Source: Lentisphaerota bacterium
GTDB lineage: Bacteria > Verrucomicrobiota > Lentisphaeria > Victivallales > Victivallaceae
Length of the DNA stretch: 48,764 nt
Direction: 5' to 3'
Assembly (NCBI GenBank): GCA_015061495.1
Contig: SUWL01000012.1
Coordinates: 1-48,764, forward strand
A program made the position numbers and the translations under genes. Shown in pieces: positions 1 to 48,764 of this stretch (position 1 is the stretch's first letter; each line of letters starts with the position of its first letter). Below the pieces are notes generated by a model. It was not told the DNA's origin. It saw nothing but the letters and a program-made list of their open reading frames with translations, and did not search any database.

Positions 1-1
1 C

Positions 2-184
2 CCGGCTCCTGCAGTAGTTGCCCCGGCTCCGGTTGTGGTTGCCCCGGCTCCGGTCGTGGTCGGACCCGGATATTACCGTCCTGCACCGCCGCCGCCGCCG
101 CGTCACCACTACCGTCCTGCACCGCCGCCGCGTCATCATCGTCCTGCGCCGCCGCGTCACAACGGCAGACCCGGACGCCGCTAA
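2..184 (+). CDS. C-terminal end of a proline-rich protein (partial)
   Basis: Reading in frame from base 2 gives an open frame of 60 codons ending in TAA at 182-184, so the gene starts upstream of the window. The visible part is low-complexity: three PAPxVVxAP-type Pro/Ala/Val units, then three RPAPPPxRHH units rich in Pro, Arg and His, ending NGRPGRR. Such basic Pro/His-rich tails occur on secreted or surface proteins, but no family can be named. The other frame through this region gives an Arg-rich nonsense protein and is a shadow. It ends 18 bp before lepB. Confidence 0.6.
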   Translation, partial: PAPAVVAPAPVVVAPAPVVVGPGYYRPAPPPPPRHHYRPAPPPRHHRPAPPRHNGRPGRR

Positions 185-202
185 TAACAGCTGGATATCA
201 GG

Positions 203-1423
203 ATGAAGTTCTTTACAGAACGTAAAAGAAAAAAACAGCTTTCAGAATTGAAAGCGTTGCGCCGCGCCGAGGATGACTTGCTCTCCCCGGCGTTGCGCTT
301 GCGTTTTGATGCCATCATTTCGGAACTGCAGGATGCTCCGGTGGAAAAAATCGATGAAGCCGTTGCCAGATCCCGGACCGAATTGGCGGGATTATCGTTG
401 CCGCACCGGGGCAGGATCCACGGATTTCTGGATCTGGTCATTGTGGTCGGATTGGTGGCATTCGGTTTGCGTGGATTGTTTTTTCAACCTTTCCGGATTC
501 CGACCGGTTCGATGCAGCCGACTCTTTTTGGAGTTCACCATCAGCAGCAGGAGAATAATGCCAATCCCGGATTCGGTAAACTGCCGGGAATTTTACAGAA
601 TTTGATCTACGGCTGCAGCGATGCTGATCTGCAAAATGGTGAAACGGATCTGCAAATCGTTGAATTGCAGCCGGCATCCAAAGGATTATTCGATGGTACG
701 GCACTGATTTCCAGTACCGGATACCGTTATGTGCTGCCCGGCAATGAGCGGCAGGTGATGGATTATTCAAAATTGAAAGACAAAAGTTTTTTTGCTCCCG
801 GTGAAAAGGTAAGTGAGGGATTTGTTTCGCTGGGAGATCACCTTTTTGTGGAAAGGGTTTCCATGTATTTATCTCCGCCGGAGCGCGGGGATGTCATTGT
901 TTTCAATACCGAGGGATTGTATGTTGACGGTAAAAACGGCATCGGCAGAATGATGCTTGAGGAAGCCGGAGGCTACTATTATATCAAACGTCTGGCGGCG
1001 TTGCCCGGAGATACCGTAAAAATAGTGGATAATCAATTGTATGTCCGTCCGGCAGGCGCGGAGAAATTCAGCCGGATACAGGATTTGGATAAGCGTTTTG
1101 AAAAGATCTATTCGATGAAAGGCGGTTATCACGGACACCTGAATTCATTTGATGAAAAAAATTACCAGTGCCATTCATTTGCACTTGGAGAAGAGTTTAC
1201 CATTCCGGAAGATGAGTATCTGATGCTGGGAGACAACTCCTCATTCAGCATGGACAGCCGTTATTTCGGAAGCGTACCGCGCAAGAATTTGATCGGCAGA
1301 GCCTGGTTCGTATTCTATCCATTCAGCCGCCGCTTGGGGGCGGTTGACCGTCTTGAACCGCTGGATGTGCCGACCGGAAATGAACCTGGTATGGCAACGT
1401 ATCCGGTAATGTCGCTGCAGTAA
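203..1423 (+). CDS. lepB: Signal peptidase I
   Basis: Serine-lysine leader peptidase that removes signal peptides from exported preproteins at the outer face of the inner membrane. One hydrophobic segment lies at about residues 75-94, followed at once by the catalytic Ser103 in GSMQPTL. The general base is Lys262 in YYIKRLAALPGD, and the C-terminal box is LMLGDNSSFSMDSRYFG (about 340-356). At 406 residues it is longer than most bacterial LepB. The extra length is a charged cytoplasmic N-terminus (1-70) and a 100-residue insertion between the Ser and Lys boxes (about 110-220), as in other large PVC-type enzymes. It heads a run of same-strand genes. Confidence 0.95.
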   Translation: MKFFTERKRKKQLSELKALRRAEDDLLSPALRLRFDAIISELQDAPVEKIDEAVARSRTELAGLSLPHRGRIHGFLDLVIVVGLVAFGLRGLFFQPFRIPTGSMQPTLFGVHHQQQENNANPGFGKLPGILQNLIYGCSDADLQNGETDLQIVELQPASKGLFDGTALISSTGYRYVLPGNERQVMDYSKLKDKSFFAPGEKVSEGFVSLGDHLFVERVSMYLSPPERGDVIVFNTEGLYVDGKNGIGRMMLEEAGGYYYIKRLAALPGDTVKIVDNQLYVRPAGAEKFSRIQDLDKRFEKIYSMKGGYHGHLNSFDEKNYQCHSFALGEEFTIPEDEYLMLGDNSSFSMDSRYFGSVPRKNLIGRAWFVFYPFSRRLGAVDRLEPLDVPTGNEPGMATYPVMSLQ

Positions 1424-1445
1424 ATCAATCCCGGGGATCATCAGT

Positions 1446-2696
1446 ATGAAATTTAAAATCAGTATTTTGTTGTGGTTGCGCAACTGTTGGCGGATAATAA
1501 AATACAGCGCCAAGCGATATACCGGAGACCAGCTCGGTCAACAGGCGGTCGTATTGACTTACTATACATTGTTTGCGATAGTGCCGATGGTGGCGCTGCT
1601 GTTTGGTATTTCCAAAGGCTTCGGCTTGGAAGCGATGCTGCGCGAAGCGGTATATTCCCGTTTCCCGGCGCAGCACGGGATGCTGGATTACGTGTGTGAA
1701 ATCGCAGAAAAGACCTTGAGTGAAGCATCCGGAGGGGTAGTCGCCGGTGTTGGTGTGGTGGTACTGCTCTGGACGGTGATCTGGCTTAATGCCAACGTGG
1801 AACGTTCATTCAATGTGGTTTGGGGATTGGCATCCCGCCGCAATATGCTCCGTAAATTCAGCAGTTATATTTCGCTGATATTGCTTGCTCCGGTATTGAT
1901 GGTCATCGTCAATACACTCGTAACACTGTTGACCAGTTTGAAAGATACCAATGGCATTGCCGGCAGTTTCAGCTGGTTGAAACCGGTCGTTGAATATTCT
2001 ATAACGCTTTTGCCGATTGCAGTTACCTGCTTGTTTTTCTTTTTTCTGTACCTTAAAGTGCCGAATACCAAAGTGCGCTGGCAGGGGGCATGTGTGGCAG
2101 GAATAATCACCGGAGTTGCGTTTCAAGTGCTTCAGGATTCGTTTGTTTTTCTGCAAAGTTCAGTATTTGCCTATAACCGTTTGTACGGTGGTTTTGCGAT
2201 TTTGCCATTGTTTCTGATATGGGTGAATTGGTCGTGGCAGCTGATTCTGTTTGGCGCAGAAATCAGTTTTGTGCATCAGCATTTGCGCAGTGGAGTATTC
2301 AATGAGATCCGCGGCAATGTTGATTTGCGATTGCGCCGTGAACATCAGTTGGCGATTTTGCACCGGGTGTTTCTGGAATTTGAAAAGGGCAACGGTCCGG
2401 TTTTTGAAGATGAACTTGCGCTGCTGTTGCGGGTGCCGGATGTGGTTTTTCGCTCTGAAGTCAATGAATTACTGGACAAAGGGATGCTCTGCCGCAGTGT
2501 TTCTACCGAGGATCGGCGGGTCGCATTGCTTCCCGGGGTACCGCCGGATCGGTTTACGATCATGGATTTTATGATTGAGATCCACGGGCAGGGAGATAAG
2601 GAAGTTCAGGAGTTTGCCCGTTTTGAAGAGTTGTTCGTAAAAATTGAGAACGCCGTGAAAGAGAGCGGCTTGAATATGAAAGTCCATGAGGTCTGA
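1446..2696 (+). CDS. YihY/BrkB-family inner-membrane protein
   Basis: Polytopic protein of the YihY/virulence factor BrkB family, once wrongly called ribonuclease BN; its function is not firmly known. The family signature is seen: amphipathic N-terminus with AKRYTGDQLGQQAVVLTYYT, about six membrane segments between residues 30 and 270, and LYGGFAILPLFLIWVNWSWQ near 240-260. The 416 residues include a cytosolic C-terminal extension (about 280-416) that looks like a winged-helix domain, as found in long family members. It starts 22 bp after lepB and is followed 14 bp later by metY, so co-transcription is likely. Confidence 0.85.
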   Translation: MKFKISILLWLRNCWRIIKYSAKRYTGDQLGQQAVVLTYYTLFAIVPMVALLFGISKGFGLEAMLREAVYSRFPAQHGMLDYVCEIAEKTLSEASGGVVAGVGVVVLLWTVIWLNANVERSFNVVWGLASRRNMLRKFSSYISLILLAPVLMVIVNTLVTLLTSLKDTNGIAGSFSWLKPVVEYSITLLPIAVTCLFFFFLYLKVPNTKVRWQGACVAGIITGVAFQVLQDSFVFLQSSVFAYNRLYGGFAILPLFLIWVNWSWQLILFGAEISFVHQHLRSGVFNEIRGNVDLRLRREHQLAILHRVFLEFEKGNGPVFEDELALLLRVPDVVFRSEVNELLDKGMLCRSVSTEDRRVALLPGVPPDRFTIMDFMIEIHGQGDKEVQEFARFEELFVKIENAVKESGLNMKVHEV

Positions 2697-2710
2697 AAGG
2701 AACATAAAGT

Positions 2711-3991
2711 ATGAACAAAGATTGGAAAATTGAAACACTCGCCATTCAGGCGGGATATGAACCGGAAAATGGTGCGGCACGGGTCGTGCCGATCGTGCAG
2801 AGTACCACCTACCGCTATGACGATGTGCAGAGTGTGGCGGATCTTTTTGACCTCAAACGGGAAGGTTTTTTCTACACCCGGCTTGCCAATCCCACGGTGG
2901 ATGCGTTTGAGAAAAAAATTGCCGCTATGGAAGGCGGTGTGGCGGCAGTAGCATTGAGCAGCGGTCAGACTGCCAATGCGTTTGCATTGATGAATATCGC
3001 CCGGTGCGGGGATCATGTGCTGGCGTTGTCAAGCCTTTATGGAGGAACAGTTTCACTCTTTACCAATACGCTGAAAAAAGCGGGTATTGAAGTTTCCTTT
3101 GTCACTCCGGATATGGATGAGGCGGCAGTAGCTGCGCAGGTGAGAAGCAATACCAAAGCGCTGTTTGTGGAAGCACTTGCCAATCCGGCACTGGTGGTAG
3201 CGGATTTTGAGAAGTATGCAAAAGTTGCGCATGACAATGGTATTCCGCTGATCGTGGATAATACCTTCCCGACTCCGGTGCTTTGTCGCCCCTTTGAATT
3301 CGGTGCGGACATTGTGACCCATTCTACAACCAAATATATTGACGGTCACGCGGTGGCGGTTGGCGGTATTGTGGTCGAAAAAGGCGGATTCAACTGGAGC
3401 TGCGGCAAGTTCCCGGAATTCACCGAACCGGATGAGAGTTATCATGGTCTGGTTTACACCAAAGATTTTGCAGCGGCACCGTTTTCGGTGAAATTGCGGG
3501 TGCAGCTGGTGCGTGATTATGGGGTGCCGATGATGCCGTTCAATGCGTTTCTCGCCAGTTTGGGTACGGAAACATTGCCGCTGCGCATGGAACGTCACAG
3601 CAGCAATGCGCTGGAGTTGGCAGAATTCCTGAAAAATCACCCCAAAGTCAGTTGGGTCAACTATCCCGGTCTGGCGGACAATCCGGAAAATGCGCTGGTA
3701 AAAAAATATTTCACCGGCGGCATGGCTTCCGGAGTACTTTGTTTCGGGGTGAAAGGCGGCAGAGCGGCAGGAGAAAAGGTGATGAATTCACTGAAACTTG
3801 CCGCGATCGTGGTGCATGTGGCAGATACCCGTACCGGTGTGCTGCATCCAGCAAGCATGACTCACCGCCAGCTCTCTGAAGCGGAACTCGAAGCAGCCGG
3901 AGTATCTCCGGATCTGATCCGCGTAACAGTCGGTCTGGAGAATATCGAAGATATCAAGGCGGATTTTGATCAGGCGCTTGCTATGGCGTGA
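2711..3991 (+). CDS. metY: O-acetylhomoserine sulfhydrylase (PLP enzyme)
   Basis: Fold-type I PLP enzyme of the Cys/Met-metabolism family that makes homocysteine from O-acetylhomoserine and sulfide. The 426-residue length and long C-terminal half match MetY rather than MetB/MetC (about 380-400). The PLP lysine is Lys208 in THSTTKYIDGH; the phosphate-binding loop is LSSGQTANAF (82-91) and the Asp pairing with PLP N1 is in IVDNTFPTP (181-189). AGGAA lies just upstream of ATG 2711. The gene overlaps the next frame at its stop (GTGA). O-succinylhomoserine specificity cannot be excluded. Confidence 0.92.
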   Translation: MNKDWKIETLAIQAGYEPENGAARVVPIVQSTTYRYDDVQSVADLFDLKREGFFYTRLANPTVDAFEKKIAAMEGGVAAVALSSGQTANAFALMNIARCGDHVLALSSLYGGTVSLFTNTLKKAGIEVSFVTPDMDEAAVAAQVRSNTKALFVEALANPALVVADFEKYAKVAHDNGIPLIVDNTFPTPVLCRPFEFGADIVTHSTTKYIDGHAVAVGGIVVEKGGFNWSCGKFPEFTEPDESYHGLVYTKDFAAAPFSVKLRVQLVRDYGVPMMPFNAFLASLGTETLPLRMERHSSNALELAEFLKNHPKVSWVNYPGLADNPENALVKKYFTGGMASGVLCFGVKGGRAAGEKVMNSLKLAAIVVHVADTRTGVLHPASMTHRQLSEAELEAAGVSPDLIRVTVGLENIEDIKADFDQALAMA

Positions 3992-4002
3992 TCGGCGCAG
4001 GC

Positions 4003-5256
4003 ATGAAAAAACTGTTATTGATTGTCAGCCTCGCACTGTGGAGCATAATGCTTCACGGTGGCGGGGTAACTTTTATTATAACAGCAGATTTGCATGGTTC
4101 ATTGGATGAGTTTGCCAAGCTGGCTCCGGAGATCCGCCGTTATCCGGAAGCGGTGAAAATCGATCTCGGAGATATCGTTCAGGGGAATTTCGCGGCAGTT
4201 TACGGTGAAGGATTCCCGGTGATAGAGTGTTTCAATACTCTGGACTATGAAATTTTTGTGCCGGGAAATCATGATTTGGAATTCCCGGAAACTACTCTGA
4301 AACAATGGCAAAAATTTTTCCGGGGCAAAATGCTGGGCAGCCAGTGGGAACTGGGGAATTTCCAGATGCCGGGATCTGCGGTCGTGGAAAGAGACGGATA
4401 CCGGATCGGGATCGTTGCCATCGGGGCTGTCGGGTTGAAACGCTACGCCGGATTCTGGCAGAAGTTGAAGTATCATGATATTGCAGTTGCGGTCAGAAAT
4501 GAGATCAATGGCCTTAAACGGCAATCTTGTGATGCGTTTCTGCTCGTCGGTCATGTCGGTGCGGAGAATTTCGGGGTGCTGTTTGAATTGATCCGGGACA
4601 ATCCGGAAATAAATGCGGTTATCGGCAGTCATTCTCATCGGGAAGTTCCCTGCGGCAGGATCGGTAAGGTCATTGCGGTACAACCTGCGCCTCACGGGGG
4701 ATCAGCGGTGAAACTGGAATTGATTTTCGGCAAAGAGCGCCGGTTGCAGTATATCCGTACGACGATGTTGTATCCGCAGCAGTTCGCCGATAAGGAAATT
4801 ATGGCAATCGCCGGACGGATGGAACAAAATGCCGCAATTGCCCGGGACAGATCATTGGGTAAATTCCGGGATGCCGCCGGATTCGGCAGGTGTGCGGCAG
4901 AGATCATCCGGCAGCTTTCCGGAGCTGATGCTGCCATTATCGGCGTGGATACTGCCGCATTCAGAAACGATGTTACCGGGCAGGTGCTTTTTGAGATGAT
5001 GCCTTACGGCAACCGGATCTCGCTGATCACTCTGCCCCGGCAGACGGTATTGAAGTTATTGCGTAAAAAACGCAAGTCCCGCCGTTACTTCGGGGCAGGG
5101 GATTTTTCCGGAGCGTATATCAAAGTGGCAGTTTCCGACTTTATGCTTTCGGAAATTTCCGACCCGCCGCCGGCGGAAGTTTGGGAAAGATTTGAACGGC
5201 TGGAGATCGAAAAAGCCTTGAAATCCGGGAATATCCCGGATTTTGATCCGGAATAA
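4003..5256 (+). CDS. Secreted 5'-nucleotidase/UshA-like metallophosphoesterase
   Basis: Calcineurin-like phosphoesterase with a C-terminal 5'-nucleotidase domain, predicted periplasmic. The N-terminus MKKLLLIVSLALWS is a signal peptide; ATG 4003 is preferred, although a GTG at 3988 overlapping the metY stop is also possible. Dimetal ligands are seen in order: TADLHGS, IDLGDIVQG, VPGNHDLEF, VGHVGAE and GSHSHRE. The C-terminal half has the substrate-domain signature FEMMPYGNRI. At 417 residues it is shorter than UshA (about 550). It likely hydrolyses nucleotides or related phosphoesters. The 108 bp after it hold no clear terminator. Confidence 0.87.
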   Translation: MKKLLLIVSLALWSIMLHGGGVTFIITADLHGSLDEFAKLAPEIRRYPEAVKIDLGDIVQGNFAAVYGEGFPVIECFNTLDYEIFVPGNHDLEFPETTLKQWQKFFRGKMLGSQWELGNFQMPGSAVVERDGYRIGIVAIGAVGLKRYAGFWQKLKYHDIAVAVRNEINGLKRQSCDAFLLVGHVGAENFGVLFELIRDNPEINAVIGSHSHREVPCGRIGKVIAVQPAPHGGSAVKLELIFGKERRLQYIRTTMLYPQQFADKEIMAIAGRMEQNAAIARDRSLGKFRDAAGFGRCAAEIIRQLSGADAAIIGVDTAAFRNDVTGQVLFEMMPYGNRISLITLPRQTVLKLLRKKRKSRRYFGAGDFSGAYIKVAVSDFMLSEISDPPPAEVWERFERLEIEKALKSGNIPDFDPE

Positions 5257-5364
5257 GTTGAAAAATCCGCAAGGTGAACTACATTATAAACAATGTCCGC
5301 TGCCGACGGGATTTTTTTCCGACCGGTCGGATAAAAACAAAAATCAATTCGGAAGCATACTTCT

Positions 5365-7035
5365 ATGAAAAAACAGGAAATTTTACCGTTGACTCTCCGT
5401 TTGGAGAATAAAATAAGCATGCGGACAGCATTGCTGATACTGGTTCTGCTTTTTGCAGTGCTGTTTGTACCGTGGCTTACCAGTAAGCGGGAACTTTTCC
5501 GGCAGGAGGGACTTTATGCTGCCGTAACTGCAAATTATGTTGACAATCAATGGACTCCGTCGGCAGGTATCACCGCAAAAGCTCATAATGTGGCGCACAG
5601 TGATGTTTGGCCGCTCTATCCGCTGACCGTATCCGGTCTTTACCGTTTGGGAGTTCCGATGGAGAGTGCATTGCGGATCATTTCGGTTACGATGCTTGGA
5701 GTTTTGGCATTGATCGCCGGGGTCGCCGCCGGGAAAAGGGGTGGCATCCGGGCCGGGATCGTTGCGGCAGGGTGTTGTTTCGGGACGATATTTGCTCTGG
5801 AAAAGAGCATTTGCGGCGGTCCGGAAACTATGGCGGCATGTTTTTTGCTGATTGCCCAACTGTTGTTTTTTCATTACGGAAGCCGCTTTGCCGACTGGAA
5901 TTCCGCATGGATAGCTGCGGCATTTTTTCTGACATTGGGATTTCTCACTGCCGGTCCGGTAGTGATCTTGTTTTTTGTGTTTCCACTGATATTTTTGCGT
6001 CGTCCGCTCTCTTATTCCGGTAAATTCCGGACACCCGGATTTCTGGCAGGAACGGCATTGCTGGTGCTGGTGGTTCTGACCTGGGGATTCCCGCTGGGCA
6101 TGAATTTGATCAACTCCACCGGCAGCAGCCGGTGGCTGGGGTTGTTCAGCCGTCAGTATTGGGAAGATATGCTGCTGTTTCCATTACTGCTGCCATTGCG
6201 GATGCTGCCGTGGTCGCTGGTGATGTGGATGCCGTTTTGTGTGGCACTGCAGGCGATTTCTCCGGTGCCGGTATTCAGCCGCTATTTGCGGACGCTGTTC
6301 TTTTCCATGGGGGCATTGGCGTGGCTGATCCCCAATGCGTCAAGTGCTTTGATCTTTTACCTGATCGGGCCGCTGGCGATTTTGACCGGCTTGAATTACG
6401 AACTCGGAGTGCGCCGTTACAGCGGATTTTTACGCAAGGCATTGGCGGTTGGCACATGTTTTTTCCCGTTTGCACTGCTGTTGATTGCGGCATTGCTGCT
6501 GCTGCCGGATAATTTGCTGGGTATGCTCGGGGAAAAGAGCAAGATGGTTTTTCGCCATGAATTGCCCGGATTTATCTATTTTGCCTGGGCGGCACTGGCT
6601 CTGCTGCTGGTGTTGACGGTGATTTATTGTCTGGGTAACAAGCGTTTCCCGGTCTGGTTTGAAATCGCGGTTATCTGTTTCGGCATCGGAGTGATCGGCG
6701 CGGTGGAATTGCTGCCTTATCGGTTGATGGAAAAAGACTGGCGGACACTGGGAAATGATATCAGTCAGGCGTTGCCGGAGGATGCTGACAAAATTTTCAA
6801 ATATGAGATCGACGGCATGTATTGCGGATTATTCTATTCCGGCGTACCGGTTTATCAGCTGCAGGAGCTTGGCGAACTTGACGGCATCCGGGAAGAGACG
6901 ATTTATCTGATTTCGCATCAGGTTCCTGAATATACCGGCAGGCGCTGGGAATCACTGCTGCCGGACAATTATTCCTGTCGGGGAACCCCGGTCTCGCTCT
7001 GGCGGGGGACCAAAAGGCAGGATGAGGCGGAGTGA
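5365..7035 (+). CDS. ArnT/GT39-like polytopic glycosyltransferase
   Basis: Integral membrane protein with about 11-13 hydrophobic segments in 556 residues and a soluble C-terminal part (about 440-556). After the first segment comes the loop RELFRQEGLYAAVTANYVD, which corresponds to the acidic first periplasmic loop of GT-C transferases (GT39/GT83), followed by HNVAHSDVWPLYPL. Such enzymes use polyprenyl-phosphate sugars to modify lipid A or proteins; the acceptor here cannot be told. ATG 5365 has GGAAG upstream; ATG 5419 is an alternative. Its end overlaps the longest possible reading of mnmA. Confidence 0.72.
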   Translation: MKKQEILPLTLRLENKISMRTALLILVLLFAVLFVPWLTSKRELFRQEGLYAAVTANYVDNQWTPSAGITAKAHNVAHSDVWPLYPLTVSGLYRLGVPMESALRIISVTMLGVLALIAGVAAGKRGGIRAGIVAAGCCFGTIFALEKSICGGPETMAACFLLIAQLLFFHYGSRFADWNSAWIAAAFFLTLGFLTAGPVVILFFVFPLIFLRRPLSYSGKFRTPGFLAGTALLVLVVLTWGFPLGMNLINSTGSSRWLGLFSRQYWEDMLLFPLLLPLRMLPWSLVMWMPFCVALQAISPVPVFSRYLRTLFFSMGALAWLIPNASSALIFYLIGPLAILTGLNYELGVRRYSGFLRKALAVGTCFFPFALLLIAALLLLPDNLLGMLGEKSKMVFRHELPGFIYFAWAALALLLVLTVIYCLGNKRFPVWFEIAVICFGIGVIGAVELLPYRLMEKDWRTLGNDISQALPEDADKIFKYEIDGMYCGLFYSGVPVYQLQELGELDGIREETIYLISHQVPEYTGRRWESLLPDNYSCRGTPVSLWRGTKRQDEAE

Positions 7036-7042
7036 CTTTGCC

Positions 7043-8080
7043 ATGAGTAAAGGAGAACACATCGTTGTTGCCATGTCCGGCGGCGTGGATTCTGCGGTTG
7101 CCGCATATCTGGCTCTGCAGGCAGGATACCGGGTCACCGGAGTGCATTTGCAAATGCAGCCGGATCAGCCCCGTGATCCGATACTGTATCAATGCTGTGA
7201 ATCATTGGGCATTGAACTGGTGGAACGTGTATGTTCTGATGAATTTTACGAGCGGGTCTTGCTGGCATCGGCATTGGAATATGCTGCCGGCAGGACTCCG
7301 AATCCATGCTGCCTGTGCAATATGGAACTGAAATTCGCAGAGCTGTTGAAAGCCGCAGATGACCTCGGAATAACCAGGGTTTTCACCGGTCATTATGTCC
7401 GGCTGGAGTGCCGGGATGGTATCTGGCAGCTTTCCCGCGGGGTGGATCCGGGCAAAGATCAGAGTTACTTCCTTTACCGTTTAACGGCAAGAGAACTGGC
7501 AAGAGCCGGATTCCCGCTGGGTGCTTTGCTCAAAGAGGAGGTCCGTAAAATCGCCGCAGATGCGGCTTTGCCGTGTGCTGTACGTAAAGACAGTCAGGAT
7601 GCGTGTTTTCAGATCCCCGGAGAGTGCTGCGGAGAAACTTTGCGCCGGATCTGCTGTCTGCCGGTGCGCCGTGGGAAATTTATCCATAACGGAAAGGTCG
7701 TCGGCAGACATGAGGGGATCCACCGTTATACGCTCGGACAGCGGCAGGGATTGAATGTGGCATTGGGAGTCCCGGCTTACATTCAAAGTATTTCTGCTGA
7801 TTCCGGGGATATCGTTTTGACCACGGATCAGCAGGATTTGATGTCCGGATCGTTCATTGTCCGGGATATTTCATGGCAGAGCGGCAGTGTGCCGCAGCAG
7901 GAATTGAGTGTCAAAGTCCGGTACCGTTCGCCTGGATGCGGCTGCAAATTGGAATTTTTACCGGGAAATCTGGTGAAAGTTGTTCCGGATCAGCCGCTCC
8001 GGGCGGTCACCCCCGGGCAGGCGGCAGTTTTTTACGCCGGAGAAGTACTCGCCGGCGGCGGAGTTATTGAAAGTGTTTGA
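7043..8080 (+). CDS. mnmA: tRNA-specific 2-thiouridylase MnmA
   Basis: ATP-dependent sulfur transferase making s2U at the wobble base of tRNA Lys/Glu/Gln. The PP-loop is VVAMSGGVDSAVAAYLA at the N-terminus, the first catalytic Cys is in TPNPCCLCN, the second is in DSQDACFQIPGE, and GKDQSYFLYRL is the family motif. ATG 7043 has GGAG at a good distance; an upstream in-frame ATG (7022) lies inside the previous gene. At 345 residues it is slightly short because the segment after GVHLQMQ lacks the usual insert before LGIELVE. The next gene starts inside its 3' end. Confidence 0.93.
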   Translation: MSKGEHIVVAMSGGVDSAVAAYLALQAGYRVTGVHLQMQPDQPRDPILYQCCESLGIELVERVCSDEFYERVLLASALEYAAGRTPNPCCLCNMELKFAELLKAADDLGITRVFTGHYVRLECRDGIWQLSRGVDPGKDQSYFLYRLTARELARAGFPLGALLKEEVRKIAADAALPCAVRKDSQDACFQIPGECCGETLRRICCLPVRRGKFIHNGKVVGRHEGIHRYTLGQRQGLNVALGVPAYIQSISADSGDIVLTTDQQDLMSGSFIVRDISWQSGSVPQQELSVKVRYRSPGCGCKLEFLPGNLVKVVPDQPLRAVTPGQAAVFYAGEVLAGGGVIESV

Positions 8081-8888
8081 GTTCATTCAGAAATTACAGG
8101 ATACTTGCGGCAAAGTCCCGGCAGATGATGAGTTTATCATCCCGTTTACTGCCCGGACGGTGATTGTTTCCGGCAGCCGGCTGCTGCACTGGGGTGAGGC
8201 GGCACATTTGTGGCAGGATGAACCGGAATTTTTACTGTTGGGCAAAGTGGATGGTAAAAATTGTTTTGCGGTTGAATTTGACGGAAACAGCGAACTTGCC
8301 GGAAATTTGCAGGAGATCCAGATCCGGCAGTTTCTTTTTGAATTCCCCGAGAGTTACCAGCAGGCGTTGTGCCGGGCAAAGGTTCTGCAGACCTGGCGCA
8401 AGGAACACCGTTTTTGCGGAATGTGCCGTGCAGTTCTGCAGCCATCCGGAAATGATGCCGGATTGATTTGTCCGGCGTGCGGTAAAATCTATTATCCGCA
8501 ACTGGCACCGGCTGTTATCGTCGGGATCACCCGTAATGACGGCAGGGAACTGCTGTTGGCACACAACCGCCGGTTTGCCGGAAATATGTACAGTCTGATC
8601 GCCGGATTTGTCGAGGCGGGGGAGTCATTGGAAGCCGCCATACACCGGGAAGTTTGGGAAGAGTGTGCAATCAGGGTGAAAAATCTCCGTTATGTGACCA
8701 GTCAGGTGTGGCCGTTTCCCAACTCGCTGATGCTCGCTTTTACCGCCGAATATGATTCCGGGAATCTTGCTCCGGATGGCGAAGAATTGAGTGATGCCGG
8801 TTGGTTCACCGCTGAAAATCACCCGGAGTTGCCTTCGCCGGGATCAGTAGCCAGAACTGTTATCAACTCAATACTGTTCAATCGATAA
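8073..8888 (+). CDS. nudC: NudC-like NAD(H) pyrophosphatase (Nudix, Zn ribbon)
   Basis: Nudix hydrolase of the NADH pyrophosphatase/RNA deNADding family. The start is read as GTG 8073 with GGAG ten bases upstream, overlapping the mnmA stop. A zinc ribbon with CGMC and CPAC (about residues 110-130) precedes the Nudix box GFVEAGESLEAAIHREVWEE. The C-terminal motif SQVWPFPNSLM matches the NudC hallmark SQPWPFPxS with Pro to Val at position three. The Gly near the end of the Nudix box is Ala (EECAI). It converges with and overlaps the MATE gene by 11 bp. Confidence 0.85.
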   Translation: MFEFIQKLQDTCGKVPADDEFIIPFTARTVIVSGSRLLHWGEAAHLWQDEPEFLLLGKVDGKNCFAVEFDGNSELAGNLQEIQIRQFLFEFPESYQQALCRAKVLQTWRKEHRFCGMCRAVLQPSGNDAGLICPACGKIYYPQLAPAVIVGITRNDGRELLLAHNRRFAGNMYSLIAGFVEAGESLEAAIHREVWEECAIRVKNLRYVTSQVWPFPNSLMLAFTAEYDSGNLAPDGEELSDAGWFTAENHPELPSPGSVARTVINSILFNR

Positions 8889-10308
8889 CGTTCATGGATT
8901 TCCACTTGCCGTTACGGTAGCGCAGATAGAATGCACTGCCGAGCATGATGATGTAGATGTCGCAGATCCACCAGAGCGTCCAGGTGCAAAGATTTTGAGC
9001 GCGTTCAATACCGAATGTCTCAATGGCACTGGCTCCGGCAAAATAGTAATATGCCGCTGCACAGGGAATGGCAAACATCAGCCACCCCAGAGCGATCCCC
9101 ACCCACATGGCAAAGCGGGTGTCTCCCGCTCCGCGGATCGCATTGCCGTAGAGGATGTTGAATGCATCAAAGAGCAGGTAGCCGCTGGTAAAGATCAGCA
9201 TGATTTTTGCCAGATGCCGGACATGGTCGCTTTCCAGATTGAACATTTTGAGGATGATTTCCGGAAAGAGGATGAATATGATCATCATCACTACCGAATA
9301 GCATACCACCAGAAAACGGCAGCTGCGTACGGAACGTTCCGCAAAGGAGATATCTTTTGCGCCCACTCCCTGACCGACCAGAATGGATGCCGCCTGACCG
9401 AAGCCCAGCATCGGATTGAATGCCAGACTGTAGGCTGACATCGCAACCGTACTTGCTGCCAGCACATCCACACTGATTTTGCCCAGCAGGATCACAAAGA
9501 TATTGAATGTCGCCAGATCCAGTACCAGCTGGATACTGTTGGGCGTGCCGAAACGGATCATCCGTTTGAATATATCCCAGGAAAAGGGATTGGAACAGCT
9601 GCCGTACTCCTTGCGGATTGCGGGGGTCATGAATCCCCGGAGATAGACCAGCATCCCGATGGCACCGGCTCCGATCGTACCCCACGCCGCACCGGCAATA
9701 CCCTGTTCCGGGATCGTGATGTGCCATTGACCTATGGAGCAGTTGCATCCGAATATCAGCAGTGCATTCAACGGGATGTTGAATAATGTAATGATCAGAT
9801 TGACCACCATGATAAAGCGGGTTTTTGCCCTGCCGCCCCAAAACGTGGATAAAGCAGATGACACCAGCGGGATGAATCCGCCGAGAGATAGGATATTGTA
9901 ATAAGCTATTTCCATATCCAGCAACGACCGGTCATGCCCGAACCAGCTGAACATCGGGCGGGCAAAAAGGGTGGTCAACCCCATAATTGTACCCCCGATC
10001 AGGGCGAGGAAGATCGCTTGCCAAACCGCTTTGCCGACATTGAGCGGCTGTTTGGCTCCGGTGTACTGGGCAACGAACACCCCGGCATATCCAACCAGTC
10101 CGAGAAAGATGCAGGACATGGTAAAGGATGTCAATCCGGCTGGAAATGCCGCTGCCATGGCTTCGGATGAGTAGTTGGCAAGCATCACCCGGTCGGTGAA
10201 AAGATTCACTCCGTGACCGATGGATGCCACGACCAGAGGGAAGGCAACTTTGGAAACGTTGGCGATCCCGCCGCGCCCCTGATAGGATTTGAGAGAAAAA
10301 AAGTTCAT
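8878..10308 (-). CDS. MATE-family efflux transporter
   Basis: 476-residue protein with twelve predicted membrane helices and the two-fold MatE layout: TDRVMLANYSSEAMAAAFPA in the first half and LAASTVAMSAYSLAFNP in the second, each with the small-residue-rich signature of the family. It would export cationic or other drugs, or metabolites, using Na+ or H+; substrate unknown. It begins MNFFSLKSYQGRGGI. It lies 56 bp downstream of lolD on the same strand and may share its transcript. Its 3' end overlaps nudC. Confidence 0.88.
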   Translation of the reverse strand: MNFFSLKSYQGRGGIANVSKVAFPLVVASIGHGVNLFTDRVMLANYSSEAMAAAFPAGLTSFTMSCIFLGLVGYAGVFVAQYTGAKQPLNVGKAVWQAIFLALIGGTIMGLTTLFARPMFSWFGHDRSLLDMEIAYYNILSLGGFIPLVSSALSTFWGGRAKTRFIMVVNLIITLFNIPLNALLIFGCNCSIGQWHITIPEQGIAGAAWGTIGAGAIGMLVYLRGFMTPAIRKEYGSCSNPFSWDIFKRMIRFGTPNSIQLVLDLATFNIFVILLGKISVDVLAASTVAMSAYSLAFNPMLGFGQAASILVGQGVGAKDISFAERSVRSCRFLVVCYSVVMMIIFILFPEIILKMFNLESDHVRHLAKIMLIFTSGYLLFDAFNILYGNAIRGAGDTRFAMWVGIALGWLMFAIPCAAAYYYFAGASAIETFGIERAQNLCTWTLWWICDIYIIMLGSAFYLRYRNGKWKSMNVID

Positions 10309-10364
10309 AAGTTCCGGTAATATACTGTGGATTGATGGATTAACGTTGGCGAATCACGCGCCGG

Positions 10365-11048
10365 TCAACTGCAGAGGATGCCGTTTTGCAATTCGGTAAC
10401 TCGGGAAGCAAGAGCGGCGATGTCCCGGTTATGGGTGATCATCAAAATGGTCCGCCCGGGATCTTCAGAACGGAGTTCCTGAAAAAGTTTGAGGATCTCA
10501 CTGCCGGTTTCCGGATCAAGGTTTCCGGTCGGTTCATCTGCCAGCAGTAAAACCGGATCATTGATCAGTGCCCGGGCAATGGCGGCACGCTGCTGTTCAC
10601 CGCCGGATAACTCCTGCGGGCGGTGGCTGATACGCTCGCCCAGAGCGACTCTTTGCAGCAGTTCAGCAGCCCGTTTGCGGGATTCTTTGAAACTCTTTCC
10701 GGCAATCGCTCCGGCAAGAGCCACGTTTTCCAGAATGGTCAATTCCGGCAGCAGATGATAGGATTGAAAAACGAATCCGATCTTTTCTGCCCGGAATGCC
10801 GCTGCCTGACGGCGGTTCATTGCCGACAGGTTGGTTCCGCAGACGGTCACACTGCCGGAATCGGGTTTTTCCAAGCCGCCGATCAGGTTGAGCAATGTGG
10901 TTTTACCGCTGCCGGAAGCTCCGAAAATACAGCACCATTCCCCGGATGCAAGGGAAAAATTCACCCCTTTGAGGATTTCCAGAGAGGTTGAACCCATCCG
11001 GTAGGCACGCCGCAGATTCTCAATTTTCAATATCGTATTGTCACTCAT
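10365..11048 (-). CDS. lolD: LolD-type lipoprotein-release ABC ATPase
   Basis: ATP-binding subunit driving release of lipoproteins from the inner membrane to LolA. Walker A is [11 protein letters not shown], the Q-loop is in [19 protein letters not shown], the signature is [15 protein letters not shown], Walker B is [13 protein letters not shown] and the H-loop is ITHNRDIA. The 227-residue length and the [11 protein letters not shown] region are typical of the LolD/MacB branch. It overlaps the 3' end of the permease gene by 8 bp, which supports one complex. A role in exporting another substrate cannot be excluded. Confidence 0.9.
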
Positions 11049-12375
11049 AACGCAAAGCCTCCGAGGGTTGGAGACGTGCGGCTCGCAAGGCAGGCAGCAG
11101 CGCCCCGATGGTACACAGCACGATGCTGCTGATTACGATAAACAGCACATCGGATACAATGATCTGCGCCGGAAGCTGGTCGAAAAAGTAAAATTTCTTC
11201 GGAAAAAGTTCCTGACCGCTGATCATGGATGCGAAATTCACGATGTCTTGCCGGAAACGAATCACCAGAAATCCGGAGATCATCCCGCAGATACTGCCGA
11301 TCAGACCAACCAGAAAACCCTGAAGCACAAAAATACGCATGATCGAACCGTCCGTGCATCCGATAGCTTTGAGCAGACCGATCTCCCGGGTTTTCTGATA
11401 AATCGACGTTATCAATGTATTGGTGATGCTGAATGCCGCAACCAGCACGATGAATATCAGCAAAAAGAACATCATCAGCTTTTCCACTGCCAGCACTTCC
11501 AAAAAGTTACGGTTCGCCTCTTCCCAGCCGATGACCATGTGCTGCGGAAATTCGGCTGCAAGCGATTCAAGCAGCTGTTTCTGATCAAAAGCATCCGGTC
11601 CCCAGCCGTAGATCCCGGTGGCTCCGGCATTGTATGCCGAGTCAAAAAGCAGTTCCGCCGCATCATCCATCCCGGCAAAAAATACCACTTGATCAAAGTC
11701 CGATTTACCCAGCGCGTAGGTGCCGGCAACGGTGAATTCCGCCGGCAGATAAGCGGTACTTTCATCGTTGAGTTCGATTCCGCCTGCGGCGTTGAATTTG
11801 ACCAGATCGGTCAGATGCCGCGCCGAGTGAACGAGGAATTTATCCCCGACTTTAAGTTTCCAGCGTTCTGCCATATAAGTGCTGATCACGGCGTAATGGG
11901 CATCGTCTTCAAAAGAACTGCCCAGTTTGAGCATGCCGGATTTGAGGTATTGTTCCAAGTTGAGATGTTTTTTCAACTCCTCTGCCGGAGCGGCAAAAAG
12001 CAGATTTTGAGTGTCCAGACGCTGGGCGGTATTGCCGAATGCGTCAGATACGGTGAATTGCACCATGACCGGACTTTGGATCACCGCAGTGCCTTCGGCA
12101 TGGTATTTTTTCAAGGTGTTGCAGATTTTCCGGGCTTCCGTATCGCTTATCGGACCTCTGGGATTGCGGATCTGGAAATGGGATTGGGTTTCAATCAGTT
12201 TGGATTTCATCTCTCCGGTAAATCCGCTCATTACCGCCATAACCACGATCAATACCATCACTCCGAGGGTAACTCCGATGATACTGGTCAGGGTAATTAT
12301 TGAAACGGCATTGCGGCGCGGTTTCAGATACCGCATCGCCAGAAATAATTCATGGAACATGGTCGTATCCCTCAC
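11041..12375 (-). CDS. lolC: LolC/LolE-type ABC permease
   Basis: 444-residue MacB-fold permease: one helix near the N-terminus (VSIITLTSIIGVTLGVMVLI), a large periplasmic domain (about 50-290), then three helices in the FtsX domain, with the coupling-helix motif IYQKTREIGLLKAIGCTDGSI. LolC and LolE cannot be told apart; a single permease gene here suggests a homodimeric LolF-like arrangement with LolD. The N-terminus FLAMRYLKPRRNAVSII is characteristic. It overlaps both neighbours, so it is embedded in one operon. Confidence 0.88.
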   Translation of the reverse strand: MRDTTMFHELFLAMRYLKPRRNAVSIITLTSIIGVTLGVMVLIVVMAVMSGFTGEMKSKLIETQSHFQIRNPRGPISDTEARKICNTLKKYHAEGTAVIQSPVMVQFTVSDAFGNTAQRLDTQNLLFAAPAEELKKHLNLEQYLKSGMLKLGSSFEDDAHYAVISTYMAERWKLKVGDKFLVHSARHLTDLVKFNAAGGIELNDESTAYLPAEFTVAGTYALGKSDFDQVVFFAGMDDAAELLFDSAYNAGATGIYGWGPDAFDQKQLLESLAAEFPQHMVIGWEEANRNFLEVLAVEKLMMFFLLIFIVLVAAFSITNTLITSIYQKTREIGLLKAIGCTDGSIMRIFVLQGFLVGLIGSICGMISGFLVIRFRQDIVNFASMISGQELFPKKFYFFDQLPAQIIVSDVLFIVISSIVLCTIGALLPALRAARLQPSEALRYE

Positions 12376-13931
12376 TTGGCATTGCTGAATACAGCACAGG
12401 TGAATTCACCTGCAGTAACGCTTTTTTCCGGGCGCGGCAAAGCACTCCACTTCTCATCTCTGGAATAGAGAATGACGCAGTATTTGCCTTGATCGGGAGT
12501 ACCGTTATCGATCAGAGCCACCGGATCACCGGTATTCCAGTGGATTGCGGCATACAGTTCTCTGTCGGTCAGCAATACCGCATCCGGAGCGTGATCACGG
12601 CACTCTTTGAGCGCAGAATTGAGCCATTTTTCCGGCATGATCCGGTGCGGAGCAATGCACCATGAAATTGCCAGCGGCAGGATCGCCACCGAGAAAAAGT
12701 AGAGATACAGGCGGCTGCGCCAGTTGCCATGCAGACTGTAGAGTAAAAGTCCGCCGCCGATAATGGAAGTAACTCCCAGATTGATGAGAAACAGATTGGT
12801 GAATGGTACGATGTCAAAATATTCCTGCAGAATCGAACTTTGCATGAACCACAATATCGATTCGATAATACCGGAAATGACCAGAAACAATGCCCAGATA
12901 TTGAGCATCCAGTCAAATGAACGGTGGTGACCGCCGTTGTTGAAATACGCCTGCAGTCCCAGCGAGATGAGGATGCTTGCCCCGGGGAAAGTTACCAGCA
13001 TCATGATCGCCGGGGCCTGACGGAAAATCATGAAATAGATCAGCGGTACGGCGGTGGCAATCGCCGAAAATTGACAGACCGGCTGGCGGAAAAGCTTCTG
13101 CCATGATTCTTTGCCGATCATCAGCGATGCCGGAAGCAGTACGATCACCGGGAATAGTCCGGCAAGCAGAGCCAGCGGATAGATGTACCAGTTGTAAGAA
13201 CCGATGGCAGATGAGAAATTCTGCCATGATAAAAATCCGTCAAGGGTTTCCGGATTCAGTGCCATTAAAATGATCCACGGTACTGCCGGCACAATGGCGG
13301 CAACCAGAAAAATCGGTACGGCGATCAGCAATTCTTTGTAACGGCGCATAAAGAGGATGCTGGCGGCAATTATCAGCAGCGGCAGAACGATCCCCGGGAA
13401 ACCGATGGTCAGAAATGCCAGCGATGCAGAGAGTCCGGCAAGGATCGTCAAAAGCAGTTTCCGGCGGTTGAATCTCTCTTCCTGCAGAGCCAGGAAAATC
13501 ATTCCCAATGCTCCGGTGACACCCATGGTGAAAATTGCAAACGGCACTGCCAGACTTCCGGAAATAAATACCAGAAAAAAAGACATGTATATCGTTGCCG
13601 CCAGCGCGGCAAGTTTCTCATTCCGCAAATTCTGCATGATCAGCAGGGCGATCAGCAATGCGGTTATGCCGACTGCCAGGGCTGATGTCAGACGTACTGC
13701 AAAGACATTTTCTCCAAAGAGTTTGATGCTTCCGGCAGTCAGCCAGTATGCCATCGGCGGTATATCCGGCTGCGGGATGCCCTGAAATACCGGAGTGCTG
13801 CTGCCGGACTGCAGCATCTCTGCGGCAAGATCGGCATGGACGAATTCTGCCGGAGAAATCAGCGGACGGCTGCCGAGCGGAACGATGTAAAGAATGATGA
13901 AAAAGAGAAAGATCCAACCAAAGTATTTCAT
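12372..13931 (-). CDS. GT39/ArnT-like membrane glycosyltransferase
   Basis: 519-residue polytopic protein with about 11 hydrophobic segments and a small soluble C-terminus. Following the first helix is SRPLISPAEFVHADLAAEML, equivalent to the catalytic acidic loop of PMT/ArnT-like GT-C enzymes, then PPMAYWLTAGSIKLFGENVFAVRL, which matches the classical KPPLxYWL-type box of the family with the Lys replaced. It overlaps the neighbours on both sides by 4 bp. Linkage to lolCD suggests a lipid A or envelope role, but this is inference from position only. Confidence 0.8.
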   Translation of the reverse strand: MKYFGWIFLFFIILYIVPLGSRPLISPAEFVHADLAAEMLQSGSSTPVFQGIPQPDIPPMAYWLTAGSIKLFGENVFAVRLTSALAVGITALLIALLIMQNLRNEKLAALAATIYMSFFLVFISGSLAVPFAIFTMGVTGALGMIFLALQEERFNRRKLLLTILAGLSASLAFLTIGFPGIVLPLLIIAASILFMRRYKELLIAVPIFLVAAIVPAVPWIILMALNPETLDGFLSWQNFSSAIGSYNWYIYPLALLAGLFPVIVLLPASLMIGKESWQKLFRQPVCQFSAIATAVPLIYFMIFRQAPAIMMLVTFPGASILISLGLQAYFNNGGHHRSFDWMLNIWALFLVISGIIESILWFMQSSILQEYFDIVPFTNLFLINLGVTSIIGGGLLLYSLHGNWRSRLYLYFFSVAILPLAISWCIAPHRIMPEKWLNSALKECRDHAPDAVLLTDRELYAAIHWNTGDPVALIDNGTPDQGKYCVILYSRDEKWSALPRPEKSVTAGEFTCAVFSNAK

Positions 13932-15100
13932 TTTTTATCTCCTTTAAAGAGGAATATTTTATATTGCTTTTGCGAAGTGAATTTTGTACAGACCTTGTCT
14001 TCCGGCAGGAAACTGTCCAGTTCTCCGAGGTCGGAAAAAATCACGGCATCTTTGCCTTGTTCAAGTTTTTGGATGATCGCTTTTGCCAGTTGCGGCGGCG
14101 GCAGTTCGTTCTTGGCCCTGCCGACCCGCTGGACCGGGACCTTGAGCAGAAATGACACTGCCGACGATGTTGATGCATCGGCAAAAAATACCGGATCATT
14201 GACCATTATTTCCGGATAGATTTTCATCAGACTTTCCGGCTGCGGAGCTTTGCTTATCCGCGACCACGGCAAAGTGGCTGGCAGGAAAAGCAGCAGCAGT
14301 CCGGTGGCAAAACAGATCAGCGAAACCTTGTCTGAACTTTTTGCCGTTTTGAGTGCAAAAAACAGCCAGATCAGCGCAATGATCAGAGCTGCTGCTGATT
14401 GATAAATGTGTTCTCCGGCACGGAAAACTGTCAATGCTGCCGGGAAAGAAATTTTCAAGAACCGGCAGACTGCCGGAGCGAGCAGCAGAACCATCAGCAT
14501 GATGATGACCACCGCGTAGACAACGGTGAAAATATTGAGTTTGCGTTCTGCGGTGCCGCGGTCGTCAAGTTTTTCCAGACGGATGGCAAAGGTGAGAAAC
14601 AGAAGCGGCAAAATCGCCAATACCGTTCCGGTCCAGTTGAAAAAAACGGTTTGCGCCAGATATGCCGCAGCTGCCGCACCGAGCAGACCGATGCTGAAAC
14701 CGGCAAGCTTCCAGAGCAGATTTTTTTCCCGGTGCGCAAGAAACAGTCCCGCGGCGGCGATCACGATAAAAAGTGCCAGCACCGGCGCCGATGATGCCGA
14801 TGTCCCCACCCACCAGGTCAGGGGAAAACACAAATACATCGCCGCCGTATTGCCCGGATGGAGCAGGCGCAGTCCGTGTGCCGCCAGATAGAGTATGCCG
14901 CCGGTTGCCAGAGTTGCCAGGGCCGCCGGGAGTTTGGGCAGGTATGTTCCGTTTGCTGCCGGCCAGAGCTGTTGAAGCATCAGGGCAAAATCGTACTCCT
15001 GTGCCGTGAATAATCCCCGGAAACGCAGGGACAGCAAATAAAAAATGATGAGCATGGCACTTCCGATCACCGGAGTCCAGGTAATGTGTTTCGATTTCAT
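13928..15100 (-). CDS. Polytopic membrane protein, likely degenerate GT-C relative
   Basis: 390 residues with about eight hydrophobic segments and a soluble C-terminal domain (about 300-390). After the first helix, LFTAQEYDFALMLQQLWPA sits where GT39-like proteins have their acidic loop, but the later YWL box is missing, so activity is uncertain. It is the first gene of the operon 15100 to 10365 and overlaps the next GT by 4 bp. The two proteins may act together. Family assignment is inference from topology and neighbourhood. Confidence 0.55.
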   Translation of the reverse strand: MKSKHITWTPVIGSAMLIIFYLLSLRFRGLFTAQEYDFALMLQQLWPAANGTYLPKLPAALATLATGGILYLAAHGLRLLHPGNTAAMYLCFPLTWWVGTSASSAPVLALFIVIAAAGLFLAHREKNLLWKLAGFSIGLLGAAAAAYLAQTVFFNWTGTVLAILPLLFLTFAIRLEKLDDRGTAERKLNIFTVVYAVVIIMLMVLLLAPAVCRFLKISFPAALTVFRAGEHIYQSAAALIIALIWLFFALKTAKSSDKVSLICFATGLLLLFLPATLPWSRISKAPQPESLMKIYPEIMVNDPVFFADASTSSAVSFLLKVPVQRVGRAKNELPPPQLAKAIIQKLEQGKDAVIFSDLGELDSFLPEDKVCTKFTSQKQYKIFLFKGDKK

Positions 15101-15148
15101 AAAAAATTCTACTGCAGATTTCTGTACTTTATTTTTTATACTTTATAT

Positions 15149-15177
15149 AATATAACATCACCGTGCAAAATAATCAA
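15149..15177 (-). promoter_or_regulatory. Predicted sigma-70 promoter of the GT-lolCD operon
   Basis: On the minus strand TTGATT (15172-15177), a 17-bp spacer and TATATT (15149-15154) form a near-consensus promoter about 50 bp before ATG 15100. Confidence 0.65.
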
Positions 15178-15199
15178 GCACTTTAATGATATGTAAGCA

Positions 15200-15544
15200 T
15201 CAGCAAAAGTGCTGGACAAGTATCATGTATACGGCAGTTCCGCTGATGATGGAAAGCAATGGGTTCTTTTTGAACCAGTGCAGCAGTACTACGGTAAGTG
15301 TGCCGGCAAATTCAGGAATGCCCCACATGCCCCGGGCAAAAGTTTGATCCCGGTAAACTGCCAGCAGACAGTAAGCCGCCAGCATGGCAATGGCGGCAGG
15401 AGAGAGGACCTTGCCGATGTAAGTGATTACTTCCGGACACTTTTTGCCGCCGGAAAAAAGCAGAAACGGAAAAGCCCGCAATGCGATGGTCACCAGGGCG
15501 GTGACGGCAACGATCCCGGCGATGATCAATGTTTCGCTGTTCAT
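15200..15544 (-). CDS. azlD: AzlD-family branched-chain amino acid export subunit
   Basis: Small subunit of the AzlCD exporter, 114 residues with about four hydrophobic segments. The start MNSETLIIAG at 15544 overlaps the azlC stop as ATGA. The motif ALRAFPFLLFSG near residue 21 is the conserved TRxxPF-type AzlD box, and VLSPAAIAMLAAY follows. A longer in-frame reading upstream is only the shadow of azlC. Confidence 0.87.
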   Translation of the reverse strand: MNSETLIIAGIVAVTALVTIALRAFPFLLFSGGKKCPEVITYIGKVLSPAAIAMLAAYCLLAVYRDQTFARGMWGIPEFAGTLTVVLLHWFKKNPLLSIISGTAVYMILVQHFC

Positions 15545-16260
15545 TTGGTATCCTCCTGACAGCAGTACGGTTCCAGAATACGGCGGAATGAGATGAAAAT
15601 CACGCTCATAATGATCATTGCCGGGATCAACATGCGGTTCACTCCGAATATCAGCCAGCCGGTAATGGCAGCTCCGGCACCGATAGATGCGGGGATGCGA
15701 TTGCGCTTTTCCCGGCACTGGTCGGTCAGTACGACCAGAAACAGTGCAGTCATGGCAAATTCGATGCCGCGGGTGGAAAACGGCAGGATTTTTCCGGCAA
15801 GTGCGCCCAGTGTCACTCCGCAGATCCAATAGGTGTGATCGAAAAATGCGACCAGCAGGCAGTACCGGATATTTTTCTTGCGGTCAGGCAGGTTGCTTTC
15901 TGCTTCCAGGGCAAAGGTTTCGTCGGTCAGACTCCAGATCAGATAACTTTTTTTCAGAAAGCCGATCCCCCGGAATTTTTCCAGCAGCGGCAAGCCGTAC
16001 ATCGCGTAACGCATGTTGAGAAACAATGTCAGCAATGCCACATCCAGCAGCGGTGTGCGGTTGCTTATCCAATCGACCATGGCAAACTGGAGCGCACCGG
16101 AAATGCTGCTCATACTGCTGATGAATGCCCAGAAAACAATGTCCGGGCGGTCGATTTTTCCGGCAAGCAAAATTCCCGCCGCCATGCCCATGGCAGTGTA
16201 TCCCATAAGTACCGGCAGGGAATCGGTAAAGGCTTTTTTCAGAATTTTAATGTTATCCAT
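15541..16260 (-). CDS. azlC: AzlC-family branched-chain amino acid exporter
   Basis: Large subunit of the AzlCD/YgaZH-type exporter, 239 residues with about seven hydrophobic segments. The family signature is seen in MGYTAMGMAAGILLAGKI at the N-terminus and in LNMRYAMYGLPLLEKFRG, WSLTDETFAL and the later helices. It exports branched-chain amino acids or similar compounds. The azlD start overlaps its stop, as is usual for this pair. Confidence 0.9.
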   Translation of the reverse strand: MDNIKILKKAFTDSLPVLMGYTAMGMAAGILLAGKIDRPDIVFWAFISSMSSISGALQFAMVDWISNRTPLLDVALLTLFLNMRYAMYGLPLLEKFRGIGFLKKSYLIWSLTDETFALEAESNLPDRKKNIRYCLLVAFFDHTYWICGVTLGALAGKILPFSTRGIEFAMTALFLVVLTDQCREKRNRIPASIGAGAAITGWLIFGVNRMLIPAMIIMSVIFISFRRILEPYCCQEDTK

Positions 16261-16293
16261 AAGTACTGTTCAAAAAGTTGAGTCGCTCCGCAT

Positions 16294-16321
16294 AATGTAA
16301 CCTTAAATGGGAAAAAATCAA
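16294..16321 (-). promoter_or_regulatory. Predicted promoter of azlCD
   Basis: Minus-strand TTGATT (16316-16321), 16-bp spacer, TACATT (16294-16299), about 35 bp before ATG 16260. The -10 is one base from the TATATT seen elsewhere in the window. Confidence 0.5.
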
Positions 16322-16361
16322 ATCAAAAGCAGATTTTTCCATTGAAAAAGTTGCTGATGAC

Positions 16362-16391
16362 TTGCAAAATTGATAAAGTGGGGTATATTAT
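16362..16391 (+). promoter_or_regulatory. Predicted promoter of rpmF-plsX
   Basis: TTGCAA at 16362-16367 followed by TATATTAT at 16384-16391. The spacer is 16 bp to TATATT or 18 bp to TATTAT. It lies about 70 bp before rpmF. Confidence 0.6.
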
Positions 16392-16461
16392 ACAGATTGA
16401 AAGTGGTTTTTGTGGAATAAGCACAGTTTTGATTATAATTATAAAATAAAGGAGTTGAAAA

Positions 16462-16641
16462 ATGGCAGTTCCGAAAAGAAAAACTTCCCGTATGCAGCGC
16501 CGTCAGCGCAAAGCCGCCAACCGTTACGAAGGTGTCGCCGCCACTTATTGCAGTGCTTGCGGTGCCCCGGTGATGCCCCACCGTATCTGCGCCGCCTGCG
16601 GCCAGTATGACGGCAAACAGGTCATCACGGTTGAAGCATAA
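16462..16641 (+). CDS. rpmF: 50S ribosomal protein L32
   Basis: 59-residue L32 of the zinc-binding type. It opens MAVPKRKTSRMQRRQRKAAN, the conserved basic N-terminus, and carries a CxxC pair at Cys30/Cys33 and a second at Cys43/Cys46. GGAG lies eight bases before the ATG. Linkage to plsX 36 bp downstream is the common bacterial rpmF-plsX arrangement. Confidence 0.96.
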   Translation: MAVPKRKTSRMQRRQRKAANRYEGVAATYCSACGAPVMPHRICAACGQYDGKQVITVEA

Positions 16642-16677
16642 ACGGTCAGCAGTTGACCGTCAAACCCGGACGCGAAA

Positions 16678-17706
16678 ATGAGAATCGGCGTAGATGCAAT
16701 GGGGGGCGACTTCGCTCCCGGTGTAGTTGTTGAAGGCGTAGCACAGGCTCTGGTCGATTTTCCCGATTTGGACATTGTTCTGGTCGGACATCGCGACCGG
16801 GTCGCTTTTTATCTGGAAAAATACGGAATCGCTGATAATCCGCATTTGGAGCTGGTTCATGCTCCCACTGTTTGCGAAATGTCTGAACCTTCGGCGATAT
16901 CCTTGCGAGCCAAGCGTGATTCATCCATTACGGCATTGGCAAAAATGCTCAAAGCCAAAGAGATCGATGCAATGGCAACTCCGGGGCATACCGGGGCTAC
17001 CGTGGCGGCGACGACGGTTCTGGCGCGGACTTTGCCCGGGATCGACCGTCCGGCTCTGGGGGCGAGTATGCCGGCAAAAGCCGATCGCTTTTTGCTGATG
17101 GATGCCGGAGCCAATCCTGACTGCGGAGTTCACAATATGGTCCAATTCGCTCTGATGGGTGAGGTTTACGCCCGGTATCTTTATCATAAAGAACGCCCCC
17201 GGGTCGGTCTGTTGAGTGTGGGCGGGGAAGATATCAAAGGGTGTGAGTTGACCAAAGAAACTTTCAAAAGGCTGGAACAGCTGCCGATCAACTTTGTCGG
17301 CAATGTGGAAGCGAATACCGCTTTTGAAGGAGTATGTGATGTGCTGGTCAGTGACGGATTCGCCGGAAATGTGATGCTCAAGTGCGCTGAAGGTCTGGCG
17401 CGTGCAACCGGTTATTGGCTCAAGGAAGCACTCAATAAAAGTGCCGCCCGTCTGGTCGGCGCAGTTCTGGCAAAAAATGCGTTTACAGAATTGAAAGCCC
17501 ACGGTTCATCCGATGTTATCGGTGGTGCGCCGCTTCTGGGAATCAATGGGATATGTATCATCGGTCACGGCGGATCCAATCCGGTGGCAGTGCGTAATGC
17601 CATCCGGGTTTCTGCAGAATGTGTGGAGTTTGAATTGAATCAGCGCATTGTGGAGGCCATCGAAGAGGCCGGTGATCTGGCAAAACCTGAAAAGGTTGAA
17701 AAGTGA
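16678..17706 (+). CDS. plsX: Phosphate acyltransferase PlsX
   Basis: Makes acyl-phosphate from acyl-ACP for phospholipid synthesis; peripheral membrane enzyme. It opens MRIGVDAMGGDFAPGVVVEG, the family hallmark, and carries TPGHTGATVAATTVL, DAGANPDCGV, VSDGFAGNVMLKCAEGLA and HGSSDVIGGAPLLGING. The 342 residues match the usual length. The usual next gene, fabH, is absent and a polytopic glycosyltransferase overlaps the stop (GTGA). Confidence 0.95.
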   Translation: MRIGVDAMGGDFAPGVVVEGVAQALVDFPDLDIVLVGHRDRVAFYLEKYGIADNPHLELVHAPTVCEMSEPSAISLRAKRDSSITALAKMLKAKEIDAMATPGHTGATVAATTVLARTLPGIDRPALGASMPAKADRFLLMDAGANPDCGVHNMVQFALMGEVYARYLYHKERPRVGLLSVGGEDIKGCELTKETFKRLEQLPINFVGNVEANTAFEGVCDVLVSDGFAGNVMLKCAEGLARATGYWLKEALNKSAARLVGAVLAKNAFTELKAHGSSDVIGGAPLLGINGICIIGHGGSNPVAVRNAIRVSAECVEFELNQRIVEAIEEAGDLAKPEKVEK

Positions 17707-19283
17707 GTTGTAAATCCGGTAATAAAACTGTTGAAAAAAATCAGGATGCTGTATCGGCGGTATCCGGCATGAAAAAAAATAATCTCATCCGCGGGAGTGT
17801 GATATTTGCTCTCTGCGGTTTGTTTTTTTATGTTTTTTCCCGTATCGGCATTGATCAGCACCATGACGGAGTGATGTTGTTTCCAGCGGTGAAAGTCGCC
17901 CGGGGAGCGGTGGTTTTCCGGGATGTTTTCTGTCAATACGGTCTGTTTGTCCCGCTGATGCAGGGCGCTGCGGTGGCGCTTTTTGGTGCGGAATTGATGG
18001 TTATCCGGATATTGACCGTGCTGTTTTATGCCGGGACGGCGGTGGTGATGGATTGCTGCTGGCGCCGTTTTCTGCCGCGCGGGTTGTCGTGGCTGGTTCC
18101 GGTGATGTTCTGTCTTTTTGCTTCCTGCACGATGGTGACATTTCACAGTTGGAACAGTGTTTATGCGCTGTTTTTTATGATGCTGACCGGATATTTTGCC
18201 ATCCGCCACCTTGAATCGCCGGAATCTTCTTTGAAATGGCTCGTTTTTGCCGGGATTTCCGCCGGCTTGACCTGGGGATGCCGGACACCGTGCGGAATAG
18301 TGACGGTTTTTGCGTTGATACTGGTATTTTGCGGTTTGAACTTCTTTACCGGTAAAGCAAAAAAGCTTATCCGGCAGGAGATCCTTGCTCTCGCCGTTGG
18401 TATTTTGTCCGTGGCAGTATTGGGCTTGGGTTATATACTGCTGACCGGAGCGTGGGATGATTTTGTCCGTCAGAGTGTCGGTTTTGTATCCGGCTTTGTG
18501 TATGAGCGCGGCGACAACGGAAACTGGAAATACTTGAGTGAGAGCTTGTTTCCCTTTTATCAGGAAGAATTCTGGTTCGCGCACACCTTTTTTGCCATTT
18601 TACCGCTGGCAGCGATGGTGATCCTCTATTTTTCCTGCCGCAGAGGCTTCCTTGCCGGAGCGATGCGGGAGGAATTGCCGTTGGCAATGCTGCTGATCCT
18701 GGCATTGGGCAGCTGGCATCAATATTATCCTGTGCCCTGTGTGCGTCATCTTTACTGGGGCGGTGCGCCGATGTTCGGAGCATATTTGCTGGCAATCAGC
18801 AAATTGTATCAGATGAAAAGCGTAAAAACATACGTTCTCATCGGCATCTTGATCCTGATTGCATTGCTGGGAGCAGCGCCCCGGATTTACGGTATTTGCC
18901 GCCGGGTGGAATTTTCCCGCCGGAGCGTCAGCGAAGTTCCCGGCATCCGGGGGATCCGGCTCAACGGGTATGAGAGCAAAGTGTCCGAATTTGTCCGCCA
19001 AACCGGTGAGCTGCCGGAAAACATCCGTCGCAGAGGAGTGCTGAACTGGAGTGAAGATTCGCTGTTGACTTTGCTTACAGATCAGTGTGACATCAAGGAT
19101 GTACAGTTTTACCGTTTTGAAACCAGTCAGTATCCGGGCTATGACTACCGGATGCTGGAGTATATATTGGAAAAACGTCCGGTGGTATTGACCGATCATC
19201 CGGTGAAGATACCAGGCTATAAAGTATTCTCTTATACCGACTTTGCCAGCAAAAATTACATGCTGCTCATCCCGGTGCAGTAA
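17703..19283 (+). CDS. Polytopic GT39-like glycosyltransferase
   Basis: 526 residues with about ten hydrophobic segments and a soluble C-terminal domain (about 400-526). The first external loop has IGIDQHHDGVMLFPAVKVAR, an acidic pair placed as in GT-C enzymes, then VFRDVFCQYGLFVPLMQGAA. GTG 17703 overlaps the plsX stop; an internal ATG at 17769 (MKKNNLIRG) is an alternative start nearer the first helix. The substrate is unknown. Co-transcription with rpmF-plsX is likely. Confidence 0.65.
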   Translation: MSCKSGNKTVEKNQDAVSAVSGMKKNNLIRGSVIFALCGLFFYVFSRIGIDQHHDGVMLFPAVKVARGAVVFRDVFCQYGLFVPLMQGAAVALFGAELMVIRILTVLFYAGTAVVMDCCWRRFLPRGLSWLVPVMFCLFASCTMVTFHSWNSVYALFFMMLTGYFAIRHLESPESSLKWLVFAGISAGLTWGCRTPCGIVTVFALILVFCGLNFFTGKAKKLIRQEILALAVGILSVAVLGLGYILLTGAWDDFVRQSVGFVSGFVYERGDNGNWKYLSESLFPFYQEEFWFAHTFFAILPLAAMVILYFSCRRGFLAGAMREELPLAMLLILALGSWHQYYPVPCVRHLYWGGAPMFGAYLLAISKLYQMKSVKTYVLIGILILIALLGAAPRIYGICRRVEFSRRSVSEVPGIRGIRLNGYESKVSEFVRQTGELPENIRRRGVLNWSEDSLLTLLTDQCDIKDVQFYRFETSQYPGYDYRMLEYILEKRPVVLTDHPVKIPGYKVFSYTDFASKNYMLLIPVQ

Positions 19284-19372
19284 GGTGTTTTTTTCCGGAC
19301 GGCAGAGACGATAAGTAATTTCCGGACTTTAACAAATCAGACCGTAAGCAATAATAATATTCAGGAGGACAA

Positions 19373-22300
19373 ATGAAAATCGACTTTCGCATTGACTGGG
19401 GATATCAATATCTTTATTCCCGCCGCCACTATCATCCGTTTTACCATTGGGACGGTTCACTTGAGTGTGAAAACGGTACGATTCTGGAAACCCGTAAACT
19501 GGATTACCCGGTGATCTGGTACGGACCGGGACATTGTGCCGTGGAAACCAAGCTGGATGCGCCGAAGTGGCAAAGTACCACCCGACGCGGTCTTGCCGGA
19601 GTACGGTTTGTTGCTGACGTGGAAGAAAATGCCGTATTCCATTTGAAAACTCTTTCCGGCAACTTCGATTTCACCGCCGGAGATATTGTGAAAAAAGGAC
19701 GTATTGAATTTCCGGTCGGTCCCAAATATCTCGGATGCCATGTGATCGTCACGCGCACCGGTTATTTCTGGTTTCAACCGCAAGCCAAACCGGGACAGCA
19801 GATTCTGGAAGCTGACGATTTGAGTGGTTCTGTCCCGGTGCGTGACTGGGCGCGGATGCGCACGGCGTGGATCGAGCCGCTCGGCAGATTGAAGTTTGAA
19901 TTTGAAGTTCCGGCATCTCACGCGGATTTTGTGGAACAACTGCTGCACGTCGTCTGCATGGCAGCTCCGGCATACACTCCCGGGGCGGAAAAACAGGTGG
20001 CGGCATACTTCCCCATCCGGCTTTATTGTGACGGTAAACTGCTGGTGGAAAACACCCGTTTTTACCGTTATCATGACGGCTTTATGCAGCTTATGGAAGA
20101 CCTCTGGCTCCGTTTCCAGGTTTCCCCCGGCAAACACACTTTTGAATTGGAAAACGGTCACGACCGCTTCTGCTTCCTGGTGAACCGGCTGATTCTGCAG
20201 AATTCCGAGCATCAGCATCTGGAATTTTCTCTGCCCAAATGGGCGTTGACCTGCGAAGAGCAGATCGGCAGGATCTTCGCCGCCAAAGCCGATAAAGTTA
20301 CAGTCAACTACCCGGACGGCAGTTGTGAATTGGAACTGGTTCCAGGCTGGAATGAGTTCCGTTTTACCTTGAGCAAACCGGGGGTGGATGTCCCGGTCAC
20401 CGCCGGAAACAGTTGCGGCAAGATCGGACAGGTGTATGCGCTTGCCAATGAAACTCCGGAAGTGACCGTCGGTTTTGATATGACCACCGTTCCGCATGAG
20501 AGCAGCGGTACGATGGATTGGATTTTGGACTACACTTGGCGAACCCAGTTGGGTAATATTGTCGTATTCCGCTCATTTTTGTATTCGCCTGACCGCAAAT
20601 ATATGGCGGTGGATGATCAACTGCTGTACAAGTGGGCGGATTTCTGCCGGACACACAAGATCTATATTGAAGCTGCCACGGATTTTGACAAGATCCAGAA
20701 TTCCGGTTTGATGGGCAGCGGAGCAAATAACAATGCTGACGGCGGACCGAGTTCACTGATTTCCGGTGCCGGAAATATGCTGCACAGTGTCGGCCGCCAC
20801 GAGTGGCCCGGCGCAGTTTACGCCTTTGATCCCCAGCCGGAATGGGAGTCCACCGATATGAAAATGGCGATGGAACACTATATTAAACGGTTGAAAATCG
20901 AAGTCGACCGGGCACACCGTGCTGCTCCCCGGGCGGCATTCGGTGATGCTTCCGGAGGACACCGTTACTGCTATATGGCGGGGGTGGATTTCATCCGCAC
21001 CGAAACGATGGTGCCGCACACCCAGCATCTGTGCAGTCAGGCTCGTCCGGCGGCGGAAATTTTCCGGGATGGTGAATGGGGCGTGCATATTGCCATCCAG
21101 CATCCTTATCAGCCGTACTTTGAGAGTCACCTCGGGCAGTATTATCTCTCACTTTTTCAGCCGTGGATGATGGGCGCGAGCATGATTTATGAAGAGGACT
21201 GCCTTTTCAATCTTTTCAAAGAAGAGCGTCAGGCGTGGGATGACTTTTTGACCAAAGGCAAGCGGGATATGACCCGGGAATTTTTCAAATTTGTCAAAAC
21301 CCATCCCAGGAAAGGCAAAGTTGTCCGCAAGATCGCTTTTGTCGAGGGACGTTATGCTGCGCCATTCAATGGTTTCATCTGCGATGTAGAGCAGACTCCG
21401 GACTATTCGGTTTGGGGTATGTTCGGCAATAATGATCCATCATGGGGGCACAATCAGGTTGAAAAATGCCGTCAGGTATTGGATGTGCTGATGCCCGGAG
21501 CCAGCACCCAGCCGTTGCGTCAGGACTTTACCAAACGGAGATTTTTCTTCTCCGGAACTCCTTACGGTGATTTTGACGAAGTCCCGACCGAAGCAAAAGC
21601 CGATTATCTCAAGCAATACTCATTGCTGCTTCACATGGGCTGGAACACCATGATCGATGAAGACTACGACAAGTTGCGGGAATTTGTCAGCAATGGCGGA
21701 ACGTTGTTGATCGGTCTTACCCAGTTCAGTACCCATCTCAAGCGGGAATTTCTCAAAGAGATGAAAGATCTGGCGCTTTATAAAAATGGCGATTTGAGCG
21801 AATTTTGCGGTGTCAAAGTCAAGGGCGCCGGAGAGCTTTTCAGCGGGGATTGGAATGGTATTGACCGGGAAAAATATCCGCAGGTAAGTTTGTCTGCCAT
21901 TCCCAGCAAATCGGTCACCGAGGATGGTGAATGCCGTCTGGCAGATATTGAACTTGCCGGAGCGGTGCCGGTACTCTGGGATTCCGTGACCAAACAGCCG
22001 CTGGTAGTCAAACACCGTTACGGCAAGGGCGAGGTCTATCTGCTTACCGCATACGCTTACTTCGGTCACGAGGATCTGCAGCAGGTAATGGCACGTCTGG
22101 TGGCATATCTTGCCGGGCAGCATCAGCCGGAATGCCGGGTGATCGATCCGTCCGGAGAGGTCTTCTGGAATATGTGGGACGAATCCGCCGGTGTTAAACG
22201 CCTGATGCTGCTCAATACCGACTGGAGCAGTGCCGGAAACTCTAAAAAAGTTACCGTTGCCGTGCCGAAAATGAGTTTTGAGACTGACGTTATCGAACGG

Positions 22301-22498
22301 CAGGCAAAGATCTTTACCGTGCTGGAAAACTCCGTGATCGAAACCGGTATCGACACGCATGTGGAGGTCATCAATGAGGAACGCATCCGGCTTTACGGAG
22401 CTGGAAGTGCCGAAGTTACCGTCCGCCACAAAAGCGGTGTAATGGAGTCCTACCGGGTGACGTTTGATAAAAATACTGAAGTTGAACTGGCGATCTGA
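19373..22498 (+). CDS. Large putative glycosidase-fold protein, copy A
   Basis: 1,041 residues, no signal peptide, so predicted cytoplasmic. The layout suggests an N-terminal beta-rich region (1-360), a barrel-like core (about 365-640) and a glutamine-amidotransferase-like domain near 740-810 with LREFVSNGGTLLIGL, as seen in GH42-type beta-galactosidases, then a beta C-terminus. Candidate acids conserved with copy B are Glu433 (IEAATDF), Asp525 (GDASGG), Glu544 (ETMVP) and Glu607/608 (YEEDxLF). The catalytic role is inferred; no named family is recognised. AGGAGG lies before ATG 19373, and a terminator follows at 22522. Copy B lies at 37313. Confidence 0.6.
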   Translation: MKIDFRIDWGYQYLYSRRHYHPFYHWDGSLECENGTILETRKLDYPVIWYGPGHCAVETKLDAPKWQSTTRRGLAGVRFVADVEENAVFHLKTLSGNFDFTAGDIVKKGRIEFPVGPKYLGCHVIVTRTGYFWFQPQAKPGQQILEADDLSGSVPVRDWARMRTAWIEPLGRLKFEFEVPASHADFVEQLLHVVCMAAPAYTPGAEKQVAAYFPIRLYCDGKLLVENTRFYRYHDGFMQLMEDLWLRFQVSPGKHTFELENGHDRFCFLVNRLILQNSEHQHLEFSLPKWALTCEEQIGRIFAAKADKVTVNYPDGSCELELVPGWNEFRFTLSKPGVDVPVTAGNSCGKIGQVYALANETPEVTVGFDMTTVPHESSGTMDWILDYTWRTQLGNIVVFRSFLYSPDRKYMAVDDQLLYKWADFCRTHKIYIEAATDFDKIQNSGLMGSGANNNADGGPSSLISGAGNMLHSVGRHEWPGAVYAFDPQPEWESTDMKMAMEHYIKRLKIEVDRAHRAAPRAAFGDASGGHRYCYMAGVDFIRTETMVPHTQHLCSQARPAAEIFRDGEWGVHIAIQHPYQPYFESHLGQYYLSLFQPWMMGASMIYEEDCLFNLFKEERQAWDDFLTKGKRDMTREFFKFVKTHPRKGKVVRKIAFVEGRYAAPFNGFICDVEQTPDYSVWGMFGNNDPSWGHNQVEKCRQVLDVLMPGASTQPLRQDFTKRRFFFSGTPYGDFDEVPTEAKADYLKQYSLLLHMGWNTMIDEDYDKLREFVSNGGTLLIGLTQFSTHLKREFLKEMKDLALYKNGDLSEFCGVKVKGAGELFSGDWNGIDREKYPQVSLSAIPSKSVTEDGECRLADIELAGAVPVLWDSVTKQPLVVKHRYGKGEVYLLTAYAYFGHEDLQQVMARLVAYLAGQHQPECRVIDPSGEVFWNMWDESAGVKRLMLLNTDWSSAGNSKKVTVAVPKMSFETDVIERQAKIFTVLENSVIETGIDTHVEVINEERIRLYGAGSAEVTVRHKSGVMESYRVTFDKNTEVELAI

Positions 22499-22521
22499 CG
22501 TTTCGCCGGGAGACATTATTG

Positions 22522-22553
22522 CCGGATGTACCGTAAGGCGCATCCGGTTTTTT
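22522..22553 (+). terminator. Rho-independent terminator after copy A
   Basis: CCGGATG (22522-22528) pairs with CATCCGG (22541-22547) around a 12-base loop, followed by six T. It lies 24 bp after the stop. Confidence 0.8.
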
Positions 22554-22566
22554 ATGCCTTGGATGT

Positions 22567-22980
22567 TTACATGTCGGCAAGCATCAATATCGTGAACCGG
22601 AGCAGTTTGAAGTCTTCTCCTTCGTAATAGAGTACCTGCTTGTTGTCGCTGTAACGGTAAATGCGGTTGTTTTCCATGTAATAGAGCTGCTTGTTGTCGC
22701 TGTAACGGTAAATGCGGTTGTCTTCAAAGTAAAAGAGCTGTTTGTTGTCGCTGTAACGGTAAATGCGGTTGTCTTCCATGTAATAGAGCTGCTTGTTGTC
22801 GCTGTAACGGTAAATGCGGTTATTTTCCATATAATAGAGCTGCCGGTTGTCGTTATAGCGGTAGATCCGGTTGTTTTCGGTGTAATAAAGTTGCCGGTTG
22901 TCGCTGTAGCGATAGTATTTCGCATCGGCAAATGCGGTGCAGGCGGCAAGTACGGCGATAAGCAGAAGTATTGATTTCAT
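22567..22980 (-). CDS. Secreted protein of six 17-residue Tyr/Asn-rich repeats
   Basis: 137 residues. Residues 1-20 are a clear signal peptide (MKSILLLIAVLAACTAFADA); the rest to residue 124 is six near-identical units with consensus YRYSDNKQLYYMENNRI, then a short non-repeat tail. Alternating aromatic/polar residues with central Asp-Asn turns suggest a beta-hairpin or beta-solenoid stack. No family is recognised; there is a loose resemblance to YD/MORN-like hairpin repeats. AAGGA precedes the ATG. It follows the 590-residue membrane-protein gene by 15 bp and is probably its operon partner. Confidence 0.75.
   Translation of the reverse strand: MKSILLLIAVLAACTAFADAKYYRYSDNRQLYYTENNRIYRYNDNRQLYYMENNRIYRYSDNKQLYYMEDNRIYRYSDNKQLFYFEDNRIYRYSDNKQLYYMENNRIYRYSDNKQVLYYEGEDFKLLRFTILMLADM
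22609..22914 (-). repeat. Six tandem 51-bp coding repeats
   Basis: Six in-frame copies of a 51-bp unit coding the 17-residue repeat. The central units differ by only a few bases, so the array is recent or homogenised; the outer ones are more diverged. Confidence 0.9.
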
Positions 22981-22995
22981 ATCATTGTTCCTTGT

Positions 22996-24768
22996 TTATG
23001 GTTGAAGTTTATGAGCGGCATAGTCAAGGGTGAATATATCCCAGTTGCGGCGTTCAAATCCCCGCAGGAAAAATCCTTTGCCGTTGCTTTCATACTGCAT
23101 GGGAGAACCATCGGTTCGCGGGTAGATTTGCGGCAGATATTCCGGGACGAGTTCTTCAAGTTTTGCCGGATAGTGTCCCTTTTCTGCCCGGAAACACTTG
23201 AGTGCCAGCGCAGTTCTTGCGCTGCTGATCACTCCCCGCTGACGGTGGAGGGCGTTGTAAGGTGAAAAATAGCGGTGCGGCAAAGATGAACTGTCATGCG
23301 CCTGAATATATTTATCACTCATCTCTTCCGGTGTGAAAGAAAGCTGTGTTTCCAATTTCCGCAGTTTCGACTTTCGGTATGCGGCAAGTTTGACACCCTT
23401 GTATTCGATGGCATACCAGATCGGAGGCGCATGCATATATTTGATCTGTCTGGCATCACCGGCGAAAAAATCGCGGTAAGGGATGATAAAATTGCCGCCC
23501 TCATCGGGAACAAAGGGATGCCATGTCATGGAAAATTCCAGAAATTTCCGGTAACATGGGGCATATTCCGGAGCGTCCGGAGCATGTCTGACGATCCCCT
23601 CTATCCAAAGTGTCCGGGTGGCACTGCGCACCAGTTGAGTGATGGTAAAAACTGGTCTTTGCGGAATGAGCTGATCCAGTTCCGGGTATTTCTGCAGTGC
23701 GGCGATGGTTTTTTCCGGTTGTCCGGTCAGCTGATAAATTGCCGCCAGGTCATTGTAATGTCTCGTCGTAGAACGGAATGCGGCACTTACCACGGGTTCT
23801 TCATTATTTTTGCTTTGGGCAATGATATTTCTGGCGGATTCTTCCTGCAGCCGCCGGTAATTGACAATATCCGGGTGTTCAAAGTTTTTCAGAGTGTATC
23901 TTTTTTTTTCTTCGGGGATAACTTCGTCGTATCCTGGAATGCCGAACCACTCGTACTGCCCGCTGTAGGGCGGCGAATAAAGCGGATGTTTCTGCATCAA
24001 CTGCCAGTGATCATTGGCGGGAAAAACGGTTGCCGTAAAAATTGGTTCAATGCCGTTTTCTTTTGCACACCGCCGGGCGGAAAGGTGAAAAATATATCCG
24101 CACAGCAGATTTATTATCAGTACCGTCACTCCGCTTGCTCCGAACAATGCACAATCGGTCAGCAAGGTTTTCCATGATCCGGCGCTCCGGCGCAGATTCA
24201 GGCATGTCCAGATGATCAATCCCGCCGCAATGATCCCGGCGATGATGATCATAATGACGGGAAAAATTGCCAATCCCACCAGCGGATCATCGACCATCGG
24301 CAGGAAAAGCACGACCCACATCCCCATGGTGTACCACATGGGCAGTGTCAATGCTGCAATGACCGCTGTTATTATCATGCCGGCAAGAGTGGAATACCAG
24401 TTTTTCAGCAGTTTGCGGCAGTTCCAGGTCAGCAGATAAATTGCCCATAATGCAACATTCAGCTGTGCGGCAGTGAGGATGAAATCAGCCGGCAAAATCA
24501 CCGAAATTATTATTCCCGGACGGGGCATGATATTATTGCCGTAAGCGGAAGAATTGCCGTAAACGAAAGTTATATTATTTCCGGAATCCAGAAAATGGTT
24601 CAATACGAATTCCGGTATGAGTAGAGCGATGCCGGTCAATCCCAGACTTGCCGCAATGATGATGCCGAACGTCAGGAAAAAACATTTTTTACTGCCGTTT
24701 TTTCCGGCAAGCACACCGGCAGTTGCCGTTCCTGCTGCCAGCAGTATGATAAATAATTTGATCAGCAT
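22996..24768 (-). CDS. Membrane protein with periplasmic domain, unknown function
   Basis: 590 residues. The first about 260 contain six or seven hydrophobic segments. The remainder is soluble, with a tail RAEKGHYPAKLEELVPEYLP then YPRTDGSPMQYESNGKGFFLRG. This YP-x-L-x-x-LVP-x-YLP tail recurs in planctomycete and lentisphaeral envelope proteins of unknown role (recalled, not searched). GGAGGG lies before ATG 24768. It shares a transcript with the repeat protein. Confidence 0.7.
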   Translation of the reverse strand: MLIKLFIILLAAGTATAGVLAGKNGSKKCFFLTFGIIIAASLGLTGIALLIPEFVLNHFLDSGNNITFVYGNSSAYGNNIMPRPGIIISVILPADFILTAAQLNVALWAIYLLTWNCRKLLKNWYSTLAGMIITAVIAALTLPMWYTMGMWVVLFLPMVDDPLVGLAIFPVIMIIIAGIIAAGLIIWTCLNLRRSAGSWKTLLTDCALFGASGVTVLIINLLCGYIFHLSARRCAKENGIEPIFTATVFPANDHWQLMQKHPLYSPPYSGQYEWFGIPGYDEVIPEEKKRYTLKNFEHPDIVNYRRLQEESARNIIAQSKNNEEPVVSAAFRSTTRHYNDLAAIYQLTGQPEKTIAALQKYPELDQLIPQRPVFTITQLVRSATRTLWIEGIVRHAPDAPEYAPCYRKFLEFSMTWHPFVPDEGGNFIIPYRDFFAGDARQIKYMHAPPIWYAIEYKGVKLAAYRKSKLRKLETQLSFTPEEMSDKYIQAHDSSSLPHRYFSPYNALHRQRGVISSARTALALKCFRAEKGHYPAKLEELVPEYLPQIYPRTDGSPMQYESNGKGFFLRGFERRNWDIFTLDYAAHKLQP

Positions 24769-24786
24769 TTTTTATCCCTCCGTTAT

Positions 24787-24814
24787 AATATAACCGCAGA
24801 TGGAGATTTGTCAA
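24787..24814 (-). promoter_or_regulatory. Predicted promoter of the 590-aa/repeat-protein operon
   Basis: Minus-strand TTGACA (24809-24814), 16-bp spacer, TATATT (24787-24792). The -35 box lies against the T-tract of the terminator just upstream. Confidence 0.75.
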
Positions 24815-24846
24815 ATAAAAAATCCATGCACCGGAGGATGCATGGA
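24813..24846 (-). terminator. Rho-independent terminator of the secreted-protein operon
   Basis: Stem TCCATGCA/TGCATGGA (24823-24830 with 24839-24846) with an 8-base loop, followed on the minus strand by TTTTTTATTTG. It sits 23 bp after the stop of the mutarotase-like gene. Confidence 0.88.
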
Positions 24847-24869
24847 TCTGAACAAAACGTATTTTTTCT

Positions 24870-26069
24870 TTACCACTTCACTGGTTTGAGCAATGCGGAT
24901 TTAGCGGCGGTTTTGCCGTTTTGTCCGGTGATCACCAGAAAGAGCTGACAATCACTGATATTGTTTTTGAACTTCAATTCAGCGGTGAATGGTTCGCCGG
25001 AAGCCGGGAGTTTTGCTGCCGTTTTGACGTCTTCCACGACCTTGCCGTTTTTGACCGCTTCCACTCCGATGGTGAAGTTTTCCCCGCTGCCGCTGCGCAG
25101 CGCCTGAATGGTAACGGAGTGGTTTTTGACCGTGCAGCCGACGGCAACATTTTTATCGATGAAGTCAACTTTGTCCATGGCCGTCATTACGGCAATGGCA
25201 GTGTTGAATGTATGTGAAGCACCGGGGGCGTATTCCGTATAGTTGAAAACATTTTCCACACTCAAGGAGTTGTCATCGGCATAGTGATATGCCACTCCGT
25301 CGGAGATCTGTGCAAGCGGTATCAGCATGGCGAACATCAGGTCTTCATGCTTGACTGCGCGCCACGGTTGGCTGACCCGGCTGACCTCTTCGGCTTTGGG
25401 GTTTTCCGACAGGGCAGGGCGATCCAGCAGACAGTCGGTTCCGGGCTGCTGAACAGACAATTTATTGCGGAAAACCGGTGTTCCGGCATTTTTCAGCGGG
25501 ATGATCAGCCGTGCAGAACCGCCGACATCCATATTGCGGTCAAAATTGAGCATGATGTGCTGCCAGTAGGAACTTTTTACCGGTTTGTCAGTGGTGTTGG
25601 TGAATTTCACCGACACCTGCAGAACGGCGGAATTTTCCACGATGCTCATGGTGCGTTCAACTTTTGCCCAGGCTCCGAATTCGGCGGTCAGGGTGATGGT
25701 CACCTCCTGCGGGGTATTTTTGACGATTTTTGCCGTATAAGGGATATTTTTCTTGACGGCGCCGGACTCCCATGCCCAATCTTCCAGACCGGCATAGTTG
25801 GTTTTTGCCACCAGACTGATACCGTCGTCCACTTCCAGAGTTTTAAATTCCACTTCGGGGAAAAAGTGGCGCTCTTCGCCATCATCTTTCAGGATCAATT
25901 CTGAAATTCTGCCGTTGCTTTCCGGCATCAGACCGACTTTGATCCGGGAGTTTTCCATGTAGATGATCTGACGACCCTCGTCATCTTCGTCTTTGCTTAT
26001 GGAACACACTGCCAGCAGCGAACTTGCTGTAAAAATGGCGGCAGTGAGGAAAAGTGATTTTTTCAGCAT
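24870..26069 (-). CDS. Secreted mutarotase-fold-like protein
   Basis: 399 residues with signal peptide MLKKSLFLTAAIFTASSLLA. From residue 35 the sequence reads IIYMENSRIKVGLMPESNGR then ISELILKDDGEERHFF, the opening strands of the galactose-mutarotase-like superfamily (N...I...P..GGRI.E). A long beta-sandwich follows, and the last about 90 residues (from IDKNVAVG) look like a separate Ig-like domain. The catalytic histidines of true epimerases were not located, so a carbohydrate-binding role is as likely. It is the last gene of the cluster before a strong terminator. Confidence 0.6.
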   Translation of the reverse strand: MLKKSLFLTAAIFTASSLLAVCSISKDEDDEGRQIIYMENSRIKVGLMPESNGRISELILKDDGEERHFFPEVEFKTLEVDDGISLVAKTNYAGLEDWAWESGAVKKNIPYTAKIVKNTPQEVTITLTAEFGAWAKVERTMSIVENSAVLQVSVKFTNTTDKPVKSSYWQHIMLNFDRNMDVGGSARLIIPLKNAGTPVFRNKLSVQQPGTDCLLDRPALSENPKAEEVSRVSQPWRAVKHEDLMFAMLIPLAQISDGVAYHYADDNSLSVENVFNYTEYAPGASHTFNTAIAVMTAMDKVDFIDKNVAVGCTVKNHSVTIQALRSGSGENFTIGVEAVKNGKVVEDVKTAAKLPASGEPFTAELKFKNNISDCQLFLVITGQNGKTAAKSALLKPVKW

Positions 26070-26072
26070 GGT

Positions 26073-26936
26073 TTACTGTTCCTTTTTTTCCGGAGCTATC
26101 GCAGTGCTGTGGAACTTCAATTCATCGACTTTGAACTCGGTTCCCGGTTGATGATGCTGGAACGGGGCTCTGCCGCCGATGATCGTGGAGTGAGCCTGCG
26201 GGATCAGGGCATTGATCACAGTACTGTCGTTTTCTTTGACCTTCACACCATCGATGTACAAGGTGCGTTTGCCGCCCTGCCAGCTGAAAATGACGTGATG
26301 CCATTTGTCTGCTTCCCACTTGCCGGTATCGAAATGGATGATCCGGCGTTCCAGGATCTTGCCGTCATTCCACTCCAGACCTTTGTAGGCCCGTTTTTCT
26401 TTTTTCCAGACCTCTTCAAAGATCAGGCGCCACTTGGAACCGCCGGAAACTCCCCGGACGTGAGTGTTGCCGTAGCCGATGGTAAAGCGTTTATCGGCCT
26501 GGGAAAATTCATCGTAATGGCAAATTTCAATGATTCTGTCAATTATGATTTTACGTCTTACCGCGCCTTTGGCATCGGTGTATTTGACCATTTTTTCCTG
26601 ATTTTCCGGAGTGATCATCGGGGCGAAATAAAATTCGATCGCGCCCTGATCGGCATTGTGATTCAAGCCGGGGTTGAGGGTCAACGCCCGGAACTGCATT
26701 TCCATACCGCTGTGTCCGGTGACGATACCGGATTTGATATGGATGGCTTCTCCGGCAAAACCGCCCTCATTTTCGGTGGCGGCGACGTGTCCGGTACAGG
26801 AACTTCCGGCGGCGGAAACGTCCGGGGTGACTCCTTCGTCAAAGGAGAAGTAGAGCAATTCTTCATTTTCAGCGGCGGCAAGAGATGTTCCGGCGGCCAG
26901 AGCCAACATAAACAGGGCTTTTTTCCACATATTCAT
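26073..26936 (-). CDS. Secreted LamG/concanavalin-like carbohydrate-binding protein
   Basis: 287 residues with a signal peptide ending near ALAAGTSLAAA. The body is one laminin-G/concanavalin-like jelly roll: LLYFSFDEG at the start, then GFAGEAIHI, and the hallmark W-H-H-V in WEADKWHHVIFSWQGGKRTL followed by YIDGVKVKEND. Such domains bind glycans or surfaces. It sits 3 bp upstream of the mutarotase-like gene and 28 bp after the 917-residue gene, so co-expression is near certain. Confidence 0.8.
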   Translation of the reverse strand: MNMWKKALFMLALAAGTSLAAAENEELLYFSFDEGVTPDVSAAGSSCTGHVAATENEGGFAGEAIHIKSGIVTGHSGMEMQFRALTLNPGLNHNADQGAIEFYFAPMITPENQEKMVKYTDAKGAVRRKIIIDRIIEICHYDEFSQADKRFTIGYGNTHVRGVSGGSKWRLIFEEVWKKEKRAYKGLEWNDGKILERRIIHFDTGKWEADKWHHVIFSWQGGKRTLYIDGVKVKENDSTVINALIPQAHSTIIGGRAPFQHHQPGTEFKVDELKFHSTAIAPEKKEQ

Positions 26937-26964
26937 AGATTCCTTGATTTAAGATATTTTTGAA

Positions 26965-29718
26965 TTATTCGATACCAGTCCATTTATCACCGGCGCCGAC
27001 CCCGCCTTTTTTGCGGATGTCCCGGGTGGATTTATCCGTCGGCAAGGTGGAGTGCATATCGCCGATCGTGCCGAAGACCCAATATTTTTTATCCAGCACC
27101 GCGGAAAGCAGATTATTGAGTTTGAAAAGTGCATTCGGTGAATCTGCCGCCAGCACCAGCACGTTACCGTCGATTCTGATTTCAAAAGTGCCTTTGGGGG
27201 CATTGTCGATCATCAGGACGCCTTTTTCCGGGGCTTTGCCGGAGGCAATCAATTCATGGGTGATATCCCGGCGGTCTTCTTTTTCCCGGTAGTAGTAGGG
27301 GAAGTACTGGGCGAGGCGTTCACCGGCATAACGGGTGAATTCCGCCGGATCAGCCGGGATGACGATGGGCAGAGCGGAAACTTTGCCGTTGTTGAATGTT
27401 ACCAGCGGGAACTCCTGCAGCTCTTTTTCTGAAGCCTTGAATACGGTGGATTTCCAGGTGAATTCCACATCGCCTGTGCTTCCGGCGGGCAGGACGGCTG
27501 AAGTGCTGTTGGCGGCGATAACTTTGCCATTGAGTTTGATTGCCACGGGGGCGGACAATTCCGGCATGCGGAAAGTGATTTTGCCGCTGTACGGAGTTTT
27601 GAAGGTCACTTTGGCTTTGCCCTGGACCGCATCAAAGGTGAATGATGCATCGGCATCGACTTTGCTTCCGGCGGAAATTTCCGCGACGGTACGGTAAAGA
27701 CCGATGCCGCGTTTTTTCAGCGTTACCGGGAAACTGGTCATGCGTTTATCCACGCTGTTGTTGAGCATATTGCCGTCCATTGCGGCAAAGATGTAATCAT
27801 TGTCGCCGATGTACTTGTTATCGGTTACCGGAGTGAGTTTTTTCTCATTTTTGGTCTGATTGCCGATGAAGTAGATGGTATTCAAACCCTTGCCGTAGCG
27901 TGAATGCCACAATTTTGCGACGTTGCGCAGCGCGGGGACAGTCTGATATCCGGCGCGGAGGGTTTCAGTGATGATCGGCTGGTAGTAGACGAATTTTTCG
28001 CAGCCCCAGTTTTCGCTGACCTTGTAGTAAAAGGCGCGGTGGAAGCAAAAGAGCATCATCATATCCCGCAAAGAGTCGTAGAAATCTTTGATTTTCTGCG
28101 GAGTGTAGGATTGCCACGGCAGGGTGTTGCCGTGTTTTTCATGGTCGAGACCCACGCAGAAGTTATGGGGTTTGTTACCGAGCATAAAGCGCATGACATC
28201 CTGTTCGTCAACTGCGGTAAAGGTTTCGGAAAAGGTGGCGTCGGTCAAACCGTTGTCACTGCGGAAAGCATTGAAGTAGATGCTCATACGTCCGGCTATA
28301 CCTCCGGAAACACCCAGGCGGTAGCCGTCTTTGTTTTTCAGACTGTGAGTGTGATCCATCATCAGAGCGTAGCCGACAGCTTCGCGGACATAAACTTTGC
28401 CGTTGTCATCATAGGCTCTGCCGGGATGTTTGTCAACTCCGGGCATGGGTGAAGCTGCCCAGCCGACACCGGCAGCGCAGTCATAGCCGAATCCGGCGAT
28501 ATTGAGGGTTTGGGAAATTTTGGTCATATCACTCAAGGTCATATCGGCAAAGCGGTTGCCGTAAACGAGCATTCTGATATCGGTTCCTCCGGAAAGCACC
28601 CAGTTGGAAGCCACATTGGTGGATCGTTTGTCAGTGAGCATACATTCCGGGAAGTGTTTTTCGGCGAATTTTTTATCAGCCCAGGTGATGAGGTAGAACA
28701 TATAAGCGATATCTGCCTTGCGGAAGTTGTCGATGGCAGCTTCCCGTTTTTTGATATATTCGACGGGATTGTTGTTTTTTGCGCGCGGAGAATTGAAGTC
28801 ATCGGGATATTTGAATTGTTCCGGTTTGATCAGCCAGTCACCGGTTCCGGCAAAAGGAGCGTAGCCCCATGCCCATGAACCGAGACTGCCGCTCTGACGG
28901 CGGGCAGGTTCCGGGTTGAAAAAATAGGGGTCACGTTTGCCGAATCCGCCGTAATAGAATACTCCGGCGGTCGTTTCGGCAGTACCGCTGATACGCGGGT
29001 CGATGTTGTCGGCAGGGCGGAAAAATTCCGGTTTGTAATTCTGATAATCCGCCACGGCGTTGAAGTAGCGGTAATCGGGGTCAAAGGCGAAACTTACGAA
29101 ACTGATCTCATTTTTCTGCGCTTTGGAAACGACCATGCGCATACCGGTGAAGAATTTTTTCTCTTTTTTGACCAGACAGCCGTTTTCCATATAGTTGACG
29201 ATCTCTTCCGGAGAAAGCCCTGAAGCGATACCGTAATCTTTGGTATAAACGCAGGAAGCCGGGAAAATTCCGTGCAGACCTTTGTTTTCCATATCCCGGC
29301 GGAGATTTTTGTAGGCGCGTGAACCGTTCCAGTATTCGATTTTGCCGGAGGGCAGCGGGAATGCCTGATGGATGAGCAAATGCAGTTCATCATCGGACAG
29401 GTTGTCTACATAAACATCGGTACGCAGATATTTGCGGTCAGGAGTGAAGACCGCTTTAACCGCCATTTTGGGATCGCTGGCGGTATAGTTGACGGTGACA
29501 ACACCGTTTTTAACGCTGATCTCATCCGGGGTCAGGGCGATTCTGGCATGTTTCTTTTTGCCGTTGAATATCTGCAGGGTATCCAGCGGGGAGCCGAATT
29601 TTTTGCCGCCGATGGTGTACTGGAATTTTTTACCGGCGGGTGAGATCCGCAGATCACCTGCGGCGGAGAGCGTCATTGCTGAAAAAAGAATGACGGAAAA
29701 GATAAGAAGTTTTTTCAT
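26965..29718 (-). CDS. Secreted multidomain glycan-active protein (putative)
   Basis: 917 residues with signal peptide MKKLLIFSVILFSAMTLSA. An N-terminal beta region (about 25-290) resembles a mutarotase-like sandwich. A central part (about 300-620) has barrel-like alternation with FGYDCAAGVGWA and HEKHGNTLPWQSY. A beta linker follows, and the last about 160 residues (from PLVTFNNGKVSALPIVIP to NNLLSAVLDKKYWVFG) resemble the N-terminal accessory domain of alpha-glucuronidases (GH67N/GH20b type). No named GH family is recognised. AGGAAAA precedes the ATG, and it opens the secreted trio. Confidence 0.55.
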   Translation of the reverse strand: MKKLLIFSVILFSAMTLSAAGDLRISPAGKKFQYTIGGKKFGSPLDTLQIFNGKKKHARIALTPDEISVKNGVVTVNYTASDPKMAVKAVFTPDRKYLRTDVYVDNLSDDELHLLIHQAFPLPSGKIEYWNGSRAYKNLRRDMENKGLHGIFPASCVYTKDYGIASGLSPEEIVNYMENGCLVKKEKKFFTGMRMVVSKAQKNEISFVSFAFDPDYRYFNAVADYQNYKPEFFRPADNIDPRISGTAETTAGVFYYGGFGKRDPYFFNPEPARRQSGSLGSWAWGYAPFAGTGDWLIKPEQFKYPDDFNSPRAKNNNPVEYIKKREAAIDNFRKADIAYMFYLITWADKKFAEKHFPECMLTDKRSTNVASNWVLSGGTDIRMLVYGNRFADMTLSDMTKISQTLNIAGFGYDCAAGVGWAASPMPGVDKHPGRAYDDNGKVYVREAVGYALMMDHTHSLKNKDGYRLGVSGGIAGRMSIYFNAFRSDNGLTDATFSETFTAVDEQDVMRFMLGNKPHNFCVGLDHEKHGNTLPWQSYTPQKIKDFYDSLRDMMMLFCFHRAFYYKVSENWGCEKFVYYQPIITETLRAGYQTVPALRNVAKLWHSRYGKGLNTIYFIGNQTKNEKKLTPVTDNKYIGDNDYIFAAMDGNMLNNSVDKRMTSFPVTLKKRGIGLYRTVAEISAGSKVDADASFTFDAVQGKAKVTFKTPYSGKITFRMPELSAPVAIKLNGKVIAANSTSAVLPAGSTGDVEFTWKSTVFKASEKELQEFPLVTFNNGKVSALPIVIPADPAEFTRYAGERLAQYFPYYYREKEDRRDITHELIASGKAPEKGVLMIDNAPKGTFEIRIDGNVLVLAADSPNALFKLNNLLSAVLDKKYWVFGTIGDMHSTLPTDKSTRDIRKKGGVGAGDKWTGIE

Positions 29719-29800
29719 GATGAGTTTTTTCCTGAATTTTAACCGGTTATGAAGTCAGGGCATTTGTCCGGGTGTAAGAACATCGGTTGCGACAGTTGCG

Positions 29801-30580
<780 letters not shown>

Positions 30581-30604
30581 TGGAATAATCTCCTTTTTTT
30601 GTTG

Positions 30605-30619
30605 GGTAAAACGAATTAC
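30605..30619 (-). promoter_or_regulatory. 15-nt 5'-UTR element shared by both pseudopilin genes
   Basis: On the minus strand GTAATTCGTTTTACC lies in the 5' UTR. The identical 15 bases occur at 31660-31674 in the UTR of the second pseudopilin, while flanking UTR bases differ. Confidence 0.5.
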
Positions 30620-30638
30620 GCTGTTTTAGATCATAACA

Positions 30639-30667
30639 ACTATACACCATGAGGGGTAAAAATGCAA
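30639..30667 (-). promoter_or_regulatory. Predicted promoter of the intact pseudopilin
   Basis: Minus-strand TTGCAT (30662-30667), 17-bp spacer, TATAGT (30639-30644). The expected transcript has a leader of about 52 nt. Confidence 0.65.
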
Positions 30668-30673
30668 GAGAAT

Positions 30674-30722
30674 ATCAAAAAAATAATAAAAAAAATGTCA
30701 TACATTGCACGTTGTATGACAT
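30674..30722 (-). terminator. Rho-independent terminator after the second pseudopilin
   Basis: Ten-bp stem ATGTCATACA/TGTATGACAT (30695-30704 with 30713-30722), 8-base loop, then on the minus strand a run of T interrupted once by ATTA. It lies about 110 bp after the pseudopilin stop. A weaker T-tract on the other side could allow plus-strand use. Confidence 0.85.
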
Positions 30723-30831
30723 TATCTTTTTTTTGTGTTTCTGGTGCAGCGGGGATGGTTGACCGATCGGCGGTGCCCCCGCTGCAAATTGGGACAGGAC
30801 TGTTACGGCAATTTTCCTTCGGTGGTGTAAA

Positions 30832-31563
30832 TCAGGGTTTTTGGAATGTTCCGGCGAAAGTATACCAGTAGGCAGGTCCCGTATCGCCGGCATTGAATTT
30901 TGTACCGATATCCACGGCGAAATCACTGTAAATCGGTTCGGCATGACCGTCGGCAAAGGCGATATTGGCACTTTTGTTATGCCAGAGACCCAGAGGGTTG
31001 TTGCTTTTTACCTGTTCATACTCGCCTCTGGTAAAGTTGGTAAGTGTACCATTGCTTACTTCAGTTGCCAGGTGGGCAAATGTGCCGTAATGGTTGGCGG
31101 TTCCCAGACACTCCATGAAATAGGGCAGTGTTGAAGTGTTTTTTATCCGGGTTATTTTCATCGGAGCATCGGCAGCAGAGCTTCTCAATGCAGAGTTAAG
31201 TGCGTAATGCAGATAGACCTTTTCGCCATCCGGAAAGCCCTGGTTGTAGCCGAGGCTACGGTGAGTCGGGGCAGTCGGACAGGTCGCTACATCGGCATTG
31301 TAGCCGTACAGGTTGTAAAATGTCCGGTACCAGTACATCCACAACGGACTTTCACACTCATTGCCTTTGGGGAAATGGTCTTCAAAATCATTACAGTACT
31401 GCATTCCGAAACTTGCCAGCTGTTTCATATTGTTGAGACAACTGGCATTTCTGCCGCGCTCTCTGGCAGAGTTTAGCGCAGGCAATAAAATCGCCGCTAA
31501 AATGGCGATTATTGCGATGACGACGAGCAGTTCGATCAGGGTGAAGCCCATGGGCTTCACCAC
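30832..31563 (-). CDS. H-X9-DG pseudopilin with leader disrupted by tandem duplication
   Basis: 243 residues as read from GTG 31563 (MVKPMG then [18 protein letters not shown]). The C-terminal half has [18 protein letters not shown], the H-X9-DG motif. The ancestral start, matching the paralog's MKQHSPR, is ATG 31624, but a 34-bp tandem duplication (31541-31608) puts that start out of frame with the pilin body. Translation may restart at GTG 31563, which has GGAG five bases upstream within the duplicated palindrome. Otherwise the gene is switched off. Removing one 34-bp copy restores a perfect [20 protein letters not shown] leader. Confidence 0.8.
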
Positions 31564-31608
31564 GGAGCTCCGTGGTGAAGCCCATGGGCTTCACCACGGA
31601 GCTCCGTG
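31541..31608 (-). repeat. Perfect 34-bp tandem duplication made of two palindromes
   Basis: Copies at 31541-31574 and 31575-31608 are identical. Each is a 20-bp perfect palindrome centred on CCATGG followed by a 14-bp perfect palindrome centred on GAGCTC. The intact pseudopilin has a single, imperfect version at 30531-30564. Confidence 0.95.
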
Positions 31609-31659
31609 GTGAATGTTGTTTCATTGAAATTGATTCCTTTAAATTTTCAGTGTTTTTTT

Positions 31660-31674
31660 GGTAAAACGAATTAC
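31660..31674 (-). promoter_or_regulatory. Second copy of the 15-nt pseudopilin UTR element
   Basis: Identical to 30605-30619 and equally placed between promoter and start. Possible binding site for an RNA or regulator, or a remnant of gene duplication. Confidence 0.45.
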
Positions 31675-31694
31675 TGTCCGTTGTTTTCATATTA

Positions 31695-31723
31695 ATTATA
31701 CGTTACGAAGTGCAAAAATGCAA
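31695..31723 (-). promoter_or_regulatory. Predicted promoter of the second pseudopilin
   Basis: Minus-strand TTGCAT (31718-31723), 17-bp spacer and a consensus TATAAT (31695-31700). Same -35 and spacing as the other pseudopilin. Confidence 0.75.
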
Positions 31724-31730
31724 GTGCGAA

Positions 31731-31758
31731 TTGAAAAAAAATGAAAAAATGTTATATT
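31731..31758 (+). promoter_or_regulatory. Predicted promoter of the acyl-ACP thioesterase gene
   Basis: TTGAAA (31731-31736), 16-bp spacer, TATATT (31753-31758), divergent from the pseudopilin promoter. The start at 31794 gives a leader of about 30 nt. Confidence 0.65.
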
Positions 31759-31793
31759 AAGATGCTGGCAAGTTGAAAAAAACGAGGTGTATC

Positions 31794-32507
31794 GTGTACC
31801 AGATGAGTAATGAAATCCCTTTTACTGCCACCGGTAAAGATGGCAAACTCAAGATCCATGAAGCAGTGAATATGATGATGAATTGCTGCCAGTTTCAGGA
31901 GTATCAGGAAGTTGAATTTTGCCGCTTTTTGCGGGAAAACGATCTGGCGATCTTCCTTTTTTCCATCCAGATAGATATTTTGCGGATGCCGGAATTCCGG
32001 GAAAAGGTGACGACCGCAGTCAAAGTCTACGGCTGCAAATCCATTTACGGTTTGCGCCGCATCACCATGCGCGATGAGGCAGGGGATCTGTGTCTGATTT
32101 CCAATGCCACCGGAGCATTTTTTGACCTTAATGCCGGTAAAGCTGTGAAACTTGATCCGGCAAATCTCCCCATCAAATTCGATGAACCGGAAGCTATGGA
32201 GTGCCTTCCCCGCAAAATTCCCGTTCCCCCCGCCGGCGGAGAAAAAATGGCACTCTTTACCGTCAGACCCTCGCATCTGGATTTTAACGGACACCTGACC
32301 AGTCCGGTCTATTTCGCTATCGCTTCGGATATCCTGCCGGAGAATTTCACTTACAACCGGGTGCGTGTGGAGTATAAAAAACAGGCAAAATGCGGAGAAT
32401 CCGTCCAGCCGTATCTTTATTTGAATGGTTCAACTGCCGTGGTCGATATGCGCGGCAGTGACGGGGGCTCTTTTGCCGTTGCGGAATTTTCTGTTGCCGG
32501 TAACTGA
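31794..32507 (+). CDS. Acyl-ACP thioesterase (double hotdog)
   Basis: Releases fatty acids from acyl-ACP; relative of plant FatA/FatB. 237 residues from GTG 31794, which has GAGG at the right distance (an upstream TTG and a later ATG 31803 are alternatives). The first hotdog is the N-terminal half. The second carries the catalytic block RPSHLDFNGHLTSPVYF, matching the D-x-N-x-H pattern, then VRVEYKKQAKCGESV, the usual acidic follow-up. The second hotdog is shorter than in plants. It converges with the MFS gene 3 bp away. Confidence 0.82.
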   Translation: MYQMSNEIPFTATGKDGKLKIHEAVNMMMNCCQFQEYQEVEFCRFLRENDLAIFLFSIQIDILRMPEFREKVTTAVKVYGCKSIYGLRRITMRDEAGDLCLISNATGAFFDLNAGKAVKLDPANLPIKFDEPEAMECLPRKIPVPPAGGEKMALFTVRPSHLDFNGHLTSPVYFAIASDILPENFTYNRVRVEYKKQAKCGESVQPYLYLNGSTAVVDMRGSDGGSFAVAEFSVAGN

Positions 32508-32510
32508 CTA

Positions 32511-33782
32511 TCACCGTTTCCGGCAGAATCTGCTCCCGGAAGCGGCAAATGCGAGCGCGGAAATTACCGCAAAGGAACTTAATATTCCCCACAGCATCAG
32601 CGGCGGAACTTTGCCGAAAAGCTGCCCGCCGATCCACGGCCCTGCCGAATAACCGATGCCGCGCATCAGGGAACTTGCCGACATCATCCTGCCGGCATTG
32701 CTGCTGTTCGCTTCAGCAGATACCGCCGTGTACAGCGCCGGCTGGATGACGATCTCTCCTGAAGTAACAATGATCACCGCCGCCGCAATGAACCACGCTC
32801 CGCAAGCAAAGCCCAACTGCCAGTATCCCACCGTATAAAGTACCGATCCCAGTATCAGCTGGATGGTCAGCGGCACCCGCATTCTGGTGAGCAATGCGGT
32901 TACCGGCAGCTGCAGCACCAGCACCATAAAGCCGTTCAACGAGTAGATGGAACCCAGTGCCTGATTGGAAATCCCCACGCTTTGAGTGGCAAATACCGAC
33001 ATGGTGGAGTAGAGCTGCGAAGCAAGCGTCATCAACAGCAATGTCCCAAACATCAGCAGAATAAAGCGCGGATTGCCGGATATCGTCCGCATGATCGACT
33101 CTTCTTTTGTCACTGCACCGGAGGGTGTTTTCTCGGTGCCAATGCGGTTGTCAGCACTGTTTTGACAGCAGGTTATCCGGGTGTAAAATGTCCCGGCGAC
33201 ACAGAGCAATCCGGTGATTATGAAAAATGCCCAGAAGGGGGTTTTCGCAAAAAATGCCCCCAGCATGGGACCGGTCGCCCAGCCGATATTGTAACCGATG
33301 CGGATTTTTCCGTAATAGGAGGGGCGTTCCTCCGGCGCGGCAATGGACACCAGATAGGCATCTGAACCGACTTGAAATGCGCACCCCACTGCCGTGTTGA
33401 ACATCAATGACACCGCAAACATCCAGAAGGGTGCTTCGATATAGACCAGAAACGCCAGAAAGAAAAAGATCACTCCCCGCAGCAGTTGTCCGGCAAGCAT
33501 CATTTTTCCGTGACCGAATTTATCCGTCAGCCAGCCGCAGGGCAGCGGAGCGAGGATCACCGCCAGTCCGAGCAGGGGAAATATCAGACTGACCTGCGTG
33601 TAAGGCATCCCTCTTTGCTGATAGAGGTAGATCGGGATAAAGGGATAAACAATGGCGTATGCCAACTGGTTGAAACTCCATGCCGCAGCCAGGGAAATTC
33701 CCTTGTTGCGGCACAGGTCGCGGAGAAATTGCACAGCCAGGGAAATTCCCTTGTTGCGGCACAGGTCGCGGAGAAATTGCAT
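32511..33782 (-). CDS. MFS transporter with duplicated N-terminus
   Basis: 423 residues, twelve predicted membrane helices, with GWLTDKFGHGKMMLAGQLLR between helices 2 and 3 as the MFS loop motif. Substrate unknown; general layout of sugar or drug MFS. The first 32 residues are two copies of the 16-residue segment QFLRDLCRNKGISLA preceded by M and V: a perfect 48-bp tandem duplication covering the start region. Either ATG 33782 or GTG 33734 could start translation, with the second giving the normal-length N-terminus. Confidence 0.85.
   Translation of the reverse strand: MQFLRDLCRNKGISLAVQFLRDLCRNKGISLAAAWSFNQLAYAIVYPFIPIYLYQQRGMPYTQVSLIFPLLGLAVILAPLPCGWLTDKFGHGKMMLAGQLLRGVIFFFLAFLVYIEAPFWMFAVSLMFNTAVGCAFQVGSDAYLVSIAAPEERPSYYGKIRIGYNIGWATGPMLGAFFAKTPFWAFFIITGLLCVAGTFYTRITCCQNSADNRIGTEKTPSGAVTKEESIMRTISGNPRFILLMFGTLLLMTLASQLYSTMSVFATQSVGISNQALGSIYSLNGFMVLVLQLPVTALLTRMRVPLTIQLILGSVLYTVGYWQLGFACGAWFIAAAVIIVTSGEIVIQPALYTAVSAEANSSNAGRMMSASSLMRGIGYSAGPWIGGQLFGKVPPLMLWGILSSFAVISALAFAASGSRFCRKR
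33686..33781 (-). repeat. Perfect 48-bp in-frame tandem duplication at a gene start
   Basis: 33686-33733 and 33734-33781 are identical, adding 16 codons to the MFS N-terminus. The base after each copy differs so that one copy reads ATG and the other GTG as first codon. Confidence 0.95.
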
Positions 33783-33794
33783 GATTTTTTACTT

Positions 33795-34199
33795 TCAGTC
33801 AACGATTTTCCAGATGCCGCCGATCTTTTTGAGCGTGAATGTTTCGGTAGATTTTTTATTTTTGCGGGATATGACGGTGGCTTCGATTTTGGCAATGTCG
33901 CCTTTGATCTCGACCAGCTTCGTTTCGGCTTTGAGCATGGGGGCAAATTCAGCGGCGGCATCAGCTTTGGTTTCAGGATTTTCTTTTGCCAGCTGTTCCA
34001 GTAAGGAGAGCATACTGATCAGCTCTTTGGCTTCAACACATTTTTTGGCAGCTGCGAAGTCCGCGTTTGCCATGCTGGTGAAAAAGGTTTTCAAGGCTTT
34101 TTCCGGAGCGGAAATCTCTTTGCCCTGCGCCCGGAGCGTGACGGTGAAAAGCATGGCGGCGGCGAATGTGAACATGGCGAAAATTTTTTTGGTCAGCAT
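33795..34199 (-). CDS. Small secreted NTF2-like (DUF4878-type) protein
   Basis: 134 residues. The signal peptide runs to about residue 24 (AAAMLFTVTLRAQG). The mature part opens APEKALKTFFTSMANADFAA and ends TFTLKKIGGIWKIVD, the pattern of lumazine-binding/DUF4878 cone-shaped domains, which are usually lipid- or ligand-binding with no enzyme activity. No lipobox Cys is seen. It lies 12 bp before the MFS gene on the same strand. Confidence 0.72.
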   Translation of the reverse strand: MLTKKIFAMFTFAAAMLFTVTLRAQGKEISAPEKALKTFFTSMANADFAAAKKCVEAKELISMLSLLEQLAKENPETKADAAAEFAPMLKAETKLVEIKGDIAKIEATVISRKNKKSTETFTLKKIGGIWKIVD

Positions 34200-34279
34200 T
34201 TTTTTTATTCCTTTTTTTTTGAGGTTGCAGTCCCATTGGTTACAGCACGGTCATATTACAACAAAATGATAACACAACT

Positions 34280-34307
34280 AATATAGCATCGCGCAACTGA
34301 AAAGCAA
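34280..34307 (-). promoter_or_regulatory. Predicted promoter of the DUF4878-like/MFS genes
   Basis: Minus-strand TTGCTT (34302-34307), 16-bp spacer, TATATT (34280-34285). Confidence 0.6.
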
Positions 34308-34338
34308 GTTTATTTACTTCGTTTTTTGTATTTCTGCA

Positions 34339-34367
34339 TTGAAATTCACCTCTTGCAAAGGTATATT
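34339..34367 (+). promoter_or_regulatory. Predicted promoter of the GDPD-aat genes
   Basis: TTGAAA (34339-34344), 17-bp spacer, TATATT (34362-34367), divergent from the minus-strand promoter at 34280. It accounts for much of the 214-bp gap 34200-34413. Confidence 0.7.
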
Positions 34368-34413
34368 AATTGTAAACAACCTGTTAAACAGTTATAACTA
34401 CACGAGGTAAGCA

Positions 34414-35142
34414 ATGGTCAAATGGATCTCTCATCGCGGCGAATCAATGGATGCTCCGGAAAATACTCTGGCGGCATTCCGTCTTTCACAGGAACGGCAG
34501 ACCGACGGCATGGAGTGTGACGTTTATCTGACCACCGACGGCAAGGTGATGGTTTGCCACGACCCCAATACCACGCGCATGGGCAGTGCGCGGCTGTATG
34601 TGGAAAAATCCTCTTCTGCTGATTTGCGGGCGATCACCGTTTCCGGAGCATTTCAGCAGAAATACCCCGGCGAAAAGATCCCGTTTCTGTCTGAAACATT
34701 TCAGTTCCTCGGCGGCAGCCGGGAATATTATATCGAATTGAAAGGCACCAATCCGGAGTTGATCCCCGCTCTCAAAGCTGAAGTGGAGAAATCCGGCATC
34801 CCATCGGAACAGATCGTATTCATCAGTTTTTCCCGGGAACTCATCCGGGGAATGAAACACGCCATGCCCCGGTGCCGCGCCCTTTGGCTGAATGATCTGC
34901 GCCGGGAATACGGTATCGTCAGTGCGGATGAACTTATTGCAGAATTGGAGCATCTCGGAGTGGACGGTGTCGACGGCTGGGATCACCCTGATATCACCGG
35001 CGAACTGGTCGATGCGGTACACCGTGCCGGCAAGATTTTCGCCGTATGGACCGTTGACAATCCGGACAGTGCGGCACATCTGATCTCCTGCGGTGTGGAT
35101 GTTATTACCAGCAATTGTGCGGCGCTCCTGCAGAACTGGTGA
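34414..35142 (+). CDS. Glycerophosphodiester phosphodiesterase
   Basis: 242-residue GDPD-family enzyme cleaving glycerophosphodiesters to glycerol-3-phosphate and an alcohol. The catalytic motif is SHRGESMDAPENTLAAF, with the two family His residues and the Glu-Asn pair, then ECDVYLTTDGKVMVCHDPNT supplying metal-binding Glu/Asp and the second His. No signal peptide, so a cytoplasmic UgpQ-like role fits. GAGGTAAGC precedes ATG 34414. The barrel end is VDGWDHPDI and FAVWTVDNPD. Confidence 0.93.
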   Translation: MVKWISHRGESMDAPENTLAAFRLSQERQTDGMECDVYLTTDGKVMVCHDPNTTRMGSARLYVEKSSSADLRAITVSGAFQQKYPGEKIPFLSETFQFLGGSREYYIELKGTNPELIPALKAEVEKSGIPSEQIVFISFSRELIRGMKHAMPRCRALWLNDLRREYGIVSADELIAELEHLGVDGVDGWDHPDITGELVDAVHRAGKIFAVWTVDNPDSAAHLISCGVDVITSNCAALLQNW

Positions 35143-35144
35143 GC

Positions 35145-35822
35145 ATGTCCGGAGATAATGATTCGATCTTTCCGCCTCCGGCAAGTGCCGGTGAATATGG
35201 GATAGTGGCGGTTTCGGAAATTGTGACCTGGGAAATGCTGGCGGATGCCTACCGCCACGGTATTTTTCCCTGGCCGGGCGGAGAAGATGACTTGATCCCG
35301 TGGTGTTTCCCGCCCCGGCGCGGAGTGATCATGACCGATGAATTTCACATCCCTGCCAGTTTGAAACGGGAGTTGAAAAAATTCCCCTTTTCTCTGAAAA
35401 TCGACCATGATTTCAATGCCGTGATCACCGCCTGCGCTCAAATGCCCCGCCCGGGGCAGGACGGAACATGGATAACTTCGCAAATGATCGTTGCTTACAA
35501 CGAATTTTTCCGGCGGGGATTTGCCCACAGTTTTGAAGCATATCTGCCGGACGGGACGCTTGCCGGAGGATTGTACGGAATTTCGGTCGGCAGGATATTT
35601 TGCGGAGAAAGCATGTTTCACCGGGTTTCCGGGGCATCAAAATTCGCCTTTGTGAAAATGGCGGAAGTGCTGGCGGCAATGGGCGTGAAAGTCATCGATA
35701 CTCAAATGGTGACGAACCTGACTGCCGCTTTTGGGGCGCATGAGATTTCCGGAGCAGAATATCTGAAATTGCTTGCTGAATTCGGTGGGACTCCGTTGGA
35801 TTTTTCGGCATACCGGGGATGA
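35145..35822 (+). CDS. aat: Leucyl/phenylalanyl-tRNA-protein transferase
   Basis: Transfers Leu or Phe to N-terminal Arg/Lys of proteins in the N-degron pathway (ClpS/ClpAP). 225 residues. Family blocks are seen in order: AYRHGIFPWPGGEDDLIPWC, FPPRRGVI, TWITSQMIVAYNEF, GGLYGISVGRIFCGESMF and SGASKFAFV. ATG 35145 has GGTGAG just upstream and begins 2 bp after the GDPD stop, so the two are co-transcribed. It converges with an MFS gene 2 bp downstream. Confidence 0.94.
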   Translation: MSGDNDSIFPPPASAGEYGIVAVSEIVTWEMLADAYRHGIFPWPGGEDDLIPWCFPPRRGVIMTDEFHIPASLKRELKKFPFSLKIDHDFNAVITACAQMPRPGQDGTWITSQMIVAYNEFFRRGFAHSFEAYLPDGTLAGGLYGISVGRIFCGESMFHRVSGASKFAFVKMAEVLAAMGVKVIDTQMVTNLTAAFGAHEISGAEYLKLLAEFGGTPLDFSAYRG

Positions 35823-35824
35823 AT

Positions 35825-37102
35825 TTACTTTTCCGTAGCGGTCGTCCGGGGCAGACGGTGGATGAAAAATCCGACGATCGGCAGAATAAGCAAGGTAAAG
35901 ATGAAATACATCCGGTAAGTTTCCAATGGCGCTTTGCCCTGATTGATAATGGCGGCGACTTTAAGCAGAGAAGCACTGAATATACTGCCGAGAATACCGG
36001 CAATGGTTCCTTGGCCGACGGAGATCACCATGCTGCCGGCAATCTGCTGTTCTTTGGGGACGGTTTCCAGAAAATACTGCATCAGACCGTTGACGATCAC
36101 CAGCTGCCCGCAGGAGCAGAGCAAAAAGGGTATTATCAGCAGGTACCAGCAGAATTCTGCCGGGGCGGCGATCCAGAAAATCGCCAGCAGATAGAGTCCG
36201 TAAAATCCCGCCAGAGTAACTTTTCTGCCGCCGAGGCGGTCGGCTTTCACGGAGAGCAGTCTCCCGGTGATGATACAGCCGGCGAACTGGATAAGCGAAA
36301 AGAGCAGTGCCGTGAAATCGGAAACACCGTAACCCTTTTTCAAAGTGAGCATTGAGATCGGCATCAGCATGACCGTGCCGAGATAGCCGCAGATACCGGC
36401 GAGTATCAGACGGCGGATCACCCGGGAGCGGCATGCTTCAAGCACCGAGGCCATGATCGGGCGGCGGGCGTTGTGCATGATCTCTCCGGTTTCGTGGATG
36501 CGGCGGACAAATCCGGAACTGATGATGCCCATGACCGTCCCGGTAATGATGATCCCGGACAGCATCGCAGTGGTGCTGTTGAATTTGAGAACGGTGCTGA
36601 TGAGCCCCAGAGAAACAAAGCCGAAAATATAAAAAATACTGCTGCTTACAGAGATGAACCGACCACGTTCTTCCGGGGAGGTGATTTCACCTAAAAGCGG
36701 CTGTCCCATTACCACACCGGCAGCACGGAAACCGTAAAAGAAAAATGCTCCGGCAAGCATGATCATGACCGCCGCGGTATGGCCGAAGAACATATTTGCC
36801 AGCGGGGAAAACGCCACCAGCAATGCGGCAATATTGCGTAATACCCAGAAATTTGCCTGACTGGCTACTGCTCCCACACGGGCGGTCATGGTTTTTCCCA
36901 GCGGCAGCAGCAGATAACCGAGAAATATCATATTGCTGAGAATGGCGATCATGGTATCCGAACATCCCATATTGATCGCCAGCAGCAAAATTATCGTCTC
37001 TCCCAGACACATGTAGGAGAGCCCGTTGAGTACGGAATAGATCAGGTAGTTGCGCTGTGAAGTGCGTTTTTCATTCCGATCGAGTTCCCGGTTGAGGATC
37101 AT
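35825..37102 (-). CDS. MFS transporter
   Basis: 425 residues with twelve predicted helices. MFS features include YLLLPLGKTMTARVG after helix 2, GEITSPEERGRFISVSSSIF in the middle and LSVKADRLGGRKVTLAGFYG after helix 8. Substrate unknown. It is divergent from the large copy-B protein and may import its substrate, which is inference from position only. Confidence 0.85.
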   Translation of the reverse strand: MILNRELDRNEKRTSQRNYLIYSVLNGLSYMCLGETIILLLAINMGCSDTMIAILSNMIFLGYLLLPLGKTMTARVGAVASQANFWVLRNIAALLVAFSPLANMFFGHTAAVMIMLAGAFFFYGFRAAGVVMGQPLLGEITSPEERGRFISVSSSIFYIFGFVSLGLISTVLKFNSTTAMLSGIIITGTVMGIISSGFVRRIHETGEIMHNARRPIMASVLEACRSRVIRRLILAGICGYLGTVMLMPISMLTLKKGYGVSDFTALLFSLIQFAGCIITGRLLSVKADRLGGRKVTLAGFYGLYLLAIFWIAAPAEFCWYLLIIPFLLCSCGQLVIVNGLMQYFLETVPKEQQIAGSMVISVGQGTIAGILGSIFSASLLKVAAIINQGKAPLETYRMYFIFTLLILPIVGFFIHRLPRTTATEK

Positions 37103-37163
37103 TTTTTTGCCCCTGTATAGATTCTGATTTTGTGAATATGTGATATGTTATTATCGGATACAT

Positions 37164-37191
37164 AATATACATCGTTTGCGAACAATTGCAA
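37164..37191 (-). promoter_or_regulatory. Predicted promoter of the MFS gene
   Basis: Minus-strand TTGCAA (37186-37191), 16-bp spacer, TATATT (37164-37169). The 210-bp divergent gap also holds TTGAAA with AT-rich sequence at about 37247-37282, a candidate promoter for copy B. Confidence 0.6.
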
Positions 37192-37312
37192 GCAAGATCA
37201 CGCAGATAATTATGATGACAAAAAAGTGCAAATGGAGATTTGGCAGTTGAAAAAAACTTTTCATGTGGTAAATTATATGGTAGATCAATCAACTGCTGCA
37301 GAGGACAGAAAA

Positions 37313-40300
37313 ATGAAACTTGATTTCCGTATTGAATGGGGGTATCAGATCCTTTATTCCCGCCGTCATTACCATCCGGTCTACTGTTGGGATGGTTCGC
37401 TGGTCTGTGAAAACGGTTCACTGGAAAAATTGTCGCAATACCACTATCCGCGCTGTATTTCCGGGCCGGTCTATTCGGCGGTGGAAACTCCGCTTGAGGG
37501 CAATTCGTGGCACGAAACCACCCGCCGGGCACTTTCCGGGCTGCACGTTATTGCCGACGGGGATGAAAATACGGTGTTTCACTTGCGTACCGCTTCCGGA
37601 AATTTTGATTTTTCTGCGGGACAGCTGCTCAACGACGGCAGGATCGTTTTCAATGTCGGGCCGAAGTATGGGAATTGTCATGTGTCGGTCATTCGCACCG
37701 GATTCATCTGGTTCCGTCCCCCGGCAAAAGAGTCGGAATATGTCATTGATGCCGGAGATCTGCCGCTGGATAATCACCACTGGTCAAGAATGCAGAGTGC
37801 CTGGCTCGCTCCGGGAGAGTCGGTCAAATTCTCCGCCGTGATCCATAAAAGCGGAGAACAGATCTTTCATCTGATCGCTATGGCGGCAAGATATTTTGAT
37901 CCGGCAAAAGAGAATCAGGCTTGGGATCACTTCCCCATGACGTTAAAGTGTGACGGCAGACGCGTTGCCGGATTCAAACATTACTTCCGCCGGCATTCTG
38001 CCGTGCAGATGCTCGAAGATGTCTGGGCACGCTTTGAAGCCGATGCCGGTACTCATGAATTTGAATTGGTCAATGAAAATAAAAACTTTTATCTGTTGAT
38101 CAACCGGATGAGTTTCATGCCTTCCAAACGCCCTGATGAAGAATTGGTCATCCCCGCATGGGCGGTCGTCGGAGAAAAACTTTACGGCCGCATATATTCG
38201 CAGCAAAATCAGCCGTGCCGGGTCGATTTCGCCGGCAGGAGCATCGAATTGCAGCTGAATAAAGGATGGAACGAATTTCCCTTTGTTCTCGATGAACCGG
38301 GATTCCGGGTGCGGTTTACCACTTCCACCGGGTTGTCTGCTGAAATTGAACAGGTGTATTTGCTCCCCGCCGAACCGCACCCGCTGATGGTCGGTGCCGA
38401 TCTGACCTCTGTCCCCCATGATGACAGCGGTGAAATGGAGTGGCTGCTGGACTATATGAACCGTACCCGGCTGGGAAATCTGATCGTCATCCGCAGTTTC
38501 ATATACCGGAATCCGGATTCAAGGGAAAAGAGTGTCGTCTGCGATGAACTTCTGGAAAAATGGGGCAATTACTGCCGCGAACACCATATCCATGTCGAAG
38601 CTGCCACGGATTTCCTGTCCGGTATGCTGCAAAAAGCCGCCGGTGAAATGATGCATTCCGGCGGTACGCACGAGTTGACCGGTAAAGTTTACGCTTTTGA
38701 CCCCGATCACGAAGTCAGACCGGAAACGATGAAAGAAGCCTGCGAAAATTATCTGGCATACCTCAAAGAATATGCCGCACTCTTCCATACCGGAGTAAAA
38801 TCTGCCAGTACCGGTGATGCTTCCGGCGGGCAGCGTTATTGTTATATGGCGGGCTTTGACTTTGTCCGGGCGGAAACGATGGTTCCCAATACCATGCCGA
38901 TCTGTTCGCTTGCCCGTACTGCCAGTGAAGCACTTGCCAATGGAGAATGGGGCGTGCATATCGCCACCCAGCATGCCATGCAGCCTTATTTCATGAATCA
39001 GCTGGGGTTGTTTTTTCTCTCTTTGTATCAGCCGTGGCTGATGGGAGCGAACATGTTTTATGAAGAGGACAGTCTTTTTCTCATGTGGAAGGAGGAACGG
39101 CAGAGTTGGGACGATGCTCTGACCAAAGGGAAACGGGATATGCTCCGCAACTTTTTCAAATTTGCCAAAACCCATCCGCGTCAGGGAAAAATCTGCCGTC
39201 CGATCGCCTTCCTTGAGGGGCGTTATGCGGCACCTTTCAACGGTTTTATTTGCGGCAATGATCAGGATCCCTCCTATTCCGTCTGGGGTAAATTCGGACG
39301 GGATCTGCCGGAATGGGGACATGCACAGCCGGAAAAATGCCGTCAGGTCCTCGATGTACTTATGCCGGGTGCGCTGGTTCATCCGCTGCGGCAGAAGTTT
39401 GAAAAGCAGCGGCACTTTTTCTGCGGCACACCTTATGGCGACTTTGACTTCGTGCCGGTGGAGAGCAAAGGAGAATTTTTTGACCGCTACACGCTGCTGC
39501 TCAATCTGGGATGGCATACGATGATTGGTGAAGATTATGAAAAACTCCGCTCCTTTGTCCGCAATGGCGGGACACTGTTTACCGGCTTGCCGCAATTCGG
39601 CAGACAGGAAAAACGGGATTTTACCGATTTCCGGCTCTGGAACAACGGGGATTTGAGCGAATTTGCCGGTATCAAAGTATTTGGCTCATCCGGGACGGAA
39701 TATTCCGGACAGTGGAACGGCAAACTTAAAAATCTGGTTCCGAATGTGGAGTTAAGCGCGATCCCCAGCGCATTTTACGGCGAAGACGGCGCCTGCAAAA
39801 TGGCTGTCGTCGAACTTGCCGGCGCCGAAGTCGAGGCATACGATGCTGCCACCGGTATGCCGCTGCTGACCTCATTTAATTATGGAAAAGGCAAGGTTTA
39901 CGTCCTTACTGCCTGGGCGTATCCGGGGCATGAAGCATTGCAGAAGTTTTCGGCAGCGTGGGTCAATTATCTGGCAAAAGAACACCGCGGTAAATGGTTC
40001 GTTGAAGATGACAGCCGGGAAATATTCTGGAATGTCCGCCGTTTTGAAGATGCCCGCTGCGGACAATTATCCATGCTCAATACCGACTGGACGACTTTGG
40101 GAAATGAGAAAAAAGTCCGGGTCACGATCGGAGAAATCGCCTTTGAATACACCGTTTCCGAGGGGGTTCCGGCGATGTTGACGGTTGCCGGGGATACGGT
40201 TTTGGAAACTGCTCCGGATAATTACCTCGAATTTGCCGGAGTAAAAGAGAATCGTGCGGAATTTATCCTGCACGGCAAAGGTGATCTTGCCGTGACCTTC

Positions 40301-40375
40301 CGGCGCAGGGAAGGGGTGGAAACGCGGAGTTTCGATGCAGATCCGCACGGGGTGAAGTTTTCCGTTGCTCTGTGA
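37313..40375 (+). CDS. Large putative glycosidase-fold protein, copy B
   Basis: 1,020 residues from ATG 37313, chosen because it matches the start of copy A (MKLDFRIEWGYQ against MKIDFRIDWGYQ) and has GAGGA upstream; the open frame extends 29 codons further. It aligns with copy A along its length. Conserved blocks are RRHYHP, VEAATDF, GDASGGQRYCYMAGFDF, AETMVPN, MFYEEDSLF, KGKRDM, LEGRYAAPFNGFIC, EKCRQVLDVLMPGA and LRSFVRNGGTLFTGL. Copy A has an extra Gly/Asn-rich loop of about 18 residues near 445-462 that is missing here. No signal peptide. Function is inferred as for copy A. Confidence 0.62.
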   Translation: MKLDFRIEWGYQILYSRRHYHPVYCWDGSLVCENGSLEKLSQYHYPRCISGPVYSAVETPLEGNSWHETTRRALSGLHVIADGDENTVFHLRTASGNFDFSAGQLLNDGRIVFNVGPKYGNCHVSVIRTGFIWFRPPAKESEYVIDAGDLPLDNHHWSRMQSAWLAPGESVKFSAVIHKSGEQIFHLIAMAARYFDPAKENQAWDHFPMTLKCDGRRVAGFKHYFRRHSAVQMLEDVWARFEADAGTHEFELVNENKNFYLLINRMSFMPSKRPDEELVIPAWAVVGEKLYGRIYSQQNQPCRVDFAGRSIELQLNKGWNEFPFVLDEPGFRVRFTTSTGLSAEIEQVYLLPAEPHPLMVGADLTSVPHDDSGEMEWLLDYMNRTRLGNLIVIRSFIYRNPDSREKSVVCDELLEKWGNYCREHHIHVEAATDFLSGMLQKAAGEMMHSGGTHELTGKVYAFDPDHEVRPETMKEACENYLAYLKEYAALFHTGVKSASTGDASGGQRYCYMAGFDFVRAETMVPNTMPICSLARTASEALANGEWGVHIATQHAMQPYFMNQLGLFFLSLYQPWLMGANMFYEEDSLFLMWKEERQSWDDALTKGKRDMLRNFFKFAKTHPRQGKICRPIAFLEGRYAAPFNGFICGNDQDPSYSVWGKFGRDLPEWGHAQPEKCRQVLDVLMPGALVHPLRQKFEKQRHFFCGTPYGDFDFVPVESKGEFFDRYTLLLNLGWHTMIGEDYEKLRSFVRNGGTLFTGLPQFGRQEKRDFTDFRLWNNGDLSEFAGIKVFGSSGTEYSGQWNGKLKNLVPNVELSAIPSAFYGEDGACKMAVVELAGAEVEAYDAATGMPLLTSFNYGKGKVYVLTAWAYPGHEALQKFSAAWVNYLAKEHRGKWFVEDDSREIFWNVRRFEDARCGQLSMLNTDWTTLGNEKKVRVTIGEIAFEYTVSEGVPAMLTVAGDTVLETAPDNYLEFAGVKENRAEFILHGKGDLAVTFRRREGVETRSFDADPHGVKFSVAL

Positions 40376-40394
40376 ATGGATTCGTAAAGATATG

Positions 40395-40428
40395 ACGGTA
40401 CTGTGGTGTGAACAGTACCGTTTTTTTT
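40395..40428 (+). terminator. Rho-independent terminator after copy B
   Basis: Ten-bp perfect stem ACGGTACTGT/ACAGTACCGT (40395-40404 with 40412-40421), 7-base loop, then T8. It is 19 bp after the stop. Confidence 0.95.
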
Positions 40429-40500
40429 GCGGCGTGCAATAAAAGCGTATTTCAATCCATTATAAGACATGGAGTTCCATATTTCCCACGGAGAAAACAA

Positions 40501-40760
40501 ATGTTTGAAAAATTTTTATGCCTGATGTCCGTTATTGCCGCAGTTTCAGTGGAAGTTTTTGCAGCATCTGAATGTGAGGTCAATGGTTTGTGTGCGTTCC
40601 GGGAGGAGGTTTTACTTCGGTAAAAATCGAACTTCCGGAAAACTGGGATCAGCTTATGGAAAAAGCAGGCTACGAACCACTGCGGTCATTTTATCTGAAA
40701 TCCGGACTTGTTCCGTCCGAGCAGCCGCAGCAACTCAAAAATTACCGTCCGCGCAGATGA
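40501..40760 (+). pseudogene. Frameshifted remnant of a small secreted protein
   Basis: ATG 40501 with GGAG upstream opens a signal-peptide-like sequence (MFEKFLCLMSVIAAVSVEVF) then ECEVNGLCAF, but the frame stops at 40623. Shifting one base near the Gly-rich run at about 40605-40610 gives a continuing frame (GGFTSVKIELPENWDQLMEK ... NYRPRR) ending TGA at 40760. This is best explained by a one-base indel in a gene of about 85 residues. It could also be sequencing error in the GGGAGGAGG run. No family recognised. Confidence 0.5.
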
Positions 40761-40928
40761 ATCCGCCGGATATCGGATGCAGATGTTGCTCGTTATACGC
40801 GTGAAATATTGTATAATGAAATTTGCTGAAAATAGTACCTCCCGCAACCCCGAAAACAACCATCAACAACTGCGGGATGACACATATTCCTGTAGAGCAG
40901 CTTTTTTATACCGATGAAAGGAGACAAA

Positions 40929-41726
40929 ATGAATATTGATGCACTCTTGGATAAGATGATCCAGCCGGTGATTTTTCCGCAGGACACCATCAACGAATGG
41001 ATCGATCAATGGCAGGGGAAACTGATTTTTCCGGAAGCCGTTTCCATAAACCTTCCGGAAACGCTGGAACTTTTCCGGAAAAGTTCTGATCCTGCAGAAA
41101 AAGAAAAACTCACTTTGCAGATGTTTCAGGCGAAGTTTCCGGAAATCGTAAAAATGGTCCGGAAAGAACCGATGCATCATGTGCCGCAGGATGAACATAT
41201 TTTTGCCGGGTGTTACGGCTTCTGGAAAGTTTTGGAAGCTTTTGATCCGGAGAATGATATCAATTTTGATCAATTTTGTCTCTTGCATATCAAAAAATTC
41301 ATGCGCTCGATCGGATACAACTATTATGTGGGCAAATTGAAGCATAAACTGGAAAAAGATACCAATATCAAAGTCTGCTTCTGCTTTGACGGAAGTTACA
41401 CTGTTACCGGAGCAATGCTCTATTTTCCGGATAAAAATGAGGAATGGGAGGGGGAAGAAGCTGCATATTGCCCGGTTGATCCGGAGCAGGATCTGGCAAA
41501 ATATCCGGATGTGATCCAGCGGATCTTCCGGGAACAGGGTGTCGGAAATGTACACCATGTCTATCTGGAATCCCGGGTTCACGGCACTGATAAGGTGCAA
41601 ATTCTTGCCGAAATGATCGAAATGTCTGCTATTTTGCAATTCGGCTGGAAACTTGCCCCGCTGCCGGTATGTGAAGATGATATCATCTGGGAAGAGTATC
41701 AGCAAAGCAAAATGGAGGGTGAATAA
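40929..41726 (+). CDS. Unknown protein with a sigma-70 region-2-like segment
   Basis: 265 residues from ATG 40929 (GGAG upstream; an earlier ATG at 40914 is possible). Around residues 90-125 it reads DEHIFAGCYGFWKVLEAFDP then FDQFCLLHIKKFMR, which parallels sigma-70 region 2 (D..QEG..GL.KA.EKFDP....FSTY....I...I.R). A clear region 4 was not found, and the rest matches nothing known to me. It may be a divergent sigma-like or anti-sigma-like protein. The next gene follows by 1 bp after an internal GGAGG, so the two are translationally coupled. AT-richer than the core genes. Confidence 0.55.
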   Translation: MNIDALLDKMIQPVIFPQDTINEWIDQWQGKLIFPEAVSINLPETLELFRKSSDPAEKEKLTLQMFQAKFPEIVKMVRKEPMHHVPQDEHIFAGCYGFWKVLEAFDPENDINFDQFCLLHIKKFMRSIGYNYYVGKLKHKLEKDTNIKVCFCFDGSYTVTGAMLYFPDKNEEWEGEEAAYCPVDPEQDLAKYPDVIQRIFREQGVGNVHHVYLESRVHGTDKVQILAEMIEMSAILQFGWKLAPLPVCEDDIIWEEYQQSKMEGE

Positions 41727-41727
41727 T

Positions 41728-42804
41728 ATGCATGACATCGAAAAAGCAATTGAATTTTTCAAAGAAAAAGAAGATTTGCACGAAGGCAAAAGGGGAAAAG
41801 AAACCTTTTTTTATAAAAATACCCGGAATGTAAAGATCCGGATCCTCTGTACCGGTATGGATTTTTATTGTGAATCTGAAACACGCAAACAATATCGCTG
41901 GAGTGATTTTGTAAAACAAAATGACGCAACTCCATATAAAAAAAAGAATGAGTGGCTGGCGGTGAAAGATCAAACTCAAAGTACCGGGGAACAATGCGAT
42001 CTGCTTTATACACTGTTTCAGAAATGGGAGGAATTTTCATCTTCATCTGAAATAACGCAACGTCCTGATACGAAAGCAAAAGACAAGAAAAAATCATTTG
42101 AATACGTCTATGAATCTGCCGGTACTGTCGGGAAATTCAATGGCAATGCCGATGAATTTTTGGAAGAAAATATTTTGGGAGAAGTCAATGGCGAAAAGAT
42201 AAAAATCCCATATGTCGCCAGTTGGGCGGTTTGGAGTGATGATTTCCACGGTAAAGTGGAAGATATCCGGGAAGAACTTGATGCGAATACCATTTTGCTC
42301 GCAGAAAATATCTCACAAAGGATTGAAGATCCATGGACAAATTTCCATGGTACACGCTCCGGAGATTCACGATTGAGATGTGCTTGTGAAGCAAATTGCA
42401 AGGGGGCATATATTACCGATTTGATCAAAAATCTGAATGATGCCGATGGCAGGGCTGTTGAAAAATATTTTAAGAGCGAAGCCGGAGAGAGATTGAGGGA
42501 GTCCACGTTGCAGATGTTCATCCGGGAAATTGAACTGTTGATGGCGTGCGGTTTGATAAAAAAAGACCGGTCGCTGTACATCGTCCTGCTGGGAAAACCT
42601 GCAAAAGAGTGTTTTCTCATGCTGAAAAAGGAGGTGATGACCGAACTTGGAAAGTATTTCGACACCATAGTTTTCGGAGAAGTTGATCACTATTCCTATA
42701 CTTGTAATACCAAAGAAAAGTATAAGGATTATTTTACGGAACTTTTCAGCCAAATGAAAAAAGCCAATCATGGAGATATCGTTAAAAATCCCCGTTATTC
42801 GTGA
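41728..42804 (+). CDS. Unknown protein, partner of the sigma-like gene
   Basis: 358 residues from ATG 41728, with GGAGGG at 41714-41719 and the previous stop just before it. The composition is charged (Lys/Glu-rich), with no signal peptide or membrane helix. Three parts can be seen: 1-105, a linker rich in Lys/Ser (about 105-130), and a helical C-terminal half. Cys pair CACEANC at about 220 might bind metal. No family is recognised. The base composition resembles the toxin-antitoxin region downstream, suggesting acquired DNA. Confidence 0.6.
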   Translation: MHDIEKAIEFFKEKEDLHEGKRGKETFFYKNTRNVKIRILCTGMDFYCESETRKQYRWSDFVKQNDATPYKKKNEWLAVKDQTQSTGEQCDLLYTLFQKWEEFSSSSEITQRPDTKAKDKKKSFEYVYESAGTVGKFNGNADEFLEENILGEVNGEKIKIPYVASWAVWSDDFHGKVEDIREELDANTILLAENISQRIEDPWTNFHGTRSGDSRLRCACEANCKGAYITDLIKNLNDADGRAVEKYFKSEAGERLRESTLQMFIREIELLMACGLIKKDRSLYIVLLGKPAKECFLMLKKEVMTELGKYFDTIVFGEVDHYSYTCNTKEKYKDYFTELFSQMKKANHGDIVKNPRYS

Positions 42805-43042
42805 AAAATAGTAAATAATGTAAATTTTTGCCGTACCGGAGAGGGGCAAATCGTGGGAGAATTGTGGAGCAATATTTTTGCTGACGACATAACAAGATAA
42901 CACCAATTTGTTGCTTTTTCAAGTCAGCAAATATAACCTTTTTCTTCTATCAGTACGGTTATATAATTTTTCTGAAAAAACTTGAATTATAGATATTATG
43001 CTGTGTATTATATATCGTAAATAACGGATAAAGGATATTATA
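42805..43042 (+). other. Intergenic region, mostly non-coding
   Basis: 238 bp of AT-rich sequence without a supported gene. TGCTGAC (42879-42885) and GTCAGCA (42923-42929) are inverted with a 37-base gap. A promoter-like pair TTGAAT (42982-42987), 18-bp spacer, TATTAT (43006-43011) lies before the next small ORF. No strong terminator for the upstream pair was seen. Confidence 0.5.
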
Positions 43043-43279
43043 ATGACCGATATTGATTTGATCGCTCCGTCTGATGTGATGCAGAGGACGGCACAGCGTT
43101 TTGAAAAGACCGGAGAAGTCCAATTTAACCATCTGCTCCGCATCGCTCTGGTACTGGGGCGATTGGATGATTTCAAAACTCTCTTTGCGCCGGAGGATAT
43201 TCCAACTTCGCTCTATGATTTTAAAGCTGACAAAGTACGGCAGAGAGCAAGAAAGAAACGAAGCTCAAAACTTTTTTAA
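43043..43279 (+). CDS. Small protein of unknown function, 78 aa
   Basis: AAGGA seven bases before ATG 43043 and a promoter-like pair upstream support expression. It is soluble, with VQFNHLLRIALVLGRLDDFK as a predicted helix and a basic C-terminus RQRARKKRSSKLF. It ends 20 bp before the toxin-antitoxin promoter and is not obviously part of that operon. Could be a fragment of a larger lost gene. No family recognised. Confidence 0.4.
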   Translation: MTDIDLIAPSDVMQRTAQRFEKTGEVQFNHLLRIALVLGRLDDFKTLFAPEDIPTSLYDFKADKVRQRARKKRSSKLF

Positions 43280-43298
43280 AATATTCTTCTGACCTTAC

Positions 43299-43327
43299 TT
43301 GACTTTTACTACAATGTTCATTATATT
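43299..43327 (+). promoter_or_regulatory. Predicted promoter of the AbiE-type operon
   Basis: TTGACT (43299-43304), 17-bp spacer, TATATT (43322-43327). The expected transcription start, near 43334, falls inside the operator dyad. Confidence 0.8.
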
Positions 43328-43367
43328 ATGGCGTTCACAAATTGTGAACAATTAAAAAATATGAACA
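43315..43367 (+). promoter_or_regulatory. Nested coaxial operator dyad at the AbiE-type promoter
   Basis: Inner perfect inverted repeat GTTCACAA/TTGTGAAC (43333-43340 and 43342-43349) and outer perfect inverted repeat TGTTCAT/ATGAACA (43315-43321 and 43361-43367). Both are centred exactly on base 43341. They share the half-site GTTCA, spaced 17 bp apart on each arm. The outer left arm lies in the -35/-10 spacer. This is a likely antitoxin-binding site for autorepression. Confidence 0.75.
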
Positions 43368-43378
43368 CAGGACTCTTT

Positions 43379-44341
43379 ATGGATAAACTTATAACCAATG
43401 TCGCAGAGAAGATCAATACCGCTCTGCACACCTTGAAGCAGGAGCCGCTTCAATTAACTCTGTTTCCCGCTTCTGATGGAGGCAGTGTTCTGCAAAATGG
43501 TTGTGCAATGCTTCGTGTCGATGCCCAAAAGTATCTTACAACGGCTGCATTGCAGAAGATTATTCAAAATCAGTGGGCAGCTGATATGTTGCTGATAACA
43601 GAATACGTTTCTCCGCAGCAGGGAGAAATGCTGCGCAACAAGGAAATTCAATACGCAGATACAGCCGGAAATATGTTTCTACGTTATCCTGGCGTTGCAA
43701 TACTGATAAGCAACTGCGCCAAACCTCAAAGAATCGAACAGCAGAAAAGTGTCGGACGGGCATTCTCAACAGCTGGTTTGAAACTGCTCTTTCTTTTGTT
43801 GACAGAGCCTGAAGCCCTGAACTGGGGTTATCGCAACCTTGCTCAATACAGCGGTGTCAGTCTTGGTTCGGTGGGGTACATTATGGCTGATTTGCAGAAC
43901 AGCGGACATCTGATTAATGCTGACGGGAATTGGGTTTGGAAAGATCGTAATAACACTATTGGCAAATGGTGCGATTACTATCGGGACAAGTTGTTGCCCG
44001 GCATTGAAAAACGCCGTTATAGCGGAACTATCCCGGACAACTGCCTTGAATATGCGATGCTGCCGGGAGGCGAAAGTGCAGCAGAGCAACTTCATCTCTT
44101 GAAAAGTAGCCGTCTGCTTGCTTATCGTACAGGAAACATCAATCTCTGCATAGCCCAAAACCGTTGGAAAGAAGATATTGATGGCAATATTGAAATTCGT
44201 ACTCCCTTTTGGCCTGAGTGCAGAACATTTGATAAAATCCCATATCTTCTGATCTATGCGGATCTGCTTGCCGAAGATGATTCGCGCTGCACGGAGATTG
44301 CCGGAGAGATATTCAACAGATTTTTGAGAGGTGATCAATGA
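43379..44341 (+). CDS. AbiEi-family antitoxin/transcriptional regulator (type IV TA)
   Basis: 320 residues from ATG 43379, chosen because the operator and transcription start lie at 43315-43367 and AGGA is well placed; the open frame extends upstream to 43328. The block LLITEYVSPQQGEMLRNKEI then YADTAGNMFLRYP is the AbiEi_2-type hallmark. A winged-helix follows at about 140-175: YRNLAQYSGVSLGSVGYIMA. In such systems this protein counters the nucleotidyltransferase toxin and represses its own promoter. The toxin gene overlaps its stop by 4 bp. Confidence 0.85.
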   Translation: MDKLITNVAEKINTALHTLKQEPLQLTLFPASDGGSVLQNGCAMLRVDAQKYLTTAALQKIIQNQWAADMLLITEYVSPQQGEMLRNKEIQYADTAGNMFLRYPGVAILISNCAKPQRIEQQKSVGRAFSTAGLKLLFLLLTEPEALNWGYRNLAQYSGVSLGSVGYIMADLQNSGHLINADGNWVWKDRNNTIGKWCDYYRDKLLPGIEKRRYSGTIPDNCLEYAMLPGGESAAEQLHLLKSSRLLAYRTGNINLCIAQNRWKEDIDGNIEIRTPFWPECRTFDKIPYLLIYADLLAEDDSRCTEIAGEIFNRFLRGDQ

Positions 44342-45126
44342 ATGTACAGCAGGAACTGATAGAAATCGTTGTCTCTGCAGCCAAGCCGCTTGGAATAGAT
44401 ATCATGCTGATTGGAGCATTTGCCCGGGATTATTGGAGCGGAAAATTCAGTTTGCAGGGGAATACCAGAACAACTTATGATGTGGATTTTTCCTGTCAGG
44501 TCGTGGCGTGGGATGAGTTTGAAAAGTTGTTTGAACTGCTGAAGTCGGAATACGGATTACTGCCGGATGCAAAAAAGAATCATTCACTCTGGCTGCGTGA
44601 TGAAATATCCCTTGATCTTGTGCCATGTGGCGGTATAGCTGATAACAATGGTATGATTTCATGGCCTCCGAACTATGAAACGACATTGTGTGTCAGAGGA
44701 TATGACGTTGCCAAACAGGATGCTGAAATCGTTGTCTTCGGGACACATTCGGTAAAGGTAGTAAAGCCCTATTGGCTGGCTTTGCTGAAACTGCAATCAT
44801 TTGTGGGCAATCCCGATGACCGTGACCGTGATTTACAAGATCTCTACTTTTTGATCCGCAACTACTGCGACTGTATTGATTTGGAAAAACGTCTTTATTC
44901 TGCAGACGGAGTGGATCACGACTTACTGGAAGTTGAGAACTTTGATTTTGAACTTGCCGGAGTTCCTTTGATCTGCCGGGATTGCCGCAGATTTGATGCA
45001 GAAACGACTGATAAGATCATTGCGTTTATCCATGATTTTGATCAGATGCGTTTAATCAAATCTTTGAGCAATGCGGCGAAAATTGACTACGCTACAGCAA
45101 AGCAAATTATTGCCGCATTTGTCTGA
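44338..45126 (+). CDS. AbiEii-like nucleotidyltransferase toxin (type IV TA)
   Basis: 262 residues. The nucleotidyltransferase core is LIGAFARDYWSGKF ... TTYDVDFS: helix turn then the DxD metal pair (DVD), with a third acidic residue in ISLDLVPCGG. This is the AbiEii/AbiGii layout with R-x-T-x-D-x-D. The mode is inferred from family: growth inhibition, probably by nucleotidylating tRNA or similar, in abortive phage defence. ATG overlaps the antitoxin stop (ATGA). A terminator follows at 45138. Confidence 0.83.
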   Translation: MNVQQELIEIVVSAAKPLGIDIMLIGAFARDYWSGKFSLQGNTRTTYDVDFSCQVVAWDEFEKLFELLKSEYGLLPDAKKNHSLWLRDEISLDLVPCGGIADNNGMISWPPNYETTLCVRGYDVAKQDAEIVVFGTHSVKVVKPYWLALLKLQSFVGNPDDRDRDLQDLYFLIRNYCDCIDLEKRLYSADGVDHDLLEVENFDFELAGVPLICRDCRRFDAETTDKIIAFIHDFDQMRLIKSLSNAAKIDYATAKQIIAAFV

Positions 45127-45137
45127 CACTGAAATTC

Positions 45138-45178
45138 GCCGCATTGAGCTTTACTTTTAAGTTGATGCGGCATTTTTT
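45138..45178 (+). terminator. Rho-independent terminator after the TA operon
   Basis: GCCGCAT (45138-45144) pairs with ATGCGGC (45165-45171), 20-base loop, then ATTTTTT. It is 11 bp after the toxin stop. Confidence 0.75.
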
Positions 45179-45259
45179 ACTTAAAACTGCCGCTTTTTCA
45201 GGCATAATACCCCGGACGGGATAGTCCCGTTCTGAAAAACATCAAGTAATGGAGGTATT

Positions 45260-45706
45260 ATGCAAACTTACCAGACCAAGTCCGGAGGAGGATATTTCTT
45301 CGCCGGACTTCTCTTTGCCCTTGTTCTGGGGGGCGGCAGCTATTGGATGCTGCACAAAGAACAAATCCTTGTGGAAAACACTGCTCCACAGAAGCCTGAT
45401 ATTGCCGTACTGGATGCCAGAGCCAAACCACACTTCGAACGGGCAAAGCAGAACATCCCGGCTGTCGTGGAAGAGCTGACCAGTTACAACAGTATGGTTA
45501 AATTCTGTTACCTTGCCAGCTGCGACAAGTTTTCCGGAGGCAACCGGGCGCAGGAGTATCTGGTTTCAGTCATCAATACCCGGATCATTGATCCCTGCCG
45601 TGAAGGTGCGAAAGTCTATGGCTGTGACTTGAATCCGGCAAGTATAATCTACTGCCTGAATAAAACTTTTTCAAGTTCCGGCAGCAAAAAAAATCCGGCT
45701 TTATAT
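45260..45706 (+). pseudogene. 5' fragment of a membrane-anchored protein of unknown function
   Basis: ATG 45260 has a strong GGAGG. It starts with a soluble stretch (MQTYQTKSGGGY), one helix (FFAGLLFALVLGGGSYWML), then about 100 soluble residues with four Cys. From about 45640 the frame has lost protein-like character, and from 45707 it runs antisense through the whole IclR gene, so the true 3' part is missing. Presumed truncated by rearrangement. The 80 bp upstream contain ACGGGA/TCCCGT as a short hairpin. Family unknown. Confidence 0.5.
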
Positions 45707-46450
45707 TTACGCCAGATTGGCTGTTATCTGTCTGGAGGCGGCAGTGATAAGTTTTATCAAACGGGGACTGTCTTCCCGGACATACACTTCCGCTCCGGAA
45801 ATACTGATCCCGGCAATACATTTGCCTTTTTGATCAAGTATCGGAACTGCGATGCAGAAGACCCATTCTTCATGTTCGCAATTATCAATGGCATAACCTT
45901 GATTGCGAATCAGTTCAAGTTCCTTGCGCATGGCAGTTTCATTCCGGATCGTGGTCGGCGTAAATATTTCGTACTGTATGGCGGCAAGCAGTTCTTCCTG
46001 AATCTGCTGATCCTGGTATGCAAAGATCGCTTTGCCGACTCCGGTGCAGTGGAGTGGTCCTTTTTGGCCGATACGGGACCCGAGACGGATAGGGTTGCTC
46101 CCCTCATGTTTATCAATATATACGATCTGATTTCCCTGAAGTTCAGCAAGGTGAACACACTCTCTTGTTTGACGTGCCAATTCTTTAAGAACCGGACGGG
46201 AGGCTTTGATCAATTGATTATGATTGCTGGCAACATTCCCCCAACGGACGAAACTCAACCCCAAAGTATAAATACCTTTATTTACTTGCAAAAACTCCCG
46301 ATCAGTCATGAATTTCAACATCCTGAACGTGGTACTCAAGGGAATTTGAGCAACTTCGGCAAGTTCTTTGCCGCTTATTCCCTGCGGGGACAGGGAGATC
46401 AATTCGATCAAATCAAAGAGCTTGTTTAAACTTTTTTCACCGTTTTTCAT
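45707..46450 (-). CDS. IclR-family transcriptional regulator (KdgR-like by context)
   Basis: 247 residues. N-terminal winged helix: SLNKLFDLIELISLSPQGIS then LAEVAQIPLSTTFRMLKFM. The C-terminal effector domain has YIDKHEGSNPIRLGSRIGQK, LHCTGVGKAIFAY and the usual IAVPILDQKGKCIAGISISG. GGAGG precedes ATG 46450. It is divergent from the KDG kinase and aldolase genes, so a role in sensing KDG or a uronate product is likely. Repressor or activator mode cannot be told. Confidence 0.9.
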   Translation of the reverse strand: MKNGEKSLNKLFDLIELISLSPQGISGKELAEVAQIPLSTTFRMLKFMTDREFLQVNKGIYTLGLSFVRWGNVASNHNQLIKASRPVLKELARQTRECVHLAELQGNQIVYIDKHEGSNPIRLGSRIGQKGPLHCTGVGKAIFAYQDQQIQEELLAAIQYEIFTPTTIRNETAMRKELELIRNQGYAIDNCEHEEWVFCIAVPILDQKGKCIAGISISGAEVYVREDSPRLIKLITAASRQITANLA

Positions 46451-46471
46451 AAAATACCTCCATGTTCTCTT

Positions 46472-46500
46472 AATATAGTTCTGAATTTTGAGATTTTCAA
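46472..46500 (-). promoter_or_regulatory. Predicted promoter of the iclR gene
   Basis: Minus-strand TTGAAA (46495-46500), 17-bp spacer, TATATT (46472-46477). Confidence 0.75.
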
Positions 46501-46574
46501 TCTTGCATTGTGAGAAAAAAGCCGAGTGGAACTAAAAAAGTTTGAAAAAACATTTTTGCGTTATGAATAAAGAC

Positions 46575-46603
46575 TTGCAAGATAATTTCTTCGCAGATAT
46601 ATT
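46575..46603 (+). promoter_or_regulatory. Predicted promoter of kdgK-aldolase
   Basis: TTGCAA (46575-46580), 17-bp spacer, TATATT (46598-46603). The 75 bp between this and the iclR promoter is where the regulator would be expected to bind; no clear palindrome was found there. Confidence 0.75.
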
Positions 46604-46653
46604 AAGATGTGTTTATGAAAATTAGTTCTCATATTGTAAGAAAAGGTGCAAAG

Positions 46654-47757
46654 ATGAACAATCAAAAAATAATTGCAGCATTCGGAGAATTGATGCTCCG
46701 TATCGCCGCTCCGGATAAGAAACGTCTGCTTCAGACTCTTCCTGGAAATCTGGTTGCTACTTACGGAGGAGGTGAAGCAAATGTCTGTGCCTCGCTGGGA
46801 GTATTGGGGATGCCGGTACGGTATTTGACTGCTCTGCCGGATAATCCGGTGGCATCTGCCGCTATCGCTGAATTGCGGAAACTGAATGTTGATGTCGGAC
46901 ACATAGATTTGCAATCCGAAGGCAGAATGGGCATTTACTTCGTTGAACATGGGGCCTGTCAACGCGGCAGCGGCGTTTGGTATGACCGGAAAAATTCGGT
47001 GATTTCTGAATTACCGCCGGAAAAATATGATTTTGAGAAAATGCTTTCCGACGTTGCCCATCTTCACTTGACCGGCATTACTCCGGCATTGAGTCGCAAT
47101 GCTTATGAAACAACTCTGACGTTGGCAGCATTGGCAAAACAAAAAGGTTGTACGATTTCTGTTGATTTGAACTTTCGCAAAAAGTTGTGGAATTGGGAAC
47201 CGGGAACCGGAAAATGTGAACTTGCCGCACGATGCATGGGGGAAATTCTGCAATATGCCGATTGGATAATCGGTAATGAAGCGGATGCCGCCGATGTTTT
47301 CGGAATTATTCCGGCCAACAGTGATGTGGAAAAGGGCGAATTGGATATTGATTCTTACCGCAGTGTTGCCGCACAGCTTGCCGAACGCTTCCCGCAAGCC
47401 AAATTTATTGCGTTTACTTTGCGCGGCAGTGCTTCGGCAGATTGGAACTCCTGGGGAGGTATGCTTTATGATTGTTCATCCGGAAGTGTATTCTTTGCTC
47501 CGTTGGATGAAAAAGGCAGTTATCAGCCTTACGAGATCCGGGATATCGTGGATCGTTTCGGCGGAGGAGACAGTTTTTGTGCAGGTTTGATTTATGCACT
47601 TTATAATGAGAAGTATTCCGCTCCGGCGACAGCCGTTAATTTTGCTGTTGCCGCCAGTTGTCTCAAGCACACTGTAGAGGGGGATTATAATATTGTCAGT
47701 GAAAAGGAAATCTCCGCCTTGATGAATGGCGGAGGATCCGGAAGGGTGGTCCGATGA
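46654..47757 (+). CDS. kdgK: 2-keto-3-deoxygluconate kinase (PfkB family)
   Basis: Phosphorylates KDG to KDPG in uronate and galactonate breakdown. 367 residues from ATG 46654, with AAAGG upstream (the open frame extends 15 codons further). Ribokinase fold: AAFGELMLRI at the N-terminus, TYGGGEANVCASLGVLGMP as substrate loop, SVDLNFRKKLW, WIIGNEAD, and the anion hole with catalytic Asp in DRFGGGDSFCAGLIYAL. The paired aldolase supports KDG specificity; other sugar acids are possible. It overlaps the aldolase start by 4 bp. Confidence 0.87.
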   Translation: MNNQKIIAAFGELMLRIAAPDKKRLLQTLPGNLVATYGGGEANVCASLGVLGMPVRYLTALPDNPVASAAIAELRKLNVDVGHIDLQSEGRMGIYFVEHGACQRGSGVWYDRKNSVISELPPEKYDFEKMLSDVAHLHLTGITPALSRNAYETTLTLAALAKQKGCTISVDLNFRKKLWNWEPGTGKCELAARCMGEILQYADWIIGNEADAADVFGIIPANSDVEKGELDIDSYRSVAAQLAERFPQAKFIAFTLRGSASADWNSWGGMLYDCSSGSVFFAPLDEKGSYQPYEIRDIVDRFGGGDSFCAGLIYALYNEKYSAPATAVNFAVAASCLKHTVEGDYNIVSEKEISALMNGGGSGRVVR

Positions 47758-48392
47758 TGGATAATTCAACATTGGCAACTTCATTTTCTGAAAAACTTAA
47801 AGCGTGTCCGGTTATTGCGATTTTGCGGGGAATAACCATTGATGAAATCATTCCGGTATGTTCTGTTCTGGCGGAAAACGGAATAACCCTGCTGGAAATA
47901 CCGCTTAATACCCCTGATGCTTTGAAGTGCATTGAATTTGCCTGTAAAAATGCACCGTCAGGACAAATCATCGGAGCCGGGACGGTGCTTTCAGCGGAGG
48001 ATGTACAAAATGTTTATGACCACGGAGGAAAATTTATAATTTCCCCCAATATGGATACTGCAGTTGTCCGCCGGACTAAAGAACTCGGGATGCTTTCTAT
48101 TCCGGGGTGCTTTACTGCAACTGAATGTTTTTCAGCAGTTGCAGCCGGAGCGGATTATTTGAAACTCTTTCCCGCCGGAAGTGTCGGGCCGGGATATATA
48201 AAAGATTTGAAAGCGGTTGTAAAAAAACCATTCCTTGCTGTCGGCGGAGTCAATTCAGAAAATATTGGCGGATTCATCAAAGAGTGTGCCGGAACCGGTA
48301 TCGGCGGTTCATTGTACCGTCCGGGGAAAACTCCTGATGCCATCAGCAGCGATTGCCGTATTTTAATTGAAAAAATAAAATATACAGATTGA
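47754..48392 (+). CDS. KDPG/KDPGal aldolase
   Basis: Class I aldolase cleaving 2-keto-3-deoxy-6-phospho-gluconate or -galactonate to pyruvate and glyceraldehyde-3-phosphate. 212 residues. The Schiff-base Lys is in DYLKLFPAGS, the catalytic Glu in LLEIPLNTPDA. Family blocks: AILRGI, IGAGTVLS, FIISPNMDTAVV, IPGCFTATE, VGGVNSENIG. The IPLNTP and SPNMD forms look slightly closer to the DgoA branch. ATG overlaps the kinase stop. Together with kdgK it completes the lower KDG pathway. Confidence 0.9.
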   Translation: MMDNSTLATSFSEKLKACPVIAILRGITIDEIIPVCSVLAENGITLLEIPLNTPDALKCIEFACKNAPSGQIIGAGTVLSAEDVQNVYDHGGKFIISPNMDTAVVRRTKELGMLSIPGCFTATECFSAVAAGADYLKLFPAGSVGPGYIKDLKAVVKKPFLAVGGVNSENIGGFIKECAGTGIGGSLYRPGKTPDAISSDCRILIEKIKYTD

Positions 48393-48470
48393 ATAATCTA
48401 CGGATAAAAGATATATGCAAGCATTTGCTCATGTGATCAGATGCAGATTAAAAAACAGAAAGGACTCGTT

Positions 48471-48764
48471 ATGAAAAAGTTTTTGTGCAGCGGCAGAACC
48501 AGACAATCATCCTTTACTCTGATCGAGTTGCAGGTAAGCAGTACTCTGTCATCATTGCATTTTTTCGAGCAAAAATTTTTCCGCACGGCGGGGCATGATC
48601 TGTCATCCAAAAGTATCCCGCTTTTCTTGAAAAGGGAAGTGGGGTTTGGGGAGAGGGGAAAAACCTCTTTTCCCGCCCGCTCGGCGGGTTGCGAAAAAAC
48701 TCGCCCTTCCGTCTTCGTTTCACTACGCCGTGACGAGTCGCTTCGCTGGGGCTCGGATATACCA
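48471..48764 (+). CDS. Prepilin-like protein with interrupted leader (partial)
   Basis: ATG 48471 with AAAGGA upstream opens MKKFLCSGRTRQSSFTLIEL, a prepilin leader with Phe after Ser and Glu at +5. Instead of the usual hydrophobic helix, the frame continues as QVSSTLSSLHFFEQKFFRTA and a basic, Ser/Arg-rich stretch with no membrane helix, open to the window end. The inserted part keeps frame for at least 78 codons. It may resume with a second prepilin motif beyond the edge. Either a chimeric or a disrupted pseudopilin gene. Confidence 0.55.
   Translation, partial: MKKFLCSGRTRQSSFTLIELQVSSTLSSLHFFEQKFFRTAGHDLSSKSIPLFLKREVGFGERGKTSFPARSAGCEKTRPSVFVSLRRDESLRWGSDIP

Follow-up and report, generated by a model that had tools for sequence, protein, structure and literature searches.

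The pseudopilin gene at 31624-30832, on the minus strand of a 48,764-nt contig from a Lentisphaerota bacterium (SUWL01000012.1, in its whole length called the window here), begins in an exactly duplicated palindrome that throws its start codon out of frame. This leads to the question whether the duplication is an accident that disabled a single gene or one position of a switch shared by many such genes. The locus itself, the leaders of related pseudopilin genes and the duplications found among them are considered in turn.

The duplicated leader at 31624-30832

The gene product scores over the curated cut-offs of PF07963 (25.3 bits versus 21.2) and PF07596 (27.2 versus 23.3) and matches TIGR02532 with 27.5 against a cut-off of 16.3; it carries the prepilin N-terminal motif of a type IV pseudopilin (N_methyl / DUF1559). 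The features of its leader, copy 1 being the upstream copy as read on the minus strand, are as follows.

30832..31545, minus strand: pseudopilin body, open frame from FTLIELLV to the stop codon, with PF07963 (N_methyl) and PF07596 (DUF1559)
31540..31613, minus strand: two-unit array, the 34-bp unit twice plus the FT codons, from repeat search and TRF
31580..31613 and 31546..31579, minus strand: copy 1 and copy 2 of the unit
31590..31613 (copy 1) and 31556..31579 (copy 2), minus strand: palindrome P1, 24 bp (TTCACC..GGTGAA)
31574..31595 (copy 1) and 31540..31561 (copy 2), minus strand: palindrome P2, 22 bp (GGTGAA..TTCACC), its 3' arm in copy 2 being the FT codons TTCACC
31556..31613, no strand: perfect 58-bp palindrome made by the duplication, from a loop-free palindrome scan
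31540..31595: second perfect palindrome, 56 bp, from the same scan

A preliminary description had proposed a 34-bp unit, itself two perfect palindromes, in exact tandem duplication. The duplication was confirmed by a repeat search, in which 31540-31573 and 31574-31607 are two 34-nt copies with 100% identity, and by TRF, which reports a period of 34, 2.2 copies and 100% matches over 31540-31613. Both palindromes are indeed perfect, but instead of the 20 and 14 bp first given they measure 24 and 22 bp and overlap by 6 bp, the middle GGTGAA being common to both; likewise, the interval 31541..31624 has to be replaced by an array at 31540-31613 and an ATG at 31624-31622. The sequence of a single unit is TTCAC-CACGGAGCTCCGTG-GTGAA-GCCCATGGGC; next comes TTCAC, which encodes the Phe-Thr of FTLIELLV. 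The leader unit presumably adjoins the prepilin-peptidase site, as we take it from the motif. Folded as single-stranded DNA, 31535-31618 gives -39.7 kcal/mol with a z of -11.08. Apart from the leader array, the longest loop-free palindrome in a scan of the window is a perfect one of 20 bp at 41067-41086. The window also holds an exact 48-bp tandem duplication near the array (33686-33781), a multiple of 3 at the N-terminus of an MFS transporter reading frame, and a 51-bp repeat of 5.4 copies with 87% matches at 22636-22908.

The consequences for translation depend on the following start and stop codons and on a paralog with a single unit.

31622..31624, minus strand: ATG start, not in frame (+1), an upstream element lying at 31635-31640
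31591..31593, minus strand: TGA stop in the FTLIELLV frame, at -48 of the FT codons, where GTGAA of copy 1 is read G TGA A
31561..31563, minus strand: GTG, possible restart (MVKPMG)
31558..31560 and 31549..31551, minus strand: GTG and ATG, further possible restarts
29801..30580, minus strand: paralog with a single unit, an in-frame ATG and P1 at 30546-30569

From the ATG at 31624 to the FT codons at 31545 the distance is 79 nt (3 x 26 + 1), which does not keep the pseudopilin frame, whereas in the paralog, whose P1 equals that of the array at 22 of 24 positions, it is 45 nt (30580 to 30535) and in frame. The early claim that the ATG is out of frame here and would be in frame with one unit or four is thus borne out. 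A further suggestion, that the duplication brings a Shine-Dalgarno-like GGAG ahead of GTG 31563, does not hold: this GGAG lies inside every unit copy, so the duplication did not create it. At this locus itself translation may restart at GTG 31563, and an internal GTG or ATG could still yield a short leader; as a general outcome of the duplication, restart is not supported by the two-unit loci described below.

Hairpin leaders across the genus keep shape more than sequence

The window's assembly (G000) contains 82 pseudopilin matches at E 0.001. Leaders were fetched for 80 of these, the remaining two lying in the window; an FTLIEL-like motif was seen in 70 of the 80 and was absent in 10. For relatives of the same genus, leaders were fetched for part of the pseudopilin matches, and loci L274-L303 were read in part. 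Leaders were left out if fewer than 60 nt were available upstream, if they lacked FTL[IV]ELLVV[IV]A or if they duplicated another leader (the two-unit leader L028 was one of those dropped), which left a set of 214 leaders from six genomes.

Inverted repeats with arms of at least 10 nt occur at -60..+8 of the FT codons in 111 of the 214 leaders (G000 36/61, G003 15/20, G007 12/20, G010 9/34, G011 24/40, G012 15/39). In the region +80..+148 of the same genes, arms of at least 8 nt were found in 2 of 74, and none of the 214 leaders reached an arm of 8 nt when shuffled once base by base. A larger control consisted of 2887 windows of 119 nt each, taken from the window and the fetched loci with the leaders masked; arms of at least 10 nt occur in 11 of these versus 113 of the 214 leaders at -110..+9. 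The P1P2 palindrome pair is present in 88 of the 214 leaders, leaving 126 without it. In a further type of leader (L095, L116, L140, L284), successive hairpins split by CTTCA (e.g. ..KASASCLPQANASCSNAALHTAEPCF..) likewise stand directly before FTLIELLV.

The pattern GTRAA, 10 nt and the TTYAC codons of FTLIE was found at 29 places in G000, whereas the reversed pattern, used as a control, gave 0. A covariance model for the unit gave 61 matches in G000 at E 0.01, read in part, some of which are second-strand hits on the same palindrome. Searched against 148 genomes of the class, the model matched below 1e-8 in 14 of the 20 genus members listed, in four genomes of genus g23 of the same family (G135, G142, G144, G149) and in three of another family of the order (G128, G152, G147); no best match below 1e-8 was found in the remainder of the 148. 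Six genus members are matched weakly or not at all; weak matches outside could come from the FTLIEL codons in the model alone. A scan of genome contigs gave six distant loci.

Conservation of the two palindromes was assessed in sets of 71, 110 and 115 leaders, all chosen for GTRAA at -15, so that the fixed place of the unit within them is a matter of selection. In the 71 leaders, 83.0% of cells in P1 are paired versus 59.8% when shuffled, with a covariation score of 0.633 versus 0.204; for P2 the values are 90.8% versus 72.7% and 0.502 versus 0.166. Slid controls for the covariation score gave 0.09-0.20, and counts of cells changed on both sides also place P1 and P2 far above shuffles and slid controls. 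Two coarser measures on the same leaders, pairs changed on both sides and further pair types, did not exceed the shuffles. The sequences under this common shape are diverse, with 62 distinct cores for P1 and 49 for P2 in the 71 leaders and 108 distinct leader peptides in 115. The synonymous wobble base of Phe (TTT/TTC) agrees with the R of GTRAA in 70 of 71.

How pairing is kept can be followed in 67 pairs of close leaders. Both partners had changed and still matched in 34 base pairs, while pairing was lost or gained in 59; correction is therefore strong, though not immediate. Within G011, for instance, L122 and L127 differ over 58 nt at five bases only, all in P1; two pairs changed on both sides there and are still paired, and one pair was lost. 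Mismatches in the 110 leaders comprise 27 G:U versus 34 A:C (P1 15 versus 24, P2 12 versus 10). The absence of a G:U excess over A:C points to complementarity kept in DNA rather than in mRNA, though P2 leans slightly to G:U (9 versus 3 for P2 alone in the 71 leaders).

The leader also accommodates inserts of another kind. Cassettes with their own FTLIELLV lie in frame behind the host FTLIELLV, sometimes nested, in G137 (L305-L313), in G000 (L034, L036, L041, L046, L047, L053, L055, L059, L063, L067, L073, L081) and in L095 of G007, which has three FTLIELL copies. One cassette with small changes recurs in 9 of the 10 G137 leaders fetched, which had been chosen for equal model scores, and in 8 of those 9 both FTLIELLV copies fall within the stretch. 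These cassettes look like mobile repeats using the leader as a safe landing site.

The duplication recurs and breaks the reading frame

Exact two-copy forms were found at 22 loci in nine genomes, with a period of 34 in 21 loci and of 35 in one. G000 has five, G011 and G116 four each, G067 three, G087 two, and G007, G076, G135 and G134 one each; the locus in G135 (L289) belongs to another genus of the family. In the sampled set, 9 of the 214 leaders have two units, whereas tandems with a period of 28-42 and an exact run of at least 20 occur in 1 of the 2887 control windows. A further 40 leaders had been picked by covariance-model score, and their two-unit share is not a rate. With two units in 9 leaders and the palindrome pair in 88 of the 214, the relatives do not all carry a fixed two-unit form with the GTG start. 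Three units were seen in none of about 298 leaders, and the 214 include no clear OFF leader with zero units.

In the 21 loci with full flanks the exact repeat overruns its period by 2-8 nt, so that the unit edge and the FT codons have 2-8 nt in common. At L244, copy 2 begins with TTCAT as the edge of copy 1 does, and not with TTCAC as the gene. At 12 of the 22 loci the cores are not self-complementary, and there copy 1 and copy 2 carry them in the same orientation. Copy 2 is for this reason not thought likely to stem from fold-back copying of the hairpin; slippage between short direct repeats that flank hairpins would leave such a pattern.

The effect on the frame is uniform. At all 21 loci with upstream sequence, at least one ATG preceded by a Shine-Dalgarno-like element (a 4- or 5-mer match) is out of frame, and by arithmetic one period fewer puts it in frame; L322, L325 and L335 have such ATGs in other frames as well. 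A stop codon lies at -48 of the FT codons in the pseudopilin frame, inside copy 1, at 21 of the 22 loci, formed by GTRAA or, at L244, by ATGAA. Five of the 214 leaders meet a stop before any start codon, and all five are two-unit leaders; two more have no start, and no stop either before the stretch ends. After the stop an in-frame start is present at 10 of the 22 two-unit loci, 31624-30832 included, and there is none at the other 12. The open frames behind two-unit leaders are nonetheless intact in all ten for which the search gave a length of 174-271 aa: 252, 236, 174 (L026, the shortest), 236 and 252 aa in G000, 249, 244, 262 and 271 aa in G011, and 248 aa in G007. Exact copies in front of intact genes suggest that the duplications are either very young or still turning over. 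The frame break alone is no proof of selection, because it follows from the geometry of a unit of 34 or 35.

A frame-breaking palindromic unit with the geometry for slippage, put forward in the preliminary description for a single gene, is well supported and recurrent (22 loci, nine genomes, open frames in 10 of 10); the proposal is thereby widened to a gene family and, as regards mechanism, largely upheld, with slippage as the probable route.

A proposed duplication switch and its alternatives

On balance, we favour the view that the leaders form a structure-conserved, sequence-diverse duplication switch across the pseudopilin repertoire, in which one unit is ON and two are OFF. The typical unit would be TTYAC, 14 palindromic nt, GTRAA and 10 palindromic nt, directly before the TTYAC (Phe-Thr) of FTLIELLV. 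In this proposal two hairpins would be flanked by a short direct repeat, formed by the FT codons and by the unit's 5' edge. This is a classic geometry for slippage, and it is because of this arrangement that the unit would duplicate, going to two copies and presumably reverting. The period of 34 nt (3n+1) would then shift the upstream ATG out of frame, and the pseudopilin frame would meet a stop in GTRAA of copy 1 (G TRA A), giving the OFF state. That a polymerase can slip on a hairpin flanked by short direct repeats has been described in vitro, with deletions as the outcome, in the part of PMC4134008 consulted. Slippage as the mechanism, its reversibility, variation of unit number within a population and selection for switching are what we infer; the comparison covers one consensus genome per species. 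Against the switch speaks the fact that simple slippage should make some three-unit or zero-unit forms, yet no three-unit and no clear zero-unit form was seen. The 126 of 214 leaders without the P1P2 pair, the two coarser covariation measures and a possible internal start at 31624-30832 weigh against it too.

The duplications might instead be accidents at a fragile palindrome, the two-unit genes being fresh null alleles rather than a switch in use. The hairpins would then be kept for other reasons, as a structure-specific recombination or insertion site or by template-switch repair that keeps the arms complementary. We hold this to be possible but rather unlikely. The in-frame cassettes ending in their own FTLIELLV behind the first FTLIELLV fit such a site, and the finding that G:U (27) is not commoner than A:C (34) in 110 leaders makes complementarity at the DNA level seem the thing that is kept. 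SbcD, a hairpin nuclease subunit, is missing above the cut-off in the two-unit carriers G000, G007 and G011. It was found over the cut-off in 5 of 21 genomes, the genomes being incomplete, and among the six leader-sampled ones in G010 alone, which has no two-unit form in 34 leaders; but G003 and G012 lack SbcD and have no two-unit form in 20 and 39 leaders either, so the pattern is a mere note. Accidents would also have to account for intact frames in 10 of 10 and an exact duplicated stretch in 22 of 22, signs of very young or turning-over duplications, and for the excess of two-unit forms over control windows (9/214 versus 1/2887). The searches in the genus also gave no consistent Y1 transposase and no integron integrase above the cut-off.

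Two readings place the effect in expression of the gene rather than in its loss. In one, P1 and P2 are mRNA hairpins that exclude each other through GTRAA, forming an attenuator or translational switch of which the duplication is a side effect. The two mutually exclusive, covarying stems and the slight lead of G:U over A:C in P2 (9 versus 3 in 71 leaders, 12 versus 10 in 110) agree with it. As a structured cis-regulatory RNA, however, the leader combines strong covariation with no overall G:U excess (27 versus 34; in P1 15 versus 24), the spacing between ATG and unit spans 5 to 242 nt among 65 of 66 leaders with a Shine-Dalgarno-like ATG (GTRAA at -15 set), and Rfam returned eight miRNA models only, each below its gathering score. 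We hold this reading to be quite improbable. In the other, a two-unit gene is still expressed with a shorter leader from GTG 31563, GTG 31560 or ATG 31551 in copy 2. The in-frame starts after the stop at 10 of 22 loci would permit this, whereas 12 of 22 have no ATG, GTG or TTG there, the GGAG-GTG is already present with one unit so that nothing new is created, and both GTGs sit inside the long stem of the two-unit fold, a fold of single-stranded DNA and not of RNA. Such a leader swap is very improbable as the explanation.

The array could finally be a product of assembly, if a de Bruijn graph ran in a loop through the palindromes and so wrote the unit twice. The data are MAG consensus sequences only, a contig end is less than 0.5 kb away at three of the 22 loci (L028, L278, L283), and short k-mers are ambiguous at 31540-31613 because both cores there are self-complementary. 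Yet the other 19 are farther than 0.5 kb from any contig end, nine separate genomes show two units and none shows three, and the 12 loci with non-self-complementary cores keep the same orientation in both copies, which looping through a reverse complement should not do. An artefact of this kind is therefore very improbable.

Known partners of palindromic elements were also searched for. For REP/RAYT elements, PF01797 (Y1 transposase) was without a match in the hairpin carriers G001, G003, G011 and G012, which are incomplete MAGs, and had one match in G000. For integron attC-like sites, TIGR02249 exceeded its cut-off in 2 of 21 genomes and in 0 of the 13 of the genus, with weaker matches below the cut-off in all 21. 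No Rfam family was assigned, the eight miRNA models being below their gathering scores.

Relation to known systems and meaning of a switch

Palindromic DNA within protein-coding genes is also a feature of the palindromic elements of Rickettsia. Those elements are a sequence-conserved family found in unrelated genes, whereas the sequence of the pseudopilin leaders is not conserved, and all 40 places picked by the model precede FTLIEL codons, partly since the model contains them. The proposed switch may work like the duplication-based phase variation of the pneumococcal capsule. The segments duplicated there are reportedly ordinary coding sequence at single genes, unlike the single double palindrome of near-fixed length and free sequence that stands here before the same codons in many paralogs. 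Capsule variation of this kind has been described for the type 3 locus, cap8E and tts (Waite et al. 2001, 2003; PMC4022640), and in the part of PMC4022640 consulted, as proposed here, a spontaneous tandem duplication within a reading frame turns a surface trait off, reversion being mentioned as possible.

Tandem duplications are counted among the mechanisms of localised hypermutation in the consulted part of a review (PMC4235727). The simple-sequence-repeat contingency loci treated there are alike in that the frame of surface genes depends on unit number close to their 5' end; the pseudopilin leaders likewise have a 5' repeat unit whose copy number changes the frame, with an intact frame behind it. 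They differ in having one or two units of 34 bp, three being seen at no locus, in place of a run of many short-unit copies, and a sequence of their own at each locus. Perfect inverted repeats are kept in functional coding sequence of nematomorph mitochondria as well (PMC6649704, consulted in part); these are animal mitochondria with the arms in conserved protein regions, in contrast to the variable leader and frame-breaking duplications found here. No description of a double-palindrome leader switch was found in the open-access literature searched, the coverage of which is partial.

Whether the switch extends to a genome-wide contingency system, in which double palindromes at the prepilin cleavage site of dozens of pseudopilin genes per genome toggle between one copy (ON) and two copies with a built-in stop (OFF), we regard as evenly balanced. 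If it does, a population would display many pseudopilin combinations, and as each switch has its own sequence, one paralog could switch without recombination with another. The GTRAA-10 nt-TTYAC pattern makes the device easy to look for, and the leaders form a natural series in which the duplication and reversion of palindromes flanked by short direct repeats can be studied. If the favoured reading is right, a large gene family would hold in its leader codons a phase-variation device kept as a shape of DNA, not as a sequence, and a large pseudopilin family of uncharacterised function would gain combinatorial expression.
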